From Pseudomonadota bacterium (lineage in GTDB: Bacteria; Pseudomonadota; Alphaproteobacteria; SP197), in NCBI GenBank assembly GCA_039028155.1, contig JBCCIS010000002.1, positions 1-64,000 of the forward strand: DNA of 64,000 nt. Reading direction: 5' to 3'. Made by a program: the position numbers and the translations under genes. Below are positions 1 through 64,000 of the stretch, piece after piece (positions within the stretch are counted from its first letter, which is position 1; each line of letters starts with the position of its first letter). Under the pieces are notes generated by a model that saw only the letters and a list, made by a program, of their open reading frames with translations, did not search any database and was not told the origin of the DNA.

Positions 1-40
1 AAAAAATTGACGCCGCGCCCTTGGGGTCGGGTGCGGCGTC
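1..40 (-). terminator. Rho-independent terminator, minus strand
   Basis: An 8-bp perfect stem (GACGCCGC at 9-16 pairs with GCGGCGTC at 33-40) lies next to AAAAAATT. Read on the minus strand this is a GC hairpin followed by AATTTTTT, the classical intrinsic-terminator layout. It probably ends transcripts coming leftward from the UbiH-type gene, whose stop is about 320 bases away. Confidence 0.6.
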
Positions 41-154
41 TGACGAAAGATCAGACCCGGGGGGGTTTGGGGTCGGGGGCGGTCGGGTTCCGGTCCTGAT
101 CTGCGATGTGCCGGTTGGCTGGGTGGGCCGCTTGGCGCATCAAGGAGGTCTGTG

Positions 155-211
155 ATGCTTAATCTTTATCGCGGCGCGGGGGTTTCGTGGGGGTCGGCCG
201 TGTCGCGATAA
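155..211 (+). CDS. Possible 18-residue micro-ORF with perfect Shine-Dalgarno
   Basis: An ATG at 155 is preceded by AAGGAGGT (142-149) at ideal spacing, and the frame closes with TAA at 209-211. The product would be MLNLYRGAGVSWGSAVSR. It has no recognised family. It is the only coding signal in bases 1-356, which otherwise hold only a hairpin terminator. It could be a leader peptide, but the next downstream gene is on the opposite strand, so no regulated target is visible. The ribosome binding site is the whole argument. Confidence 0.3.
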   Translation: MLNLYRGAGVSWGSAVSR

Positions 212-356
212 CACTTTGGATACATTTATCCGGCCGCCCGTGCCGCTCATTGGCGAAGGCACGCGCCCTAATCGGTAATGAGGCTGCTCATTTCGATTGG
301 TAACGCCTGATCAAATCGTCATTAGTGTTCGTTATCACGCAGTTAGCGATGGTCTG

Positions 357-1580
357 TCAGAGCGCTTCGCCACGCAGCAACCGCGGCAGATGGCCGACGG
401 TTCCCATCGCGTGGCGCATGAAAAGCCTTTTGAGAGGCGGCAATTGGTTAACAGCGGCCAGTCCGACATCGCGCGCCAGCCGGATCGGCGCCACGTCGTT
501 CGAGAACAAACGGTTAAGACTGTCGGTGACAGCGATCAGCATCAGGTTGTCGACGCGCCGCCAGCGGGCGTAGCGCTCAAGGCCGTCGCCGTGGCCGGGT
601 TCCAGACCCAGGCGGCGCCGATCGGTCAGCACCTCTGCCAGTGCCGCGGTGTCGCGCAGACCGAGGTTATAGCCTTGGCCGGCGATCGGGTGGATCTGAT
701 GGGCTGAATCGCCCACCAACGCCAGCCGGTCCTCGGCGTAACGCTCCGCGTGCACCAGGCTCAGTGGATAGGACCAGCGCGGACCATAGGCTTCGACCGC
801 GCCCAGAAAATCGCCGAAACGCCAGGCGATCTCCTCGTGAAACGCGTCATCGTCCAACGCCATGATGCGCCCGGCGATATCGTCGGCCTCGGTCCAGACA
901 AGCGATGCGCGGTTGCCGGGCAGCGGCAGGATGGCGAACGGACCAGCCGGCAGAAACCGCTCATGGGCGATGCCACGATGGGGTCGTTCGTGGCTCACCG
1001 TCGTCACGATACCGGTCTGGCCATAAGCGTGCCGCACGTGGCGGATGCCCGCCATCGCACGCAGGGGTGACGATGCGCCGTCACACGCCACCACCAGACG
1101 CGCCTGAACTTGCCCGCCGTCCTCAAGGACCAGAGACGCACGATCGTGATCGCGCTTCAGATCCGCCACGGTGCACGGCGCCGCGAAGCGAATATTGCCG
1201 TAGCCGTCGGCATGGGCGAGCAAGGCGGCGCGGATGGTGCGGTTCTCAGCGATAAAGCCCAACGGATGGTCGCCGATGTCGCGGTGGTCATAGTGGAGGA
1301 ACAGCGGCGCGTCGCCGTCGGAGACGCGAATCTCCTGGATCGGCTCGGCCTGATCGGCCACGCCCGGCCACACACCCATGGTCTGGAGCATGACCTTGGA
1401 ACTCCAGGCAATCGACGTCACCCGCCCATCGAACCCGGCATCCACCGTGTCGCGGGGATCGCGCCGGTCCAGCAGCACGATATCAAAGCCGGCGCCGGCA
1501 AGCGCCACGGCCGCCGTCAGACCATTCATGCCACCGCCGACAATCGCGATGTCCGCTTCCTGCCTTAGCGTGCCTGTCAT
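357..1580 (-). CDS. UbiH/UbiF/COQ6-family FAD-dependent monooxygenase
   Basis: A 407-residue flavoprotein of the ubiquinone-biosynthesis hydroxylase family, which hydroxylates the aromatic ring of the quinone precursor at the membrane face. The N-terminus carries the ADP-binding Rossmann motif (IVGGGMNGLTAAVAL). A second FAD-binding motif, ALVGDSAHQIHPIAGQGYN, lies near residue 290. The start is set at ATG 1580 because the Rossmann motif follows within about ten residues; upstream in-frame sequence is Arg-rich read-through opposite the amidase gene. It is divergent from the amidase. Which ring position it hydroxylates cannot be told from sequence. Confidence 0.85.
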   Translation of the reverse strand: MTGTLRQEADIAIVGGGMNGLTAAVALAGAGFDIVLLDRRDPRDTVDAGFDGRVTSIAWSSKVMLQTMGVWPGVADQAEPIQEIRVSDGDAPLFLHYDHRDIGDHPLGFIAENRTIRAALLAHADGYGNIRFAAPCTVADLKRDHDRASLVLEDGGQVQARLVVACDGASSPLRAMAGIRHVRHAYGQTGIVTTVSHERPHRGIAHERFLPAGPFAILPLPGNRASLVWTEADDIAGRIMALDDDAFHEEIAWRFGDFLGAVEAYGPRWSYPLSLVHAERYAEDRLALVGDSAHQIHPIAGQGYNLGLRDTAALAEVLTDRRRLGLEPGHGDGLERYARWRRVDNLMLIAVTDSLNRLFSNDVAPIRLARDVGLAAVNQLPPLKRLFMRHAMGTVGHLPRLLRGEAL

Positions 1581-1663
1581 GAAGGAAACATCGGCACGCC
1601 GGGATGCAATGTCCAGCCCATCCCGGTAAGACTGTAGCAGTGGACAACCAGCAGGAGGGCGCG

Positions 1664-3028
1664 ATGGCCAAGGCCTGGCAGGACATGACGGCTTTGGAGC
1701 TTGGCTCCGGCATCGGCGCCGGCGCGATCGATCCGGTCGCGCTGACTGACTTTTTCTTGGATCGCATCGCCGCCGAGGACAGCGATCATCTGGTTTATCT
1801 GCGCCTGACGCCCGAGCGCGCGCGCGTCGAAGCCGACGCGGCGGGCCGTCGCGCCAAGGCCGGGCAACGACGCGGACCGCTCGACGGCGTGCCGCTATCA
1901 TGGAAGGACCTTGTCGACACGGCGGGTGTCGAGACCACCGGTGCCGCGCGCGCCCTGCAGGGCCGCGTGCCCGAGTATGACGCCACGCTTCTGGGGCGCG
2001 CGACAAGGGCCGGCACGATCTGCCTGGGCAAGACCAACCTGACGGAGTTCGCGTTTTCCGGCCTTGGCATCAACACGACCCATGGCACGCCCCCCAATGC
2101 CCATGACGACACGGTCGCCCGGATCCCGGGCGGGTCGTCGTCCGGCGCGGCGGTCTCCGTCGCGCGCGGCTTGGCGCCGGCCGGCATCGGCTCGGACACC
2201 GGTGGATCCGTCCGCATTCCGGCATCACTGAATGGCGTGGTTGGGCTCAAGACGACCGCCGGCGATCTGACGCTTGACGGCATCCTGCCGCTGTCGCCGA
2301 GCCTCGACACCATCGGTCCCTTGACCCGTGACGTCGCCGACGCCAACGCCGTGTGGTCGGTTCTGAGCGGACGCAAAGCCGCCGATCTGACCGGCGCCTC
2401 GCTCAAGGGTAAACGTTTCCTGGCGCCAAAGAACGCGATGTGGGCCGATGTCGATCCGGGGATCGAGCGGGCGGTGCGCGCCGGCATCGAGGCCCTGGAA
2501 CGCGCGGGCGCGAGCGTCTCCTGGGAGCAGGTCGACGAGATCGATCAGGCGGTCCAGATCATGGGCAAGGGCGGCGGCGTTGTGACCGTCGAGGCCTATG
2601 CATGCTGGGGTGACCTGGTCGAAGACAAGCCGGACGAGATTTACGCCAACATGCTGCCGCGCTTTCGCGAGGGCACGAAGCTCGCCGGCTTCAATCTGGT
2701 GCGCATGCAGAACGACCTGGAGGCCGTGCAGGATGCCATGGCCCGACGGCTCGCCGGCTGGGACGCGATGATCGCACCGACCGTGCCGATCAGCCCGCCG
2801 CCGATTGCCGATCTGATCGACGACGAGGCGGCCTATCGCAAAGCCAATCGCAACACGTTGCGCAACACGACGCCGGGCAACCTGCTGAAGCTCTGCGCGC
2901 TGACCCTGCCGTGCGGCCGCGATGATCTCGGCCTGCCGGCAGGCCTCATGATCATGCAGCGCGCCGACCAAGAAGCCGCCATCCTGCGTCTGGGCAAAGC
3001 GATCGAAGCCGCAATCGCCGCCGGCTGA
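1664..3028 (+). CDS. Amidase signature family hydrolase
   Basis: A 454-residue enzyme of the amidase signature family (Ser-cisSer-Lys triad), which hydrolyses amide bonds. The catalytic Lys sits in GVPLSWKDLVDTAG. The Gly/Ser-rich signature IPGGSSSGAAVSVARG and the nucleophile segment GIGSDTGGSVRIPASLNG are intact. Start ATG 1664 is chosen because AGGAGG (1653-1658) precedes it; an upstream in-frame start has no such site. A DMT transporter begins 5 bases after the stop, so the two are probably co-transcribed, suggesting uptake or export of the amide or its product. GatA of the amidotransferase is unlikely because no gatB/gatC is adjacent. Confidence 0.85.
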   Translation: MAKAWQDMTALELGSGIGAGAIDPVALTDFFLDRIAAEDSDHLVYLRLTPERARVEADAAGRRAKAGQRRGPLDGVPLSWKDLVDTAGVETTGAARALQGRVPEYDATLLGRATRAGTICLGKTNLTEFAFSGLGINTTHGTPPNAHDDTVARIPGGSSSGAAVSVARGLAPAGIGSDTGGSVRIPASLNGVVGLKTTAGDLTLDGILPLSPSLDTIGPLTRDVADANAVWSVLSGRKAADLTGASLKGKRFLAPKNAMWADVDPGIERAVRAGIEALERAGASVSWEQVDEIDQAVQIMGKGGGVVTVEAYACWGDLVEDKPDEIYANMLPRFREGTKLAGFNLVRMQNDLEAVQDAMARRLAGWDAMIAPTVPISPPPIADLIDDEAAYRKANRNTLRNTTPGNLLKLCALTLPCGRDDLGLPAGLMIMQRADQEAAILRLGKAIEAAIAAG

Positions 3029-3033
3029 TCATC

Positions 3034-3966
3034 ATGACCCATCCCGACCTTCCGCCGCCGGAGACGATGCACGGCAACATCGTGACGGGAGGCGGGCGTC
3101 ATCCGCACATGATCGGCATTCTGCTGATCCTGGTGGCACTGACCTTGATCAACTGTTCCGACGCGGTCGCCAAGCTCACCATCGAACAGGTGCCGGTCTA
3201 TCAGGTCGCCCTGTTCCAAGCCTGCGCGATGATCCTTGCCGTGCCGTTCATCGCGCGTACGACGAACCTGACGCAGCTGGTCAGAACCCGTCGGCCGGGC
3301 CTGCAGCTCATTCGTTCCTGTTGCCAGTTCGCGAGCGCCATCAGTTTTTTTTCCGGCCTCGCTCTCCTACCGCTCGCCGACATCATCGCCATCATCATGC
3401 TCGGGCCCCTCATGGTCACCGCGCTCGCCGCCCTCGTCCTGAAGGAAAAGGTCGGACCGCGACGCTGGCTGGCCTGTGGGTTCGGCTTGGTCGGCGCGCT
3501 CATCATGATCCGGCCGACCTATGAAGGCGGCATGGGGTTGCCCGCCTTGCTGCCGCTGGCCGCCGTCTTTTTCTACTCTGTCTACGCGGTTATCACGCGC
3601 ATGCTGGCTCCGCACCACGGCACCGGAACCATGATGTTCTGGGCAGCCATTGTCGGTTTCGTCGTGCTTATCGTTACATCGCCGTTCTATTGGCAGGCAC
3701 CGACGCCGGAGATTTGGCTCGGCCTTGTCGTCGTCGCCATTTTGTCGGCCAGCAGCAACGGCTTCACCATTCGCGCCTACGCCCATGCGCCGGCTTCGTT
3801 GCTGGCACCGTTCGCCTATGTCGAGATCATTGGCGGCACCATCTTGGGATATCTGATCTGGCATGAGTTTCCAGACGCCATCACCTGGCTCGGTATCGCC
3901 ATCATTGTCGGCAGCGGCCTTTATGTCTGGCACCGCGAGCGACGCCTGGCCATTGAAACTGGCTGA
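3034..3966 (+). CDS. EamA-type DMT superfamily transporter
   Basis: A 310-residue inner-membrane protein with about ten hydrophobic segments in two repeated halves, the arrangement of the drug/metabolite transporter EamA family (S-adenosylmethionine- and amino-acid-type carriers are relatives). A hydrophilic N-terminus of about 25 residues precedes the first helix (MIGILLILVALTLINCSDA). A glycine-rich segment LGPLMVTALAAL closes the first half. It starts 5 bases after the amidase stop and likely shares its transcript. The substrate is unknown. Confidence 0.85.
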   Translation: MTHPDLPPPETMHGNIVTGGGRHPHMIGILLILVALTLINCSDAVAKLTIEQVPVYQVALFQACAMILAVPFIARTTNLTQLVRTRRPGLQLIRSCCQFASAISFFSGLALLPLADIIAIIMLGPLMVTALAALVLKEKVGPRRWLACGFGLVGALIMIRPTYEGGMGLPALLPLAAVFFYSVYAVITRMLAPHHGTGTMMFWAAIVGFVVLIVTSPFYWQAPTPEIWLGLVVVAILSASSNGFTIRAYAHAPASLLAPFAYVEIIGGTILGYLIWHEFPDAITWLGIAIIVGSGLYVWHRERRLAIETG

Positions 3967-4157
3967 GCCTTGCCGCCCAGATAGGCAGGGTGCTGCCTAA
4001 TCGGCAGGCAAATGCGTCAGGACTCGTGACATTCCAGATCCCAACGTGTTGATCTATATGGATTTGTTGCAGCGCAGCAGATTGGCACGCCGTTTGAAAA
4101 GAGAGTCTTCCGGGAACATGCCCCGTGCGGGCAAACGGCAAACCTGGGAGGTTTTCG

Positions 4158-5477
4158 ATGACAACGACATTGAGGCGAGGCGCGCTCGCCGTCCTGTTCG
4201 GTAGCGCGATCCTGCTGCCCGGCCTGGCGCATGCCGGGGTCGAGGCGGAGACGGCCTATGTGCTCAACACCTTTTCGTTTCTGGTCAACGGTGCGCTCGT
4301 CATGTGGATGGCGGCGGGCTTCACGATGCTGGAGGCCGGCATGGTGCGCACCAAATCGGTGGCGACCATCTGCGTCAAGAACGTCATGCTCTTTTCGATC
4401 GCCGGCATCGCTTATTACCTCGTCGGTTACAACCTGATGTATGACGGCGTCGACGGCGGGTTGATCGGCGGTTTCGCACCGTGGGTTGCCGACGACAGCG
4501 CGGTCGCGAATGCCGACTTTAACGGCGGGTACGCCGCGGCGTCGGATTGGTTCTTCCAGATGGTGTTTGTCGCGACCGCCGCCTCGATCGTGTCGGGCAC
4601 GCTGGCTGAACGCATCAAGCTGTGGCCCTTTCTGGGTTTCGTCGTTGTCTTGACCGCCATCATCTATCCGATCCAGGGCGCCTGGCAGTGGGGCGGCGGT
4701 TGGCTGGCGCAAGAAGGTTTCGCCGACTTCGCCGGATCGACCATCGTGCACTCGGTCGGCGGCTGGGCGGCGTTGACCGGCGCCATTATCCTGGGCGCGC
4801 GCGCTGGCAAGTATGGGCCCAAGGGCGAGATCCGTCTGCTGCCGCCATCGTCCCTGCCGCTGGCGACGCTCGGCACGTTCATCCTGTGGCTCGGCTGGTT
4901 CGGCTTCAACGGCGGTTCGCAACTGGCGTTGGGCTCGGCGGCCGACGCGGTCGCCATGGCCAACATCTTCGCCAACACCGGCATGGCGGCGGCCGGCGGC
5001 GTGGTCGCCGCGGCGGTCGCGACCCAGCTTGTCTACCGCAAGGTCGATCTGACCATGGTGTTGAACGGTGCGCTCGCCGGTTTGGTCAGCATCACCGCCG
5101 GCCCGGATACGCCGACCATTGGTGAGGCCATCATCATCGGCGGCATCGGCGCGCTGATTGTCGTTGCCGGCGTTCCCTTGCTCGATCGTTTGAAGATCGA
5201 CGATGTCGTCGGCGCCATCCCCGTCCATCTCTTCGCTGGCATCTGGGGTACCATGGCGGTGCCGTTGACCAACGGCGAGGCGAGCGTCGGCGTGCAGGCG
5301 TTGGGCGTCGTCGCCATCGGCGCGTTCGCCGCCGTCGCCAGCGCGCTCGTCTGGTTCGCCCTTAAGGTAACGGTGGGGCTTCGCGTCAGTGCCGACGAGG
5401 AAGTCGCCGGTCTCGATCAGGTCGAACTTGGCATGGCGGCCTATCCGGAGTTCGGCCGGGACTCCGTGACGGTCTAG
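4158..5477 (+). CDS. amtB: Ammonium transporter, Amt family
   Basis: A 439-residue channel for ammonia/ammonium in the inner membrane. It has a cleavable signal peptide (ending LPGLAHA) and then eleven predicted helices, including family stretches such as FTMLEAGMVRTKSV and SVGGWAALTGA. Start ATG 4158 is supported by GGGAGGT (4146-4152). In most proteobacteria amtB follows glnK, whose PII product plugs the channel at low ammonium demand. No glnK is present on either side here: the upstream gene is a DMT transporter and the downstream gene a sulfotransferase. Regulation by a PII protein encoded elsewhere is therefore inferred. Confidence 0.93.
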   Translation: MTTTLRRGALAVLFGSAILLPGLAHAGVEAETAYVLNTFSFLVNGALVMWMAAGFTMLEAGMVRTKSVATICVKNVMLFSIAGIAYYLVGYNLMYDGVDGGLIGGFAPWVADDSAVANADFNGGYAAASDWFFQMVFVATAASIVSGTLAERIKLWPFLGFVVVLTAIIYPIQGAWQWGGGWLAQEGFADFAGSTIVHSVGGWAALTGAIILGARAGKYGPKGEIRLLPPSSLPLATLGTFILWLGWFGFNGGSQLALGSAADAVAMANIFANTGMAAAGGVVAAAVATQLVYRKVDLTMVLNGALAGLVSITAGPDTPTIGEAIIIGGIGALIVVAGVPLLDRLKIDDVVGAIPVHLFAGIWGTMAVPLTNGEASVGVQALGVVAIGAFAAVASALVWFALKVTVGLRVSADEEVAGLDQVELGMAAYPEFGRDSVTV

Positions 5478-5594
5478 CCAGTGTGGCGTCCCGTCGCTGC
5501 TCGGCGGGACGCCACCCAACCAAGACCATTGCCGCTTGCCATCGCGTGCCTGGCCGGTGTCTCCTTGCGCCGCACAGAGGAACCGGGAGAGGGC

Positions 5595-6503
5595 ATGGCG
5601 CTACGACGACCCACGACGTTCGAGGAGATGGACGCGGTTGCCGCGAAGTACTTCACGAAGGAGAGCCATCAGCGCGGCGTCGCCTTCAAGCCGCAACCCG
5701 ACGACATCATCATTTCGACCTATGCCAAAGCCGGCACAACGTGGATGCAGCAGATCGTGCATCAACTGCGCACCGGCGGCGACATGGATTTCACTGAGAT
5801 AACCGCCGTCGTCCCGTGGATCGAGATAGCCTTTGACACGGGCCTCGACATCGAGGGCGAACAGGCCGCGCCGCCGCGTGCCTATAAGAGCCATCTCGAC
5901 TGGTCTGAGGTGCCGAAGGGTTGCCGTTACATCTACATAACCCGCGAGCCCAAGGACATCGCGGTGTCGCTCTACCGCTTCTCGGAAGGTTGGTTCTTCG
6001 AGGCTGGCGCCATCTCGATCGACGATTTCGTGCGTCGCGATATTTTGGGCGGCGACGCCGCGCGCGGTATCTGGCCGCACTTTGCGTCGTGGTGGCACAA
6101 ACGTCTGGACGACGACACGCTGTTCCTGACCTATGAAGACATGAAGGACGACCCCGCGGGCGCCGTGCGGCGCGTCGCTGCTTTCATGGGCATCGCACCG
6201 GGATCGCCCGCCATCGACACCGCCATCGAGCATTCCAGCCTGCCCTTCATGCAGACGCATGCCGGCCAGTTCGACGATCACCTGCTGCGCGAAGCACGCG
6301 ACGCTATTGCCGGCCTGCCCCCGGACGGCGAGTCCAACAAGGTCCGCACCGGTCAGGTCGGCGGTCACCGCGCCGTCTTAAGCGACGACTTGGTGGCGGC
6401 GTTCGACGACGCATGGCGGGAACGTATCGGCGATGCGCTGGGCCTCGAGGACTATGGCGCGCTCCGCCGTGTTCTCGCCGAGGAGCGTGGCAGCCGGCCT
6501 TAG
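5595..6503 (+). CDS. Sulfotransferase domain protein
   Basis: A 302-residue cytosolic-type sulfotransferase that moves the sulfuryl group of PAPS to a hydroxyl or amine acceptor. The 5'-phosphosulfate loop is TYAKAGTTWMQQIVHQL and the 3'-phosphate-binding segment is YITREPKDIAVSLYRF. A C-terminal Lys/Arg-Gly-type loop (SNKVRTGQVGGHRAVL) is also present. Start ATG 5595 follows GGGAGAGGG. Its last bases overlap the last bases of the convergent peptidase gene by 4 nt. The acceptor is unknown; a sulfatase is encoded about 16 kb away, but no link is shown. Confidence 0.85.
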   Translation: MALRRPTTFEEMDAVAAKYFTKESHQRGVAFKPQPDDIIISTYAKAGTTWMQQIVHQLRTGGDMDFTEITAVVPWIEIAFDTGLDIEGEQAAPPRAYKSHLDWSEVPKGCRYIYITREPKDIAVSLYRFSEGWFFEAGAISIDDFVRRDILGGDAARGIWPHFASWWHKRLDDDTLFLTYEDMKDDPAGAVRRVAAFMGIAPGSPAIDTAIEHSSLPFMQTHAGQFDDHLLREARDAIAGLPPDGESNKVRTGQVGGHRAVLSDDLVAAFDDAWRERIGDALGLEDYGALRRVLAEERGSRP

Positions 6504-7459
6504 GTGCCGGCGCCGACCTCTTCGAGCGTGCGGCGGTACTCCTCGATATCGCCGTTGCCGGTGGCGATCGCCTTTTCGGCCGCGTCGATCGCGGCGTTGC
6601 GGTGGCCCTGTTCGGCGAGGACCACGGCCAGATTGTTCCACGCCGCGCCGAAGTCCGGATCGGCCACCGCCGCGCGTCCGAAGGCATCGGCCGCGTCGAA
6701 GAGATCGCCCATGGCATAGGCTGTGTTGCCGAGACCAAGCCAAGCTGTCCCGCTGCCGGGCCAGCGCTCCACGATCGCGGCATAGGCTTGCGCCGCATCG
6801 CCGGTCAGGCCCAAGCGTTCGATCGCGACTGCTGCGTCGACGACCTCGCCCTCAGACCCCGTCGCCGGCAACGTAGCCGGCGGCAAAACCACAAGCGCCC
6901 AATAGTCGCCGCGCCGCCAGGTGTGCTCGAACGTATCGAGCGGCGTTACCCGCCGCTCGTCGAGACCGGAGTGGAGTGTTAGCGTACCGGCATCGAGGTC
7001 ATAACCGATAGCGACCGCGAAGTGCCATTGCTGGTACCAGTCGAGGCCGAGGTTCTGAAAGACGATAACCGGATGCCCGGCGGCGATCTCTGCAAGCAGG
7101 GCGTCAAGGGTGTTGACCGGCACGGCAAGCCGGCCGTGACGGCGCGCGCCGCCCAGGACGTCGCTGACCAGCGTGCCCTCGCGCCCCGGCGTATAGATCT
7201 CCTCGCCGACCTCTTCCTGGTCGGTCGCGATGCCGCCCCAGACGAGCACCATGGCAAGCGAGGCCGGTCCGCAATAGCGCTCTTCCTGCGCAAAGAACGG
7301 TACATCCGTTATCTGGGCGCGCATGGGAAGACCGCCGGCCGTGGTGCCGGCCGACAGAAGCCGGTCGCTTTGCGGCGTGCCGGCGCAGGCCGCCAGCGTC
7401 AGGAGAACAAGCGGCCAGACGGCAAGAAGCCGGCCACCTAACCTGGTGACCGGCTCCAC
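6500..7459 (-). CDS. PA2778-type C39-like cysteine peptidase lipoprotein with TPRs
   Basis: A 319-residue predicted lipoprotein. The signal peptide ends in the lipobox LTLAAC. A C39-like peptidase domain follows, with the catalytic Cys in EERYCGPASLAMVL and the His in QQWHFAVAIGYD. The C-terminal 120 residues form tetratricopeptide repeats (GTAWLGLGNTAYAMGD; AAWNNLAVVLAEQG). The start is GTG 7459, preceded by AGGGGGT. The next gene upstream encodes a PA2779-like small membrane protein; this pairing is known in Pseudomonas and relatives, where its function is not established. It probably acts in the periplasm on peptide substrates. Confidence 0.8.
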   Translation of the reverse strand: MEPVTRLGGRLLAVWPLVLLTLAACAGTPQSDRLLSAGTTAGGLPMRAQITDVPFFAQEERYCGPASLAMVLVWGGIATDQEEVGEEIYTPGREGTLVSDVLGGARRHGRLAVPVNTLDALLAEIAAGHPVIVFQNLGLDWYQQWHFAVAIGYDLDAGTLTLHSGLDERRVTPLDTFEHTWRRGDYWALVVLPPATLPATGSEGEVVDAAVAIERLGLTGDAAQAYAAIVERWPGSGTAWLGLGNTAYAMGDLFDAADAFGRAAVADPDFGAAWNNLAVVLAEQGHRNAAIDAAEKAIATGNGDIEEYRRTLEEVGAGT

Positions 7460-7496
7460 GCCCTGACCCCCTTTTGCCGCGGTACGGCAACGGTCC

Positions 7497-7901
7497 CTAC
7501 TTGGTGAACGGAAAGACGTCGGTGAATCCCAGAATGTCGGTCAGCAGCAGCACCAGAAAGACGATCAGCGCAGCGCCGACGATGACGCCAACCGTGCTTT
7601 CGCCGGCCGGCATTTCGTCAATTTTGTGCATGATCTGGCGTAGCTCGTCGTCGCTGAGCGCGGCGATTCGGGCTGTCGCTTCTTCCGGATCGACCCCGTG
7701 GGCAATCAGTTCCTGACGGACGTCTTCGCGCTCGATGAGGCTCAAGAGCGCGTCGCGATCAAGCGAGGTATCCAGCTGCTGGGTGGCTTCTTCGGTCGTG
7801 ACCAGGCCCGCATGGGCGCTCGTCAGACCGGATGATGTGACAAAAAAGACGACAGCGAGTGGCGCCGCCAAAAAAGTGACAAGTCGTCGGAAACACTTCA
7901 T
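7497..7901 (-). CDS. PA2779-family small membrane protein
   Basis: A 134-residue protein with an N-terminal signal sequence (VTFLAAPLAVVFFVTSSG, cleaved near AHA), a charged helical middle (TSLDRDALLSLIEREDVRQE ... IAALSDDELRQIMHKIDEMP) and a C-terminal transmembrane segment (VGVIVGAALIVFLVLLLTDI). Start ATG 7901 gives the clean signal peptide; upstream in-frame sequence does not. It lies 37 bases upstream of the C39-like peptidase gene, as in PA2779/PA2778 pairs, so it may be the partner or substrate. The family is uncharacterised. Confidence 0.75.
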   Translation of the reverse strand: MKCFRRLVTFLAAPLAVVFFVTSSGLTSAHAGLVTTEEATQQLDTSLDRDALLSLIEREDVRQELIAHGVDPEEATARIAALSDDELRQIMHKIDEMPAGESTVGVIVGAALIVFLVLLLTDILGFTDVFPFTK

Positions 7902-8126
7902 CGCTTCCCCGTACCCCCGATAGCGCCCTGCAGGCCGTAAGATAACACAAGATATGGCGGTTTGATGGCGTCGAACCACAATCTATACCCAATTGCGCCT
8001 ATTCGGGCCGGTTTGTCAAGACTGAGTCGAAGATTCGCTCGTAAGCAACGGACTCGAAACGGTCTTTTGCATCAGGAGTCCGCGACGTGTTAATGTTCCC
8101 GGCCGTTCAATACAGCGGAAACCCTG

Positions 8127-9314
8127 ATGATCAGTGATCGCCTGGACGAGCTGACCGACTACCCGTTCCCGCGGCTCGACGCGTTGATCGCCGATCTGCC
8201 GCTGCCGGACGGGGAAACGGCGATCCCGATGTGGATGGGCGAACCCAAGCACGGCGTGCCGGAAATTGCGCGCGACACGCTCTCCAGCCGGTTCGACGAC
8301 TACGGCCGATATCCGCCGATCGAGGGCACACCGGGCCTGCGCGACGCGATCGCGGCCTGGCTCACCCGGCGCTTTTCCCTGCCCGAAGGATTCATCGACC
8401 CCGGCCGCAACATCATGCCCGTCGCCGGCACGCGCGAGGCTCTCTTCATGATCGCGATCGCCGCCGTGCCGACGGAGAAAGCGGGCAGGCAGCCGGCCGT
8501 CCTGATGCCCAACCCGTTCTATCAGCCCTACAAGGGCGGCGCGCTGAGCGCCGGCGGCGAGCCTATCTATCTGCCATGCGGCCCCGAAAGCGGTTTCCTT
8601 CCGGATCTCGACGCCCTGACGCCGGAGCTATTGGACCGCACGGCACTGTTCTATCTGTGCTCGCCGGCGAACCCGCAGGGTGCGATCGCCGGCCGCGACT
8701 ATCTGCGCCGGGCCGTCGACCTGGCGCGCCGACACGACTTCATCCTGGCGAGCGACGAATGTTACGCTGAGATCTACGACAAGGCGCCGCCGCCGAGCGC
8801 ACTGGAGATCTGCGCCCAGGACGGCGACATGACGAATGTCATCGCCTTCCACTCGCTCTCCAAACGCTCCAGCGTGCCCGGCCTTCGTTCCGGTTTCATC
8901 GCTGGCGATCCCGACTTCATCAAGGCGTTCGTGCGCCTTAGAAAATACGCGGCCGCCTCCAGTTCGTTCGCCGCTTACGACACCGCCGAACGGCTGTGGC
9001 GCGACGAGGCCCACGTCGAGGCCAACCGCGCGCTCTATCGCGAGAAGATCGACATTGCCGAGCGGATCCTGGGCAATCGCTTTGGGTTTTTCCGCCCACC
9101 CGGTGGGTTCTTCTTGTGGCTGGATGTCGGCGACGGCGAGGAAGCCGCGCGCACGCTGTGGTCGAAGGCCGCGGTGAAAGCGCTGCCCGGCGCTTACCTC
9201 GCGGCCAGTCGAGAGGGCGAGCCGAACCCGGCCCAAGCCTATATCCGTGTCGCCTTGGTCAACGATATCGATACCACGCGCGAAGCGCTGACCCGCCTCG
9301 CGGAGGTATTGTAG
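8127..9314 (+). CDS. dapC: PLP aminotransferase, DapC-like (N-succinyldiaminopimelate aminotransferase)
   Basis: A 395-residue fold-type I aminotransferase. The PLP-binding lysine lies in HSLSKRSSVPGLRSGF, a form characteristic of proteobacterial DapC, which converts N-succinyl-2-amino-6-ketopimelate to the diaminopimelate precursor for lysine and peptidoglycan. The N-terminus contains the substrate segment IPMWMGEPKH and the C-terminus the Arg-containing AYIRVALVND. A dapC/aspC-type gene just before ftsK is common in alphaproteobacteria. Related class I aminotransferases are difficult to separate from DapC by eye, so the exact substrate is less sure than the family. Confidence 0.75.
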   Translation: MISDRLDELTDYPFPRLDALIADLPLPDGETAIPMWMGEPKHGVPEIARDTLSSRFDDYGRYPPIEGTPGLRDAIAAWLTRRFSLPEGFIDPGRNIMPVAGTREALFMIAIAAVPTEKAGRQPAVLMPNPFYQPYKGGALSAGGEPIYLPCGPESGFLPDLDALTPELLDRTALFYLCSPANPQGAIAGRDYLRRAVDLARRHDFILASDECYAEIYDKAPPPSALEICAQDGDMTNVIAFHSLSKRSSVPGLRSGFIAGDPDFIKAFVRLRKYAAASSSFAAYDTAERLWRDEAHVEANRALYREKIDIAERILGNRFGFFRPPGGFFLWLDVGDGEEAARTLWSKAAVKALPGAYLAASREGEPNPAQAYIRVALVNDIDTTREALTRLAEVL

Positions 9315-9333
9315 GTATGTACACATGCAAGAT

Positions 9334-9452
9334 GCCGGTGCCAGCCCTCTCCCCCGCCTCCGGGGCAAAACGCCGAGAGGCGTTTTCGCCGAGGCCACCC
9401 ATGGCAGCATCCTCGGGGTGGCCGGGCGGGAGAGTGGGCTGGTGATGCCGGC
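9334..9452. repeat. Dispersed palindromic element, copy 1 (core inverted)
   Basis: It lies between the dapC-like gene and ftsK. Outer inverted arms (CCAGCCCTCTCCCCC near 9341; GGGAGAGTGGGCTGG ending 9442) enclose inner 8-bp arms GGCCACCC (9393-9400) and GGGTGGCC (9416-9423). The 15-nt core at 9401-9415, ATGGCAGCATCCTCG, is the exact reverse complement of the core in copy 2. The left arm carries an extra block of about 37 nt with its own 8-bp hairpin (AAAACGCC-GAGA-GGCGTTTT), also seen in copy 2 in the same orientation. Confidence 0.85.
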
Positions 9453-9483
9453 TCGCAAAGCAGTGCTTTAGGGGAGAATTTCG

Positions 9484-11922
9484 ATGGCAAGCCGCAGCGC
9501 CACCGCACCTCGCTTCCGATTGATGCCCGAACAGGTCGCCGCTTACCTCAAGCGCCGCGCGGTTCAGGGTGCCGGTCTGCTGATCGGCATCGTCGCGCTG
9601 GCCCTGGCGCTGGCGTTGTTGAGCTTCGACGCCAACGATCCCTCCTATAACCACGCGACAACCGGCGGCGTCGCCAATCTGATGGGACGGCCCGGTGCCT
9701 ATGGCGCCGACATCCTGTTTTCCTGGATCGGCTTTGCCGTTGTCGTCCCGGTCCTGGTGCTTGCCGCCTGGGCGTGGCGTTTGATGGCCCATCAGCATCT
9801 GGCGCGGCCGTGGCTCGGGCTGTTCGCCCTGCCGTTCGCGACGGCGGTTTTGGCGCTTGCCTTCCAGATGACCGGGTGGCCCGCCGACTGGCCGTTCAGC
9901 GTCGGTTCGGGCGGCATCGTGGGCGCGACACTCTACGGCATTCTGGTCAATGTCGGTGCTGTCTCGTTCATCGGCCTGACCTGGCTGGCCATCGGTTTCG
10001 GGCTGTTCGGGATCATCCTCTTTGTCCTCACCGCCGGCTTGCCGCGCGATGATGTGCGCCGGGCCGCCGGCGGCCTCTGGTTCCTGACGACCACCGTGGC
10101 GCACGGTCTGTGGCGCGGCTCGATTGTCACCGTCGTCTTCCTGCGCGGCCTCTATGACCGCCTGCCGGAGAGAAACCGCGACGAAGACGAGGAAGAGTAC
10201 GAAGAGGAGGCCTATTCGGAAGACGACGAAGAGTACGAGGACGAGCCGGAGGCCGACGTCTACGAGGACGAGGAGGAGATCGAGGAGGAGGTCGAAGCCG
10301 AAGCACCGCCGCCCAAGCGACGTGTGCGCCCACGCAAGGACACCGCCAAGAAGCGCAAGCGGCGCAAGCCGCAACAGACAAGCCTGGCGCTCGACGGCAA
10401 CGGCGTCGTCACCGTGCCGCCGCTGGAGCTCCTGACCGACGTTGATCCCAATTCGCGCAATGTCATCGACGACGAGGCGCTCGAACAAAACGCGCGCATG
10501 CTGGAAGGCGTGCTGCAGGACTTCGGCATTCGTGGCGAGATCGACGAGGTTCGCCCCGGACCAGTCGTAACGCTCTATGAACTGGAGCCGGAAGCCGGCA
10601 TCCGCGCCAGCCGCGTGATCGGTCTGGCCGACGACATCGCGCGAAACATGAGCGCGATCTCTGCCCGCGTCTCGGTCGTCCCGGGCCGCACGGTGCTTGG
10701 CATCGAACTGCCCAACGCCGACCGCGAGACCGTCGCGCTGCGCGAATTGCTCGAGGCGCCGACCTATACGAAGTCCGGCACCAAGCTGCCGATCGCGCTG
10801 GGCAAGGAGATTTCCGGCGCGCCGGTGGTCGAAGACCTCGCCCACATGCCGCATCTCCTCGTCGCCGGCACCACCGGTTCGGGCAAGTCGGTCGCGATCA
10901 ACGCGATGATCCTGTCGCTGCTCTACAAGATGACGCCCGACCAGTGCCGCCTGATCCTGATCGACCCGAAGATGCTGGAGCTGTCGGTCTATGACGACAT
11001 CCCGCATCTGCTGGCCCCCGTCGTTACAGAGCCCGGTAAGGCGGTTGTGGCGCTGAAGTGGACCGTGCGCGAAATGGAGAACCGCTATCGCGCCATGCAG
11101 AAGATCGGCGTGCGCAATATCGACGGCTTCAACAAGCGCGTCGCCGAAGCACAAGCCAAGGGTCTCGAACTGACGCGCACCGTGCAGACCGGCTTCAACA
11201 CCGATTCAGGCGAGCCGGTGTTCGAGGAAGAGGTCATCGCCGACAAGCCGCTGCCCTATATCGTCGTCGTGGTCGACGAGATGGCCGACCTGATGCTGGT
11301 TGCCGGCCGCGACATCGAAGGCGCCATCCAGCGCCTGGCCCAGATGGCGCGCGCCGCCGGCATCCATCTGATCATGGCGACCCAGCGCCCGTCGGTCGAC
11401 GTCATCACCGGCACCATCAAGGCGAACTTCCCGTGCCGGGTCAGCTTCCACGTCACCAGCAAGATCGACAGCCGGACCATTCTGGGTGAGCAGGGCGCCG
11501 AGCAACTCCTGGGCAAGGGCGACATGCTGTTCATGCGCGGCGGCGGGCGCGTCACGCGCATCCACGGACCCTTCGTCGGCGATGACGAGGTCCAGCAGGT
11601 CGCCGACTTCCTGCGCCGCCAGGGCAAACCCGACTATCTGGACGATGTCACCGAAGAGGCCTTCGAGATGCCGTCCGACATCGGCGGCGGCGGGTTCGGC
11701 GGCGATGCCGGCAACGACAAGGACAAGGCGCTCTATGACCAGGCCGTCTTCCTGGTCACCAAAGAGCAGAAGGCCTCGACCAGCTTCATCCAGCGCCACC
11801 TGAAGATCGGCTATAACCGCGCCGCCACCATCATCGAGCGCATGGAGGCCGACGGCGTCGTCAGCGCCGCCAACCATGTCGGCAAACGCGAGGTCCTGGC
11901 CGCCGCGCCGCCGGAGCTCTAG
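9484..11922 (+). CDS. ftsK: DNA translocase FtsK
   Basis: An 812-residue division-septum ATPase that pumps chromosome termini and activates XerCD recombination at dif. The N-terminus has at least four membrane helices (about residues 29-185). A strongly acidic stretch (about 229-275) is followed by a Lys/Arg-rich stretch, which together form the linker. The motor has Walker A GTTGSGKS (about 463-470), Walker B IVVVVDEMADLM and the segment GIHLIMATQRPSVDVITG. The C-terminal gamma winged helix (STSFIQRHLKIGYNRAATIIE) is present. Start ATG 9484 follows GGGGAGAA. Palindromic element copy 1 lies immediately upstream. Confidence 0.97.
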   Translation: MASRSATAPRFRLMPEQVAAYLKRRAVQGAGLLIGIVALALALALLSFDANDPSYNHATTGGVANLMGRPGAYGADILFSWIGFAVVVPVLVLAAWAWRLMAHQHLARPWLGLFALPFATAVLALAFQMTGWPADWPFSVGSGGIVGATLYGILVNVGAVSFIGLTWLAIGFGLFGIILFVLTAGLPRDDVRRAAGGLWFLTTTVAHGLWRGSIVTVVFLRGLYDRLPERNRDEDEEEYEEEAYSEDDEEYEDEPEADVYEDEEEIEEEVEAEAPPPKRRVRPRKDTAKKRKRRKPQQTSLALDGNGVVTVPPLELLTDVDPNSRNVIDDEALEQNARMLEGVLQDFGIRGEIDEVRPGPVVTLYELEPEAGIRASRVIGLADDIARNMSAISARVSVVPGRTVLGIELPNADRETVALRELLEAPTYTKSGTKLPIALGKEISGAPVVEDLAHMPHLLVAGTTGSGKSVAINAMILSLLYKMTPDQCRLILIDPKMLELSVYDDIPHLLAPVVTEPGKAVVALKWTVREMENRYRAMQKIGVRNIDGFNKRVAEAQAKGLELTRTVQTGFNTDSGEPVFEEEVIADKPLPYIVVVVDEMADLMLVAGRDIEGAIQRLAQMARAAGIHLIMATQRPSVDVITGTIKANFPCRVSFHVTSKIDSRTILGEQGAEQLLGKGDMLFMRGGGRVTRIHGPFVGDDEVQQVADFLRRQGKPDYLDDVTEEAFEMPSDIGGGGFGGDAGNDKDKALYDQAVFLVTKEQKASTSFIQRHLKIGYNRAATIIERMEADGVVSAANHVGKREVLAAAPPEL

Positions 11923-11960
11923 GGCGGATCATCCCGGGCCAAAAGAACGGACCGTGAAAC

Positions 11961-11976
11961 TGGGCCAATTGGCCCA
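11961..11976. repeat. 16-bp perfect palindrome between ftsK and lolA
   Basis: TGGGCCAATTGGCCCA is a perfect palindrome in the 133-bp gap after ftsK. It is loosely flanked by AACGG (about 11946) and CCGTT (about 11979), which extend the symmetry. There is no T-tract, so it does not look like an intrinsic terminator. A dimeric repressor site or an mRNA stem is possible. Confidence 0.45.
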
Positions 11977-12055
11977 AACCGTTGTGTGACCGCGCTTTTG
12001 CCGCAATGTCGGGCGAGGGTTGATCGCAACGATCAGCCACACGACATGGGCATCC

Positions 12056-12697
12056 ATGAAACGATTTATGACGATTCTGGTTGTCGTGCTCGTCCTGGCA
12101 ACCGCCGCCGCGGCCAGCCTGGCGCGCGCGGAATCCGACGGTGAGCTGCTGCAACGGGTTGAGACCTATCTGAACGGCATCACCACGCTGGAAGCGCGCT
12201 TTACACAGGATAACTACGACGGCAGCACGTCGGCCGGCGATTTTCAGCTCAAACGTCCGATGCTGGCCCGCATCGCCTATGACGACCCAGCGACCGAGGT
12301 CGTCGCGCGCGGCCAGAAGTACCAGTTCTGGGATGCCGAGACCGGGCAGTTCTTCGAAGGGCCCGTTACCGCTTCGCCCATGTGGGTCCTGCTGCGGCCC
12401 GATGTCGATCTTCAGGACTCCTTCAACATCCGCGCTCTGCGCCGCGATGGCGACCGCGTTTTCCTGACAATCCAGTCGTCCGACGACCCAGGCGCCGGCG
12501 TGCTGACGCTCGTCTTCGACGATTCGACCGGGGATACCGGCGATGGGTTGGCACTGGTGCAGTGGTATGTGCGCGACGCCCAAGGCTACATGACCCACGT
12601 CAGACTGGAGGACGTCGCGCTCGGCGTGCCGTTGGCGGACGACCTGTTCGCGATCGATCACCGGGCAAAGATCCGACCGGGCACCAGCAACCACTAG
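12056..12697 (+). CDS. lolA: LolA-like periplasmic lipoprotein carrier, first of a tandem pair
   Basis: A 213-residue exported protein (signal peptide of about 24 residues, ending SLARA) with the LolA fold: LLQRVETYLNGITTLEARFTQ at the mature N-terminus and FQLKRPMLARIAYDD in the sheet region. LolA ferries outer-membrane lipoproteins across the periplasm from LolCDE to LolB. A single lolA downstream of ftsK is the usual alphaproteobacterial arrangement. Here a second 213-residue paralogue follows 95 bases later. Start ATG 12056 gives the compact signal peptide. Confidence 0.8.
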   Translation: MKRFMTILVVVLVLATAAAASLARAESDGELLQRVETYLNGITTLEARFTQDNYDGSTSAGDFQLKRPMLARIAYDDPATEVVARGQKYQFWDAETGQFFEGPVTASPMWVLLRPDVDLQDSFNIRALRRDGDRVFLTIQSSDDPGAGVLTLVFDDSTGDTGDGLALVQWYVRDAQGYMTHVRLEDVALGVPLADDLFAIDHRAKIRPGTSNH

Positions 12698-12792
12698 ACA
12701 TTTGATCTGTCAGATTGTGGCAGGCTGCCGTGCTTCGGCCTCAATCAGACCGGAGTCTTGACGCGGCCCGCCCCACAGCACCATAAGCACGC

Positions 12793-13434
12793 ATGACTGG
12801 TTTCCGAATGGCGCTCGGCGCCCTGCTGCTGATCCTGACCGCCGCGACGGCGCCCGCCCAGGCCGAGACTGAGGCCGAGCTGTTGCAGCGGGTTCAGGAC
12901 TACCTCAACAGCATCACCACGCTCGATGCGCGTTTCGTGCAGCTGAACTATGACGGCACGACCTCGAAGGGCGAGTTTCAGTTGAAACGACCCAACCTGG
13001 CGCGCATCGCCTATGACGATCCGCCGACCATCATGGTCGCGCGCGGTCAGAAGTATCAGTTCTGGGATGCCGAGATCGGGCAGTTTTACGAGGGCCCGGT
13101 GTCGACATCGCCGGCCTCGATCCTGCTGCAGTCCGACATCGATCTTCAGGAGGCTGTGAAGGTGCGCGGCATCCGCCGCGATGGTCCGTCCGTCTACATG
13201 ACCATCGAGCCGTCCGAGGAGCCGGGCTCCGGTGTTCTGACGCTGGTGTTCCACGACCCCCTGGACGATGAGGCCGACACACCGCTTGAGCTGACCCAGT
13301 GGTATGTGCGCGATGCCCAGGGTTACATCACCCGCGTCACGTTGGTCACCGCGGAGTTCGGCGTGCCGTTGTCGACCGACCTCTTCGAGATCGATCACCT
13401 GGAACTGATCCGGCCCACCACGGGAACGGAGTAG
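12793..13434 (+). CDS. lolA: LolA-like periplasmic lipoprotein carrier, second of a tandem pair
   Basis: A 213-residue exported protein with a signal peptide ending APAQA. It is clearly homologous to the preceding gene along its whole length: shared segments include VARGQKYQFWDAE, QWYVRDAQGY and the LolA N-terminal helix. The two differ most in the segment after SP(M/A), where this copy reads SILLQSDIDLQEAVKVRG. It could be a functional split of LolA clients or a duplication in progress. Both copies keep a complete frame, so neither looks decayed. Confidence 0.78.
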   Translation: MTGFRMALGALLLILTAATAPAQAETEAELLQRVQDYLNSITTLDARFVQLNYDGTTSKGEFQLKRPNLARIAYDDPPTIMVARGQKYQFWDAEIGQFYEGPVSTSPASILLQSDIDLQEAVKVRGIRRDGPSVYMTIEPSEEPGSGVLTLVFHDPLDDEADTPLELTQWYVRDAQGYITRVTLVTAEFGVPLSTDLFEIDHLELIRPTTGTE

Positions 13435-13526
13435 TCAGATTGCGCTTTTCGTGACGCGATGAAGCCCTAATCTGCGGCGGTGATTAAAGCACCGCCACCA
13501 CAATCCGAACCCCTCGACCCCGCGTC

Positions 13527-14867
13527 ATGAGCGATCGCGCAGGCGGCTCCATGGACGACGCGCGCTATTGGCACCGCCGCGTGCTGCGGTTCGCCGCACC
13601 GATCATTCTCTCCAACCTCACCCTGCCGATCGTCGGTGCGGTCGACACGGCGGTCGCCGGCCACCTGCCGGGGCCTGAGTACCTCGGGGGCGTGGCGGTC
13701 GCCGCGCTGATCTTCAGCTTCGTCTTCTGGACCTTCAGCTTCCTGCGCTTCAGTGCCACCGGCTACGTCGCCCAGGCGCTGGGCCGCGCCGATGGCGGCG
13801 AATTGCGTGCGATCGCCGCACGCGCCGGCGTGGTGGCGGTCGTCATCGCGCTCGCCATGCTGGCGCTGCAGGCGCCGATCGGCTGGCTGGCGCTCGTCCT
13901 GGTCGATGCCAGCCCGGCGGTGACCGAACAGGCGCGGATCTATTTCGACGTCAGGATCTGGAGCGCGCCGGCGACACTCGGCAACTATGTGATCCTTGGC
14001 TGTTTGATCGGCATCCAGCGCACCGGCTGGGCGCTCGTTATCCAGATTGTCATCGCCTCGCTGAACGTCGTGCTGAACTTCCTCTTCGTGTTCGGCTTCG
14101 GCTGGGACATCGCCGGCCTAGCCGGCGCGACGGCGGTTTCGGAATGGGTCGGCCTGGGTCTTGGTATTCTGATCTTGCTGCGTGTGGTTAGACCCTATCC
14201 CGGCACGTGGCGGATCGACGGCCTGTTGGCGTGGCATCGCTACCGACCCATCCTGACGTTGAACGGCGACCTCTTGATCCGCACCCTGTCGCTGAATCTC
14301 GCCTTCGCCATCTTCATCGCGCTGAGCGCGCGGCTCGGCGACGTTACACTGGCCGCCAACGAGGTGCTGGTCATGTTCTTGAGCGTAGCCGCCTTCGGCC
14401 TGGACGGTTTCGCGAACGCCGCCGAGGCGATTGTCGGCGAGGCCTATGGCAGGCGCGACCGGCGTCTTTTGCGCACGGCGGTTCGCGTGACGATGATCTG
14501 GTCGGCGGTCACCGCGGTGTTCGCCAGTCTGGTCTTCGGCCTGTTCGGCGTACCGATCGTCAACCTGATGACCGATCTGGACGACGTGCGGCAGGTCGCT
14601 TACGCCTACCTGCCCTATGCGGTCTTGATGCCGCTTGCCGCGTTCTGGTCGTTCCAATTGGACGGCGTCTTCATCGGCGCGACCCGCGGCGCCGACATGC
14701 GCAATGCTATGCTGCTGATGTTGGCGCTCTACACGCCGATCGCGGTCGCGCTATGGGCTGTCTTCGACAACCATGGTCTTTGGATCGGCTTTTACGTGAT
14801 GTACGCGCTGCGCGCGCTCACCTTGTGGGTGCGCTATCCGGCCCTGGTGCGCGGCGCCGAGACATAA
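13527..14867 (+). CDS. MATE-family efflux transporter
   Basis: A 446-residue protein with about twelve membrane helices in two homologous halves, DinF-like within the MATE family of Na+/H+-coupled multidrug exporters. The N-terminal half begins RFAAPIILSNLTLPIVGAVDTAVAGHL, with the Pro and Asp residues typical of helix 1. The second half begins about residue 240 (LTLNGDLLIRTLSLNLAF). Its last 50 bases overlap the 3' end of the convergent hydroxylase gene. The substrate is unknown. Confidence 0.87.
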   Translation: MSDRAGGSMDDARYWHRRVLRFAAPIILSNLTLPIVGAVDTAVAGHLPGPEYLGGVAVAALIFSFVFWTFSFLRFSATGYVAQALGRADGGELRAIAARAGVVAVVIALAMLALQAPIGWLALVLVDASPAVTEQARIYFDVRIWSAPATLGNYVILGCLIGIQRTGWALVIQIVIASLNVVLNFLFVFGFGWDIAGLAGATAVSEWVGLGLGILILLRVVRPYPGTWRIDGLLAWHRYRPILTLNGDLLIRTLSLNLAFAIFIALSARLGDVTLAANEVLVMFLSVAAFGLDGFANAAEAIVGEAYGRRDRRLLRTAVRVTMIWSAVTAVFASLVFGLFGVPIVNLMTDLDDVRQVAYAYLPYAVLMPLAAFWSFQLDGVFIGATRGADMRNAMLLMLALYTPIAVALWAVFDNHGLWIGFYVMYALRALTLWVRYPALVRGAET

Positions 14868-15615
14868 AGGGTTGGATGAGGAGCCGGGGAAAACTCAACT
14901 CGTCCTCACCTTGGACGCCCAATGGCATGGCGCGGGTACGCGGGTTGGGACTGCGGCTTCTGAAGATCCTGTCCCAGCACGACAGGACGGTCGCATAGTT
15001 TGAATCCGTGTCGCGGACGATGTTGTGGTGGTGCACCCAATGGATCGACGGCGTCACGATCAGCCACGACAACACCCGCTCGAACGCTCGCGGGAGTTTG
15101 AGGTTGGAGTGGTGGAAACCCGTCGCGATCAGGAGCAGACCTTCCAGCAGCAAGACCGATGTCAGCGGGATATCCAGCAGGGCGATCGGGATCATGCGCG
15201 CAAAGGCCGACAACACGACCTCGCCGGCGTGGAAACGCACGGCGGTCGTTACGTCGAGAAAGCGGTCGCGGTGGTGCACCTCATGAAAGCGCCACAAGAA
15301 CGGCACCCGGTGATTGGCGCGGTGCCAGCCATAAAGCCAGAGATCAAGCAGCACCAGATCGAGCGCGATGGCCCAGGCGCCGGTCCACCAGTCGGGCCTG
15401 ATACCGACATGCCAGGTCGTCGCCCAGGCGGCCAGCGGCACAACGATCAACGGCGCGAGTGCCATGTTGATGACCAAGAGCCCGCCATTACGCCCGACGC
15501 GCGGCCAGCCGCCCAAACGTTGTTCCGCAGGCCAGACCCGCTCGGCGATGAGCAACATGGCGAAGCCGGCGGCCACGATGGCGGTCTTGGCGCTTAGAAG
15601 TGCCGTTAAGTCCAT
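14818..15615 (-). CDS. Sterol desaturase/fatty acid hydroxylase family membrane protein
   Basis: A 265-residue integral membrane di-iron enzyme. Its histidine motifs are in order HRANH, HEVHH, HHSN and HWVHHH, which bind the two irons that activate O2 for lipid hydroxylation or desaturation. Hydrophobic spans surround the motifs. Its tail, which is rich in Arg and Pro and lacks family features, overlaps the MATE gene by 50 bp. The substrate cannot be inferred; bacterial relatives act on carotenoids, sterol-like lipids or fatty acids. Confidence 0.83.
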   Translation of the reverse strand: MDLTALLSAKTAIVAAGFAMLLIAERVWPAEQRLGGWPRVGRNGGLLVINMALAPLIVVPLAAWATTWHVGIRPDWWTGAWAIALDLVLLDLWLYGWHRANHRVPFLWRFHEVHHRDRFLDVTTAVRFHAGEVVLSAFARMIPIALLDIPLTSVLLLEGLLLIATGFHHSNLKLPRAFERVLSWLIVTPSIHWVHHHNIVRDTDSNYATVLSCWDRIFRSRSPNPRTRAMPLGVQGEDELSFPRLLIQPFMSRRRAPGPDSAPTR

Positions 15616-15627
15616 GGCGTCCTTTGG

Positions 15628-15656
15628 GGCACCCCGCTTGCCGTGTCCGGGGTGCC
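15628..15656. promoter_or_regulatory. Inverted repeat in the divergent promoter region
   Basis: GGCACCCC (15628-15635) and GGGGTGCC (15649-15656) form a perfect 8-bp inverted repeat with a 13-nt spacer. It lies in the 59-bp gap between the divergent hydroxylase and gamma-glutamyl hydrolase genes. The position suits an operator or a 5' UTR stem; nothing further supports either. Confidence 0.3.
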
Positions 15657-15674
15657 ATGCTAGCCATTTCCGCC

Positions 15675-16502
15675 ATGAACCGTCACCTCCCCCTGCCGCT
15701 GGTCGGCATCCCCTGTTGTGTCAAACAGATCGATATCCACCCGTTCCACGCGGTCGGCGAGAAGTACATCAACGCCGTCGCGCACGGCGCGGGTACCATG
15801 CCGCTCATGATCCCGGCATTCGGCGGCGGCGCCGACCTCGATGCGTTGGACACGCTGGTCGACCTGGACGATCTGCTCGACCGCCTCGACGGCGTCTTCC
15901 TGACCGGCAGCCTCTCTAATGTCGAGCCGCATCACTATGGCGGCCACGAACCGCGGCCGACGACGGCGCGCGATCCACAACGCGACGCGCTGACCCTGAA
16001 GCTGATCCATCACACGATCGCGCGGGGCATGCCGTTGATGGCGGTGTGCCGCGGCATCCAGGAACTGAATGCCGCGTTAGGCGGCACGCTGTTCCAGCAT
16101 GTCGAAGAGGTGCCCGGCCGGTTCGATCACCGGGCCGATGAGACGAAGCCGCGCGAGGAACAGTACGCGCCCGCCCACACCATCGACGTCACGCCAGGCG
16201 GTGTGCTGCACAAGATCACCGGCGAGACGCATTACACCGTCAACTCGATCCACGGCCAGGGCATCGACCGGGTCGCCGATTGTCTGACCGTCGAGGCGGT
16301 GGCGCCGGACGGCCAGGTCGAGGCGGTCAGCCATCGCGACGCCCCGGGCTTCATGCTGGGTGTCCAATGGCATCCGGAGTGGCGCTTCGACGAACGGCCG
16401 GCCGACCGCGCCCTGTTCACCGCGTTCGGCGACGCGTGCCGGGCCTATGCGGACGCCAAGAGGGATGCTTCCGATGACAACCGACGCGGCCAAGTGGCTT
16501 AA
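15675..16502 (+). CDS. Class I glutamine amidotransferase, PuuD-like gamma-glutamyl hydrolase
   Basis: A 275-residue peptidase C26-family enzyme. The nucleophile Cys lies in MAVCRGIQELNAALGG and the His/Glu of the triad in VQWHPEW. PuuD cleaves gamma-glutamyl-GABA in putrescine catabolism. Start ATG 15675 is chosen by the N-terminal strand LPLVGIPC. The following glutamine-synthetase-like gene starts inside its last codons (29-bp overlap), so the two are translationally coupled. That pairing of a gamma-glutamyl ligase with a gamma-glutamyl hydrolase supports a Puu-type pathway. Confidence 0.82.
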   Translation: MNRHLPLPLVGIPCCVKQIDIHPFHAVGEKYINAVAHGAGTMPLMIPAFGGGADLDALDTLVDLDDLLDRLDGVFLTGSLSNVEPHHYGGHEPRPTTARDPQRDALTLKLIHHTIARGMPLMAVCRGIQELNAALGGTLFQHVEEVPGRFDHRADETKPREEQYAPAHTIDVTPGGVLHKITGETHYTVNSIHGQGIDRVADCLTVEAVAPDGQVEAVSHRDAPGFMLGVQWHPEWRFDERPADRALFTAFGDACRAYADAKRDASDDNRRGQVA

Positions 16503-17820
16503 GACCTACCGGATCGACGACGTCGAATGCATGGTGCCGGATCTGACCGGCATCGCGCGCGGCAAGATTCTGCCGCGCGAACGGTTCCTGGCGTCCTTGA
16601 AGAGCGCGTCACTGCGCCTGCCTCAGGACATCTTCTATCAGACGGTGACCGGCGAATACCCAGAGCCGTTCCCGGGCGATCCGACGTCACCCGATATGAT
16701 CCTCAATCCCGACATCTCCACCTTGCGGTTGGTGCCCTGGTACGAGGAGCCGACCGCACAGGTGATCTGCGACTGCGTCACCCGCGACGGCAAGCCGGTC
16801 GGCGTCGCGCCGCGCCAGGTGCTGGCCCGCGTGCTCGAGCTTTACGCCGAGCGGAACTGGAGGCCGGTCATTGCGCCGGAGCTGGAGTTCTACCTGGTCG
16901 CCACCAACAAAGACCCCGACTATCCGCTGGAACCGCCGGAGGGCCGGTCGGGCCGACAGGAGGCGGGCAGCCAAGCCTATGGCATCGACGCGGTCAACGA
17001 GTTCGACCACGTCATGGACGACCTCTACGACTTCTGCGAGGCCGCCGGCGTCGGCGTCGATACGCTGATCCACGAGAGCGGCCCGGCGCAGCTGGAGATC
17101 AACTTCCATCACGGCGATCCGATGGCGCTGGCCGACCAGGTGCTTGTCTTCAAGCGCGCGACTCGCGAGGCGGCGCTGCGCCATAACGTCTACGCGACCT
17201 TCATGGCAAAGCCGATCGAGGGCGAGGCGGGCTCGGCGATGCACGTGCACCAGTCGATCGTCGACACCAAGACCGGGCGCAATGTGTTCGCCGACGCCAA
17301 GGGGCGCGACACCAAACTGTTTCACGCCCATGTTGCCGGCCTGCAGCACTATCTCGCCGCCGCCATGCCGCTCTTCGCGCCAAACGTGAACAGTTACCGG
17401 CGGCTGCGCGCCGATTCAGACGCGCCGATCAACACCCACTGGGGTTACGAGAACCGCACGGTTGGCCTGCGCGTGCCGGAATCCGACCGTGCCGGACGCC
17501 GGGTCGAGAACCGGGTCGCCGGCGTCGACGTTAATCCCTATCTCGCCATCGCCGGCACGCTGGCTTGCGGCTATCTGGGCATGATCGAGAAGCTGGAGCC
17601 CGGCAAACCCCAGACCGGCGATGCCTACCGCGCCAAGGGTCAGGGCCTGCCCAGCCACCTGCCCGACGCACTGACGCGGCTCAGCCGCTCCAAGCCTTTG
17701 CGCGAGGTGCTGGGGTCGGACTTCGTCGATCTCCTGATCGCGGTCAAACATACGGAGTTCAACCAGTACCAGGACGTCATCAGCCCCTGGGAACGCGAGC
17801 ACCTGCTGTTGAACGTGTGA
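16474..17820 (+). CDS. Glutamine synthetase family protein, PuuA-like gamma-glutamylamine ligase
   Basis: A 448-residue member of the glutamine synthetase family. It is closer in layout to gamma-glutamylputrescine synthetase than to GlnA: a short N-terminal beta-grasp domain (DDVECMVPDLTGIARGKILP), the metal-binding PELEFYL and FHHGDPMALADQ, and the segment GSAMHVHQSI. It lacks the C-terminal adenylylation-site Tyr context of GlnA. Start ATG 16474 follows AGAGGGA and lies inside the upstream hydrolase gene. Together they suggest polyamine or monoamine gamma-glutamylation and release. The exact amine is unknown. Confidence 0.82.
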   Translation: MTTDAAKWLKTYRIDDVECMVPDLTGIARGKILPRERFLASLKSASLRLPQDIFYQTVTGEYPEPFPGDPTSPDMILNPDISTLRLVPWYEEPTAQVICDCVTRDGKPVGVAPRQVLARVLELYAERNWRPVIAPELEFYLVATNKDPDYPLEPPEGRSGRQEAGSQAYGIDAVNEFDHVMDDLYDFCEAAGVGVDTLIHESGPAQLEINFHHGDPMALADQVLVFKRATREAALRHNVYATFMAKPIEGEAGSAMHVHQSIVDTKTGRNVFADAKGRDTKLFHAHVAGLQHYLAAAMPLFAPNVNSYRRLRADSDAPINTHWGYENRTVGLRVPESDRAGRRVENRVAGVDVNPYLAIAGTLACGYLGMIEKLEPGKPQTGDAYRAKGQGLPSHLPDALTRLSRSKPLREVLGSDFVDLLIAVKHTEFNQYQDVISPWEREHLLLNV

Positions 17821-17842
17821 GCGAACCGCACCGTCCCGGTGC

Positions 17843-19018
17843 TTAAGTCCGGCGGGCTCGACGCATCAGCACGATGAGGCCCACGGGAATACAAAGCCCC
17901 AACAGGCCGCTCATCACCGCGATCAGGCCGATCGGGCCGACGGCATCGATGGCGAGCCCGGCGGCCGCGGGGCCGGCCAGCGCGCCGGCGTTGTACATCA
18001 TGGTGAAAACCGTCGTCGCGGCGGCTAGTTCGGCAGCGCGGAACCGCGCGCCGACCAGGACGATCGCTAGGCTGTATGTCCCCGACATGATGCCGCCCAG
18101 AGCGACGAAGAACGGCAGCGCGCCGAGTCCGGCTGGCACGACCAGGGGCAACAGAAGAATGCCGCCCGACGACAGGGTCAGCCAAGTAACCGCCAGCGCT
18201 GTCCGGTTGACCCGGTCGGCAAGCCATCCCATGGGGTAGTTGAGCAGGAGGCCGCCGAGGCTGGTCGCCGTCAGCAACGTGAAAGCCGTTTCCAGAGGTA
18301 ACTCGCGGCTTTCGCCGAACGCCGGGAAAAAACTGAAATAGGCCTGGAAAGCACCTGCCTGGGCAAACACCGCGAGCATCGGCAGAGGCGCGGCCCACAA
18401 GAAGCGCACCAGCGGCGTCCTGCCGGGCTGGCCGAGATCGGGCCGCACATTGCCGCCGGCGCTAACCAGGATGCAGCCAAGAGCGGTCAGCAGGGCGGCC
18501 ACGCCGAACGGGATGAAGCCCTCGCTGCCGACAACAACGAGGGTCGCGGGACCCAGCGCCTGACCGCAATAGCCCGCCATGCTGTAGATGCTCATGAGGC
18601 GGCCGCGCCGGGCCTCTACCGCCAGGGCGTTGATCCAGGCTTCGCTGGCGATCCAGCATATGCTGGCCGCCGCGCCCAGGACCGTGCGCAGTGGTAGCCA
18701 GATGAGCGCGTCGGGCTCGATCGGCATCGGCAGAAAGATCACCACCGAAACGGCAAGCGACCAGCGCATCAGCCGCGCCGGACCGAAGCGGGCGAGCCAA
18801 CGCGGCGCCAGCGGCCCGATGAAGAAAATGCCGCATGCCATGGCGGCGGCGTTGATGCCGATCGCCGCCGGATCGGCACCGTGGCGCTCGAGCACGACCG
18901 CCATCAAGGGCGGGGACAGGAAAAACACGAGATTGACGATGAACATCGCCGAGATCGCGGCGGCAAGGCTGCGCCGTCGCTCAGCGGCATTCGCTATCGG
19001 CGCACTGGAGACTGTCAT
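17843..19018 (-). CDS. MFS transporter
   Basis: A 391-residue major facilitator with twelve predicted helices. The loop 2-3 motif is weakly kept (APRWLARFGPARL), and the mid-protein segment LNYPMGWLADRVNRT is its counterpart in the second half. The overall pattern resembles YcaD/Fsr-type small MFS carriers. Start ATG 19018 gives a short cytoplasmic N-terminus; upstream in-frame codons look non-coding. It converges with the glutamine-synthetase-like gene and diverges from the LysR gene, so the LysR regulator may control it. The substrate is not identifiable. Confidence 0.82.
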   Translation of the reverse strand: MTVSSAPIANAAERRRSLAAAISAMFIVNLVFFLSPPLMAVVLERHGADPAAIGINAAAMACGIFFIGPLAPRWLARFGPARLMRWSLAVSVVIFLPMPIEPDALIWLPLRTVLGAAASICWIASEAWINALAVEARRGRLMSIYSMAGYCGQALGPATLVVVGSEGFIPFGVAALLTALGCILVSAGGNVRPDLGQPGRTPLVRFLWAAPLPMLAVFAQAGAFQAYFSFFPAFGESRELPLETAFTLLTATSLGGLLLNYPMGWLADRVNRTALAVTWLTLSSGGILLLPLVVPAGLGALPFFVALGGIMSGTYSLAIVLVGARFRAAELAAATTVFTMMYNAGALAGPAAAGLAIDAVGPIGLIAVMSGLLGLCIPVGLIVLMRRARRT

Positions 19019-19284
19019 CGGGGACCCTTGGAAACCTGGCGAAGCCTTGCACGATCTCACCTAAAAAGAAAAGTGATTACTTTCTAAATGGCGCTGACGG
19101 TCAATGACCGGCATGGGGTCGATGCGATCCCTGGTCGGCGACGACCAGGAAGACCGCAGTATCACTTGATAGATTAGTTTGGTTCATGATAAGTCGGACA
19201 CATCCGAGCGGATGGGCTTTCAGTCACTACCTGCAGCAATGCATGCATGGCTTTCGGTGTTTACATGAGCAGAACTTATCCACG

Positions 19285-20256
19285 ATGATATCAAGCAATC
19301 TACCGCTCAGCGCGCTCAGGGGTTTCGAGGCCGCCGGACGTCTGGGCAGCTTCACCCAGGCGGCGCGCGAGCTGAATCTGACGCAATCGGCGATCAGCCA
19401 TCAGATCAGTTCGCTGGAAGAAGCGCTCGGCCAACCGCTCTTCATCCGCGCCAATCGCGCCATCCATCTGACCGACGCGGGCTTGGACTTTCTTCGCATT
19501 ACACGTGATGTGTTAAATAGACTGGAGCAGGGTGTCGCCCGGCTGAGGGCATACAGTAAGCCCGGCTCCTTGATTGTCGCCGCACCACACGGTTTCGCAT
19601 CGAGCTGGCTGTTGCGGCGTTTGCCGGCGTTTCGCGAGGCCCATCCCGACTATGACGTCTGGCTCTACACGACGGCACTGGCGATCGATCTGGAGGTCGA
19701 CGAGGTCGACCTGGTGATCAGTTACGGCGACAGCCGGAACAGGCCGCCCCAAGCACGCCTTTTGGTCGAGGAGAAGGTCGCGCCGGTATGCGCGCCGTCG
19801 TTCGCGGAACGGCATGAACTTATCGATCCCGCCGACGTCACGCGCGTGCCGCTGATCCACGACGAACGATCGCTGGGCTGGACGGAATGGTGCGCGGCCG
19901 CCGGCGTTGATCATCCCGGCGTCGAGAGGGGCGCCAACTTCAGCGATTCCGGCCTGGTGCTCGCCGCCGCCGAACTCGGCCAGGGCCTGGCGCTCGCTGG
20001 CCTGGCGCTCGCCGCCGAAGACGTGAACGCGGGCAGACTGACGGTTCCGTTCGGGCCCACGCTGGAAACCGACGAGGCTTACGTCATGGCCGCCCACCCC
20101 GACTTGATCGAACGCGAACCGATCGTCGCCTTCACGGCGTGGATCGAGACCGCCCTGCAGCCGACGCTGGACGCCATCGCCACCATCACATCAAGGCTCG
20201 ACATTTCCGGCACCGACCCGACAATCCCCAAGCAGTTAGCAGGAGGACAACCATGA
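19285..20256 (+). CDS. LysR-type transcriptional regulator, GcvA-like
   Basis: A 323-residue regulator. The N-terminal winged helix-turn-helix (SALRGFEAAGRLGSFTQAAR; ELNLTQSAISHQISSLEEALG) is followed by a periplasmic-binding-like effector domain (residues about 95-300) of the GcvA type. Its stop codon overlaps the start of the amidinotransferase-fold gene (ATGA at 20253-20256), so regulator and enzyme are translationally coupled. The 266-bp region upstream is AT-rich and is shared with the divergent MFS gene. It holds the likely promoters and LysR operator. Confidence 0.88.
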   Translation: MISSNLPLSALRGFEAAGRLGSFTQAARELNLTQSAISHQISSLEEALGQPLFIRANRAIHLTDAGLDFLRITRDVLNRLEQGVARLRAYSKPGSLIVAAPHGFASSWLLRRLPAFREAHPDYDVWLYTTALAIDLEVDEVDLVISYGDSRNRPPQARLLVEEKVAPVCAPSFAERHELIDPADVTRVPLIHDERSLGWTEWCAAAGVDHPGVERGANFSDSGLVLAAAELGQGLALAGLALAAEDVNAGRLTVPFGPTLETDEAYVMAAHPDLIEREPIVAFTAWIETALQPTLDAIATITSRLDISGTDPTIPKQLAGGQP

Positions 20257-21245
20257 GCGACATCTACGGCCAGACCATTAAACTGTTCGGCTCCCACCCG
20301 GAGCCGGTCTTCGAGAGCCCGGAACAGCAGACCGGCGTGTGGGGCCGCGAGTGGGGCTGTGACAACGATGTCGGCCAGTTGCGCGTCGTCTTGATGCACC
20401 GGCCGGGCGACGAGATGAAGATCGTCGACGCCAACAAACGCATCGAGGAAATCGGCTCCTATGGCGACCTGGAAGAAGGCTGGTACTGGCAGAGCGAAAC
20501 CATCCCGCCGATGGATGAGTTCCGCGCCCAGCACGACGGTCTGGTGCAGACTCTGCGCGATGAGGGTGTCGAGGTCGTGTTTCTGGACTCGATCGAACCG
20601 GACGGCATCAAGTCGATCTATACCCGCGACTCCTCCTTTGCCGTCAAAGGCGGCGCTATCATCACGCGCCTGGCGCGCACCATCCGGCGCGGCGAGGAAG
20701 CGCATGTCACCAAGACGCTTGCCAATCTGGGCATGCCGATCCTGCGCACGCTGAACGGCAACGCCATGGCCGAAGGTGGCAGCTTCGCCTGGCTCAACCC
20801 CGAGACCGCGGTGATCGGCCGTTCAATCTGCGTCAACGAAGAAGGCTCGCGTCAGATCGAGGAGGTGCTGAACTCTCAAGGAGTCGACCTGATCCGCGTC
20901 GATCTGGCGGGTTACCAGATCCACATCGACGGCGCGCTGACCATGATCGACGTCGACCTCGCCATCATTGATTCGGCGCAGTTGCCTTATTGGTTCCTGG
21001 AAAAGCTGAAAGAGCTTGGCATCCGGACGGTCGAGGTGACATCCCAGGACTCCCACTGGATCATCAATTGTCTGGCGGTCAAGCCAGGGCGCGTCATCAT
21101 GCCCCATGGCATTTCCAACCGAACCATGGACAGACTCGCCGACCTTAACGTCGAGGTCGTGCAGATCCCCTATGACAAGGTGCAGCACAATGGTGGTGGC
21201 GTTCACTGCTCGACCTGTCCCCTGGTCCGGGACCCCATCAACTAG
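20253..21245 (+). CDS. Amidinotransferase-fold hydrolase, arginine deiminase/DDAH-like
   Basis: A 330-residue member of the guanidino-group-modifying superfamily (arginine deiminase, dimethylargininase, amidinotransferase). Visible active-site elements are the Asp in IYTRDSSFAV, the Glu in NAMAEGGSFAW, the His-Asp pair in YQIHIDGALTMID and the nucleophile Cys 319 in GGGVHCSTCPL. AGGAGG at 20241-20246 precedes the start, which overlaps the LysR stop. It probably releases ammonia or an amine from an arginine-derived substrate, which fits the neighbouring gamma-glutamylamine genes. The exact substrate is unknown. Confidence 0.82.
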   Translation: MSDIYGQTIKLFGSHPEPVFESPEQQTGVWGREWGCDNDVGQLRVVLMHRPGDEMKIVDANKRIEEIGSYGDLEEGWYWQSETIPPMDEFRAQHDGLVQTLRDEGVEVVFLDSIEPDGIKSIYTRDSSFAVKGGAIITRLARTIRRGEEAHVTKTLANLGMPILRTLNGNAMAEGGSFAWLNPETAVIGRSICVNEEGSRQIEEVLNSQGVDLIRVDLAGYQIHIDGALTMIDVDLAIIDSAQLPYWFLEKLKELGIRTVEVTSQDSHWIINCLAVKPGRVIMPHGISNRTMDRLADLNVEVVQIPYDKVQHNGGGVHCSTCPLVRDPIN

Positions 21246-21263
21246 ATCGTTTACCGATCAGTT

Positions 21264-21376
21264 GGCATCACCAGCCCACTCCCCCACCTCCGGGGCAAAA
21301 CGCCGAGAGGCGTTTTCGCCGAGGCCACCCCGAGGATGCTGCCATGGGTGGCCGGGCGGGGGAGTGGGCTGGTGCA
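21264..21376. repeat. Dispersed palindromic element, copy 2
   Basis: Perfect 17-bp outer arms (CACCAGCCCACTCCCCC at 21269-21285; its complement at 21358-21374) enclose inner arms GGCCACCC (21323-21330) and GGGTGGCC (21346-21353). The core, CGAGGATGCTGCCAT, is at 21331-21345. A 37-nt block at 21286-21322 with a GAGA-loop hairpin interrupts the left arm only. It lies between the amidinotransferase-fold and SDR genes. Confidence 0.88.
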
Positions 21377-21428
21377 GCGCACGTGCGAACGGCACGTGCA
21401 CTAACACGCACAACAAGGCACGCCGGTG

Positions 21429-22175
21429 ATGAAACAGGTCATGCTGATCACCGGCGCCAGCCGCGGCATCGGCGCGGCAACCGCCCGGCTGGCCGCGCGC
21501 GAGGGCTATGACGTTCTGGTCAACTACGTCAGCGATCGCGAGGCCGCCGAACGGGTCGTGGCAGAGGTCAAGGCGGCGGGCCGCAAGACTGCTGTCGTCA
21601 AGGCCGATATGGCGAACCCCGACGACATCAAGCAGTTGTTCCGTGTCTGCGACGAGGCATTCGGACAGTTGGACGCCTTCGTCAACAACGCGGGCATTGT
21701 CGGTCCTCCCGCGCGTCTCGACGAGATCGATGCTGAGCGCCTACAGCGCATTGTCGCGATCAACCTGACCGGGGCCTACCTTGCGTGCGGCGAGGCGGTG
21801 AGACGCATGTCGACGCGCCATGGCGGCAGCGGCGGGGCCATCGTCAACGTCTCGTCCGCCGCCTCGCGGCTCGGCTCACCCAACGAATACACGGACTACG
21901 CCGCGACCAAGGGAGCCATGGACTCGATGACCATCGGTTTGTCCAAGGAGGTCGCCACCGAAAACGTTCGCGTCAACGCTGTCCGACCCGGGCTGATCCA
22001 AACCGACATCCATGCCTCTGGCGGCCAGCCCGATCGGGTCGATGACTTGGCTCATCTCGTCCCTATGCAGCGCGGCGGCTCGGCCGAGGAGGTGGCCGAG
22101 ACCATCGTCTGGCTGTGCTCGGCGAAGGCAAGCTACGTCACCGGCAGCTTCATTGACGTTTCCGGGGGGCGTTGA
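21429..22175 (+). CDS. SDR-family oxidoreductase
   Basis: A 248-residue classical short-chain dehydrogenase/reductase. It has the cofactor motif TGASRGIGAA, the NNAG motif in FVNNAGIVG, and the catalytic Ser ... Tyr-x3-Lys in SSAASRLGSP ... YAATK. The C-terminal segment YVTGSFIDVSGGR resembles FabG-like SDRs. The start is set at ATG 21429; a GTG lies directly before it in frame. It follows palindromic element copy 2, and its last 26 bp overlap the end of the convergent sulfatase gene. The substrate is unknown. Confidence 0.88.
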   Translation: MKQVMLITGASRGIGAATARLAAREGYDVLVNYVSDREAAERVVAEVKAAGRKTAVVKADMANPDDIKQLFRVCDEAFGQLDAFVNNAGIVGPPARLDEIDAERLQRIVAINLTGAYLACGEAVRRMSTRHGGSGGAIVNVSSAASRLGSPNEYTDYAATKGAMDSMTIGLSKEVATENVRVNAVRPGLIQTDIHASGGQPDRVDDLAHLVPMQRGGSAEEVAETIVWLCSAKASYVTGSFIDVSGGR

Positions 22176-23640
22176 CTGCCCGCCAGCTCATGCCCGGCGG
22201 CGGCGAATAGGCAAAGCCCGCCATCGCCTCGACCACCTTGGCTTCACCGCCGTGGCGTTCGATCAGCACGCGCTGATCATCCTTGGCCTTAAGGTCCACC
22301 GCTTCGGGATCGACGCGTTGCTGCAGCTTGACGATCATCGCGTCCAGACGCGCGGCATGCTGCGGATCGTGCGCCAGATCGTTGGCCTCATATGGGTCGG
22401 CGGCGAGGTTGAAGAGCTGCGGCGTCATGCCGACGAAATAGATCAGTTTCCAGAATCCCTGGCGCAACACGTAACCGGCGGCGGTCGTGCCGGTGCCGTG
22501 GTATTCGGCAAACACGCTGTCGCGCCATGCCTCACCGTCGATCAACCGCCACAGGCTTTCCCTGTCGGCGTTGCGCTCGGCTTCCGTCAACGGCACGCCG
22601 CAGGTCTCCAGGATCGTCGGGTAGAGGTCGACATGCGACACCGGATCGGCGATGCGGCCGCCTGCCGGCACATCCGGTCCCGCCATCAGCAAGGGCACGC
22701 CGAGCGATTCCTCGTAGAGGTGGAAGAGGCCGAAGAGGCCGTGGTCGCCGCAGCTGAAACCATGATCGGACGTGTAGACGACCTGGGTTGTCTCCGCGAG
22801 GCCGAGGTGATCGAGCGCCGTCAACACGCGCCCGATCAGATCGTCGAGATAACTGACGGTCGCGAAGTAGGCGGCGCGGACCTGTTGCACGTGCTCAGGC
22901 GCAATGTCGTCTTGGTGGCAGACGGTCTTGCGCAGGTGGGCTGCCGAGGGATGGTTCGGCCGCTCGTCGATGGCAAATCGCGGCGGCGGCGGAAGGCTGG
23001 CGGGATTGTAGAGATCGTAAAATGCCTGCGGTGTCACGAACGGCGCATGGGCCGCGATGAAGTGAACCGACAGCGCCCACGGCTTCGCCGATGTCGTCGC
23101 TTCCGTGCGCAGCCAGTCGGTGGCCTCGGCGACAATGCGTTCGTCGTAGCGACGATAGGGCGATGAGTCGCCAGGTCCGTATTGCGATGTCCATATGTTC
23201 CAGAGCCCCTGATAGGTCGGCTCCTCGGTTTTGTAGCGAAGCGCGCTGACAAGATCGCCGATGCCGTCGGCGATGTGCATAGTGTCGATGAACCGGCTGT
23301 AGCCGTTGTCGTCGTCGTCACTGCGAAAGTGCATCTTGCCGATGCCGACGGTTTCGTAGCCGTCGTCGCGAAGACGTCTCATCCAGCTCATCCGTTCGCC
23401 ATCGAACGCCATCGAGCTATCCCAGTACCCGGTCTCATGCGGGTAGCGCCCGGTCGCGATCGCGGCGCGCGCGGGAACGCAGAGCGGGCTGGCGCAATAG
23501 GCGGCGTCAAAGATGGCGCCGCGCCTCGCCAACGCATCCAGATTGGGTGTCTTGATAACGCGGTTCCCCGCCGCACCCATCAGGTGCGGTGCATGGCTTT
23601 CGCCGAGAAGGAACAGCAGGTTCTTTCGTTCCTTGGACAC
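22150..23640 (-). CDS. Sulfatase family hydrolase, choline-sulfatase-like
   Basis: A 496-residue alkaline-phosphatase-superfamily sulfatase. The formylglycine motif Cys-x-Pro-Ala-Arg is present at Cys 54 (SPLCVPARAAIATGRYP), to be matured by a formylglycine-generating enzyme encoded elsewhere. VVYTSDHGFSCGDHGLFG provides the second metal and catalytic residues. The first metal-binding strand reads LLGESHAPHLMG, where most family members have Asp before the Glu/His. The start is GTG 23640. No signal peptide is visible, so it is probably cytoplasmic. The sulfate ester hydrolysed is unknown. Confidence 0.85.
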   Translation of the reverse strand: MSKERKNLLFLLGESHAPHLMGAAGNRVIKTPNLDALARRGAIFDAAYCASPLCVPARAAIATGRYPHETGYWDSSMAFDGERMSWMRRLRDDGYETVGIGKMHFRSDDDDNGYSRFIDTMHIADGIGDLVSALRYKTEEPTYQGLWNIWTSQYGPGDSSPYRRYDERIVAEATDWLRTEATTSAKPWALSVHFIAAHAPFVTPQAFYDLYNPASLPPPPRFAIDERPNHPSAAHLRKTVCHQDDIAPEHVQQVRAAYFATVSYLDDLIGRVLTALDHLGLAETTQVVYTSDHGFSCGDHGLFGLFHLYEESLGVPLLMAGPDVPAGGRIADPVSHVDLYPTILETCGVPLTEAERNADRESLWRLIDGEAWRDSVFAEYHGTGTTAAGYVLRQGFWKLIYFVGMTPQLFNLAADPYEANDLAHDPQHAARLDAMIVKLQQRVDPEAVDLKAKDDQRVLIERHGGEAKVVEAMAGFAYSPPPGMSWRAVNAPRKRQ

Positions 23641-23726
23641 GCGATCGTCTCCACGCGTAACAGCGTCCGGGGAACTCTAGACAAGTGGCGGCACCGACGT
23701 CCATCGAGACCAGGCACCGAAGGACG

Positions 23727-24221
23727 CTAAAGCGAGCGGTACATGTAGACGTTCGGAATGGCGGGGCCAAAGCCTGCTTTTTCATAGGCCCGGCGCGCCG
23801 GCGCGTGGCTCGCATCACCGCCTGTGCCCACTGTCGCGACGCTCATACCGTCTTCGCGCATACGCGCGAGAACATGATCGTACATCACCGTGCCGATACC
23901 CTTGCCCTGGTGATCGGGATGCACCGCGTTCAGGCCGATCTCGCCAACGCGCGCGTCGCGGTCGAGCGACATGGCGCAAAAGCCGACGATCTCTCCATCG
24001 GCCTCAGCCACGAAGACCCGATCGGGTGAGCTGGTTGCGCAAAGGCGGTCCAGGAGTTCGGCCTGTTCTCGCTCGGCGCCGGCAAGGGCGACCCCGGCAA
24101 TCGTCTCGCCGAGCAGGTTGCGGAAGGACGCAAAGACGGGTTTGAACGCAGCTTCGCGTATGCGGTGAAGCCTCGCCAGATCGCCCGCTTCGAACGACCG
24201 AATGGTCAGTGTCTGGTTCAC
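23727..24221 (-). CDS. GNAT family N-acetyltransferase
   Basis: A 164-residue acyl-CoA transferase with the acetyl-CoA pyrophosphate-binding loop in VHPDHQGKGIGTVMYDHVL (Q/R-x2-G-x-G/A form). The C-terminal strand is APARRAYEKAGF. Start GTG 24221 is preferred because AGGAGG (24229-24234, minus strand) lies seven bases upstream; a TTG further out would place that site inside the gene. It is downstream of, and on the same strand as, no obvious partner. The acceptor is unknown. Confidence 0.8.
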   Translation of the reverse strand: MNQTLTIRSFEAGDLARLHRIREAAFKPVFASFRNLLGETIAGVALAGAEREQAELLDRLCATSSPDRVFVAEADGEIVGFCAMSLDRDARVGEIGLNAVHPDHQGKGIGTVMYDHVLARMREDGMSVATVGTGGDASHAPARRAYEKAGFGPAIPNVYMYRSL

Positions 24222-24453
24222 CTCACGTCCTCCTATCAACCAGCCATTCCGGCGTTATCGAAGGCTCTCGCCACACGGCCTTAACCTGAATTATCATGGT
24301 CCCATGAAAGTCCAGGATACCGACAGGACCGATATCTCCCGCCACGACGATCTTCTGATCCAGTGCGCGCGCATCGACTTTGATCCCTAGACGGGGCCTT
24401 GGGCCGCGTGTGGCCCACTTTATCCATCAACCCCTTCTATGGAGATCACCATC

Positions 24454-25818
24454 ATGGCTTCCAACTTGACCGCGGTCCTGCAGGATCTGGACCGCCAACA
24501 TCACCTGCATCCGTTCACCGATTCAAAGGCGCTCAATAACAAGGGCGTGCGCGTCATCACCCGCGCGGAGGGCTGCTACATGTGGACCTCCGAGGGCGAG
24601 CGCATCCTTGATGGCATGGCGGGCCTTTGGTGCGTCAACATCGGTTACGGCCGCAAGGAACTGGCCGAGGTCGCCTTCAAACAAATGCAGGAGCTGCCCT
24701 ACTACAACACCTTCTTCCAGACCACGACGGAACCGGCGACGGAGCTCTCGCAGAAGCTTGCCCAGGTGACGCCGGAGGGCCTGAACCACGTTTTCTACGC
24801 CAACTCCGGCTCGGAGGCGAACGACACCATCGCCAAGATGGTGCGCTGGTACTGGAACACCAAAGGCGAAACCGGCAAAAAGACCATCATCAGCCGCAAC
24901 AAAGCCTATCACGGCGTCACCATGGCCGCCGCCAGCCTGTGTGGCCTGACGCCGATGCATCCGTCCTTCGATCTGCCGTTGCCAGGCTTTGTCCACGTCG
25001 ACTGCCCGCACTGGTACCGCTATGGCGGCGACATGGACCCCCATGAATTCGGGCTGAAGGCCGCCCGCTCGATCGAGGAGAAGATTCTGGAGCTGGGCGC
25101 GGAGAACGTCGGCGCCTTCATCGGCGAGCCGATCATGGGGGCGGGCGGTGTCTTGGTGCCGCCGGAAAGCTACTGGCCGGAAGTCCAGCGCATCTGCCGC
25201 GAGCACAACGTGCTTTTGATCGCAGACGAGGTGATCTGCGGTTTCGGGCGCACCGGCAAGTGGTTCGCTTCGCAGACCATGGACATCGACCCCGACTTCA
25301 TGACCATGGCCAAAGGGCTGTCGTCTGGCTACCTGCCGATCTCCGGCGTCATGGTGCATGACCGCATTGCCGACGTGATGATCGACGCAGGCGGAGAGTT
25401 CCAGCACGGCTTCACCTATTCAGGTCACCCGGTGGCCGCCGCGGTGGCGCTGGAGAACATCAACATCCTGGAACGCGAGGGTATCGTCGAGACCGCGGGC
25501 GTCGAGACCGGGCCCTACTTCCAGGCCCGCCTGCGCGAACTGGCGGATCACCCGCTGGTCGGCGAGGTGCGCGGCATGGGGATGATGGCGGCGGTCGAGG
25601 TCGTTCAGGATAAGGCGACCCGCGAGAGCTTCCCCGATGATATGGAGTTGGGCACCCGGATCCGCGAAGCCGCCTGGAGCGATGGTCTGCTGGTCCGCGC
25701 CTGCGGTGATTCCATGGTCCTGTCGCCGCCGCTGATCTTGACCAAGGACCAGGCCGACGACATCGCGACGACAATGCGCGCGGCACTCGATACCGTGGCC
25801 AAGGATATTGGCCGGTAA
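24454..25818 (+). CDS. Class III aminotransferase, putrescine/beta-alanine-pyruvate type
   Basis: A 454-residue omega-aminotransferase. The PLP-lysine segment is MTMAKGLSSGYLPISGV, the phosphate-contacting segment ANSGSEANDTI and the Asp contact LLIADEVICGFGRTG. The N-terminus (HHLHPFTDSKAL) matches the SpuC/aspartate-aminotransferase-family group that transfers omega-amino groups of putrescine or beta-alanine to pyruvate. Start ATG 24454 has GGAG nine bases upstream. Its presence in the same 10-kb block as the gamma-glutamylamine ligase/hydrolase pair supports amine catabolism; the substrate is inferred. Confidence 0.85.
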   Translation: MASNLTAVLQDLDRQHHLHPFTDSKALNNKGVRVITRAEGCYMWTSEGERILDGMAGLWCVNIGYGRKELAEVAFKQMQELPYYNTFFQTTTEPATELSQKLAQVTPEGLNHVFYANSGSEANDTIAKMVRWYWNTKGETGKKTIISRNKAYHGVTMAAASLCGLTPMHPSFDLPLPGFVHVDCPHWYRYGGDMDPHEFGLKAARSIEEKILELGAENVGAFIGEPIMGAGGVLVPPESYWPEVQRICREHNVLLIADEVICGFGRTGKWFASQTMDIDPDFMTMAKGLSSGYLPISGVMVHDRIADVMIDAGGEFQHGFTYSGHPVAAAVALENINILEREGIVETAGVETGPYFQARLRELADHPLVGEVRGMGMMAAVEVVQDKATRESFPDDMELGTRIREAAWSDGLLVRACGDSMVLSPPLILTKDQADDIATTMRAALDTVAKDIGR

Positions 25819-25851
25819 CGTGGCGCGGACGGGCGGCAGGAGACTGTTGCG

Positions 25852-26400
25852 ATGATCGGGCGATTTGCGCGCAGTCTGGGGTGGAAGCCCCACGCCCCGA
25901 TCGCTGCGGGAACCATCCTTCTTGTGCTCGGCGTGTGGCAGGGCGCCGAGCCCTTGTTTGCCGGTTACCCCCGCGAGGCCGCGCTGGTTCCAGTGACCGG
26001 CTCGGCCTCGCAGACCGCCGAGGTTAGCGTCCGGTCAGGCGGTATTCCGCTGTTTTCTGGCGGACCCATCATGGAGTTTCGAGCCATCCTGGAACCGGGT
26101 TCCGAGCCCGTGTTCTACCGCTCGGACCTGCCAGCCTATGATGAGGTCAAGCTGGCCCTGGAAGGCGACATCACGGTCCAGATGTGGCCCGATGCCGGCG
26201 ACGCTGCCGACCGGACCCTGATCTGGGGCGCTGCAGCGGGCGACGTCACCATTGTTCCGGCCGGCGACGTCATCGCTCGTCTTCGCGAGCTGCGAAACGA
26301 GCGCGTGACCTTCAGCGCCATCTTGGCAATTGCCGGACTGGCCTTTGTCGGCTTTGGCGTGCTCCGCTGGCGCCAGACTGATAGTAGAATTCAGCGCTGA
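25852..26400 (+). CDS. Hypothetical protein with two membrane segments
   Basis: A 182-residue protein not recognised. An N-terminal hydrophobic segment (APIAAGTILLVLGVWQGAEP) and a C-terminal one (FSAILAIAGLAFVGFGVL) bracket an extracytoplasmic-looking middle of about 110 residues. That middle is rich in beta-prone stretches (SVRSGGIPLFSGGPIMEFRA; YDEVKLALEGDITVQMWP). It starts 33 bases after the aminotransferase stop. It may belong to the unrecognised membrane/secreted group that follows, although a separate promoter starts that group. Confidence 0.65.
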   Translation: MIGRFARSLGWKPHAPIAAGTILLVLGVWQGAEPLFAGYPREAALVPVTGSASQTAEVSVRSGGIPLFSGGPIMEFRAILEPGSEPVFYRSDLPAYDEVKLALEGDITVQMWPDAGDAADRTLIWGAAAGDVTIVPAGDVIARLRELRNERVTFSAILAIAGLAFVGFGVLRWRQTDSRIQR

Positions 26401-26435
26401 TTACCTTTTCGTGGCTGAATGGCTTTCGTCGTGAT

Positions 26436-26464
26436 TTGACAGTCTATTTCCGATTTACTAGATT
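26436..26464 (+). promoter_or_regulatory. Sigma70-type promoter for the Cys-rich protein operon
   Basis: A perfect -35 TTGACA (26436-26441), a 17-nt spacer and TAGATT (26459-26464, four of six consensus bases) lie 42 bases ahead of the ATG at 26507. This is the clearest promoter match noticed in the window. The local AT content is well above the surroundings. Confidence 0.6.
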
Positions 26465-26506
26465 CATTGTGTCGAGTGCGAAGTCAGTTTCGGTAAAGGT
26501 ATAGTC

Positions 26507-26833
26507 ATGCTGGTTCGGCTCGTCTCATGTCTTGTCGTTGCCCTGGCGATGACCAGTGTGTCAGCGTCTTTCGGCAGCGAACCGCGTGGGACCGCGGCAC
26601 TGCCGATGGCGGAGTCCGGCGTCTGTGACCCCGCGCCCGAACGTCCATGGACCGCCGCGCTAATGCGCGCTGGCATTTCCCTTCCCGAGCTTTACGGCAA
26701 CAGCCCATCGGGCAACCACCAGGGTAATCAATCGCCCAGGCTGATGGACGACGACATCACGATCGCCCAGTCCTGTCGCTGGGACTATTGCTGCGGCGAT
26801 TGGGGTTGCTGGTTCTCCTGTCCCTGCTGGTGA
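26507..26833 (+). CDS. Exported small protein with Cys/Trp-rich C-terminus
   Basis: A 108-residue protein not recognised. A signal peptide (VSCLVVALAMTSVSA) leads into a low-complexity Pro/Gly/Asn middle. The last 20 residues contain six Cys and four Trp, in the pattern C-x4-CC-x4-C-x3-C-x-C-W at the very end. A further Cys lies in SGVCDPAP. The clustered Cys at the exact terminus suggest disulfides in the periplasm, metal binding, or a processed C-terminal peptide. It has its own promoter and is followed after 12 bases by a membrane protein gene, likely in one operon. Confidence 0.65.
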   Translation: MLVRLVSCLVVALAMTSVSASFGSEPRGTAALPMAESGVCDPAPERPWTAALMRAGISLPELYGNSPSGNHQGNQSPRLMDDDITIAQSCRWDYCCGDWGCWFSCPCW

Positions 26834-26845
26834 GGTCTGACAGTC

Positions 26846-27715
26846 ATGCCGACGGAAAAGACGACCCCTGATCGCCAAAAGCCTGAGCCCGGCCGCCCGG
26901 TGTCCGGTACCTTCTTCCTCGCCTTCGTCCTGGCGATCTTCGGCGTCTTCATCATTCTTTCCGTGGTCTTCGCGACCCTCCAAAAACCCAACGGTCTCTT
27001 CGCCTTCCTGTTCTTGATGGCCGCCATGACCGTCGCGTTTGTCGGCATCCTTGGCGGTACCGGTAAGATCGAATGGAAATGGATCACCCTGGGCGGCGCA
27101 CCGGCCGTCTACATGGGACTGATCTGGCTTTTGCTGCGCCCGGACGGCGGCCTCTTCACCATGGATGACTTGAACGAGATGGTGAACTTCAACGCCAAGG
27201 TCGATGCCGAGGTCGCCCGCGTGATGGAAGAGCAGAACAATGCGTATGACGATCGCATGGCGGCGTTGGAGGCGGAGTACCAGGCACGCGAACTCGCGAT
27301 GGCCGAGGCGCGCGACAGCCGCGTGCTGTTCATCCGGTTCCGCTGCCGCGAAGAGAGTATCTTCTTAAGCCAGATCCGCGCCCAGCTGCGCTACAACGAT
27401 TCCAACTTCGATCAGGAACCGACCTTCGAGACCTTCACCGACAATCACGGTGATGCCTTTGATCCGGCAAACGGTTTGATCAAGCCGTTCAACGTGGCGG
27501 GCACCTACATTCTGCCTGTGCCCATCCTGTCCAACGGGTCCGAGGCGGTCATCTATCACGAGAGCCAGGCACCGGGCATCGACCCGTCCTTGATGGTGCT
27601 GTCTTATGACGACGATCATCCGGACCTCACCATCATGGTGTCGGACCGGCAGCGAATGGAGTGGGGATGCACACGACAGATTTCGCCGCAGGAGAGCAGC
27701 GAGCCGATGAACTAG
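26846..27715 (+). CDS. Hypothetical two- or three-span membrane protein with coiled coil
   Basis: A 289-residue protein not recognised. Hydrophobic segments lie near residues 22-44, 50-70 and 80-98 (TFFLAFVLAIFGVFIILSVV; AFLFLMAAMTVAFVGILGG). A charged helix of about 50 residues follows (VDAEVARVMEEQNNAYDDRM), then a soluble C-terminal domain of about 120 residues with FIRFRCREES and WGCTRQIS. It starts 12 bases after the Cys-rich gene, and the next gene starts 38 bases after it. Co-transcription suggests joint function; none can be named. Confidence 0.65.
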   Translation: MPTEKTTPDRQKPEPGRPVSGTFFLAFVLAIFGVFIILSVVFATLQKPNGLFAFLFLMAAMTVAFVGILGGTGKIEWKWITLGGAPAVYMGLIWLLLRPDGGLFTMDDLNEMVNFNAKVDAEVARVMEEQNNAYDDRMAALEAEYQARELAMAEARDSRVLFIRFRCREESIFLSQIRAQLRYNDSNFDQEPTFETFTDNHGDAFDPANGLIKPFNVAGTYILPVPILSNGSEAVIYHESQAPGIDPSLMVLSYDDDHPDLTIMVSDRQRMEWGCTRQISPQESSEPMN

Positions 27716-27753
27716 GCTGCTGGGGCCGCCGGGGCCGCCGGCGGAGATTGCCC

Positions 27754-29184
27754 ATGCCGAAGTTCGTCTGTGTGCTGCTGACCGCTCTTGTCGTCCTGTC
27801 GGCAACACCCGCTCTGGCCGCCTACGAGCCGCGCACGCTCGACGAGATCGACAAAGACCTCGATAGCCTTATCGAGGCAATCGGTACCGGCAAGACCGAC
27901 TATGGCGCCGAGCTGGCCGGGCTGATGAGCGAAGTCTACACCGCCTGCTCACAGTTCAGGGACAACACCGAGCCGCCGCCCGAAGGCACCTGCGGGTCGC
28001 GCCTGAACGCCGATTGTGTCGGCGCCCGCGTCTCAATGCTGATCGATGCCATGCGCCGCGCCGAGACGGCCGACGATATGGTCACGATCGCCCAGGTTCT
28101 CGCCAATCTGCCGCCGGGATGGGTCTCCGACGACCTGGCCGGCGATCAAGCCTATCTCTACGGGTTGATCACCAGCGACGACCGGCTGGACGACAACACC
28201 CGTTCGATCGTCGACCGCGCGTTGATGAACAGTCGCGGCCTGTTCTATGACGCCTTTTACGCGCGCGGCCGTACCGAGGGTTACATGGACGACAAGATCG
28301 GCATTACCGATCTCGTTATCAGCGCGTACCCGGACAGCCGTTTCTTACTCTACGCGGAGTTCCTGAAGGCACGCGCGTTCCAGGAACAGTCGATGATCGG
28401 TTACTTCACCGCCGACGGTCAGGGCGTTCCGTCCTGGCCGTTGAGTGAAGCCGCACAGCGGGCCTTGATGCAGTCGAACGAGGTCTATCAAACGATCTAT
28501 GAGCGGATCGATACGACCGACGACGACCGCCTGCCCAACTTCCGCTCCGATATCCTGATGTTGATGGCGATCAACGACATCCTGCTCGACGACATGGATG
28601 CCGCGCGATCCAATCTCAAGGATGTGATCGAAGCCAATCAGGAACCGGCGCCGCTCGACCAGGTCTTCGTCAACAAGTTCCTGCCGGTCTACTTCTGCGA
28701 TCCGCGCGAGGAGATCGAGCCCGCCTACTACGTTCAGGTCGACCAGTACTTCAACCCGGTGCAGCTCGCCGACTACATGCTCGACCTGATGGCGTGCCGC
28801 AACGACACCAATCTCGGCGACTTCCTGCTTGCGCTCAACCGGTTCGAGAACGCCGACTACCGGGTGTTCCTGGCCTCATTCCAGAAGGAAGAACAGGCCG
28901 AGGCCTACCTTGAGCACATGAGGAAAGCGGCAGCCGAGCCCGGTAACAAGGGCCGTCTCGACGCCATCCTCGACATCGCGCGCGAACCCCTGTGCGCCGC
29001 CCAGCCCGCCGCCGAACACGACAATCAGGCGGGCATCACCGAACCGTCCGACAACGGCTGGGTCGGCGTCTACTACGGCGGCAACCTGACCCATGAGCAG
29101 GGCCTGGAGATCATCCGGCTGCTGCGCGACATCAATCCCCAGCGCTACCGTGACGCCTATCTGTGGCGCCCGCAGGTGAACTAG
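27754..29184 (+). CDS. Hypothetical exported alpha-helical protein
   Basis: A 476-residue protein not recognised. The signal peptide (CVLLTALVVLSATPALA) is followed by a soluble, probably all-helical chain with Cys at several positions (YTACSQFRDN, GTCGSRLNADC, VYFCDPREE, DLMACRNDTN, EPLCAAQ), so periplasmic disulfides are likely. Some stretches look like helical repeats (SRFLLYAEFLKARAFQEQ). Start ATG 27754 gives the clean signal peptide and has GGAGA upstream. It is last of the co-directional group begun by the Cys-rich small protein. Confidence 0.68.
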   Translation: MPKFVCVLLTALVVLSATPALAAYEPRTLDEIDKDLDSLIEAIGTGKTDYGAELAGLMSEVYTACSQFRDNTEPPPEGTCGSRLNADCVGARVSMLIDAMRRAETADDMVTIAQVLANLPPGWVSDDLAGDQAYLYGLITSDDRLDDNTRSIVDRALMNSRGLFYDAFYARGRTEGYMDDKIGITDLVISAYPDSRFLLYAEFLKARAFQEQSMIGYFTADGQGVPSWPLSEAAQRALMQSNEVYQTIYERIDTTDDDRLPNFRSDILMLMAINDILLDDMDAARSNLKDVIEANQEPAPLDQVFVNKFLPVYFCDPREEIEPAYYVQVDQYFNPVQLADYMLDLMACRNDTNLGDFLLALNRFENADYRVFLASFQKEEQAEAYLEHMRKAAAEPGNKGRLDAILDIAREPLCAAQPAAEHDNQAGITEPSDNGWVGVYYGGNLTHEQGLEIIRLLRDINPQRYRDAYLWRPQVN

Positions 29185-29230
29185 GGAAGTCGCGTCCTAG
29201 TCGGTGGTGCCGTCAGGCCAGGCCTGAACT

Positions 29231-29248
29231 AGAGCCCGATCTGCTCTA
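29231..29248. repeat. Short AGAGC...GCTCT palindrome at gene end
   Basis: AGAGCCCGATCTGCTCTA is a short imperfect palindrome overlapping the stop codon of the minus-strand acetyltransferase gene. It shares the GATCTGCTCTA end with the larger palindromes near mltA and resembles the one near dnaQ. It is likely a reduced member of the same family. Confidence 0.35.
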
Positions 29249-29785
29249 AAGCTTTTTCACGTAGAAGAGCCCGGTGACCAGATCGGTGCCGACCTTGGCA
29301 TAGGACGGCAGCTCGCCCCAACGGACGTAACCGTTGGTTTCGTAGAGTTCGATGGCGCGGGTCTGGGTCGATCGGACGTCGAGCCGCATGTGGCTTAGAC
29401 CGACGTCGCGGGCGAAGTCTTCGGCCGCGCGCAGCAGCATGGCCGCCAGCCCATGACCGCGCGCCCAGGGCGCGACGAAATGGGTGGTCAACTGGGCCGA
29501 ATGGGCCTGGGCCTCGTTGTTGCGCGGCGGTTTCTGGAGCTGCGCCGACGCCGCGATGGTGCCGTCCAGGCGGCCGACCCAAAGCTCTCGCTCGGGCACC
29601 AGAAGCACGCCTTTCCAATAGCGCTGAATCTGCTCGCGCGGCTGGGGATTCAGCCAGCCGAAACCGTTGCCGTCCACGATCGCGGCGTCCGTGGCATCGC
29701 ACAGGTCGTCGAGATCGAGTCGGTTGAGTTCGGTGACGTGTTTGACCTCGACGGACGCGGAGGCCGACGCGGAACGAGTTTCCAT
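29246..29785 (-). CDS. GNAT family N-acetyltransferase
   Basis: A 179-residue acetyltransferase. The acetyl-CoA-binding loop is APWARGHGLAAMLLRAAEDFA and the final strand region RAIELYETNGYVRWGELP. The N-terminal 12 residues are Ser/Ala-rich and may be unstructured. It starts 5 bases after the end of the DUF2628-type gene on the same strand, so the two probably form an operon. The acceptor is unknown. Confidence 0.8.
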   Translation of the reverse strand: METRSASASASVEVKHVTELNRLDLDDLCDATDAAIVDGNGFGWLNPQPREQIQRYWKGVLLVPERELWVGRLDGTIAASAQLQKPPRNNEAQAHSAQLTTHFVAPWARGHGLAAMLLRAAEDFARDVGLSHMRLDVRSTQTRAIELYETNGYVRWGELPSYAKVGTDLVTGLFYVKKL

Positions 29786-29790
29786 GGCGC

Positions 29791-30234
29791 CTAAATGGAC
29801 TGGTCTGGCTGGGGGTGCAACCCCTGGGGGAATGAATTTTCCGCTAGACGGGTCTCATGCTGTTCGGCCTCGTGCTCGGCCAGGCGGATAACGGCCTTTT
29901 CCTCGGCATCATCAAATCGCCTGGCGGCCACGATATCGACCGCGTTGAAGCCTTTTTGGCCCAGTTCCCAACGGCGCAACTCGTTGCCCAGAAAGCCCAA
30001 GACCACGGCCTGCGCGACATTGGCGATCATCACGCCGGTCTCGCCCAGCCCCAGCGAACTCCACAGGATAGACAGGCCGATGATAACCGCCAGGAGAATG
30101 AAGAAGACCCGCCACAGCCTGCGGTAAAGCGCCCAGAACAGCGGGATCAGGCACGCGCCCCACGAGAATCCGTCGCGCACCAGCTCGATATCGATATCGG
30201 CCTTCTCGCGCATCATGACCCAATATTCCCGCAT
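29791..30234 (-). CDS. DUF2628-type membrane protein
   Basis: A 147-residue protein. The N-terminal segment (ELVRDGFSWGACLIPLFWAL then YRRLWRVFFILLAV) fits DUF2628, small membrane proteins with two or three helices. A charged C-terminal third (RRFDDAEEKAVIRLAEHEAE) extends beyond the domain. Start ATG 30234 is chosen because the DUF begins at once and AGGGG precedes it. It is divergent from hslV across a 109-bp gap and co-directional with the acetyltransferase gene. Function is not known for the family. Confidence 0.72.
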   Translation of the reverse strand: MREYWVMMREKADIDIELVRDGFSWGACLIPLFWALYRRLWRVFFILLAVIIGLSILWSSLGLGETGVMIANVAQAVVLGFLGNELRRWELGQKGFNAVDIVAARRFDDAEEKAVIRLAEHEAEQHETRLAENSFPQGLHPQPDQSI

Positions 30235-30343
30235 GGCACCCCTGCCCTTGACCGGCACGTTTCGGGCCCTCACATAGCACGGGTACGCGCGCCGCCCAAT
30301 CGGCGGCTGCCGGCGTGCGATCCCTGGCCTGACCCAACGAGAT

Positions 30344-30907
30344 ATGCCGATGAGCAATACAGATGCCAGTCAGTGGCACGGCACCACCATCCTCGCCCTG
30401 CGCAAGGGCGGCAAGGTCGTCGTCGCGGGCGACGGTCAGGTCTCCATGGGCCAGACCATCGTCAAGGGCAATGCGACCAAGGTGCGCCGGCTGGGCGACG
30501 GCAATATCGTCGCCGGCTTCGCCGGGGCGACGGCCGACGCCTTCACCCTGTTCGAACGCCTGGAGCAAAAGCTGGAACGCCATCCCGGCCAGCTTCAGCG
30601 CGCCTGCGTCGAGCTCGCCAAGGATTGGCGCACGGACCGTTACCTGCGCCGTCTCGAGGCGCTGATGGCGGTTGTCGACAGTCAGGTCTCGCTTCTGATT
30701 ACCGGCACCGGCGACGTGCTGGAGCCCGAGGACGGGCTGATCGGCATCGGCTCCGGCGGCAACTATGCGCTGGCCGCCGCGCGCGCGCTGATGGATATCG
30801 AGGGCATGGACGCCGAGACCATCGCCAGAAAGTCGCTTGCGGTCGCTGCCGAAATTTGCGTGTACACAAACGACCAGGTCGTCGTTGAGACTCTTGACGC
30901 TGCCTGA
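30344..30907 (+). CDS. hslV: ATP-dependent protease proteolytic subunit HslV
   Basis: A 187-residue threonine peptidase of the HslUV (ClpYQ) complex, a bacterial proteasome relative. A short propeptide ends at Gly 13, so Thr 14 ([12 protein letters not shown]) becomes the N-terminal nucleophile after processing. Lys in [14 protein letters not shown] and the Gly-rich [17 protein letters not shown] are family landmarks. ATGs at 30344 and 30350 are both possible starts. hslU follows after 126 bases that hold palindromic element copy 3, an unusual interruption of a normally tight pair. Confidence 0.96.
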
Positions 30908-30921
30908 TGCGATGCGACGGC

Positions 30922-30998
30922 TCCAGCCCACTCCCCCTCCCGGCCACCCCGAGGATACTGCCATGGGTGGCCGGGAGGGGGAGTGGGCTGGCGATGCC
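30922..30998. repeat. Dispersed palindromic element, copy 3 (27-bp perfect hairpin)
   Basis: The left arm at 30923-30949 pairs without mismatch with the right arm at 30965-30991 (27 bp; outer part CCAGCCCACTCCCCCTCCC, inner part GGCCACCC). They enclose a 15-nt core, CGAGGATACTGCCAT, at 30950-30964. It lacks the left-arm insertion of copies 1 and 2. It lies between hslV and hslU, with no T-tract, so a terminator is unlikely. An RNA stem affecting relative HslV/HslU expression is possible. Confidence 0.9.
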
Positions 30999-31033
30999 AA
31001 ACCAAAAACAGAACCCACGGACCACCAGAGCTC

Positions 31034-32344
31034 ATGACCAGTTTTTCACCCCGCGAGATCGTTTCCGAACTCGACCGTTTCATCGTCGGTCAGAACGACG
31101 CCAAGCGCGCCGTCGCGGTCGCGCTGCGCAACCGCTGGCGCCGTCAGCAGTTGCCGGACGATCTGCGCGAGGAAGTGCTGCCCAAGAACATTCTGATGAT
31201 CGGCCCGACCGGCGTCGGCAAGACCGAGATCGCGCGCCGCCTGGCCAAGCTCGCCAACGCGCCGTTTCTGAAAGTCGAGGCGACCAAGTTCACCGAAGTC
31301 GGTTATGTCGGCCGCGATGTCGAACAGATCGTGCGCGACCTCGTCGAGATTGCCATCACCATGACCCGCGAGACCATGCGCAAGGAGGTCACGGCCAAGG
31401 CCGAGATCAACGCGGAGGAGCGCGTGCTCGACGCCCTGGTCGGCGAGAATGCCAGCGCGGACACGCGCCAAAAGTTCCGTGTCATGCTGCGCCAGGGTCA
31501 GCTTGACGACAAGGAGGTCGAACTCGCCGTGCGCGACAGCGGCTCCGGCGCGCTGCCGACCTTCGACATTCCCGGGATGCCGGGCGCGCAGATGGGCATG
31601 CTCAATCTGAACGACGTCTTCGGCAAAGCGTTCGGCGGTCAGACCAAGCCGAAACGCATGAAGGTTGGCGACAGCTACGATCTGCTGCTGGCCGAAGAGG
31701 CCGACAAACTGCTGGACGAAGAGCAGGTGGTGAAGGCCGCCATCGACATGGTCGAACAGGACGGCATCGTCTTCATCGACGAGATCGACAAGATCGCCGC
31801 CCGCAGCGATCGCCAGGGCGCGGATGTCAGCCGCGAGGGCGTGCAGCGCGATCTCCTTCCGCTGATCGAAGGCACGACCGTCGCGACCAAGCACGGCTCG
31901 GTCAAAACCGACCACGTGCTCTTCATCTGCTCCGGCGCCTTCCATCTCTCCAAGCCCTCGGACATGCTGCCGGAACTGCAGGGACGCTTGCCCAATCGGG
32001 TCGAGCTGAAGGCGCTGACCCGCGACGACTTCCGCCGCATCCTGACCGAGCCGGAAAACAGCCTTATCATTCAGTACACCGCGTTGATGGGCACCGAAGA
32101 GCTGACGCTGACCTTCGCCGAGGATGCCATCGACGCGCTGGCGGATCTGGCGACCCAGATCAACGAGAGTGTCGAGAACATCGGCGCGCGGCGCCTGCAC
32201 ACGGTGATGGAAAAGCTGTTGGACGAGATCAGCTTCTCGGCGCCCGACCGCGCCGGCGAGACGGTCGCCATCGACGCCGCCTTCGTCCACGAACGCGTCG
32301 GCGAACTGGCCAAGAACGCCGACCTCTCGAAGTTCATTCTCTAG
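31034..32344 (+). CDS. hslU: ATP-dependent protease ATPase subunit HslU
   Basis: A 436-residue AAA+ unfoldase. The N-terminus [20 protein letters not shown] is characteristic, Walker A GPTGVGKT lies at about residues 57-64, and Walker B is [12 protein letters not shown]. The inserted I domain spans the segment around 110-240. The C-terminal sensor segment [17 protein letters not shown] and the terminal residues DLSKFIL, which dock into HslV, are present. Start ATG 31034 excludes 17 upstream codons made of palindromic repeat sequence. It ends 9 bases before the convergent RidA-like gene. Confidence 0.97.
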
Positions 32345-32353
32345 GCATCAACG

Positions 32354-32815
32354 TCAGAGGTTGAAGCCGCCTTCGCTGACGTCGAAGGTCTGTGGCTCCA
32401 TCGCGTCGGGTTCGCGGTAGCGATCCAGCGGCACGATGGCGGTCGCGGTGATTTCTATCAGCAGATCCGGGTCGACCAGGGCAGCCACCTGAACCAGCGT
32501 GCTGACTGGGTAGGGCACCGAGAAGACTTGCTTGCGCACGTCGTGAATGTCGGAGAGGCCCTGGGGCGTCGTCACGTAGGTGACGATCGAGACCACGTCG
32601 TCCATCTCGCCACCGACCGCCGCCAGCGAGGCCTGGATGTTGCGGAACGTCTGCTCGGTCTGGGCCCGCATGTCGCCGACACCGACCACGTGCCGCTTCT
32701 CATCCCAGGCGACCTGGCCGCTGAGCAGCACCTGCCGACCCTCGCCGGTCACCAACCCCATTGAATTGCACCCGAACGACGGCCAGACGCCAGGCGGCTG
32801 AAACCCTGTTTTCAT
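32354..32815 (-). CDS. RidA/YjgF-family protein lacking the catalytic Arg
   Basis: A 153-residue member of the Rid family. RidA proper hydrolyses reactive enamine/imine intermediates using an Arg in the segment FPARSCVEVARL. The matching segment here is YPVSTLVQVAAL, with Ser in place of that Arg. The rest of the fold is recognisable (VLLSGQVAWDE, EQTFRNIQASLAAVGG, LLIEITATAIVP). It is last in a minus-strand run behind the FAD dehydrogenase. It probably belongs to a Rid subgroup without imine deaminase activity; its ligand is unknown. Confidence 0.8.
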   Translation of the reverse strand: MKTGFQPPGVWPSFGCNSMGLVTGEGRQVLLSGQVAWDEKRHVVGVGDMRAQTEQTFRNIQASLAAVGGEMDDVVSIVTYVTTPQGLSDIHDVRKQVFSVPYPVSTLVQVAALVDPDLLIEITATAIVPLDRYREPDAMEPQTFDVSEGGFNL

Positions 32816-32865
32816 GGCGTTTCCTCCTCTCGCCCACAGGCGGGCGTTTTAACACATCAGTTGTA

Positions 32866-34260
32866 CTAAATAATCTTGCCGGGGTTCATGATGTTCTGCG
32901 GGTCGAGCGCGGCCTTGACCGCGCGCATCATGTCGAGCTTGACGGCCGAGCCGTGGTCGACCAGCGCGGCGCGTTTTTCCAGGCCGATGCCGTGTTCGGC
33001 GGAGAACGAACCGCCGATATCCGCCAGTCCCGCGTAAACGGCGTCGCAGACGGCGTCGTAGTGGTCCGGCAGTGGTTTGCCGGCGGTGATGGTGAGGTGC
33101 ATGTTGCCGTCGCCCAGATGGCCCATCACAAAAACCTCGAACCCCGCATTGAGCGCGGCGATGCGTTGGAAGACATCGGCGGCGTAGCGGTCGAGCGCGC
33201 CATGGGGGACCGAAACGTCGTACCAGAAGCCATCCGGCTTGGCACGGTCGATGGCCCAGGAGTCCTCGCGGATCAGCCAGATCTTGTCGCGCTCCTGGTC
33301 GTTCTTGGCGATCAGGGCGTCGCGGATCTCCTCGGCCTCGGCGGCCTCGGCGAGCACTTCCTCCAAAAACGCCTGACCGGAACCGGCTGCGTCGTCGGCG
33401 ACGTCGATAACGTCGAACAGCGCCCCGGGGTCGCTTTCGAAGGAGAGCAGACCGGAGAGATCGTTGGCCTCGGCGACGGCGCGGGCGTAGCCGGACCACA
33501 TGATCTCCGAGGCCAGTAGCGTGCCGCCCGGATGGTGGCGGAACCGACGGAAGAGGCGCACGGCGTCATCGGCGCTGGCGACGCTGACCAGCGCCGTTGC
33601 CTTGGCCCCAGGTCGCGGCACCAGGGCCAGCGCCACCCTGGTCACGATGCCCAGGGTTCCCTCGCCGCCAATGACGAGCTGCTTGATGTCGTAGCCCTCG
33701 TTCGCCTTCGAGACGAGCTTCAAGTCGTCCAGCACGCGCCCGTCCGGCAGCACGACCTCCAAACCCAATACCCGCTGGCGGGTCACGCCGTGGCGGAACG
33801 CCTCGATGCCGCCGGCGTTGGTCGACACCATGCCGCCGATGGTCGCGCTGTCGCGCGCGGCAAGATCGATGCCGACCGAAAGGCCGTGTTCAGCGACGGC
33901 CTCGTCGATCGCGCCCAAGGTGGCGCCCGCCTCGACGACGGCCGTGCCGGCCAAGTGATCGACCTCGACGATGCCATCCATGCGCGTTGTCTGAACGACG
34001 ACCTGGCCGGGCGTCGAGACCGCACCACCGGCGAGCCCCGTGCGCCCGCCATGGGGTACGATCGGGATCTGGTGCTGGGCGCAATAGCCCACGATCGCCG
34101 CGACCTCGCTGGTCGAGGCGGGCAGCAGCACCACGTCGGCGTCCAGGTTGGCCGGGTGGATGCCGGGCTCCAGCATCTCCGTCACGTTGCCTTGGCGCAA
34201 GCCGCGCGCGCCGACGATTGCCTCAAAATCGGAAAAGTGACGGGGATCGAGGCCGGCCAT
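32866..34260 (-). CDS. FAD-linked 2-hydroxyacid dehydrogenase, D-lactate/D-2-hydroxyglutarate type
   Basis: A 464-residue GlcD/D-lactate-dehydrogenase-family flavoprotein. The N-terminal FAD_binding_4 domain carries VPHGGRTGLAGGAVSTPGQV and SVGIDLAARDSATIGGMVST. The C-terminal FAD-oxidase domain ends GSFSAEHGIGLEKRAAL ... LDPQNIMNPGKI. It oxidises a D-2-hydroxyacid and passes electrons on, usually to quinone. It lies 4 bases from the LysE-type gene and about 6 kb from lutABC. D-lactate is a plausible substrate, but glycolate and 2-hydroxyglutarate enzymes look alike. Confidence 0.87.
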   Translation of the reverse strand: MAGLDPRHFSDFEAIVGARGLRQGNVTEMLEPGIHPANLDADVVLLPASTSEVAAIVGYCAQHQIPIVPHGGRTGLAGGAVSTPGQVVVQTTRMDGIVEVDHLAGTAVVEAGATLGAIDEAVAEHGLSVGIDLAARDSATIGGMVSTNAGGIEAFRHGVTRQRVLGLEVVLPDGRVLDDLKLVSKANEGYDIKQLVIGGEGTLGIVTRVALALVPRPGAKATALVSVASADDAVRLFRRFRHHPGGTLLASEIMWSGYARAVAEANDLSGLLSFESDPGALFDVIDVADDAAGSGQAFLEEVLAEAAEAEEIRDALIAKNDQERDKIWLIREDSWAIDRAKPDGFWYDVSVPHGALDRYAADVFQRIAALNAGFEVFVMGHLGDGNMHLTITAGKPLPDHYDAVCDAVYAGLADIGGSFSAEHGIGLEKRAALVDHGSAVKLDMMRAVKAALDPQNIMNPGKII

Positions 34261-34264
34261 GGGC

Positions 34265-34894
34265 TCAGTCCCTGTCGAAGGCGAGGCGCGCGCCCAGCCC
34301 GATCAGGAGCGCCCCGCCGGTCCAGCGCGCCAAACGCTCACCCCAGCCGCCGTTCTTGAGCCGCTTGACCAGGGTCGAGGCGAGCAGGATGCAGACGAGA
34401 TCGGCTGAGGAAAAGGCGAGGTTCACCACCGTGCCCAGGATCAGGAACTGGACCCAGACCGGAAATGCCGCCGCCGGATCGACGAACTGCGGGAGGAAGG
34501 CCAGGAAAAAGATCGCGGCCTTTGGGTTCAAGACCTCGACCGTGATGCTCTCGAAGAAGGCGCGACGCGCCGACTTGGCGGCGGTCTGCGGTCGGGTGGT
34601 ACCGTCGATGCGCTGGCGGATGATGCCGATGCCGAGCCAGATCAGATAGAACGCACCGATGATCTTGACCGCCATATAGGCCTCGGGCACCAGCTTGAAG
34701 ATGGCGGAAAGGCCGAACGCCGCGGCGATGACATGAACGTAGCCGCCGATGTGGATGCCGAGCGCCGCCATCAACCCGGCGCGGCGGCCGCGCGCGATTG
34801 TCTGGGCGGCCGTATAGAGCATGGCCGGACCCGGCATATAGGCGAAGACGGCGGTGGCGACGACAAAGGCCAGAAGCAGTTCATAGGAAGGCAT
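34265..34894 (-). CDS. LysE/RhtB-family amino acid exporter
   Basis: A 209-residue inner-membrane exporter with five or six helices. The family N-terminus FAYMPGPAMLYTAAQTIARG is present, as is the middle segment GAFYLIWLGIGIIRQ. Such carriers export lysine, homoserine, threonine or related compounds. Its stop codon is 4 bases from the start of the FAD dehydrogenase gene, so they are likely co-transcribed. The substrate is not identifiable. Confidence 0.87.
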   Translation of the reverse strand: MPSYELLLAFVVATAVFAYMPGPAMLYTAAQTIARGRRAGLMAALGIHIGGYVHVIAAAFGLSAIFKLVPEAYMAVKIIGAFYLIWLGIGIIRQRIDGTTRPQTAAKSARRAFFESITVEVLNPKAAIFFLAFLPQFVDPAAAFPVWVQFLILGTVVNLAFSSADLVCILLASTLVKRLKNGGWGERLARWTGGALLIGLGARLAFDRD

Positions 34895-34946
34895 GGTGCT
34901 GGTTCCCTCTCAGCGCGCTGGCCACCATAGAGCAGGCAACCAGCGC

Positions 34947-35840
34947 TCAGCCACCGCGATCAGCGTCGTCCAGCACCTCGGCATAGGCGCGGACCGCCTC
35001 GTCCAGGGTGCGGTCCTGGTTCATGGTCTCGCGGGTTTCGCCGGCGAAATGGCTCCGGGCCAGCAGCCGAAAGACGTCGCCGGCCGCTTCGTGAAAGCCT
35101 GACGGCAGGCCAGCGTCGCCAAAGGTCGCCGCGATTTCGTCCATCTCGCCGACCCAACGCGCGGAATCGGCGGGCAGGAACGGCACGGTCTCGGTCATCT
35201 TCTCGGCGACCTTGCCCTGGCTCACTTCCAGCTCGCGCCACAGAACGTCGCGCAGGCCCATGCGTTCGGCGGCGATCAGAGCGGCTGTGTGCAGGGTCAT
35301 CGTGCCCTTGGTGATGGCGGCGTAGCACATCTTGACGCCCGAGGCGGCGCCGATCTCAGGACCGGCATCGCGCACCTTGATCCCCATGCCGTCGAGCGCC
35401 ATCAAGGGACCGGTCTCCTGTCCGCTGCAATAGAACGTGGGCGCATAGCCATCTTCAGGTGGCCCGCCGATGATGCCGGCATCGATAAAGGGCGCCTTGG
35501 CGCCGTCCATGATGCGGGCGATCTCGCGCGCGGTCGCGGGCGAGACGGCGTTGCAGTCGACATAGACCGGCGAGAAGTGCGTGAGGTCCATGGCAGCCGC
35601 CGCCATGCGCGCCAAGGGTATCGCATCGGCCGGCGGCAGGATCGCCAGGATCATGTCGGACGCGGCGACCACTGCGTCGATATCGGCGAGACCCACCATG
35701 CCGGCCTTTTCGGCGCGTTCCCTGCTGATCTCGCTGCGCCCGGCCAGGCAGGTCACCACGTGACAGCCGTTCTCCACCAGAACCCGACCGACCGCGGACC
35801 CCATGACGCCCGGGCTGATGATGCCAAGTCGTTTTGTCAT
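34947..35840 (-). CDS. 3-hydroxyisobutyrate-dehydrogenase-type NAD(P) oxidoreductase with DUF1932
   Basis: A 297-residue two-domain beta-hydroxyacid dehydrogenase-type enzyme. The N-terminal Rossmann motif is LGIISPGVMGSAVGRVL, and the central substrate loop FIDAGIIGGPPEDG is family-like. The interdomain helix carries GVKMCYAAITKGTMTLHTAA, where a Lys serves as the general acid in relatives. The C-terminal part fits DUF1932. It heads the minus-strand group with the LysE, FAD dehydrogenase and RidA-like genes. The substrate is unknown. Confidence 0.82.
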   Translation of the reverse strand: MTKRLGIISPGVMGSAVGRVLVENGCHVVTCLAGRSEISRERAEKAGMVGLADIDAVVAASDMILAILPPADAIPLARMAAAAMDLTHFSPVYVDCNAVSPATAREIARIMDGAKAPFIDAGIIGGPPEDGYAPTFYCSGQETGPLMALDGMGIKVRDAGPEIGAASGVKMCYAAITKGTMTLHTAALIAAERMGLRDVLWRELEVSQGKVAEKMTETVPFLPADSARWVGEMDEIAATFGDAGLPSGFHEAAGDVFRLLARSHFAGETRETMNQDRTLDEAVRAYAEVLDDADRGG

Positions 35841-35870
35841 TGTTGTTTCCCCGTTCTCTCCAGGCGCCCG

Positions 35871-36359
35871 TTATGAAGCTTCGTCTTGCCACAGACCGCG
35901 GCTCTTGTGCCAATCCTCGATCGATTGCTCGGGATAGCCGGCAAAGTGGATGTTCTGCTCGTCCGCCGGGGCGACCTCGACCCAGTCCGGTTTGGCCTCG
36001 AGCATGATGTGCTGGGTTTCCGGCGTCGGTGGAAGCGGCGTGTCGACGGCGCTGGCGAAGGGGTGGACCAGGTCAGGCCATCGCGGGTCGAAGAGCCAAA
36101 GTGCCGTGCCGCAGTTTTTGCAGAAGTGGCGGCGCGCCGGGCTCTGTTCACCGTCGATCATCGCCTGATAGACCGTGAGCGCGTCCGCGCCCGTGACCTC
36201 AAGCGTCGCCGCATCGCCCATCAGATTGATCGCGTAGCCCCCACCGCCATCGGTCTTGCGGCAGATCGAGCAATAGCAGCGCATATAGGGGTATGGCGTC
36301 GATGACTGAACCGAGAAGCGAACCGCGCCGCAATGGCAGGAACCGTTGAGCTGGGGCAT
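35871..36359 (-). CDS. GFA/CENP-V family zinc protein
   Basis: A 162-residue protein with the glutathione-dependent formaldehyde-activating-type fold. Zinc ligands are Cys in GSCHCGAVRF, CYCSICRKTDGGGG and HFCKNCGTALW. The name comes from one founding member; most homologues have no proven activity. Start ATG 36359 is supported by the immediate family N-terminus; upstream in-frame sequence is antisense to smr. It lies between the dehydrogenase gene (30 bases) and smr (22 bases). Confidence 0.83.
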   Translation of the reverse strand: MPQLNGSCHCGAVRFSVQSSTPYPYMRCYCSICRKTDGGGGYAINLMGDAATLEVTGADALTVYQAMIDGEQSPARRHFCKNCGTALWLFDPRWPDLVHPFASAVDTPLPPTPETQHIMLEAKPDWVEVAPADEQNIHFAGYPEQSIEDWHKSRGLWQDEAS

Positions 36360-36381
36360 GGCGGATCTCCTTCTAAAGGTC

Positions 36382-36975
36382 TTAACGATGACCCTTCCTG
36401 AGCAGCACATAATAGGCACCCTCGCCGCCATGCTGGGGCCGGGCGTGGGCAAAAGCCAGAATACGATTGCGGTTTGGCGGCTCGTTGAGCCAACGCGGCA
36501 GCATCGCCTTAAGGACGCTCCGCGGCTCATCCAGTGGCGTACGCCGACCCTTACCGGTAATCACGAGCACGCAGCGGATGCCGCGCGCCTGGGCGTCGCC
36601 CAGGAACGCATTCAGCGCCATATGGGCGTCGTCGCGCCGTCGGCCGTGCAAGTCGAGCCGCGCCTCGATGGGAAGTTGACCGCGCTTCAGGCGCTGACCG
36701 AGGCGGCGGTCGACACCGTCAAGCTCGCCGGCCAGAAGGCTGTGATGATTGACCCGCGGCCGATCGACCAGGGGTTTGTGGATCAGCCGCGTGACGTCCT
36801 GAGGTGCCGGTTGCGGTTCGTCCTGCTTAGCGGCTTTGGGTTGCCTTCTTGTCGGTGCCTTCTCGGTCTCGGCGCCGTCGACCTCGCGACCGGGCAGCGG
36901 CGATACGGATTGGGTGACGCGCCACCACAAGCGAAGATCTTCTTCGCTTAGACCGTCGCGCGGTTTCTTGGCCAC
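36382..36975 (-). CDS. Smr/MutS2-domain endonuclease-like protein
   Basis: A 197-residue protein. A variable, charged N-terminal half is followed by an Smr domain (ARLDLHGRRRDDAHMALNAF; CVLVITGKGRR; LPRWLNEPPNRNRILAFAHA). The LDLHG and TGKG motifs of the nuclease-like Smr fold are intact. The start is GTG 36975. In alphaproteobacteria smr normally sits next to mltA; here the Rieske and lutABC genes lie between them. The role is unproven, with DNA/RNA cleavage suspected for the family. Confidence 0.88.
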   Translation of the reverse strand: MAKKPRDGLSEEDLRLWWRVTQSVSPLPGREVDGAETEKAPTRRQPKAAKQDEPQPAPQDVTRLIHKPLVDRPRVNHHSLLAGELDGVDRRLGQRLKRGQLPIEARLDLHGRRRDDAHMALNAFLGDAQARGIRCVLVITGKGRRTPLDEPRSVLKAMLPRWLNEPPNRNRILAFAHARPQHGGEGAYYVLLRKGHR

Positions 36976-36978
36976 GCG

Positions 36979-38118
36979 TCAGCGCGCGGCAGAAAGGGCC
37001 GATGGCTTGGGCGCGCCGAGCGCGCCGGCAAGAAATCGCCAGAACTCCCAGATGGTTCGCTCCTTTTCGCCCAGCCGGCCGCGATCGGCATAGGGGCTTT
37101 GATGGGAGCGTGCGATGGATTCAACGATGGTGCGGTCTTCCAGATTGACCTCATCAAATGTCTTTTTGGTCTCGGCGCGATAGGCGGCGCGGGCCTCCGG
37201 CTCGCCGGGAACGATCGGGCCTGGCGCGGTGGCGCCCCACAGGACGCGCACCCGCGTCGGCCCCTCGGGCTGCAGCGACATCCAGAAGCCGCGGTTGAAC
37301 GAGATGCTGACCACGTGGCTGGGATAACAGTGGAACAGTGGAAAGGTGTTGAGCGCCGCCTCCGGCGTATCCTCCCACACCCTCGTCTGCGGCCAGGACG
37401 TATCCATCCAGTGGATGTTCCAACCGGTATCGCCGGGTTCGCACCACACCCCTTGGGTCGGGGCGAAGGGCTGCAGCGTGTCCTTGTGGCTGGAGAACAG
37501 GTGGTAGCTTTCCGTGAAGTTCTCGACCAAGGACTTCCAATTGCAGTCCCAGACCTCCTCCGCGCGATAGACCATGACGTGGTCGGCCATGCGATAATCC
37601 GCGATGCGCCGCGACAGGCTCTTCAGACGCTCGGAGATCGGCGCCACATCCGGATCGTCGGTGACATAGATCCAGCCCTCCCACTGGTCTGTGCGCAGGA
37701 CGGGCAGGCAGATCTCTTTCTTGTCGACCCCGTCACCCATGAAGGGCGTCATCAGGAGCTGGCCGGTGAGGTCATAGGACCAAGCGTGGTAGGGGCACAC
37801 GATCTTGCCGACATGGCCCTGGTCGACCAGGAGTTCGGCCATGCGATGGCGGCAGATATTGACCAGCGCCTTGAGCGATCCATCGGCCTGGCGCACCACG
37901 GCGACCCCCGTGCCGGCGATGCGATGGGTCAGATAATCACCGGTTTCGGGGATTTCGTCCGCCCGACCGACACACACCCAGTCTCCGCGGAACAGCCGTT
38001 CGACCTCCAAGGCGGTGAAATCGGGATCGGTATAGGCGGCTGAAGGAAGGGTTTCCGCAGCCTCGAAGGGGAGCGCGGCGGTGCGGCCGATCTCGGCCAG
38101 AAGGTCGGTGACAGACAT
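36979..38118 (-). CDS. Rieske-type aromatic ring-hydroxylating oxygenase, alpha-subunit-like
   Basis: A 379-residue iron enzyme. The Rieske 2Fe-2S ligands are Cys/His in NICRHRMAE and VCPYHAWSYDLTG. The mononuclear-iron site is NFTESYHLFSSHKDTL (His residues plus a downstream carboxylate). Members include dioxygenases and N-demethylases/monooxygenases for choline-, carnitine- or stachydrine-like substrates. No beta subunit or reductase gene is adjacent, which points to the single-component oxygenase class. Start ATG 38118. It lies 30 bases downstream of lutC. Confidence 0.85.
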   Translation of the reverse strand: MSVTDLLAEIGRTAALPFEAAETLPSAAYTDPDFTALEVERLFRGDWVCVGRADEIPETGDYLTHRIAGTGVAVVRQADGSLKALVNICRHRMAELLVDQGHVGKIVCPYHAWSYDLTGQLLMTPFMGDGVDKKEICLPVLRTDQWEGWIYVTDDPDVAPISERLKSLSRRIADYRMADHVMVYRAEEVWDCNWKSLVENFTESYHLFSSHKDTLQPFAPTQGVWCEPGDTGWNIHWMDTSWPQTRVWEDTPEAALNTFPLFHCYPSHVVSISFNRGFWMSLQPEGPTRVRVLWGATAPGPIVPGEPEARAAYRAETKKTFDEVNLEDRTIVESIARSHQSPYADRGRLGEKERTIWEFWRFLAGALGAPKPSALSAAR

Positions 38119-38148
38119 GGACCCATGGTGACCCAAGAGAACGGCCGG

Positions 38149-38838
38149 TCAAGACCCGTCGCGCACCATGACGATATGGAGGCGTTTGGGTCCGTGGACG
38201 CCCTTTTGCAGCGTCTGTTCGATATCGCCCGTGCGGCTCGTGCCGGTAATCAGGTTGACCGTGCGCGGCAGATCCAGACCCCGGCCCCGGCCGGCATCAC
38301 GCAGCAGCTGCCAAGCGTCCTCGTAACCGCCGACAAGATCGGTCTCGTGCAGAACGACGATATGGGTCGGCGGCAGGAAGTTGAGGGTCGCCGGGGAATC
38401 CGGTCCCGACGCCAGCATCAACGTCCCGGTCTCCGCGATGCCGGCGAAGGCATAGGCGATGCCGACGGCATCCTCGCCCCGTGCGGCCCGGCGCGACAGG
38501 CTGAGCGCCGAGCCCTGCCACGGCATGGTGTCGAGCGCCGCATGGGGCGCGATCGCCGCCTCGGCCGGCAGGTTGCGCTCGCGCAGATAGCCCGCGACCG
38601 CCTCCGGGACATCCTGGGCCTTTTTAACCACCGCCACGGTGGCGTCGACGGCCTCGGCCTTTTCAACAAACAGCGTCTCCAGACCCGCCCGGTCGCGATC
38701 GATACGCGCCGGCTGGGTACCGCGGCGTTGGCCGGCGAGCCTTTCGGCGATGTCGCGCCGGGCTCGCGTTTCGTCGTCCGGCGAGCGCGCGAGCCGCTCG
38801 CGGACGCGGCCCAGTACCGCTTCGCGCGCGCCGGTCAT
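38149..38838 (-). CDS. lutC: Lactate utilisation protein LutC
   Basis: A 229-residue LUD-domain protein, third component of the LutABC L-lactate oxidation complex. The family Ala/Glu-rich helix and the loop GIAETGTLMLASGPDSPATL are recognisable. Its ATG overlaps the lutB stop (ATGA at 38835-38838), and lutB overlaps lutA, so the three are translationally coupled. Related LUD proteins occur outside lactate use, but the intact A-B-C order supports the name. Confidence 0.87.
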   Translation of the reverse strand: MTGAREAVLGRVRERLARSPDDETRARRDIAERLAGQRRGTQPARIDRDRAGLETLFVEKAEAVDATVAVVKKAQDVPEAVAGYLRERNLPAEAAIAPHAALDTMPWQGSALSLSRRAARGEDAVGIAYAFAGIAETGTLMLASGPDSPATLNFLPPTHIVVLHETDLVGGYEDAWQLLRDAGRGRGLDLPRTVNLITGTSRTGDIEQTLQKGVHGPKRLHIVMVRDGS

Positions 38839-40250
38839 GGCCGTTCACCCCGTTGCCAGCGGTCCTGGAAGGTTTGTCCTTCCGGCGCCGGCATCTCACG
38901 TGCGCGCGTCCAGCCACCTGCCAGCGGCAGATTGGCGAAACCGCCATGGCGCCGACCCAGCCGGCCCAAGACACCGACACCGATACGCATCAATCGCCGG
39001 TAAAGCGTCGGTCGGCTGGCGAAGGCGCTCCACAGATTGAGCCCCCAGCGCGCTGTCGACGGTGCCAGTCCGCGCTCGGTCTCCCGTTCGCGCCAATAGC
39101 GCAGCATGCGCGGGATCGGGATGCGCATGGGGCAAACGTCCTCGCAGCGTCCGCACAAGGTCGAAGCATTCGGTAGGTGGTGCATCTCGTCGATGCCGAA
39201 GAGCGACGGCGATAGGACCGAACCCATGGGTCCCGAATAGGTCGTGCCGTAAACGTGGCCGCCCAGCTTGCCATAGACCGGGCACGCGTTGAGGCAGCAG
39301 CCGCAGCGGATGCAGCGCAACATGTCCTGGACCTCGCTGCCCAGCATCGCCGACCGGCCGTTATCGACGATAACGACGTGAAAGGCCTCCGGCCCGTCGG
39401 TCTCTCCGTCGCGTCGCCCGCCGGCGGAGAAGGTCGTATAGGACGCCATCTCCTGACCCGTCGCCGAACGGGCGAGCACGCGCAGGATCGTTGTGACGTC
39501 CTCAAGCGACGGGACGGCCTTCTCAATCGATGCCAATGCAATATGGACGCGCGGCAACAGCTGGGTCAGATCGCCGTTGCCCTCGTTGGTGACGATGATC
39601 GTCTGGCCGGTCTCGGCGACCATGAAGTTGGCGCCGGTGATGCCGATATCGGCTTTCAGAAACCGCTCGCGCAATACCTTGCGCGCATCGGCCAGCATGT
39701 CGTCTATATCGTCGAGCAGGCGGCCATCGAGATGCGCGTGGTTGTCGGCGAAGAGTTCGGCGACCTGCTGGCGGTTCTTATGGATCGCCGGCGCGATGAT
39801 GTGACTGGGCGGCTCGTTCGCCAACTGGATGATGTATTCGCCGAGATCGGTCTCAACCGGCTCGATGCCATGAGCCTCGAGATAGGGGTTGAGAGCGATC
39901 TCCTCGGCGATCATCGATTTTCCCTTGGTGACCGTGCGCGCGCCTTCGGCCCGGCAAATCTCCAAGACGATGGCGCGCGCCTCCGCCGCATCGCGGGCCC
40001 AATGGACCTGGCCGCCGGTCGCGGTCACCTGTGCCTCGAACGCTTCGAGATAGAGATCGAGATGGGCCAGCGTGTGGTCCTTGATCGCCTTGGCCTCGTC
40101 GCGCAGCACATCGAATTCCGGCAGGCTGTCGCGCGCGCGTTCTCGGCGCACCAGGAAGTTGCCCTTAAGCTTGACCAGATTGTCCTGCAGCACGTCGTCG
40201 GCCAGCGCCTTGTGGGCGTTGTGTGTGAAGGCGCGGGCCGAGCGTTCCAT
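38835..40250 (-). CDS. lutB: Lactate utilisation protein LutB, iron-sulfur LUD protein
   Basis: A 471-residue protein. The LUD domain occupies about residues 60-290 (KGKSMIAEEIALNPYLEAHG; IGITGANFMVAETGQTIIV). Two 4Fe-4S clusters are bound by CIRCGCCLNACPVYGKLGG and LCGRCEDVCPMRIPIP. It carries electrons in L-lactate oxidation with LutA and LutC. Start ATG 40250 shares one base with the lutA stop codon (TGATG), and no longer start is needed for the family length. Confidence 0.9.
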   Translation of the reverse strand: MERSARAFTHNAHKALADDVLQDNLVKLKGNFLVRRERARDSLPEFDVLRDEAKAIKDHTLAHLDLYLEAFEAQVTATGGQVHWARDAAEARAIVLEICRAEGARTVTKGKSMIAEEIALNPYLEAHGIEPVETDLGEYIIQLANEPPSHIIAPAIHKNRQQVAELFADNHAHLDGRLLDDIDDMLADARKVLRERFLKADIGITGANFMVAETGQTIIVTNEGNGDLTQLLPRVHIALASIEKAVPSLEDVTTILRVLARSATGQEMASYTTFSAGGRRDGETDGPEAFHVVIVDNGRSAMLGSEVQDMLRCIRCGCCLNACPVYGKLGGHVYGTTYSGPMGSVLSPSLFGIDEMHHLPNASTLCGRCEDVCPMRIPIPRMLRYWRERETERGLAPSTARWGLNLWSAFASRPTLYRRLMRIGVGVLGRLGRRHGGFANLPLAGGWTRAREMPAPEGQTFQDRWQRGERP

Positions 40251-41017
40251 CAGGTCGGCCTGCCGTCGCCGATCGCCGGGGTATCGGTCATGCCGGCCAG
40301 GACTTCGGCGACATGGCGCACGCGGATCGGCGACCTCCGACGTTTCAGGATCCCGGCAATGTTCATCAGGCAACCGAGGTCGCCCGCCACGACCGTATCA
40401 GCGCCGGTCTCAGCCAGACGGTCCGCCTTGTCAGCAGCCATGGCCGACGAGACGGCCGGATACTTGACGCAGAAGGTGCCGCCGAAGCCGCAGCAGACTT
40501 GATGGTCCTGGGCCTCGCGCAGCGTCAGGCCGTTGACACTCTCCAGCAGGCGGCGCGGCTGGTCACGCACCTGCATGGCGCGCAGCGACGAACAGCTATC
40601 GTGATAGGTGACGATCCCGTCATAGGACGCCGCGACGCCATTGATACCCATGATGTCGACCAGGAACGACGTCAGCTCCTGAGTGCGCGCGGCAACATCC
40701 GCCGCCAACACGGCTTCATCGCCGTCGTCGAACAGATCGACGAGGTCATGAGACAACATGCCGGCACACGAACCGGACGGAACGATGATGTAATCGTAAT
40801 CCTGGAACTGCTGGAGCAGGCCGCGCGCGACCTTCCTGGCGTTGTCGCGATCGCCCGAGTTATAGGCCGGCTGGCCGCAACAGGTCTGCTGCGGCACGTC
40901 GACCGTGCAGCCGGCATCCTGCAACAGTTTGACCGCGGCAAAGCCGACGGTCGGGCGCATAAGATCGACAAGACAGGAGACGAAAAGCGCGACATGGGGC
41001 GTCGACGTCGCGGTCAT
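40250..41017 (-). CDS. lutA: Lactate utilisation protein LutA, Fe-S oxidoreductase
   Basis: A 255-residue protein with two cysteine-rich CCG domains: VPQQTCCGQPAYNSGD and AQDHQVCCGFGGTFCVKYP, the latter being the second CCG repeat. These ligate clusters in heterodisulfide-reductase-like proteins such as LutA/GlpC-C. It is the first gene of the lutABC unit and starts 7 bases from the end of mltA, upstream on the same strand. Transcription could come through from mltA, since no clear promoter gap exists. Confidence 0.9.
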   Translation of the reverse strand: MTATSTPHVALFVSCLVDLMRPTVGFAAVKLLQDAGCTVDVPQQTCCGQPAYNSGDRDNARKVARGLLQQFQDYDYIIVPSGSCAGMLSHDLVDLFDDGDEAVLAADVAARTQELTSFLVDIMGINGVAASYDGIVTYHDSCSSLRAMQVRDQPRRLLESVNGLTLREAQDHQVCCGFGGTFCVKYPAVSSAMAADKADRLAETGADTVVAGDLGCLMNIAGILKRRRSPIRVRHVAEVLAGMTDTPAIGDGRPT

Positions 41018-41024
41018 GGCGCGA

Positions 41025-42245
41025 TCATGGGAGGGTGGCGGCGAACTCGCCAGACGGCACCAGGCTGGGCAGCAGCAGCCAGAATCGGCCGTCCTGTTTC
41101 ATGTGGCCGGCCAGATCCTCGGCCCGGTCACCGGTGCCGAAGAACACGTCGCCGCGGATCGGTCCGTCGATGGCCCCGCCGGTATCCTGCGCGATCATCA
41201 AACGGCGATAGGGCGTGTCATCGGGCAGTGTCGTGTCGAGCCAGACCGGCAGCCCAAGCGGCACATAGTCGCGGTCGACCGCAAGGCTGCGTTCCGGTGT
41301 CAGTGGCACGCCTTGGGCGCCCAAAGGTCCGGGTCCATCGAGCATGCGGAAGAAGATATAGGACGGGTTCTTTTCCATGACCGCCGCGGCCTCGCCGGGA
41401 TTGGCCTTAAGCCAGTCGCGGATCGATTGCAGCGAGACCTCTTCCTTGGTCAGTTCGCCGCGCGCGACGAGGTCACGGCCGATGGCGAAGTAGGGCCTGC
41501 CGTTCTGGCCGGCATAACCGACGCGCAACTGGGTGCCGTCATTGAGCTGAACCCGGCCCGACCCTTGAATGTGCAGGAAGAACGCCGCGATGGGATCATC
41601 GACCCAGACGATTTCCAGATCGCGCGCATCGAGCGCGCCGTCATCGATCGCCGCGCGATCGTGATAGGGGATGAGCGTCCCGCCATCAATCTGACCGGAG
41701 ATGCTGCGACCATCGAGATCCTCGGCAAACGCACCGAGATCGACGGTAACGATGTCGTCGGGTTTGGCGTAGAGCGGATATGTGTAAGTGGCGTCGCGCA
41801 CCAGTGAACCCTGCAACAGTGGTTCGTAATAACCGGTCATCAATCCCTGGTCGCCGCCGCGGTCATCAACCGCCCAGGGTCGGAACCAGGTCTCGAAGAA
41901 CTGGCGCGCACCGCCTTCGGGGACGTTTTTCGCGGCACGGCATGCCGGCAGCCAGTCGCCGACGACGCCGGCGGCGGGAAGCGCGCCCATGGCGCGGTCG
42001 TTGGGCAATGTCTCGAGCTTGCCGCAGGAGATCAGGAACGCGACGAGCGCGCCTTTCTGATCGTCGTTCGCCCAGCCCGGCACCTCGCCAAAGCCGGCCG
42101 GCACCAGGGTCATGACAGGGGCTTCATCGATGGCTTCTTCGGGCGCCCGAGACGTGCAGGCGGTGACAAGCAGCACCGCCGCCAAACCGACAAGCGCGCG
42201 ACCCAGAGCAGATCCTGTTTTGATGGAATCGCTTCGCGATGACAT
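41025..42245 (-). CDS. mltA: Membrane-bound lytic murein transglycosylase A
   Basis: A 406-residue lipoprotein that cleaves the glycan strand of peptidoglycan to 1,6-anhydro products. The lipobox is LLVTACTS. The MltA domain includes GLMTGYYEPLLQGS, FLHIQGSGRVQLNDGT and the 3D domain (LMIAQDTGGAIDGPIRGDVFFGTG) with the catalytic Asp. ATGs at 42245 and 42272 both lie inside a palindromic repeat (42205-42266); 42245 gives the shorter, more typical signal peptide. It belongs to the conserved tim44-mltA-smr neighbourhood, here separated from smr. Confidence 0.9.
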   Translation of the reverse strand: MSSRSDSIKTGSALGRALVGLAAVLLVTACTSRAPEEAIDEAPVMTLVPAGFGEVPGWANDDQKGALVAFLISCGKLETLPNDRAMGALPAAGVVGDWLPACRAAKNVPEGGARQFFETWFRPWAVDDRGGDQGLMTGYYEPLLQGSLVRDATYTYPLYAKPDDIVTVDLGAFAEDLDGRSISGQIDGGTLIPYHDRAAIDDGALDARDLEIVWVDDPIAAFFLHIQGSGRVQLNDGTQLRVGYAGQNGRPYFAIGRDLVARGELTKEEVSLQSIRDWLKANPGEAAAVMEKNPSYIFFRMLDGPGPLGAQGVPLTPERSLAVDRDYVPLGLPVWLDTTLPDDTPYRRLMIAQDTGGAIDGPIRGDVFFGTGDRAEDLAGHMKQDGRFWLLLPSLVPSGEFAATLP

Positions 42246-42266
42246 CAAGACGGGTGAATCTGCTCT
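42205..42266. repeat. AGAGC-family palindrome overlapping the mltA start
   Basis: AGAGCAGAT (42205-42213) pairs with ATCTGCTCT (42258-42266), TTGATG (42220-42225) with CATCAA (42243-42248), and ATCGC (42228-42232) with GCGAT (42236-42240) around a 3-nt loop. The bases between these pairs are partly mismatched. The mltA start codon and signal-peptide n-region are encoded within it. Confidence 0.7.
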
Positions 42267-42279
42267 ACTCATGGATAAC

Positions 42280-42339
42280 GAGCGGATTGACGTGTTGACG
42301 AGGGACCGTTTGACGGTCGAACGTCAACACGATCCGCTC
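42280..42339. repeat. AGAGC-family hairpin between tim44 and mltA
   Basis: GAGCGGATTGACGTGTTGAC (42280-42299) pairs, apart from three unpaired bases, with GTCAACACGATCCGCTC (42323-42339). An inner perfect hairpin, GACCGT-TTG-ACGGTC, fills the loop. It lies just after the tim44 stop and 13 bases from the palindrome over the mltA start. An attenuating or stabilising RNA stem is likely. Confidence 0.7.
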
Positions 42340-42350
42340 CAGATCGCGGC

Positions 42351-43022
42351 TCAGTTCGGGCTGCGGGTCGCGACAAGTTGCCAGTTGGGATCGCGCGAAC
42401 TGGTGTCGCGCGCAAAGGTCCAAATGTCGACGATCTCCAACGTCTCACCGGGATCGCCTGCAATGATGCGGCCTTCGGAATCCTTGACGACGTCGGTCTG
42501 CTCGCTGGTGAATTTCACGGTGACCTTGGCGAATCGGTCATCGATACCGGCTTCGATCGCCTCGCAGCCAGTGATCGAGATCAGATCCGCCTCGCGCGTC
42601 TCGCCATCCTTGCCGCGATCCTCGAGCGCGTTGTCAAAGCGGCGATAAACGTCATCGGCCAGGAAGCCGCGCACCGACGACAGATCGCCTTTGGCGAACG
42701 CCTCCAGGATCATCTCGAAGGCCGAGCGGGCGCCAGCCAAGAATTGGTCCATATCAAAGTCGCGGTCGGCCATGCGGATCTGCGTGATACCGGCCGCCAG
42801 CGGGCCATCCATGTCAACGGCGGACGGCATGGCGGGATCGTCGCGATCAGGCAGGCGAACGACATTATCCTGGTCGTTCTTGTCCTTCGCGCTATCGGAG
42901 GCAATCGGCGGCGGCTGTGTGCGCTCGTGGCCGGTGCGCCGACCGAGCACATTGTAGAGCCTAAACAGCACGAAGCCTGCGATCGCCGCGAAGACGATGA
43001 TATCGATGAATGTGCCTTCCAA
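42351..43022 (-). CDS. Tim44/TimA-family protein
   Basis: A 223-residue protein with an N-terminal membrane anchor (IDIIVFAAIAGFVLFRLYNV), a charged linker with AKDKNDQDNV, and a Tim44-like domain (about 85-223: FLAGARSAFEMILEAFAKGD ... IVDIWTFARD). Mitochondrial Tim44 tethers the import motor; the bacterial homologue is an inner-membrane protein of uncertain role. The only start fitting the anchor is TTG 43022. It is divergent from fxsA across 174 bp and upstream of mltA, a conserved alphaproteobacterial order. Confidence 0.85.
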   Translation of the reverse strand: MEGTFIDIIVFAAIAGFVLFRLYNVLGRRTGHERTQPPPIASDSAKDKNDQDNVVRLPDRDDPAMPSAVDMDGPLAAGITQIRMADRDFDMDQFLAGARSAFEMILEAFAKGDLSSVRGFLADDVYRRFDNALEDRGKDGETREADLISITGCEAIEAGIDDRFAKVTVKFTSEQTDVVKDSEGRIIAGDPGETLEIVDIWTFARDTSSRDPNWQLVATRSPN

Positions 43023-43196
43023 GGCTTTCTATTCCGTGTCCATCTTGGTCTCTTGGCGGACCATGGCTGCCATCCGCCCTTAAAACACTAAAGGCTTCGG
43101 CCCACCGGGTCGAGTCGAAGGCAGCCAACGCTAGGCCTTTCGCCAGAGCGTATAGCATACCATGTAACATGGAGATCCTAGTAATGTGACGCAACC

Positions 43197-43673
43197 ATGC
43201 CCCTATTAATCCTTTTTGTGCTGTTCCTCGGCATCCCCCTGATCGAGGTCTATCTGTTTATCCTGGTCGGCGGCGCCATCGGCGCGGGCTGGACGATGGC
43301 GCTGTGTCTGGTGACGGCCGGTCTGGGCGCCTGGCTGGTCCGGCTTCAGGGCCTGGCGACGGTCAATCGCGCGCGCAGCGCCTTGGGCGAAAACCGGTTT
43401 CCCGCCGAAGAGGCGTTTGACGGCGTCTGCCTTGTCGTTGCCGGTTTTTTGTTGATGACGCCCGGTTTCTTTACCGACGTGATCGGATTTTTGCTCCTTG
43501 TTCCACCGCTTCGCCGTTTCCTGCAGGCGCGACTGGCGCGTCATGTCGAGGTAGCCGGCATGGCTGCTGGCCGAACCCGCGACGGCACGATCGAAGGCGA
43601 ATACGAGGTCGTCGACGACATCCAGGGCACGATCGAACACAATCCGGATTCACGCTGGCGCCGTCCGGATTGA
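43197..43673 (+). CDS. fxsA: FxsA-family membrane protein
   Basis: A 158-residue protein with three or four membrane helices: FVLFLGIPLIEVYLFILVGG at the N-terminus and LVVAGFLLMTPGFFTDVIGF in the middle, both typical of FxsA. A charged cytoplasmic tail of about 40 residues follows. E. coli FxsA relieves F-exclusion of phage T7; the housekeeping role is unknown. It lies between the divergent tim44 and the co-directional secB, as is usual in this chromosomal neighbourhood. Confidence 0.88.
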   Translation: MPLLILFVLFLGIPLIEVYLFILVGGAIGAGWTMALCLVTAGLGAWLVRLQGLATVNRARSALGENRFPAEEAFDGVCLVVAGFLLMTPGFFTDVIGFLLLVPPLRRFLQARLARHVEVAGMAAGRTRDGTIEGEYEVVDDIQGTIEHNPDSRWRRPD

Positions 43674-43816
43674 TTTTTCCACGCTAAATCAACGAGTTGT
43701 GATCCTATTGGTGTCGTCCCCGTGCGGTTGTTTGCACCGGCGATCCGTGATAGCCCTGCCGCCACAATTTCGCAGAAAACCACCTCCTGTCTCATCCTTT
43801 AGATGGAGCCGCATTG

Positions 43817-44335
43817 ATGGCCGACGAAAACGCCACAGCGCCGGACGGCGCCGCTTCCTCCGGCGACCAGCAGGCGACGGAAAGCCCGCGCCTGTTGCTG
43901 CACAGCCAATTCCTGCAGGATCTCTCGTTTGAGAACCCGAACGGCGCGAAGTCGTTTACCCAGGGTGAATTGGCGCCCCAGGTCCAGGTCAACCTGAACG
44001 TCGATTCACGCAAACTCGGCGAAACGACCTATGAGGTCGCGCTGAAGATCACCGCCGACGCGAAACAGAACGACGAGCCCTGTTTTCTCGTCGAGGTCGA
44101 CTATCGTGGCGTGTTTTCCCTGACCGGCGCCGAACCCAACGTCGCCCAGGCGATCCTGATGATCGAAGGCCCGCGCACAATCTTCCCGTTCGCGCGCCGG
44201 ATCGTGGCCGATGCCGCCCGCGATGGCGGATTTCCGCCTTTGATGCTGGAGCCCGTCGATTTCGCCAACATTTACCGGCGCCGTGTCGCCGAGCAGACAG
44301 CCGCCGCTGGTAATGGCGGCGATGCCGCGAGCTAA
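43817..44335 (+). CDS. secB: Protein-export chaperone SecB
   Basis: A 172-residue cytosolic chaperone that holds preproteins unfolded and hands them to SecA. The N-terminal 25 residues are variable; the core begins LLLHSQFLQDLSFENPN and includes FLVEVDYRGVFSL and the C-terminal FPPLMLEPVDFANIYRRR. A start at ATG 43817 is chosen over TTG 43814. A perfect-stem hairpin lies after the stop, shared with the converging dnaQ gene. Confidence 0.95.
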   Translation: MADENATAPDGAASSGDQQATESPRLLLHSQFLQDLSFENPNGAKSFTQGELAPQVQVNLNVDSRKLGETTYEVALKITADAKQNDEPCFLVEVDYRGVFSLTGAEPNVAQAILMIEGPRTIFPFARRIVADAARDGGFPPLMLEPVDFANIYRRRVAEQTAAAGNGGDAAS

Positions 44336-44360
44336 CGCAAGCGCGCTCTAACTATTTGAT

Positions 44361-44426
44361 TAAGAGCGGTTTCACGCACCTCATCAGAGTCGATAAGCGG
44401 CTCTGATGAGGTGCGATCCGCTCTAA
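44361..44426. terminator. Bidirectional hairpin between secB and dnaQ
   Basis: GCACCTCATCAGAG (44376-44389) and CTCTGATGAGGTGC (44401-44414) form a perfect 14-bp stem with an 11-nt loop. The ends AGAGCGG (44363) and CCGCTCT (44418-44424) partly extend it. It sits between convergent genes and overlaps the dnaQ stop. There is no long T-run, but the position fits a shared transcript end. Its AGAGCGG/CCGCTCT ends link it to the palindromes near mltA. Confidence 0.6.
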
Positions 44427-45109
44427 CTGCGCCGCCAGATCGGGTCGTTGAGGTTGTCCAGGAAGGCCTCGTGCGCGGCGAGTTCCTGGGCGGTCGGCTC
44501 GTGCGGGCGGGCGTCGCGCACGGTCGTTTCGGCTTCCGCCTCGTCTTCAACCGCGACAGTCTGATCATCGGCCGCCGGGCCAAAGCCCAGGCCCTGTTGG
44601 CGACCACCCCTTAGTTCCAGGTAGACCTGCGCCAGCAGTTCGGCGTCGAGGAGCGCACCGTGATGGGTGCGCGCGGTCGCATCAATCTCGAACCGGCGCA
44701 TCAGCGCGTCCAGGCTGTTCGCCTGGCCGGGAAACGTGCGTCGGGCGAGCTCCAGGGAGTCGACGACACGCTCGCCGCTGATCCGCGGATGCCCGGCCTG
44801 CTCCAGCTCGAAATTCAGAAAGCCCAGGTCGAACGCGGCGTTGTGGATGATCAACGGACTGTCGGCCAGGAAGTCCATGAGATCATCCGCGACTTCGCGA
44901 AAGCGCATCTGGCGCGACAGGAAGCTGTCGCTCAGCCCATGCACCTCGAACGCCTCGCGCTCGTTGGCGCGATCCGGATTGAGATAACGCTGGAACGTAT
45001 TTCCGGTCGGCACATGGTTGACCAGTTCGACACAACCGATCTCGACGATGCGGTGGCCCGCCAGGACATCAAGGCCGGTCGTCTCGGTGTCCAGCACCAC
45101 TTCGCGCAT
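44423..45109 (-). CDS. dnaQ: DNA polymerase III epsilon subunit, proofreading exonuclease
   Basis: A 228-residue 3'-5' exonuclease. Exo I motif VVLDTETTGLDVLAGHRIVE carries the metal-binding Asp and Glu, Exo II is PLIIHNAAFDLGFLNFEL, and Exo III is RTHHGALLDAELLA. The C-terminal segment (about 185-228) holds the acidic tail for contact with the polymerase alpha subunit. Start ATG 45109 is set by Exo I. It is last in the ppsR-maf-aroE-coaE-dnaQ minus-strand operon, 10 bases from coaE. Confidence 0.96.
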   Translation of the reverse strand: MREVVLDTETTGLDVLAGHRIVEIGCVELVNHVPTGNTFQRYLNPDRANEREAFEVHGLSDSFLSRQMRFREVADDLMDFLADSPLIIHNAAFDLGFLNFELEQAGHPRISGERVVDSLELARRTFPGQANSLDALMRRFEIDATARTHHGALLDAELLAQVYLELRGGRQQGLGFGPAADDQTVAVEDEAEAETTVRDARPHEPTAQELAAHEAFLDNLNDPIWRRS

Positions 45110-45119
45110 GACGAACTCC

Positions 45120-45746
45120 TTATCGGGGAGGCCAGGTGTGGCCGGCTTGGGTCGCAACCAGTCTGACGACTGTGCCGATGGCCCGCAAGGTTGTTGCTTT
45201 GCCGAGCCCTGTGGGCAGCACAAAGTCGGCACGTCGCCGCTTCTCCGTGTCCGGCATCTGACGTGCGCGGATATCGGCCAAACGCTCCGGTGTCATGCCC
45301 GGCCGCGATAGGACGCGCGCCTCCTGAACGAAGGCGGGCGCACTGACAACCGCCACGGCATCACAGCGAACCTGGGCGCCGGTCTCGAACAACAGCGGGA
45401 TGTCCAGCACCACCAGGTGGTCGCCTCTTCGCGTCATCAAGCGCAGGAACCGGTCTTCCGCCTCGCGTACCATCGGGTGAAGGATCTTTTCCAACCGCGT
45501 CAGCGCCTCACCATCGTCGAAAACTTGGGCACCCAGTGCCTTGCGGTCGATGTGGGCGGTTTGGCCCACGCCCTCAACGACACCATCAAAGGCGGCCGCG
45601 ACCGGCACGACGGCCGCGCCCCCGGGTCCGAGCAAGGCGTGCACCACCGCATCGGCATCGTGGACGGCTGCGCCTTGACGGCGGAACATGGCGGCGGCCG
45701 TCGACTTGCCCATGCCGATTGAACCGGTCAGGCCAAGCACGAACAT
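45120..45746 (-). CDS. coaE: Dephospho-CoA kinase
   Basis: A 208-residue P-loop kinase that phosphorylates the ribose 3'-hydroxyl in the last step of CoA synthesis. Walker A is GLTGSIGMGKSTAAAMF, the Asp-containing VHDADAVVHALL contacts substrate, and VVLDIPLLFETG and SRPGMTPERLADIRARQM are conserved. Start ATG 45746 comes directly before the P-loop. It lies 5 bases after aroE and 10 before dnaQ in one operon. Confidence 0.95.
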   Translation of the reverse strand: MFVLGLTGSIGMGKSTAAAMFRRQGAAVHDADAVVHALLGPGGAAVVPVAAAFDGVVEGVGQTAHIDRKALGAQVFDDGEALTRLEKILHPMVREAEDRFLRLMTRRGDHLVVLDIPLLFETGAQVRCDAVAVVSAPAFVQEARVLSRPGMTPERLADIRARQMPDTEKRRRADFVLPTGLGKATTLRAIGTVVRLVATQAGHTWPPR

Positions 45747-45751
45747 CGCGA

Positions 45752-46591
45752 CTAAAGCCCTTCGGCCACGAAACGGTAGAGCTCGTCGGTGACATCCGGC
45801 TCGTGGCCGAACCACGCGGCGAAACCGGGGCGCGCCTGGTGCAGCAGCATGCCGAGTCCGTCGACGGTGGCCAGACCCCTGCGGCGCGCCTCGGCGAGCA
45901 ACGGTGTTTCCAAGGGCGCGTAGACGAGATCATAGACGACGGCCCCCTTACCCACGCCGTCCAGTGTCATGTCCAGCGGCTGCTGACCGGTCATGCCCAG
46001 CGTCGTCGTGTTGACGACCAGGCCACACGCGTCTGTCGCAGCGCCGCGCGCTTCCCACGGCAGTGGCGTGATGGGTCCCCCAAGCTCGCCGGCCAAGGCG
46101 TCAGCGCGCGCGGCCGTCCGGTTCGCAAGCCGGATCTCCGGAACCCCGGCGTCCAGAAGGGCGACGATCACCGCACGTGACGCGCCGCCGGCGCCCAGGA
46201 CCAGCGCGGGCGCGTTCGGCGACCACGTCGGTGCCGTCGCGCGCAGGTGTTCCAGAAAGCCAAAGCCGTCGGTGTTGCTGGCTTGGAGCGCGCCGTCGTC
46301 GCCGACCACAATGGTGTTGGCGGCACCGATGCGGCGCGCGTGATCGTCAGCGCGATCAGCCAGCGCAAGCGCCGCTTCCTTGTGCGGCACCGTGACGTTG
46401 GCGCCCCGGAAACCGAGGGACGGCAAGGCTCGCAACGCCTGCTCGAACCGGTCCGGCGGAACCGCCAGTGGCACATAGGCGCCGTCGATGCCGTATGCAT
46501 CGAGCCAAAAACCATGCAGGCGCGGTGACCGCGAATGGCTGACGGGCCATCCTATGACGCCGGCAAGGCGCGCTGCGCCCGAAGGGATCAC
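45752..46591 (-). CDS. aroE: Shikimate dehydrogenase
   Basis: A 279-residue NADP-dependent enzyme of the shikimate pathway. The substrate segment GWPVSHSRSPRLHGFWL and the catalytic Lys in NVTVPHKEAAL are intact. The nucleotide motif is VLGAGGASRAVIVAL and the NADP-specific NRTAARADAL follows. The start is GTG 46591, whose bases overlap the maf stop, giving translational coupling. The C-terminal GLGMLLHQARPGFAAWFG is typical. Confidence 0.95.
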   Translation of the reverse strand: MIPSGAARLAGVIGWPVSHSRSPRLHGFWLDAYGIDGAYVPLAVPPDRFEQALRALPSLGFRGANVTVPHKEAALALADRADDHARRIGAANTIVVGDDGALQASNTDGFGFLEHLRATAPTWSPNAPALVLGAGGASRAVIVALLDAGVPEIRLANRTAARADALAGELGGPITPLPWEARGAATDACGLVVNTTTLGMTGQQPLDMTLDGVGKGAVVYDLVYAPLETPLLAEARRRGLATVDGLGMLLHQARPGFAAWFGHEPDVTDELYRFVAEGL

Positions 46592-47193
46592 GGTACGATC
46601 ACCGCGTGCTGGCGCAGGATCTCGAGCAGCGGCAAGAGCGGCATGCCGATGATGGTGAAGGGGTCGCCTTGGATGCGGGAGAAGAGCTGCACACCGGGAC
46701 CTTCGATCTGATAGGCGCCGACGCTTTGGGTCGCTCGCTCGCCGACGTGTGCGAGGTACTCATCGACAAAAGTTTCTGAGAATTCGCGCATGTCCAGCGT
46801 CGCCGCGTCAGTTTGATGCCACAGCCGCGCGTCGTCGCGCACCAGCACAGCAGCCGACACGATCCGATGGCGGCGGCCGCGCAAGCGCATCAGATGGTCG
46901 CGCGCGCTGGCTATATCCTCCGGCTTGTCGAACCACTCGCCGTCGAGGTCGAGGATCGAGTCCGCGCCAATCACCAGGGCGCCGCCGTGACGGGGCGCGA
47001 CGCGTTTGGCCTTCAGTTCGGCCAGCGTCTCGGCGGCCTGCTCAGCCGTCGCGTTCTCCACCTTCAGGGCATCTTTGACCGCGGCCTCGTCGACTTGGGC
47101 AACGTCGGCGACAAAGGGGACCCCGGCATTTTCCAACATCGCGCGCCGTCCGAAACTCTTGGAGGCCAGGACAAGTGCCGGCGCGTCGCTCAT
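46588..47193 (-). CDS. maf: Maf-family nucleotide pyrophosphatase
   Basis: A 201-residue Maf/Ham1-fold enzyme that hydrolyses non-canonical or modified nucleoside triphosphates. LVLASKSFGRRAMLENAGVP replaces the more usual ASASPRR form, GADSILDLDGE gives the catalytic Asp, and the GAYQIEGPGVQLFSRIQGD segment is conserved. Its ATG overlaps the ppsR stop and its stop overlaps the aroE start. The form of the first motif suggests the YceF/YhdE distinction cannot be made by eye. Confidence 0.92.
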   Translation of the reverse strand: MSDAPALVLASKSFGRRAMLENAGVPFVADVAQVDEAAVKDALKVENATAEQAAETLAELKAKRVAPRHGGALVIGADSILDLDGEWFDKPEDIASARDHLMRLRGRRHRIVSAAVLVRDDARLWHQTDAATLDMREFSETFVDEYLAHVGERATQSVGAYQIEGPGVQLFSRIQGDPFTIIGMPLLPLLEILRQHAVIVP

Positions 47194-48071
47194 GGCATGA
47201 CGCCCATGCGTTCGTCATAAAGCTGCAGAATGGCGGCGGCGGTTTCCTCGATCGATCGGCGCGTCACATCGATCACCGGCCAGTCGTGAGATTTGAAGAG
47301 CCGCCGGGCGTGGGCGATCTCGTCGCGCACGATGTTGGGGTCGATGTAGTCGGTCTTGCCGTCCTGGTTCAGCATGGTCATGCGGTTGCGCCTGACCTGG
47401 ACCAGACGATCGGGGCTTTGCGTCAGACCAACGACCAGCGGACGTTTCAGGTGTTCGAGCTCGCGCGGCAAGGCAACGCCCGGCACCACCGGCACGTTGG
47501 CTGCCTTCAGGCCGCGGTTGGCGAGATAGAAACAGGTCGGCGTCTTCGACGTTCGCGACACGCCGATGACGACGATATCTGCTTCGTTCAAGTCGTGCGG
47601 CGACTGGCCGTCGTCGTGCTGCAGGACAAAATGCATGGCATCGACGCGGGCGAAGTATTCGGCGTCCAGCGCGTGTTGGCCGCCCGGCGTCCCTTTGACC
47701 GGCTTACCGAGATAGCTCGACAACACACCGAGCACTGGATCGAGCACCGGCACGCAGGGCACGCCGATCTGCTGGCAACCCATGGACAGCTGATCGCGCC
47801 GGGCCTGGTCGACCATCGTATAGATGACGACGCCCGGGTTGGCTTCGATGCCGGCCAGAACGCGTTTGAGCTGACGCTCCGAACGCACCAGCGACCAGAC
47901 ATGCTCATGGGCTTCGACCGCCTCGAACTGGGCGACGGCGGCGCGGGCGACCGAGAGGATTGTCTCGCCGGTCGCATCGGATACCAGGTGAAAGTGGAAG
48001 TCGTTGGTCACGCCGATTCGATCCGGAAGGTTGTGCGCTAGTGGGGATAACTGGCCGCTTTCGCACGCCAT
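47190..48071 (-). CDS. ppsR: PEP synthase/PPDK regulatory protein (DUF299)
   Basis: A 293-residue bifunctional ADP-dependent kinase/Pi-dependent phosphorylase-type regulator. It inactivates and reactivates PEP synthase or pyruvate phosphate dikinase by threonine phosphorylation. The N-terminal FHFHLVSDATGETILSVARA and the P-loop-like IGVSRTSKTPTCFYLANRG are characteristic. ATG 48071 is used; GTG 48011 would give 273 residues, closer to the family length, and is a real alternative. It heads the maf-aroE-coaE-dnaQ operon and is divergent from hemE across the candidate oriC. Confidence 0.9.
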   Translation of the reverse strand: MACESGQLSPLAHNLPDRIGVTNDFHFHLVSDATGETILSVARAAVAQFEAVEAHEHVWSLVRSERQLKRVLAGIEANPGVVIYTMVDQARRDQLSMGCQQIGVPCVPVLDPVLGVLSSYLGKPVKGTPGGQHALDAEYFARVDAMHFVLQHDDGQSPHDLNEADIVVIGVSRTSKTPTCFYLANRGLKAANVPVVPGVALPRELEHLKRPLVVGLTQSPDRLVQVRRNRMTMLNQDGKTDYIDPNIVRDEIAHARRLFKSHDWPVIDVTRRSIEETAAAILQLYDERMGVMP

Positions 48072-48382
48072 AACAAATTTCTTGCCCGTGAACCAGAAAT
48101 GCTCCGGCCATTCGTCCCCCTGGGGAGAATGCCATTTGTTAAACCGGATGACTTGCCTGCCGTCACTGCCATCGATCACTCACCCACAAAGTTGTCCCGG
48201 GGGTGGGTCGAAGCGATCCAGCGAGTCGATGGTCATGCTCCACCAATTCCCCAGATCCATGCCGGGACATGTCACGTATGGGGACATCACGAGGGATAAA
48301 CCGGCCCTTCCGATCTATCCCCGAAATCCGGGTGGATTCACTACATCAACTACCTTTTCTTTAAATTCTAAATTGAAGAAGG
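48020..48382. other. Candidate chromosomal replication origin (oriC) between ppsR and hemE
   Basis: This gap matches the position of the Caulobacter and Rickettsia origins (DUF299 gene - origin - hemE). It holds four TCCCCA/TGGGGA hexamers (48042-48047, 48121-48126, 48248-48253, 48279-48284), the weak DnaA W-box form described in Caulobacter. It also has one DnaA-box-like TGGGGATAA (48042-48050, one mismatch to TGTGGATAA) and GANTC sites at 48223 and 48335. A direct repeat lies at 48264-48291 and an AT-rich stretch at about 48349-48380. No perfect DnaA box was seen. Two parS sites lie about 13 kb away. Confidence 0.55.
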
Positions 48383-49471
48383 ATGGTGTATCCCCGCCCC
48401 GTGACAACGTCAGATCCAACGCAATCAACCCGGCCGACCAAGCCGCTCTTGCGCGCGCTGAGCGGCGAAGCCGTCTCACCGGCACCGATCTGGCTGATGC
48501 GTCAGGCTGGCCGCTATCTTCCCGAATACCGGGCGTTGCGCGAAAGCGCGCCTGACTTCCTGACGACCTGCTATACACCTGATTTAGCAACAGAAATTAC
48601 GCTTCAGCCGATACACCGCTTCGGCTTGGACGCAGCCATTTTGTTTTCCGACATCCTGGTCATTCCCGACGCGTTGGGTCAGCCCGTCCGGTTCGAGGCG
48701 GGCGAAGGACCGGTTCTCGAGCCGATCAGCCCCGGTGATCTGTCGTCGCTGCAGCCGGACAGGCTGGCCGGGTACCTGGCGCCCGTCTTCGAGACGGTGA
48801 CCCGGGTCAAGGCCGCGCTTGATCCGTTGACGACCTTGATCGGCTTTGCCGGCGCCCCCTGGACCCTGGCGGCGTACATGGCCGAAGGCGGTGGATCGAA
48901 GGACTTCGCCGCGGCGAGATGCTGGGCTGCCGGCGATCCCCAGAGCTTTCAGCAGCTGATCGATCTCTTGACCGATGCGGTGATCGACCTCTTGCGTCAC
49001 CAGATCGACGCCGGCGCCGATTGCGTTCAGCTGTTCGACAGCTGGGCCGGCATTCTCTCGGCCACAGCGTTCGAGACATGGTGTGTTCGCCCGGCCGCGG
49101 CCATCGTGGGCGCTTTAGCCCAAAGTCATCCGGGCGTCCCAGTCATCGGCTTTCCCCGGGGCGCCGGTTATCTCTACGACACCTATGTCGAGAAGACCGG
49201 TTGCGCCGGCCTTCAGATCGATCACGGTGTCCCCCTTGGCGACGCGGCCCGCCTGCAGCGCGACGCCACGATCCAGGGCAATCTCGATCCGGTACTGCTG
49301 CTCGCCGGTGGTGCGGCCATGACCGCGCAAATCCGCGCGATCCGCGCGGCGCTCGCCGGTGGTCCGCACATCTTCAATCTGGGTCATGGCGTCATGCCGC
49401 CAACACCGCCGGAACACGTCGCCGAACTGATCGAGGTCGTGCGCCAGGCGGATCTTGAGGCGGCGGAATGA
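48383..49471 (+). CDS. hemE: Uroporphyrinogen decarboxylase
   Basis: A 362-residue enzyme that removes the four acetate carboxyls of uroporphyrinogen III to give coproporphyrinogen. The N-terminal signature PIWLMRQAGRYLPEYRALRE with its Arg residues and the segment ILFSDILVIPDALG (Asp substrate contact) are intact, as is FNLGHGVMPPTPPEHVA. The start is taken as ATG 48383, though GTG 48386 or 48401 are possible. Its stop overlaps the hemH start (ATGA), opening a hemE-hemH-hemJ unit next to the candidate origin. Confidence 0.96.
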   Translation: MVYPRPVTTSDPTQSTRPTKPLLRALSGEAVSPAPIWLMRQAGRYLPEYRALRESAPDFLTTCYTPDLATEITLQPIHRFGLDAAILFSDILVIPDALGQPVRFEAGEGPVLEPISPGDLSSLQPDRLAGYLAPVFETVTRVKAALDPLTTLIGFAGAPWTLAAYMAEGGGSKDFAAARCWAAGDPQSFQQLIDLLTDAVIDLLRHQIDAGADCVQLFDSWAGILSATAFETWCVRPAAAIVGALAQSHPGVPVIGFPRGAGYLYDTYVEKTGCAGLQIDHGVPLGDAARLQRDATIQGNLDPVLLLAGGAAMTAQIRAIRAALAGGPHIFNLGHGVMPPTPPEHVAELIEVVRQADLEAAE

Positions 49472-50496
49472 CCCGCACCGCCGTTATCCTGTTCAATCTG
49501 GGCGGGCCCGATCGTCCCGACGCGATTCAACCGTTCCTGGCCAATCTCTTCAACGACCCCGCGATTATCGGCTTGCCCTGGCCGTTTCGCCCGATCCTGG
49601 CTCAGGTTATCAGCCAGCGTCGGCAGAAGCAGGCGCGCGAGATCTATGACCAGATCGGCGGGAAATCACCGCTTCTGGAGCAGACCTGGGATCAGGCGCG
49701 GGCGCTGCAGCAGGCGCTGAACGACGACCAGGCACGGGTCTTCGTCGCCATGCGCTACTGGCATCCGATGGCCGAGGAGGTCGTCGAACAGGTCAAGGAG
49801 TTCGCGCCGGATCGCATCGTCCTGTTGCCGCTCTATCCTCAGTTTTCGACCACGACATCGGCGTCCTCGGTGCGTGAATGGAAGCGCGCGGCAAAGGCGG
49901 CGGGGCTCGATGTGCCTACCCACACGGTCTGCTGCTATCCGACAGAAGCCGGCCTGATCGAGGCCCAGGCCAAGCTGGTGGGCGAGGCGCTGGAAAAGGC
50001 CGACGACCAACCGGTCCGCCTGCTGTTTTCCGCGCACGGTCTGCCGGAAAAGATAGTCAAGAACGGCGACCCCTATCAGTGGCAGGTGGAACAAACGGCG
50101 AGTGCGGTCATGGCCGCCATTGGCCGTCCAGAGCTCGATTGGCTCGTTTGTTATCAAAGCCGCGTCGGACCCCTGGCCTGGATCGGGCCGTCGACCGATG
50201 ACGAGATCAAGCGAGCTGGTACGGAAAGCCTGGGTGTTATCGTCATCCCGATCGCGTTTGTTTCAGAGCACTCTGAAACCCTGGTCGAGCTCGACATCGA
50301 ATACGCAGAGATGGCGGGCAAGGCAGGGGTAAAGACCTATATCCGCGTTCCCGCCCTGCAGACGCAGCCGTCCTTTATTGAGGGGCTGGCCGGATTGGTC
50401 GGTGAAGCGTTCGCGCGCAACGACGATCCGGCGAGCAACGTCGGCCGTCGCCTTTGTCCACCGGAATGGGCCAAATGTCCCTGCCGGCAGGCCTGA
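49468..50496 (+). CDS. hemH: Ferrochelatase
   Basis: A 342-residue enzyme that inserts Fe2+ into protoporphyrin IX. The N-terminus AVILFNLGGPDRPDAIQPFL is typical. The metal-site His lies in LLFSAHGLPEKIVKNGDPY and the Glu in VSEHSETLVELDIEYAE. The C-terminus LCPPEWAKCPCRQA has Cys residues; some bacterial ferrochelatases carry a C-terminal 2Fe-2S cluster, but two Cys here are not enough to claim one. Its start overlaps the hemE stop. Confidence 0.96.
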   Translation: MTRTAVILFNLGGPDRPDAIQPFLANLFNDPAIIGLPWPFRPILAQVISQRRQKQAREIYDQIGGKSPLLEQTWDQARALQQALNDDQARVFVAMRYWHPMAEEVVEQVKEFAPDRIVLLPLYPQFSTTTSASSVREWKRAAKAAGLDVPTHTVCCYPTEAGLIEAQAKLVGEALEKADDQPVRLLFSAHGLPEKIVKNGDPYQWQVEQTASAVMAAIGRPELDWLVCYQSRVGPLAWIGPSTDDEIKRAGTESLGVIVIPIAFVSEHSETLVELDIEYAEMAGKAGVKTYIRVPALQTQPSFIEGLAGLVGEAFARNDDPASNVGRRLCPPEWAKCPCRQA

Positions 50497-50497
50497 A

Positions 50498-50944
50498 ATG
50501 GATTTCCTGCTCAACAACTTTCAGTGGATAAAGGCGTTCCACATCATTGCCGTGATCGCCTGGATGGCGGGCCTTCTCTATCTGCCGCGCCTCTTCGTCT
50601 ACCACGCGGCCACCGAGCCCGGCTCGGCCATGTCGGAAACGTTCAAGACCATGGAGCGGCGCCTTTTGAGAGCGATCATGAATCCCGCCATGATCGCGGT
50701 CTATGTTTTCGGCATTCTGCTCGTCATCGCGAGTTCACCCGGAGTTTGGCAAGATGGCTGGTGGCATGTGAAGGTTGTGTTGGTGATCGCGATGACGGTC
50801 CTTCATATGTTTTTCGCCCGCTGGCGGCGCGCCTTTGCCGAGGACCGGAACACGCGCACGCCGCGTTTCTACAAGTTCATGAACGAGGCGCCGACACTCG
50901 TCATGATTGCAATTGTTCTGCTTGCCGTCGTTAAGCCGTTCTGA
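50498..50944 (+). CDS. hemJ: Protoporphyrinogen oxidase HemJ
   Basis: A 148-residue membrane enzyme with four helices that oxidises protoporphyrinogen IX in bacteria lacking HemG/HemY. WIKAFHIIAVIAWMAGLLYLPRLFVYH contains the conserved heme-ligand His, and KVVLVIAMTVLHMFFARWRR the second conserved region. Start ATG 50498 lies one base after the hemH stop. The hemE-hemH-hemJ order places three late heme steps in a single unit. Confidence 0.92.
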   Translation: MDFLLNNFQWIKAFHIIAVIAWMAGLLYLPRLFVYHAATEPGSAMSETFKTMERRLLRAIMNPAMIAVYVFGILLVIASSPGVWQDGWWHVKVVLVIAMTVLHMFFARWRRAFAEDRNTRTPRFYKFMNEAPTLVMIAIVLLAVVKPF

Positions 50945-51150
50945 TGAAAACGGTCGATCGTTGCACGATTGTTGTTTGACTCTTTGCCCACCCGCCCCTA
51001 TTTCTTAGGTATCTTATCTAAACCAGCCCGACATAGGCCGTCCTTGGCCTGAAAGATGTCCGATTAAGCCGCGACCAGGCGGTGGCTGAGCAAGATTTCC
51101 CAACCTCCCATGGAAGGCGTTCCGTTAGGATCGCCGCATCAGGCATAAGA

Positions 51151-52455
51151 ATGGCCGCTAGCGAAGCAGAAGCAAAAAGCCCCCCTGAGCTAGAACAGCT
51201 CAATCTTCAAGAACTGAAAAACAAGAAACCCGAAGAGCTGCTCGAGTACGGCGAGCAACTCGGCGTCGAGAACGCCAGCGTCCTCAGAAAACAGGACCTG
51301 ATGTTCGCGATCCTGAAGGAATACGCCGACCAGGACGTGCCGATTTTCGGCGAAGGCGTGCTGGAGGTGCTGCAGGACGGTTTCGGCTTCCTGAGAAGCC
51401 CCGAAGCCAACTACCTGCCCGGTCCCGACGATATCTACGTCAGCCCCAGTCAGATCCGGCGCTTTGCGCTGAAGACGGGCGACACCGTCGAGGGCCAGAT
51501 TCGTGCGCCCAAGGACAACGAACGTTACTTCGCGCTGCTCAAGGTCTCGAACATCAATTTCGAGGAGCCGGAGACCACGCGCCACCGTGTAACCTTCGAC
51601 AACCTGACGCCGCTCTATCCAGAAGAAAAATTGAACCTGGAGCTCGATGATCCCACCAAGAAGGATCTGTCGACCCGGATCATCGAACTGGTCTCGCCCT
51701 TGGGTAAAGGCCAGCGCGCGCTGCTCACCTCGCCGCCGCGCGCCGGTAAGACGGTGTTGATGCAGAATATTGCGCACGCAATCGAGGCGAACCATCCCGA
51801 AGTCTTCCTGATGGTGCTCCTGATCGACGAGCGCCCGGAAGAAGTGACGGACATGCAGCGTTCGGTGAAGGGCGAAGTCATCAGCTCGACCTTCGACGAA
51901 CCGGCGGGCCGTCACGTCGCGGTCGCCGAGATGGTGATCGAAAAGGCCAAGCGCCTGGTCGAACAGAAGCGCGATGTCGTCATCCTGCTCGACTCCATCA
52001 CGCGCCTGGCGCGCGCCTATAACACCGTCGTGCCGTCATCGGGCAAGGTGCTGACCGGCGGTGTCGACGCCAACGCGTTGCAGCGCCCGAAACGTTTCTT
52101 CGGTGCCGCCCGTAACATTGAGGGCGGCGGCTCGATGACTATCATCGCGACCGCCCTGATCGATACCGGCAGCCGCATGGACGAGGTCATCTTCGAAGAG
52201 TTCAAGGGCACCGGTAACTCCGAGATCGTCATGGACCGCAAGATCGCCGACAAGCGCATCTTCCCGGCCATCGACGTCGGTAAATCGGGCACCCGCAAGG
52301 AAGAGCTTCTGGTCGGCAAGGGCCAACTCGCCAAGATGTGGGTGCTGCGCCGTATCCTGATGCCCATGGGTGCGGTCGATGCGATCGAGTTCCTGCTGGA
52401 CAAGCTCAAGCACACGAAGAACAACGACGACTTCTTCGACTCCATGAACACGTAG
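51151..52455 (+). CDS. rho: Transcription termination factor Rho
   Basis: A 434-residue hexameric RNA helicase. The N-terminal helical Rho_N domain (about 10-60: [20 protein letters not shown]) is followed by the cold-shock RNA-binding domain ([20 protein letters not shown]). The ATPase has Walker A PPRAGKT near residue 195 and Walker [18 protein letters not shown]. The R-loop region [21 protein letters not shown] is intact. Start ATG 51151 excludes an upstream extension without family features. A 206-nt leader separates it from hemJ, long enough for autoregulation by Rho. Confidence 0.97.
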
Positions 52456-52460
52456 ACCCA

Positions 52461-52495
52461 ACCGACGACGCCCTTGTCAGGGCGCTTCGGTCGGC
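52461..52495 (+). terminator. Hairpin after rho
   Basis: Within 52461-52495, CGCCC and GGGCG flank TTGTCA, and outer CCGAC and GTCGG extend the stem imperfectly. It lies between the rho stop (52455) and the methyltransferase start (52508). No T-tract follows, so it is a weak intrinsic terminator at best and may be an RNA stem. Confidence 0.4.
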
Positions 52496-52507
52496 TAGGT
52501 TCGGCGC

Positions 52508-53302
52508 ATGGAAGACTTCTATGCGTCCTTGAATCTCAACGTTGAGAGCTACGAGAGCCTGTGCGAACCGCCGCCGCGCGAGATCGCCGGCGACATCGCG
52601 TTCTATGTCGACACGGCACGGCGTTTTGGTGGCCCGGTGCTGGAACTTGCCTGCGGCACTGGCCGGGTTGCTAGGGGTCTGGCCGAAGCGGGTTTCGATG
52701 TCTGGGGCGTCGACGCATCCCCGGCGATGTTGGCGCTCGCCAAGACGCTTGTCGCGGAGAATGCGCCGTCTCTAAGCGATCGGATCACGTTCGTCGAAGG
52801 CCGGCTTGAGACGTTCAACCTCGACGAACGCTTTCCGTTGAGCGTCATTGCCTATCGCTCGTTTCTGCTCCTGCTGACGCCGGAAGATCAGATGGCGTCG
52901 CTCGCGCGCATGGCCGATCATCTGGCGCCAGGCGGTGGAGTCGTGTTGCACATCTTCGATCCGCGGCTGGAGTATCTGACTGGCCAGCAAGATCTGCCCA
53001 ACAGCGAACGCGAGGGCCGCTCGATCGTCACCGGCAATATTGTCCGCAAGTCACTTTTGAAGGCCGACCTTGACCTGATGACCCAGGTGCGCCGCGACGT
53101 CTGGCGCCATGAGGAGTTCGATCAGAACGGCAAAATGTGCCGACGGGAGGATCTTGAGCTGGCGATACGATGGACCTATCGCCACGAGTTCGCTCATCTG
53201 ATTGCCCACGCCGGTTTCGAGATCGAAGCGGAGTTCAGTGACTTCGAAGGCGCGCCGCCAGCTTATGGCGGCGAGCGGGTCATCGTTCTTCGGCGCGCCT
53301 GA
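52508..53302 (+). CDS. Class I SAM-dependent methyltransferase
   Basis: A 264-residue methyltransferase. Motif I is PVLELACGTGRVARGLAEAG, the acidic ribose contact lies in WGVDASPAMLALAKTL, and the post-motif LAPGGGVVLHIFDPR is typical. The N-terminal 30 residues (YASLNLNVESYESLCEPPP) form a cap. The substrate is unknown. It sits 52 bases after rho, separated by a hairpin, and 133 bases before the 2OG-oxygenase-like gene. Confidence 0.87.
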   Translation: MEDFYASLNLNVESYESLCEPPPREIAGDIAFYVDTARRFGGPVLELACGTGRVARGLAEAGFDVWGVDASPAMLALAKTLVAENAPSLSDRITFVEGRLETFNLDERFPLSVIAYRSFLLLLTPEDQMASLARMADHLAPGGGVVLHIFDPRLEYLTGQQDLPNSEREGRSIVTGNIVRKSLLKADLDLMTQVRRDVWRHEEFDQNGKMCRREDLELAIRWTYRHEFAHLIAHAGFEIEAEFSDFEGAPPAYGGERVIVLRRA

Positions 53303-53435
53303 CGGCGGCACACACCCTGACCTCTAAGGCTCGCCGTCGAGCGCCAGGCGTCACACCAACTGCGAAAAGTGCTTTCCATTCGATCCCGGCCGGCCGTAGC
53401 GTGTCGCCAGACACAACGTTGTGCGAGGCGAGGCG

Positions 53436-54266
53436 ATGGCTTTGGACGGCATTGTTGATGCAGCGCGGTATCCCATCCATGACGTTGACGGCCCGGGCTT
53501 CGAAGCCGCGGTCGCCGAAGCAAGGGCCGGTCTGGCCGATGACGGCTGTTCGATTCTGAAGGGCTTCGTGCTGCCCGAGGCCGCGGCCAACATGGCGGCA
53601 GAGGGCGAACGCCTGCGCGATCGGACGATCCCCGTCGAACGGGACTTTTGGCCCTATCCACCCTATCAGCGAGTTTCGGACGGCGACTGGCCGGCTGGTC
53701 ATCCGCGCAGACGCCAATCGTTACGACGCAACCGCTTTGTCGGCTATGACTGGCTGGATGGCCAATCGTTGACCCGGCAGCTTTACGAGACCCCCGCCAT
53801 GACCGAGTTTGTCCGCCGGGTCGCCGGGGTCGACGTTCTTTATCCTTATGCCGACCCTCTGGGCGCTTGCGCCCTTTCCATCCAGGAGGCGGGCGAAGCG
53901 CTGCCTTGGCATTTCGATGTCACCCACTTTGTCGTGTCGCTGTTGGTTCACGAGCCGGAGGAAGGCGGTCGTTTTCAGTACGCGTCCTATCTGCGCAGCG
54001 ATGACAACGAAAACTACGACGACGTGACGGCGGTGCTGGACGGTACGTCGGACAGGGTGGTTGACCTTGATATGAAACCCGGCGACCTGCAGTTTTTTGA
54101 AGGCCGCCATTCCATGCATCGTGTCACCGCGCCGGCGCCGGGAACGTGGCGCTGTATTGCGCTACTGAGCTACTGCGACAAACCGGGCGTGATCGGCAGC
54201 AAAGAGACCCAGCGCCATCTGTATGGCCGCGTCAACCGAGAGCCCCTGCTGAAGATTGCGGGCTAA
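53436..54266 (+). CDS. Fe(II)/2-oxoglutarate-dioxygenase-like protein
   Basis: A 276-residue protein resembling 2OG-Fe(II) oxygenases. The HxD pair is at His 159 and Asp 161 (ALPWHFDVTHFVVSLLVH), and a distal His is at about 225 or 228 (FEGRHSMHRVT). An Arg in WRCIALLSYC or nearby may bind 2-oxoglutarate. Start ATG 53436 is preceded by a GA-rich stretch. The substrate is unknown. It is followed after 33 bases by the first of four SnoaL-like exported proteins, and might be co-transcribed with it. Confidence 0.7.
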   Translation: MALDGIVDAARYPIHDVDGPGFEAAVAEARAGLADDGCSILKGFVLPEAAANMAAEGERLRDRTIPVERDFWPYPPYQRVSDGDWPAGHPRRRQSLRRNRFVGYDWLDGQSLTRQLYETPAMTEFVRRVAGVDVLYPYADPLGACALSIQEAGEALPWHFDVTHFVVSLLVHEPEEGGRFQYASYLRSDDNENYDDVTAVLDGTSDRVVDLDMKPGDLQFFEGRHSMHRVTAPAPGTWRCIALLSYCDKPGVIGSKETQRHLYGRVNREPLLKIAG

Positions 54267-54299
54267 GCGCGCGTCCGGCAAATGCGAGGTGGCCACACG

Positions 54300-54788
54300 G
54301 TGAGACGGTTTTTCATGATGGTGATGATCTGGGCTATCTGCCCGATCCCGGTCCTGGCTCAGGATTCCGAAACGCTTGAGGCGAACAAGGCCCTGGCCCG
54401 TCAAGCCCAGCAGATGTGGAGCACCGGCGACATCGCCACGGCCGAAGATGTTTATGCGTCGGCCTACGTGAACCACGAGGCGGCTGACGACGGCAAAACG
54501 CGGCCCGTAGACCTCAAGACCTATCTTGCCGTGATCGCGGATTTCCATCGTTCGTTCAATCCAATCGACGTCACTGTTCTGTCACAGACCGCCGAGGCAG
54601 ACATGGTGGCGACCCGCTGGCAGCTTTCGGCGGTCCATACGGGCGACTTCATGGGTGTCGCCGCGACCGGCAAAGAGATCGTTTATGGCGGAATTCGGAT
54701 CGACCGTATCGAGAATGGCCGGATCGCCGAGAGCTGGGGGAACTGGAACAAGTTTGGCCTCCTTTCCCAACTCGGCCTTGTGAACTAG
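54300..54788 (+). CDS. Exported SnoaL-like protein, array member 1
   Basis: A 162-residue protein with a signal peptide (RRFFMMVMIWAICPIPVLA) and a SnoaL/ester-cyclase-type NTF2 fold: YVNHE, FMGVAATGKEIVYGGI, RIDRIENGRIAESWGNWNKF. SnoaL homologues include polyketide cyclases, but most are uncharacterised. It is the most divergent of four tandem paralogues, lacking the C-terminal Pro-rich tail of members 2-4. The start is taken as GTG 54300; ATG 54282 is an alternative without a Shine-Dalgarno site. Confidence 0.78.
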   Translation: MRRFFMMVMIWAICPIPVLAQDSETLEANKALARQAQQMWSTGDIATAEDVYASAYVNHEAADDGKTRPVDLKTYLAVIADFHRSFNPIDVTVLSQTAEADMVATRWQLSAVHTGDFMGVAATGKEIVYGGIRIDRIENGRIAESWGNWNKFGLLSQLGLVN

Positions 54789-55018
54789 ACGGCAAAACCC
54801 CCTTCACCCGCCCTTCAGCGGCTTCTCAAATTGGCAGGCTGATAGCTCATCTGCGCCCATACGGGGGTAGGGGTCAGTCTACGCCACCATATCTGGGGCA
54901 TCGGCGGAGTGGCGCGCTTGGCCGCGCGGCGCTTCGACGAACGGTCCCCACGAACCGGTCATGCCCTCCGCGCATGAGTTTGGGCAGGGCGTGACGACCG
55001 ACGATAAGGGAGAAACCA

Positions 55019-55543
55019 ATGAACAAGATCGCAACGTCTTTCGCTGCCGGCGTGATGGCTCTCTCGCCCGCCGCCGCGCTCGCCGCCAAGGATAGCGCCA
55101 AGCTGCTCGAGGCCAACAAGGCCCTGGCCCTTGAAGCCCAGAAGCTTTGGGACACCGGTCTGAAGGTCTCGGCCGACGACATTCTAGCGAAGACGTACGT
55201 CAACCATCAGGACACCAACCGGGTGAGCGGCATGCAAACGAAGGATCGCGATGCCTATCTGGCGGTGATCGAGGATTTCGAGCGCACGTTCTCGCCGTCG
55301 GAGGTGACGATCCACTTCCAGGTCGCCGAGGGCGACAAGGTCTCGACCATGTGGTCGAACACCGTCACCTTCTCCGGCCCGTTCATGGGCATCGAGCCGA
55401 CCAACCAGCAGTACACCTATCACGGCATCCAGATCGATCGGATCGAGGACGGCCGGATCGTCGAGAGCTGGGTCAACTGGGACAAGTTCGACCTGTTCAA
55501 CGATCTCGGTCTGGTGAACGAGCCCGTCTCGCCTACCTCCTGA
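55019..55543 (+). CDS. Exported SnoaL-like protein, array member 2
   Basis: A 174-residue protein. The signal peptide ATSFAAGVMALSPAAALAA is nearly that of member 3. The mature chain has EANKALALEAQKLW, YVNHQDTN, FMGIEPTNQQYTYHGI and the block ESWVNWDKFDLFNDLGLV common to members 2-4. The AAGGGAGAA site (55007-55015) is well placed. A 230-base gap separates it from member 1, longer than the spacing within members 2-4. It is predicted periplasmic. Confidence 0.8.
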   Translation: MNKIATSFAAGVMALSPAAALAAKDSAKLLEANKALALEAQKLWDTGLKVSADDILAKTYVNHQDTNRVSGMQTKDRDAYLAVIEDFERTFSPSEVTIHFQVAEGDKVSTMWSNTVTFSGPFMGIEPTNQQYTYHGIQIDRIEDGRIVESWVNWDKFDLFNDLGLVNEPVSPTS

Positions 55544-55568
55544 TCAGGCGCCGCCTGAAAATGTCGAT

Positions 55569-55592
55569 GCGACCGGCCGATCGGCCGGTCGC
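55569..55592. repeat. 24-bp perfect palindrome between SnoaL-like genes
   Basis: The 12-nt half GCGACCGGCCGA at 55569-55580 is followed directly by its complement at 55581-55592. It lies in the 79-bp gap between members 2 and 3. It has no T-tract. It may form an RNA stem controlling downstream expression or be a dimeric DNA site. Confidence 0.6.
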
Positions 55593-55622
55593 GGGTCGAC
55601 CAACAACAAGAAGGAAAATCCG

Positions 55623-56150
55623 ATGAACAAGATTGCAACCTCTGTCGCCGCGGGCCTCGTCGCGTTGTCGCCGGCCGTCGCGTTGGCCGCCACGCAGAGC
55701 GCCTCGAAGCAGCTCGACATGAACAAGGCGCTCGCCCAGATGGCGCAGGAGCTGTGGAGCACCGACACCAACGTCCGCGCCACCGACATCCTGGCCAGCA
55801 ACTATGTCAACCACCAGGACAACAGCAACGTCGCCGGCATGCAGAGCATGGACCGCGACGGTTTCGTCGCGATGCTCGACACCTTTCACAGGGCCTTTAC
55901 GCCCACCGAGGTGACCATCCAGTCGCAGATCGCCGAAGGCGACCTGGTGACGACGGTCTGGGAAAACACGGTCACTCTGTCGGGCGCGTTCATGGGTGTT
56001 CAGCCGGACGGCAAGAACTACACCATCACCGGCATCCAGGTTGACCGGATCAAAGACGGCCGGATCGCTGAGAGCTGGGTGAACTGGGACAAGTTCGACC
56101 TGTTCCAGGAGCTTGGCCTGGTGACGCAGCCCAAGGCGCCCCAGACCTGA
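55623..56150 (+). CDS. Exported SnoaL-like protein, array member 3
   Basis: A 175-residue protein with the signal peptide ATSVAAGLVALSPAVALAA. It shares with member 4 long identical stretches, including ESWVNWDKFDLFQELGLVTQP and AEGDLV, so the two arose by recent duplication. The conserved motifs YVNHQD and FMGVQPDGKNYTITGI are present. A purine-rich site (AAGAAGGAAAA) precedes the start. It is followed after 31 bases by member 4. Enzymatic activity is not known. Confidence 0.82.
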   Translation: MNKIATSVAAGLVALSPAVALAATQSASKQLDMNKALAQMAQELWSTDTNVRATDILASNYVNHQDNSNVAGMQSMDRDGFVAMLDTFHRAFTPTEVTIQSQIAEGDLVTTVWENTVTLSGAFMGVQPDGKNYTITGIQVDRIKDGRIAESWVNWDKFDLFQELGLVTQPKAPQT

Positions 56151-56181
56151 ACGGCGCCGGTAACAACAAGGAAGACATGAC

Positions 56182-56718
56182 ATGAAGCTCAACAAGAAGA
56201 TCGCAAGCTATGCGGCGGCGGCGGCCTTGGCTCTTTCGCCGGCCACCGTCCTCGCGGCCAGCACGGACGGGGCCTCGCAGCTCGACGCCAACAAGGCGTT
56301 GGCCAAGGCCGCACAGGACCTGTGGGCCAGCGACGGCTACACCCAGGCCAAGGAGATCCTGGCGACGGACTATGTGAACCATCAGGATTCCAACATGGCC
56401 ACCGGTGTGCAGAGTATGGACCGCGGTGAATACATCCAGATGCTCAACCAGTTCCGGACCGCGTTCTCGCCGATCGACGTCACCATCCATTCGCAGGTCG
56501 CCGAAGGTGACCTGGTGTCGACGGTCTGGGAGAGCACCGTGACGCTTCGCAGTGAGTTCATGGGTGTCGCGCCGACCGGCAAGCAGTACACCTACAGCGG
56601 CATCTCGATCGACCGCGTCAAAGACGGTCAGATTGTCGAGAGCTGGGTGAACTGGGACAAGTTCGACCTGTTCCAGGAACTCGGCCTGGTGACGCAGCCC
56701 GAAGCGCCGGCGACCTGA
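56182..56718 (+). CDS. Exported SnoaL-like protein, array member 4
   Basis: A 178-residue protein with the signal peptide KIASYAAAAALALSPATVLAA. The mature part has DANKALAKAAQDLW, YVNHQDSN, FMGVAPTGKQYTYSGI, then VKDGQIVESW and the shared WVNWDKFDLFQELGLV tail. AAGGAAG before the start is a good ribosome site. It ends the array; a hairpin at 56751-56781 probably terminates the transcript before the convergent quinone oxidoreductase gene. Confidence 0.82.
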   Translation: MKLNKKIASYAAAAALALSPATVLAASTDGASQLDANKALAKAAQDLWASDGYTQAKEILATDYVNHQDSNMATGVQSMDRGEYIQMLNQFRTAFSPIDVTIHSQVAEGDLVSTVWESTVTLRSEFMGVAPTGKQYTYSGISIDRVKDGQIVESWVNWDKFDLFQELGLVTQPEAPAT

Positions 56719-56750
56719 ACACGTTCAGCAAGCATCAACCGCAGCAGTAA

Positions 56751-56781
56751 GAGGCCTGCGCCGGGTGACCGGCCAGGCCTC
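56751..56781. terminator. Hairpin between convergent SnoaL array and oxidoreductase
   Basis: GAGGCCTG (56751-56758) pairs with CAGGCCTC (56774-56781), and CCGG-GTGA-CCGG forms an inner stem. It lies in the 69-bp gap between convergent genes and can serve both directions. There is no T-run on either side, so the mechanism would not be the standard intrinsic one. Confidence 0.45.
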
Positions 56782-56787
56782 GATGCG

Positions 56788-57765
56788 TTAGGGCTGGGGC
56801 AACAGGACCGTCGATCCCTTGGTCTTACGCGCCTCGAGATCGCGGTGGGCCTGGCCGATATCGGTGAGCGGGTAGGTCTGGCCGATCTCGATCCTGACCT
56901 TGCCTGCCAGCACCATGTCGAACAGGTTCTGGGCGGTCTGCTCGAGCTCGGCGCGGGTCACCACGTAGTCACCCATGGTGGGGCGCGTCAGATAGATCGA
57001 ACCGGCGCCGGTCAGAACGTTGGGACGGTGCGGTTCGACCAGGCCCGACGACTGGCCGAAGCTGACCAGAAGGCCGCGCCGTCGCACGCACTTCATGGAA
57101 TCGTCATAAGTGTCGCGGCCGATGGAATCGTAGACCACCGGACAGCCCTCGCCGCCGGTCAGCTCCATCACCTTATCGACGAAGCTCTCGCGCGGTGTCA
57201 CCACTGGATGGTCACAGCCGTGGGCGCGCGCAAGCTCGGCCTTCTCGTCGCTGGAGACCGTGCCGATCACCGTGGCGCCGATCGCTTTCAGCCACTGACA
57301 GGCGATGAGCCCGACGCCGCCGGCCGCGGCATGGAACAGGACGACGTCGCCCGGCTGGACGGCATAGGTACGGGTGACCAGAGGCTCGACCGTCATCCCC
57401 TTGCCCATCATGGCGGCGGCGGTGTCAAAGGCGATGCCGTCGGGCAGGCGGAGCAGTTGGTCGGCCGGCGCGAGCATGACGTCTGCATAGGATCCACCGA
57501 CAGTGCCGTGCGCGACCCGGTCGCCGACGTCTAGATGACTGACACCCTCCCCCAGCTGCTCGACGACACCGGCGGACTCCATGCCCAGGACCGCTGGCAG
57601 CTCAGCGGGATAGACGCCACTGCGTTCGTAGACGTCGTAGAAATTGAGGCCGACCGCGTGGTTCCTCAGCAGGACCTCGCCGGGGCCGGGCATCGGCGGG
57701 TCGACATCCTCGATGACGAATTTCTCGGGACCGCCGAGCTCGTAGAGCTTAACCACCTTCACCAT
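56788..57765 (-). CDS. NADPH:quinone oxidoreductase-like MDR enzyme, first copy
   Basis: A 325-residue zinc-free medium-chain dehydrogenase/reductase of the QOR type. The N-terminus MVKVVKLYELGGPEKFVIED and LNFYDVYERSGVYPAELPAVLGMESAG are typical. The Rossmann motif is LFHAAAGGVGLIACQWLKA. No structural or catalytic zinc Cys set is present. It is a close paralogue of the next gene, 26 bases away on the same strand. It likely reduces quinones or enones with NADPH. Confidence 0.87.
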   Translation of the reverse strand: MVKVVKLYELGGPEKFVIEDVDPPMPGPGEVLLRNHAVGLNFYDVYERSGVYPAELPAVLGMESAGVVEQLGEGVSHLDVGDRVAHGTVGGSYADVMLAPADQLLRLPDGIAFDTAAAMMGKGMTVEPLVTRTYAVQPGDVVLFHAAAGGVGLIACQWLKAIGATVIGTVSSDEKAELARAHGCDHPVVTPRESFVDKVMELTGGEGCPVVYDSIGRDTYDDSMKCVRRRGLLVSFGQSSGLVEPHRPNVLTGAGSIYLTRPTMGDYVVTRAELEQTAQNLFDMVLAGKVRIEIGQTYPLTDIGQAHRDLEARKTKGSTVLLPQP

Positions 57766-57791
57766 TGTCGGATCCTCCGGGCGTTAGGATG

Positions 57792-58763
57792 TCAGGGCAA
57801 CAACACGGTCGAGCCGGTTGTCTTGCGCGCCTCGAGGTCACGATGGGCCTGGACGATCTCGCTGAGCGGATAGGTCTGGTTGACGTTGATCTTGAGCTTG
57901 CCGGAGCCGACCATCTCCATCAGGCGGCGGCCGGACATCTCGAGATCGCCACGGGTCGCGATGTAGTTGGCGAGGCTGGGGCGGGTGTAATAGAGCGAGC
58001 CGCCCTGGGCCAAAAGGCCCGGGTTGAAGGACGCCACCGATCCCGAGGATTGGCCGAAGCTGACGAACATGCCGCGCGGCGCGAGCGACGCCATCGAGGC
58101 TTCGAACGTGTCCTTGCCGATGGAATCGTAAACCACCGGCACGCCCTTGCCGCCTGTAATCTCCTTGACCCGTTCGGCGATATCGTCACGCGAGGTGACA
58201 ACGGCATGGTCGCATCCATGCGCGCTCGCCAACTCCGCCTTCGCGTCGGTGCTGACCGTACCGATGACCGTGGCGCCCAGCGCCTTGGCCCATTGACACG
58301 CGATCAGGCCGACGCCGCCGGCCGCGGCGTGGAACAGAATGGTCTGACCCTTCCTGACCGTGAAACAACGCTCCAACAGGTATTCGACGGTCATGCCCTT
58401 CAGCATCATCGCCGCAGCGGTCTGATCGTCGACCGTGGCGGGCACCGCAACGACCCGGTCCGCCGGGACGTTGCGCGCGACCGCATAGGCGCCGGGCTGC
58501 ATGGGATAGGCGACGCGGTCGCCCTCCTTGACGCTGTCGACGCCGTCGCCGACAGCCTCGACCACACCGACCGCTTCCATGCCGAGTACCGCCGGAAGCT
58601 CGATCGGATAGAGGCCGGAGCGCTGATAGGTGTCGATGAAGTTCAAGCCGATCGCCGATTGGGCCAGGCGGATTTCGCCGGGCCCGGGCGGCGCCAGCTC
58701 GACATCATCGAGCGTGAGGACCTCCGGTCCACCGGCTTCGTGTATGCGGACGACCTCTACCAT
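57792..58763 (-). CDS. NADPH:quinone oxidoreductase-like MDR enzyme, second copy
   Basis: A 323-residue paralogue of the neighbouring gene. Shared landmarks are LNFIDTYQRSGLYPIELPAVLGMEA, LFHAAAGGVGLIACQWAKA and FVSFGQSSG. It is first in transcription of the pair. The tandem copies differ in the nucleotide-site surroundings (TVSTDAKAELASAHGCDH here), which suggests different substrates or a recent duplication. Both frames are intact. Confidence 0.87.
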   Translation of the reverse strand: MVEVVRIHEAGGPEVLTLDDVELAPPGPGEIRLAQSAIGLNFIDTYQRSGLYPIELPAVLGMEAVGVVEAVGDGVDSVKEGDRVAYPMQPGAYAVARNVPADRVVAVPATVDDQTAAAMMLKGMTVEYLLERCFTVRKGQTILFHAAAGGVGLIACQWAKALGATVIGTVSTDAKAELASAHGCDHAVVTSRDDIAERVKEITGGKGVPVVYDSIGKDTFEASMASLAPRGMFVSFGQSSGSVASFNPGLLAQGGSLYYTRPSLANYIATRGDLEMSGRRLMEMVGSGKLKINVNQTYPLSEIVQAHRDLEARKTTGSTVLLP

Positions 58764-58807
58764 GGTGTTTTTCCTTCTCGCGTGGGACTCGTGTATGCAC
58801 GGTCGAT

Positions 58808-60844
58808 TTACTCTGCGGACGAACGCAGCGTGTCGCTCAGGTCACCCAGTGCCGTCATGGGCAGCGAGCAGACCGGACCCTCGCACACATAGGCGGTCGG
58901 TTTGCCGTCGACTTGTGTCTTGCCGGATGCCGGATGGCCCTTGGGGAGATCCTCGCCCGGCTCGATGACAGAGAGCAAGAGATTGGGGACGCAGCTTTCA
59001 TGAACGGTTCTTAACATGGCGCGGATGCCGTCATCGTCGCGCGCGCCGATCAGCACGACCTGGTGGGCCTGGTGCAGGAGTTCCAGATTGTTGATCAGGA
59101 CCGCATGGGCGAACGGGTTCTTCGTGACATCGCCGGCGAAGGTGCGCGCGATCGCCTCGGCTCGGTCGCGATAGGCAACTTCGCCGGTCAGGTGATAGAG
59201 CCTGCCCAGCACGCCCACCATGACGGCGTTGCCTGAGGGGGTCGCGTTGTCGAGGGCGGTCTTGGTGCGCACGATGAGTGCTTCGGCATCATCGGCGGTA
59301 AAGAAGTAGCCGCCCTGCTCGTCATCCCAGTAGTGCTTGTCCGCGGTGGCGACCCAGGCGCGGGCCCGCGCCAGATAGGCCGGGTCACCGGTCGCTTCGA
59401 AAAGCGCCAGGCCAGCGCGCGCCATGGCGGCGTAGTCGTCGATCATGGCGATCTTGACGTAACGTCCCTCGCGCGCGCTGTGCCAGAGCCGGTCGCCGTC
59501 GGCCATGGTCTCGGCGATCCAGCGGAAGGCGCGTTCCGCGGCATCAATCCAGGCGGCTTCGTTGAAAGCTAGGCCGGACTTGATCAATGCATGAATCATT
59601 AATCCATTCCAATCCGCGAGGACCTTGTCATCCAGCCCCGGCCGCGGGCGCTTTGCCCGCTCCTCAAGAAGGACCTGGCGCAGGGCGGCCAAGCGCTCTT
59701 CCTCGGCATCGTCAGCGGCCCCCGACGCACTGCGGTTTAGGATCGTCTTGCCTTCCCAATTGCCGCCGGGCGTGACGTCGTACCACTGCTTGAAGAATGC
59801 GGCATCGTCGCCGAGCAGCCGTTCTATTTCCTCGGCCGTCCAGACATAGAAGGCGCCCTCCTCCGCATGGCCGCTGCCATCGTCGGAGTCTGCATCCAGG
59901 CTGGAGCAGAATGCGCCATCGGCAGTCGTCATCTCGGCGAAGACCCAGCCGACAGTCTCGGCGATGCGGCGGCGGAAAAGATCCGATCGGGAGCTCTGCC
60001 ACAGCATGGTGCAGAGATCGATGAGCTGGGCATTGTCGTACAGCATCTTCTCGAAATGCGGCACCAGCCAATAGGAATCGACGGAGTAGCGTGCCCAACC
60101 GCCACGCAGGTGGTCATAGATACCGCCCTGGGCCATGGCGCCCGCACTGATCATGACCGCGCGCCCGCAGTCGTCGTCAAGGCCGCGTAAATGGGCGCGC
60201 CACAAGAGCTCGAGATCCGGCACATGGGGGAACTTGGGCGCCTGGCCGATTCCACCAAACCGGAAGTCCACTTGTTGAATCAATGACTTAGCGGCCACAT
60301 CGCCGAGATTGGGACTGAGATCGCCGACCGATTCCTTGACCGACATGCGTTGCAGCGCATCGGTCAGGGCCGCGCGGTTTTGATCCACCTTGTCGCGCGC
60401 CGTTAGATAGGTCTCGTGCACGCCTTTCAGGACGTCGGTGAAGGCCGGTCGGCCGTAACGCGACGGGGTCGGAAAATAAGTCCCGCCCCAAAACGGCTCG
60501 CCGTCGGCCGTCAGGAACATGGTGAGCGGCCAGCCGCCCTGCTGGCCCAGCATGGCGAGCGCGGCCTGGTAGATCGAATCGATGTCCGGGCGCTCCTCCC
60601 GGTCGACCTTGATGTTGACGAAAAGCTCGTTCATGACCGCCGCGACCTCGGGATCCTCGAAGCTCTCGTGCGCCATGACGTGACACCAGTGACAGGCGGC
60701 GTAGCCGACTGAAAGCAGGACCGGTTTGTTTTCCGCCTTGGCGTGCGCCAGGGCCTCAGGCCCCCAGGCCTGCCAATGCACGGGGTTGTCCCTGTGCTGC
60801 AGCAGATAGGGGCTCGATTCCCGGTCGAGATTGTTGCGGTCCAT
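58808..60844 (-). CDS. DUF255 thioredoxin-fold protein, YyaL/SPATA20-like
   Basis: A 678-residue protein. The N-terminal DUF255 thioredoxin-like domain ([37 protein letters not shown] with a CHWC redox-like motif; [12 protein letters not shown]) is followed by a long alpha/alpha six-barrel region resembling N-acylglucosamine epimerases ([33 protein letters not shown]). Start ATG 60844 is chosen by this N-terminus. The family is conserved from bacteria to animals, with no agreed biochemical function. Confidence 0.88.
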
Positions 60845-60945
60845 CGGGGCTCCTGGCGGTGAAGAGATTGCATTGGGGGCGCGCAGGGCCTTAACGTGGA
60901 GCACGCTGCCGGTCGGCGCAACCATAGACGGACTGGGGTTTCTTG

Positions 60946-61182
60946 ATGAAGGTGACGATCAACGTCGATTGCACGCCGGAGGAGGCGCGCACGTTTCTCG
61001 GGCTGCCGGATGTGCAGCCCCTGCAGGAAGAGATGATGGCCGCCTTGCGCGATCGGATGATGGCCGCGGTTGGCGACATGGATCCTGAGAACCTGCTCAA
61101 GAGCTGGACCGCGGCCGGCACGGAAGGCATGGAGCAGATGATGCGTTTCTGGTCCGACCTTGCCAAAGGCGCGAAGTCATGA
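60946..61182 (+). CDS. DUF6489-like small protein
   Basis: A 78-residue acidic protein beginning [20 protein letters not shown], followed by an amphipathic helical stretch ([20 protein letters not shown]) and a C-terminal helix. This resembles small alphaproteobacterial DUF6489 proteins. ATG 60946 is preferred to TTG 60943. Its last four bases overlap the start of the ferredoxin-like gene (ATGA), so they are translationally coupled. Function unknown. Confidence 0.7.
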
Positions 61183-61535
61183 CCGTTGCCGGCGATCCCG
61201 AACTCTTTTACCGGCGTCACGTCTTCTGCTGCACGAACGAGCGCGCCGAGGGCCATCCTCGCGGCTGCTGCAAGGCCAAGGGCGCGGAAGCGCTACGCAA
61301 CTACTTAAAGACCCGCGCCAAGGACCTCGGCCTGAACGGCATCCGAGTCAACGCAGCCGGCTGTCTGGACCGCTGCGAGCTGGGCCCGACCATGGTGATC
61401 TATCCCGAGGGCGTCTGGTACCGCTATGACGGCGAGGACGACCTGGAGGAGATCCTGCGCGAGCACATCGCCGGCGGCCGGCGGGTCGAGCGTCTGATGC
61501 TGAAGCCAGGCGATGATCCCGAGAAAGCCACCTAA
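61179..61535 (+). CDS. Thioredoxin-like 2Fe-2S ferredoxin-family protein
   Basis: A 118-residue protein with the thioredoxin-like 2Fe-2S pattern: Cys in RRHVFCCTNERAEGHPRGCC at the N-terminal side and Cys in NAAGCLDRCELGPTMVIYPE at the C-terminal side. The GC-x2-RC-x2-GP arrangement is typical of (2Fe-2S) ferredoxin-domain proteins. It is coupled to the small DUF6489-like gene by ATGA overlap. It ends 28 bases before the first parS site. Its redox partner is unknown. Confidence 0.82.
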   Translation: MTVAGDPELFYRRHVFCCTNERAEGHPRGCCKAKGAEALRNYLKTRAKDLGLNGIRVNAAGCLDRCELGPTMVIYPEGVWYRYDGEDDLEEILREHIAGGRRVERLMLKPGDDPEKAT

Positions 61536-61563
61536 CCATGATCCGCTTTAAGTCCGCCTCGGT

Positions 61564-61579
61564 TGTTTCACGTGAAACA
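61564..61579. other. parS centromere-like site 1
   Basis: TGTTTCACGTGAAACA, a perfect match to the bacterial parS consensus, lies in the gap before mnmE. ParB binds it and spreads; ParA then moves the origin region. The usual location is within some tens of kb of oriC, consistent with the candidate origin about 13 kb to the left. Confidence 0.93.
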
Positions 61580-61607
61580 TGCAGCGGCGATCGGTTGAGC
61601 TAAGACC

Positions 61608-62933
61608 ATGACCATCTATGCGTTGGCCAGCGCGCCAGGCCGTGCGGCGATCGCCGTCATCCGGTTGTCGGGACCGGCCAGCGGTGACGCGATCGAGGCG
61701 CTGACAGGGTGCGGCCTGCCACCGCCGCGCCAGGCCAGCGTGCGCCGTCTGAGCGATCCCTCCCGCGGCGAGGTGCTGGATGATGCCTTGGTGCTCTGGT
61801 TCCCGGCGCCGGCCAGCTACACCGGTGAGGATGCAGCAGAGCTCCATGTGCATGGCGGCCGCGCCGTTCTCGACGCGGTGATGGACGCCCTCGCCCGCCA
61901 GCCCGGCCTGCGGCCGGCGGAGCCGGGCGAATTCACACGGCGCGCGGTGACCCATGGCCGCATGGATTTGACTCGCGCGGAGGCAGTCGCGGACCTGGTC
62001 GACGCCGCGACAGGCGAACAGCGCCGACAGGCCCTCTCCCAGTTCTCTGGATCCTTGGACGTACTCTACAGCGGCTGGAGCGAGCGCCTGAAGCGCGTCC
62101 TGGCCCATGTCGAGGCGGCGATCGATTTTCCCGATGAAGACCTACCCGACGACGTGGTGGCGCTCGTCGATTGTGATCTCGCCGAATTGATCACCGCCAT
62201 GGATGACCATCTGGACGACCACCAGCGCGCCGAGCGCCTGCGTGAAGGGATCAGTGTGGCGATCGTCGGCGCGCCGAATGTCGGCAAATCCAGTTTGATG
62301 AACCGGTTGGCGCAGCGTGACGCCGTTATCGTCTCAGAACAGGCCGGCACGACCCGCGACATCGTTGAAATCGACATGGAGGTCGGCGGCTTCGAGGTCC
62401 TGCTGGCCGATACGGCGGGATTGAGAGAAAGCGACCAGGCGGTCGAGGCCGAGGGTATTCGCCGCGCCCGCGAGCGGGCCGTCGAGGCGGACCTGAGGCT
62501 TGTCGTCGTCGACGCCACCCGGCTGGCGGAGACCACAGTCGATGTGGAGGACTTGGTCGATGCGCGGAGCCTTGTGGTCGCCAACAAGTGCGATCTCGCC
62601 CCTATCGCACCGGATAAGAGGATTCTGGATCAGGCGGCTTGGCCGATTTCCTGCGCGACCGGTGAGGGGCTGGATCCCCTGATCGGCGGGCTCAAGGAGA
62701 CGTTATGGGCGCTTTGGCCCAACCGCGACCAGCCCGGACCGTCCCGGGCGCGCCACCGAGCTGGCGTTGCCGCCGCCATCGAGGCGCTGCGGCGGGCACG
62801 TGACGCAGGGGATGCGGAGCTGCGTGGCGAGGATCTAAGGATGGCGTTGCGGGCCATCGATCGCCTGACCGGACACACCGATGTCGAGGCGCTGCTTGAC
62901 GTGATCTTCCGGGATTTCTGCATCGGAAAATGA
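61608..62933 (+). CDS. mnmE: tRNA modification GTPase MnmE
   Basis: A 441-residue GTPase that acts with MnmG in wobble-uridine (xm5U34) modification. The N-terminal formyl-THF-binding domain starts TIYALASAPGRAAIAVIRLSG. The helical domain follows with TRRAVTHGRMDLTRAEAVADL. The G domain sits in the middle: Walker A GAPNVGKSSLMNRLA near 221, EQAGTTRDIVE, DTAGLRES and NKCD. The C-terminus CIGK is the conserved catalytic-Cys end. It is flanked by perfect parS sites on both sides. Confidence 0.97.
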   Translation: MTIYALASAPGRAAIAVIRLSGPASGDAIEALTGCGLPPPRQASVRRLSDPSRGEVLDDALVLWFPAPASYTGEDAAELHVHGGRAVLDAVMDALARQPGLRPAEPGEFTRRAVTHGRMDLTRAEAVADLVDAATGEQRRQALSQFSGSLDVLYSGWSERLKRVLAHVEAAIDFPDEDLPDDVVALVDCDLAELITAMDDHLDDHQRAERLREGISVAIVGAPNVGKSSLMNRLAQRDAVIVSEQAGTTRDIVEIDMEVGGFEVLLADTAGLRESDQAVEAEGIRRARERAVEADLRLVVVDATRLAETTVDVEDLVDARSLVVANKCDLAPIAPDKRILDQAAWPISCATGEGLDPLIGGLKETLWALWPNRDQPGPSRARHRAGVAAAIEALRRARDAGDAELRGEDLRMALRAIDRLTGHTDVEALLDVIFRDFCIGK

Positions 62934-62941
62934 GGCCGGTG

Positions 62942-62957
62942 TGTTTCACGTGAAACA
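62942..62957. other. parS centromere-like site 2
   Basis: A second perfect TGTTTCACGTGAAACA lies in the 75-bp gap between mnmE and mnmG. The two sites are 1,378 bp apart and bracket one gene. Clustered parS sites load more ParB than single ones. parA/parB would be expected shortly beyond the right edge, after mnmG and rsmG, in the usual alphaproteobacterial order. Confidence 0.93.
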
Positions 62958-63008
62958 TCGGCCCCAGGCACTTTGACTTGGCGGTGTCCGATCCCTACAT
63001 TCCGCGCC

Positions 63009-64000
63009 ATGGCAGAGGTGACGGCATATGACGTGATCGTGGTCGGCGGCGGCCACGCCGGCAGCGAGGCGGCGGCCGCCGCCGCGCGTCTTGGCGCGTC
63101 GACTCTGTTGGTCACCCACAAGGCCTCGACCATCGGCGCCATGTCCTGCAACCCCGCGATCGGTGGTCTTGGGAAGGGCCACCTTGTCAGAGAGATCGAC
63201 GCGCTGGACGGCATCATGGGCCGCGCCATCGATGCCGCCGGCATTCAGTTCCGGGTGCTCAACCGCAGCAAGGGTCCCGCGGTTCGCGGTCCACGTGCGC
63301 AGGCTGACCGGAAGCTCTACGCGGCGGCCATTCAGGCGATCCTAGCCGAATACGAGAACCTCACCATACGCGAGGCTGGTGTCGATGATATCGCGCTGGA
63401 TGACCAAGGCCGGGTCGCGGGTGTCGTCCTGGATGACGGAAGTCTAGTCAGCGCCGGGGCCGTCGTGATCACCAGCGGGACGTTTCTGCGTGGCAAGATA
63501 CATCTGGGCGAGGAGACCTGGCCCGCGGGCCGCATCGGTGATGGACCGGCGATCGGTCTGGCGCTGACCCTGGAACGCCTGGGCTTTCGCATGGGCCGGC
63601 TCAAGACCGGCACGCCGCCGCGGTTGGATGGCCGCACCATCGACTGGCGGGCGGCCGAGGTCCAGCCGGGCGACGATCCGCCGGTGCCCTTCTCGTGGAT
63701 GACCGATGTCATTCGGGTCCCGCAGGTGCCCTGCCACATCACCGAAACGGGCGCATTGGCCCACGAGATCATTCGCGGCAATCTCGACCGGGCGCCGGTG
63801 TTTTCCGGTCAAATCGACGGCACGGGGCCGCGCTACTGCCCGTCGATCGAGGACAAGGTCGTGCGCTTTGCCGACAAGACGCGCCATCAGATCTTCCTGG
63901 AACCCGAGGGCCTCGACACCCACACGGTCTATCCGAACGGGATTTCGACCTCCCTGCCCCGTGACGTCCAGGACGCCGTCGTGGCCAGCATTCCGGGCCT
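63009..64000 (+). CDS. mnmG: tRNA uridine 5-carboxymethylaminomethyl modification enzyme MnmG, 5' part
   Basis: A truncated frame beginning at ATG 63009 and running off the window end (330 complete codons of an expected 620 or so). The FAD motif [20 protein letters not shown], the region [20 protein letters not shown] and the later [17 protein letters not shown] are MnmG signatures. It is the partner of MnmE, starting 75 bases after mnmE with parS site 2 between. The last two-thirds of the FAD domain and the C-terminal MnmE-binding region lie outside. Confidence 0.97.

Follow-up and report, generated by a model that had tools for sequence, protein, structure and literature searches.

Four consecutive genes for SnoaL-like proteins, here called sn1 to sn4, occupy positions 54300 to 56718 of the window (the whole 64,000-nucleotide stretch of DNA analysed), all on the forward strand and encoding products of similar size: sn1 at 54300–54788 (162 aa), sn2 at 55019–55543 (174 aa), sn3 at 55623–56150 (175 aa) and sn4 at 56182–56718 (178 aa), with gaps of 230, 79 and 31 bp between successive members. 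An array of this kind had been described in an earlier note on this DNA, and the family assignment holds: all four pass the curated cut-offs for PF07366 (SnoaL; 93.6, 82.3, 87.4, and 87.8 bits for sn1 to sn4, against 28.4) and PF12680 (SnoaL_2; 45.7–56.6 bits against 27). With NCBIfam NF033407 (SnoaL/AknH-type), sn1 scores 26 bits for a cut-off of 200 and sn2–sn4 have no match; with TIGR02096 (ketosteroid isomerase-related) all four score 27.9–39.3 bits, below the cut-off of 97.1. The block WVNWDKFDLF reported for members 2 to 4 is exact in all three (forward strand; 55469–55498 in sn2, 56076–56105 in sn3, 56644–56673 in sn4). Its counterpart in sn1 is WGNWNKFGLL, and sn1 is indeed the most diverged member. 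For this gene a GTG at 54300, with a GAGGTGG Shine-Dalgarno sequence, is a better start than the in-frame ATG at 54282, which has none.

AlphaFold2 models were obtained for sn1 (pLDDT 92 from a 36-row alignment, with five models in agreement) and for sn4 (pLDDT 79 from an 11-row alignment, its other models being poor). Both consist of one barrel domain only, of the NTF2-like alpha+beta type, and match SnoaL-family structures at Z 15–19.5. The nearest structures are KstA15 (Z 19.5 for sn1, 17.7 for sn4), AclR, SnoaL2, and IdmH (Z 16.6–19.5); ChaU is also among the closest folds. MlaC is not among the 50 structural matches listed, a result that carries no weight as evidence.

Signal peptides had been noted on all four proteins, and this stands by a rule-based leader scan and a home-made leader score, on which sn1–sn4 reach 5.6–6.8 and cytoplasmic controls (12 encoded by neighbouring genes, and two SnoaL proteins of the same genome) at most 3.6. 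The predicted Sec-type peptides are encoded at about 54300–54359 in sn1 (MRRFFMMVMIWAICPIPVLA, followed by QD), 55019–55084 in sn2, 55623–55688 in sn3 and 56182–56256 in sn4. In sn2, sn3, and sn4 the sole start codon upstream of the domain, an ATG preceded by a Shine-Dalgarno-like sequence, opens a leader with charged, hydrophobic, and AxA segments. The leaders were also said to be near-identical in members 2 to 4, which is true only of sn2 and sn3 (77% amino acid identity over 26 residues); that of sn4 shares 50–54% and that of sn1 24–33% with the others. Tat export of sn1, suggested by its RRFF, is ruled out by RW at this place in the congener (the second species of the genus, see below), and a lipoprotein reading by the lack of a lipobox in any of the four. 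We infer from these leaders that sn1–sn4 are periplasmic. In the congener, the leader of sn2 (contig L038, 2175–2699) has a Lys in its h-region and an Asp near the cleavage site and scores 3.9, so that this signal peptide is possibly weakened.

As had been stated, rho and mnmE flank the array, but indirectly: a methyltransferase gene and a gene for a HalD-like Fe/2-oxoglutarate enzyme separate it from rho, and four genes (qorB, qorA, one for a DUF255 protein, and a ferredoxin-like one) from mnmE. The proposal that it was inserted or expanded between these conserved genes fares less well. In family genomes with both on one contig, rho and mnmE are about 12–22 kb apart, often in a different orientation, and the stretches examined downstream of rho in family genomes, some of them short, contain none of the window's rho–mnmE genes. 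Since the whole neighbourhood differs across the family, insertion into a conserved rho–mnmE pair cannot be claimed. The SAM methyltransferase gene (52508–53302, between rho and halD) is absent from the congener, where rho ends at 408 of contig L038 and halD starts at 579.

The HalD-like gene (53421–54266, forward; PF23169, 45 bits) is syntenic in the congener, and the 33-bp spacer between it and sn1 is 94% conserved there; the two are possibly co-transcribed. Fe/2OG halogenases have an HxG motif. The HalD-like protein carries H-F-D (HxD) in its place and is therefore more likely, on its sequence, to be a hydroxylase than a halogenase. The sn1–sn2 spacer (54789–55018, forward) is 81% identical to the congener's, best near 54819–54863, and is a candidate promoter or leader region for sn2–sn4. 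It contains no match to the sigma-70 consensus, which is uninformative for this organism; a riboswitch or structured leader before sn2 was rejected for lack of an Rfam match and with a fold z of −0.99. Between the array and the convergent qorB is a strong hairpin (56752–56780, no strand assigned; −24.7 kcal/mol, z −3.3) with an equivalent in the congener (−31 kcal/mol, z −5.4), probably a bidirectional terminator shared by both sides. The arrangement would then comprise two putative transcription units, halD-sn1 and sn2-sn3-sn4, the terminator being shared.

The qorB and qorA genes (56788–58763, reverse) encode tandem MDR-type quinone oxidoreductases with 58% mutual identity and no leaders, and are kept in the congener. 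SnoaL2/KstA15-type proteins partner an atypical SDR quinone reductase in anthracycline 1-hydroxylation, within an aromatic polyketide pathway (PMC12281474); SnoaL2/SnoaW-like teamwork of this kind is unlikely here, since the reductase genes are on the opposite strand, convergent to the array, and their products leaderless. No polyketide genes were found among the neighbours scanned, and the genes examined on either side of the array include no identified transporter or receptor.

In a tree of 78 rows, sn1–sn4 and their orthologs form one clade (99/82) with the branching order sn1,(sn2,(sn3,sn4)). It is nested within a larger clade (99/97) holding sequences of only two genomes, the host and its congener, which also contains exported paralogs, C20/C489 and C16, and a leaderless protein, C323. 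This supports the earlier proposal that genes for exported copies were duplicated repeatedly in this lineage. The genus is represented by these two species, both draft genomes (the host 97.4% complete with 4.2% contamination, the congener with 8% contamination). Comparable sequences were found neither in 14 other genomes of the family and order, nor in samples of 385 genomes of the class and 398 of the phylum, nor in 84,980 species scanned with short peptides. In the homologue search, E values drop from about 1e-68 to 1e-24 at the next best matches, and plasmid relatives are at best about 33–35% identical "ester cyclases," with no close member of the clade among them.

The congener (G001) is a MAG, PL23b_bin.48; the code PL23b corresponds to that of a skeleton sample from the coral Porites lutea (PMC9868349). 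Its contig L038 has orthologs of sn1, sn2, and sn3 (92, 86, and 91% identical) in the same order and setting, rho - halD - sn1 - sn2 - sn3 - qorB - qorA - DUF255. No sn4 is present in this array. The pairing of sn3 with sn4 is weak (95/23), and sn4 branches outside the pair formed by sn3 and the congener's sn3. This branch order rules out a recent duplication as the source of sn4 and suggests that it is older than the species split, its absence from the congener being most likely a loss. Within the array, paralogs are 41–63% identical (i.e., differ by 37–59%), with dS of about 0.6–1.4. Between orthologs the reading frames are intact and dN/dS is 0.19–0.24, against 0.07–0.12 for neighbouring genes; selection on the array is thus looser yet clearly purifying. 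With such differences between copies and such ratios between orthologs, maintained diversification fits better than recent dosage amplification. As a separate observation, the host genome (G000, 5.3 Mb) has 29 SnoaL_2 and 14 PF07366 matches (the congener has 9), and other genera of the family have 0–6 PF07366 matches, which suggests that the fold has expanded more broadly in the host genus.

Pocket positions were mapped by sequence alignment to IdmH and to SnoaL, for which the reference sequence is identical to 1sjw over 143 residues. SnoaL requires Asp121, Asn33, Gln105, His107, and His119 (PMC6830212). In the array (sn4 numbering throughout), N33 corresponds to N66, Q105 to G140, H107 to S/Q/Q/R142, H119 to S154, and D121 to V/G156, so that only N33 is kept. 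With four of the five essential residues replaced, SnoaL-type aldol ring closure by sn1–sn4 is unlikely. Every member of the genus clade, and no other aligned homologue, combines a Ser or Thr at the H119 position with the Trp at W158. Also absent is the catalytic R99, D101, D132 triad of limonene-1,2-epoxide hydrolase (LEH): sn4 has W116, S118, and V156 or N157 at these positions (the middle strand was read by hand across a gap), with Y64 and N66 as counterparts of the hydrolase's Y53 and N55.

The predicted pocket is mainly hydrophobic and aromatic. The members have its mapped floor in common (W48, Y64, N66, S154, W158) and differ at lining positions 68, 84, 87, 88, 142, and 156. Extra conservation of the pocket is a trend only: 8 of 14 mapped positions are invariant in sn1–sn4, compared with 47 of 134 in the domain (p 0.07), and neither test is significant (p 0.07 and 0.12). 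Six polar residues, N66, H67, E108, D110, R145, and E153, are invariant across the array, and H67 aligns with His38 of IdmH.

These observations can be brought together in a reading to which we give a probability of roughly 0.5: that sn1–sn4 are a genus-specific, serially duplicated, and diversified set of exported SnoaL-fold proteins, more likely small-molecule binders than catalysts. An ancestral gene would have been duplicated in tandem to give sn1 and a precursor of the other three, from which sn2 and then sn3 and sn4 separated, the copies being retained and diversifying within the genus. Each protein would be made with a Sec signal peptide, exported, and folded into the alpha+beta barrel. 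The floor of the pocket would be common to all four, and a few of the lining residues specific to the member. In the periplasm the proteins may bind small hydrophobic or aromatic molecules for capture, buffering, or hand-over, each member being tuned to a somewhat different ligand. It is the export signals, the hydrophobic pocket, and the lost catalytic residues that make binding the more likely role, and the suggestion in the earlier note of a set of related extracytoplasmic ligands would fit the conserved floor and the few variable positions.

The main rival is that the four are exported enzymes, the pocket carrying out a cofactor-free reaction (isomerisation, dehydration, cycloaddition, or hydrolysis) through residues other than those of SnoaL. 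It is judged less likely than binding, but plausible. The closest folds (KstA15, AclR, SnoaL2, IdmH, ChaU) are all pathway enzymes, the invariant polar residues could serve such a reaction, and the chemistry of the SnoaL family has changed repeatedly, including hydroxylation and dehydration partners (PMC12281474; PMC6830212). IdmH in particular, supported as a Diels-Alderase, works without D121 and H107 (PMC6830212). Against catalysis are the replacements described above, at four of the five SnoaL-essential positions and throughout the LEH triad. The conserved H67 may not be catalytic either, as the aligned His38 lies outside the published pocket list of IdmH, which contains I37 and L39 on either side of it (PMC6830212). 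A more far-reaching reading, that the four exported proteins act together, as binders or as sequential cofactor-free catalysts, on aromatic or polyketide-like compounds outside the cell, is considered unlikely; if true, bacteria would be employing the SnoaL fold beyond the cytoplasm, something of which no report was found.

Two further explanations were also weighed. Birth-and-death turnover would make the copies tandem genes of little consequence, under weak selection and with no distinct functions, a picture to which the higher dN/dS of the array relative to its neighbours, the absence of sn4 from the congener, and the weakened sn2 leader there could all belong. With dN/dS nonetheless well below 1 and frames intact in every ortholog pair, and with sn1–sn3 and their order kept in both species, it is judged highly improbable. 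The other is gene dosage, raised in the earlier note, in which four copies would increase the amount of one exported protein. In its favour are the tandem copies, all on one strand, the resemblance of their leaders, and their good ribosome-binding sites, but a recent amplification would leave near-identical copies, not ones that are 41–63% identical and each under purifying selection. Their divergence, with the paralog dS values given above, is older than the species split, and the congener manages with three; dosage is therefore judged highly improbable. Binding by a diversified set remains the preferred reading.

Among characterised proteins, SnoaL2, AclR, and KstA15 are the best structural matches (about 25% identity), with the same barrel and pocket and membership in PF07366. 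They differ in having no leader in the structures compared and in belonging to polyketide clusters, whereas the array is predicted to be exported and adjoins no such cluster; AclR also has H and D at the SnoaL H119 and D121 positions, where the array has S and V/G. Among PDB sequences IdmH matches best (E 7e-18 with a profile), and it likewise has a hydrophobic pocket without D121 and H107, but it retains His129, where the array has Ser, carries Thr131 and Trp59/Trp63, and belongs to an antibiotic (indanomycin) pathway. The SnoaL/AknH ester cyclases share the fold, and their Y31 and N33 are kept as Y64 and N66, but Q105, H107, H119, and D121 are replaced and identity in structural alignment is 16–21%. 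Closer in location are the extracellular NTF2-like domains DUF3828, DUF3887, and DUF4878, which like the array proteins are exported single domains and are proposed small-molecule binders (PMC3924330), although they are separate Pfam families. MlaC/Ttg2D (PMC8035174) resembles the array by analogy only, as an NTF2-like domain in the periplasm that holds a hydrophobic ligand; it has an extra helical-bundle domain and an ABC system, whereas each array protein consists of a single domain, about 140 aa long. Pythium has secreted SnoaL-like paralogs (PMC5023847) that also carry signal peptides and come in multiple copies, but the seed protein has two SnoaL domains, and the organism is an oomycete that acquired them from bacteria.

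The fold, the family, exported NTF2-like proteins, and multi-copy secreted SnoaL-like proteins (in Pythium; PMC5023847) are therefore already known, and the array, though unusual, is a modest variant of a familiar fold; no report of a diversified tandem set of exported bacterial SnoaL proteins was found in the open-licence literature. It offers a small, clean case: an enzyme-like fold acquired signal peptides, lost most of the residues with which its best-studied relative catalyses, and was then duplicated and diversified in one genus. If ligands were found, they would tell whether exported SnoaL proteins bind or catalyse. This is relevant to the many proteins that automatic annotation, going by the fold alone, calls "ester cyclase" or "polyketide cyclase," a label that is probably misleading for sn1–sn4.

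The earlier note took SnoaL-like proteins to be usually single and cytoplasmic, which is mostly so for close relatives. Few leaders were found by the rule-based scan among about 100 wider homologues; within the genus clade it was positive for the C20 and C16 paralogs and negative for the congener's C323. The C20 paralog, itself exported, is encoded divergently from an exported Ysc84-domain protein, a pair kept in the congener (L032, 1495–1989, reverse, and 2035–2694, forward; L031). Elsewhere there are isolated exported or lipoprotein members and clusters of cytoplasmic genes. In rumen and other alphaproteobacteria (L073, L164), SnoaL-like proteins carry what look like lipoprotein leaders (..LVAC), a separate, independent export of the fold. 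Marine Rhodobacterales, Acidimicrobiales, and others (L075, L079, L083, L084, L085) have two to three leaderless SnoaL-like genes in one locus, as in L079, with ORFs near 7775 and 10224 and on the reverse strand; this recurrent cluster could be a pathway.
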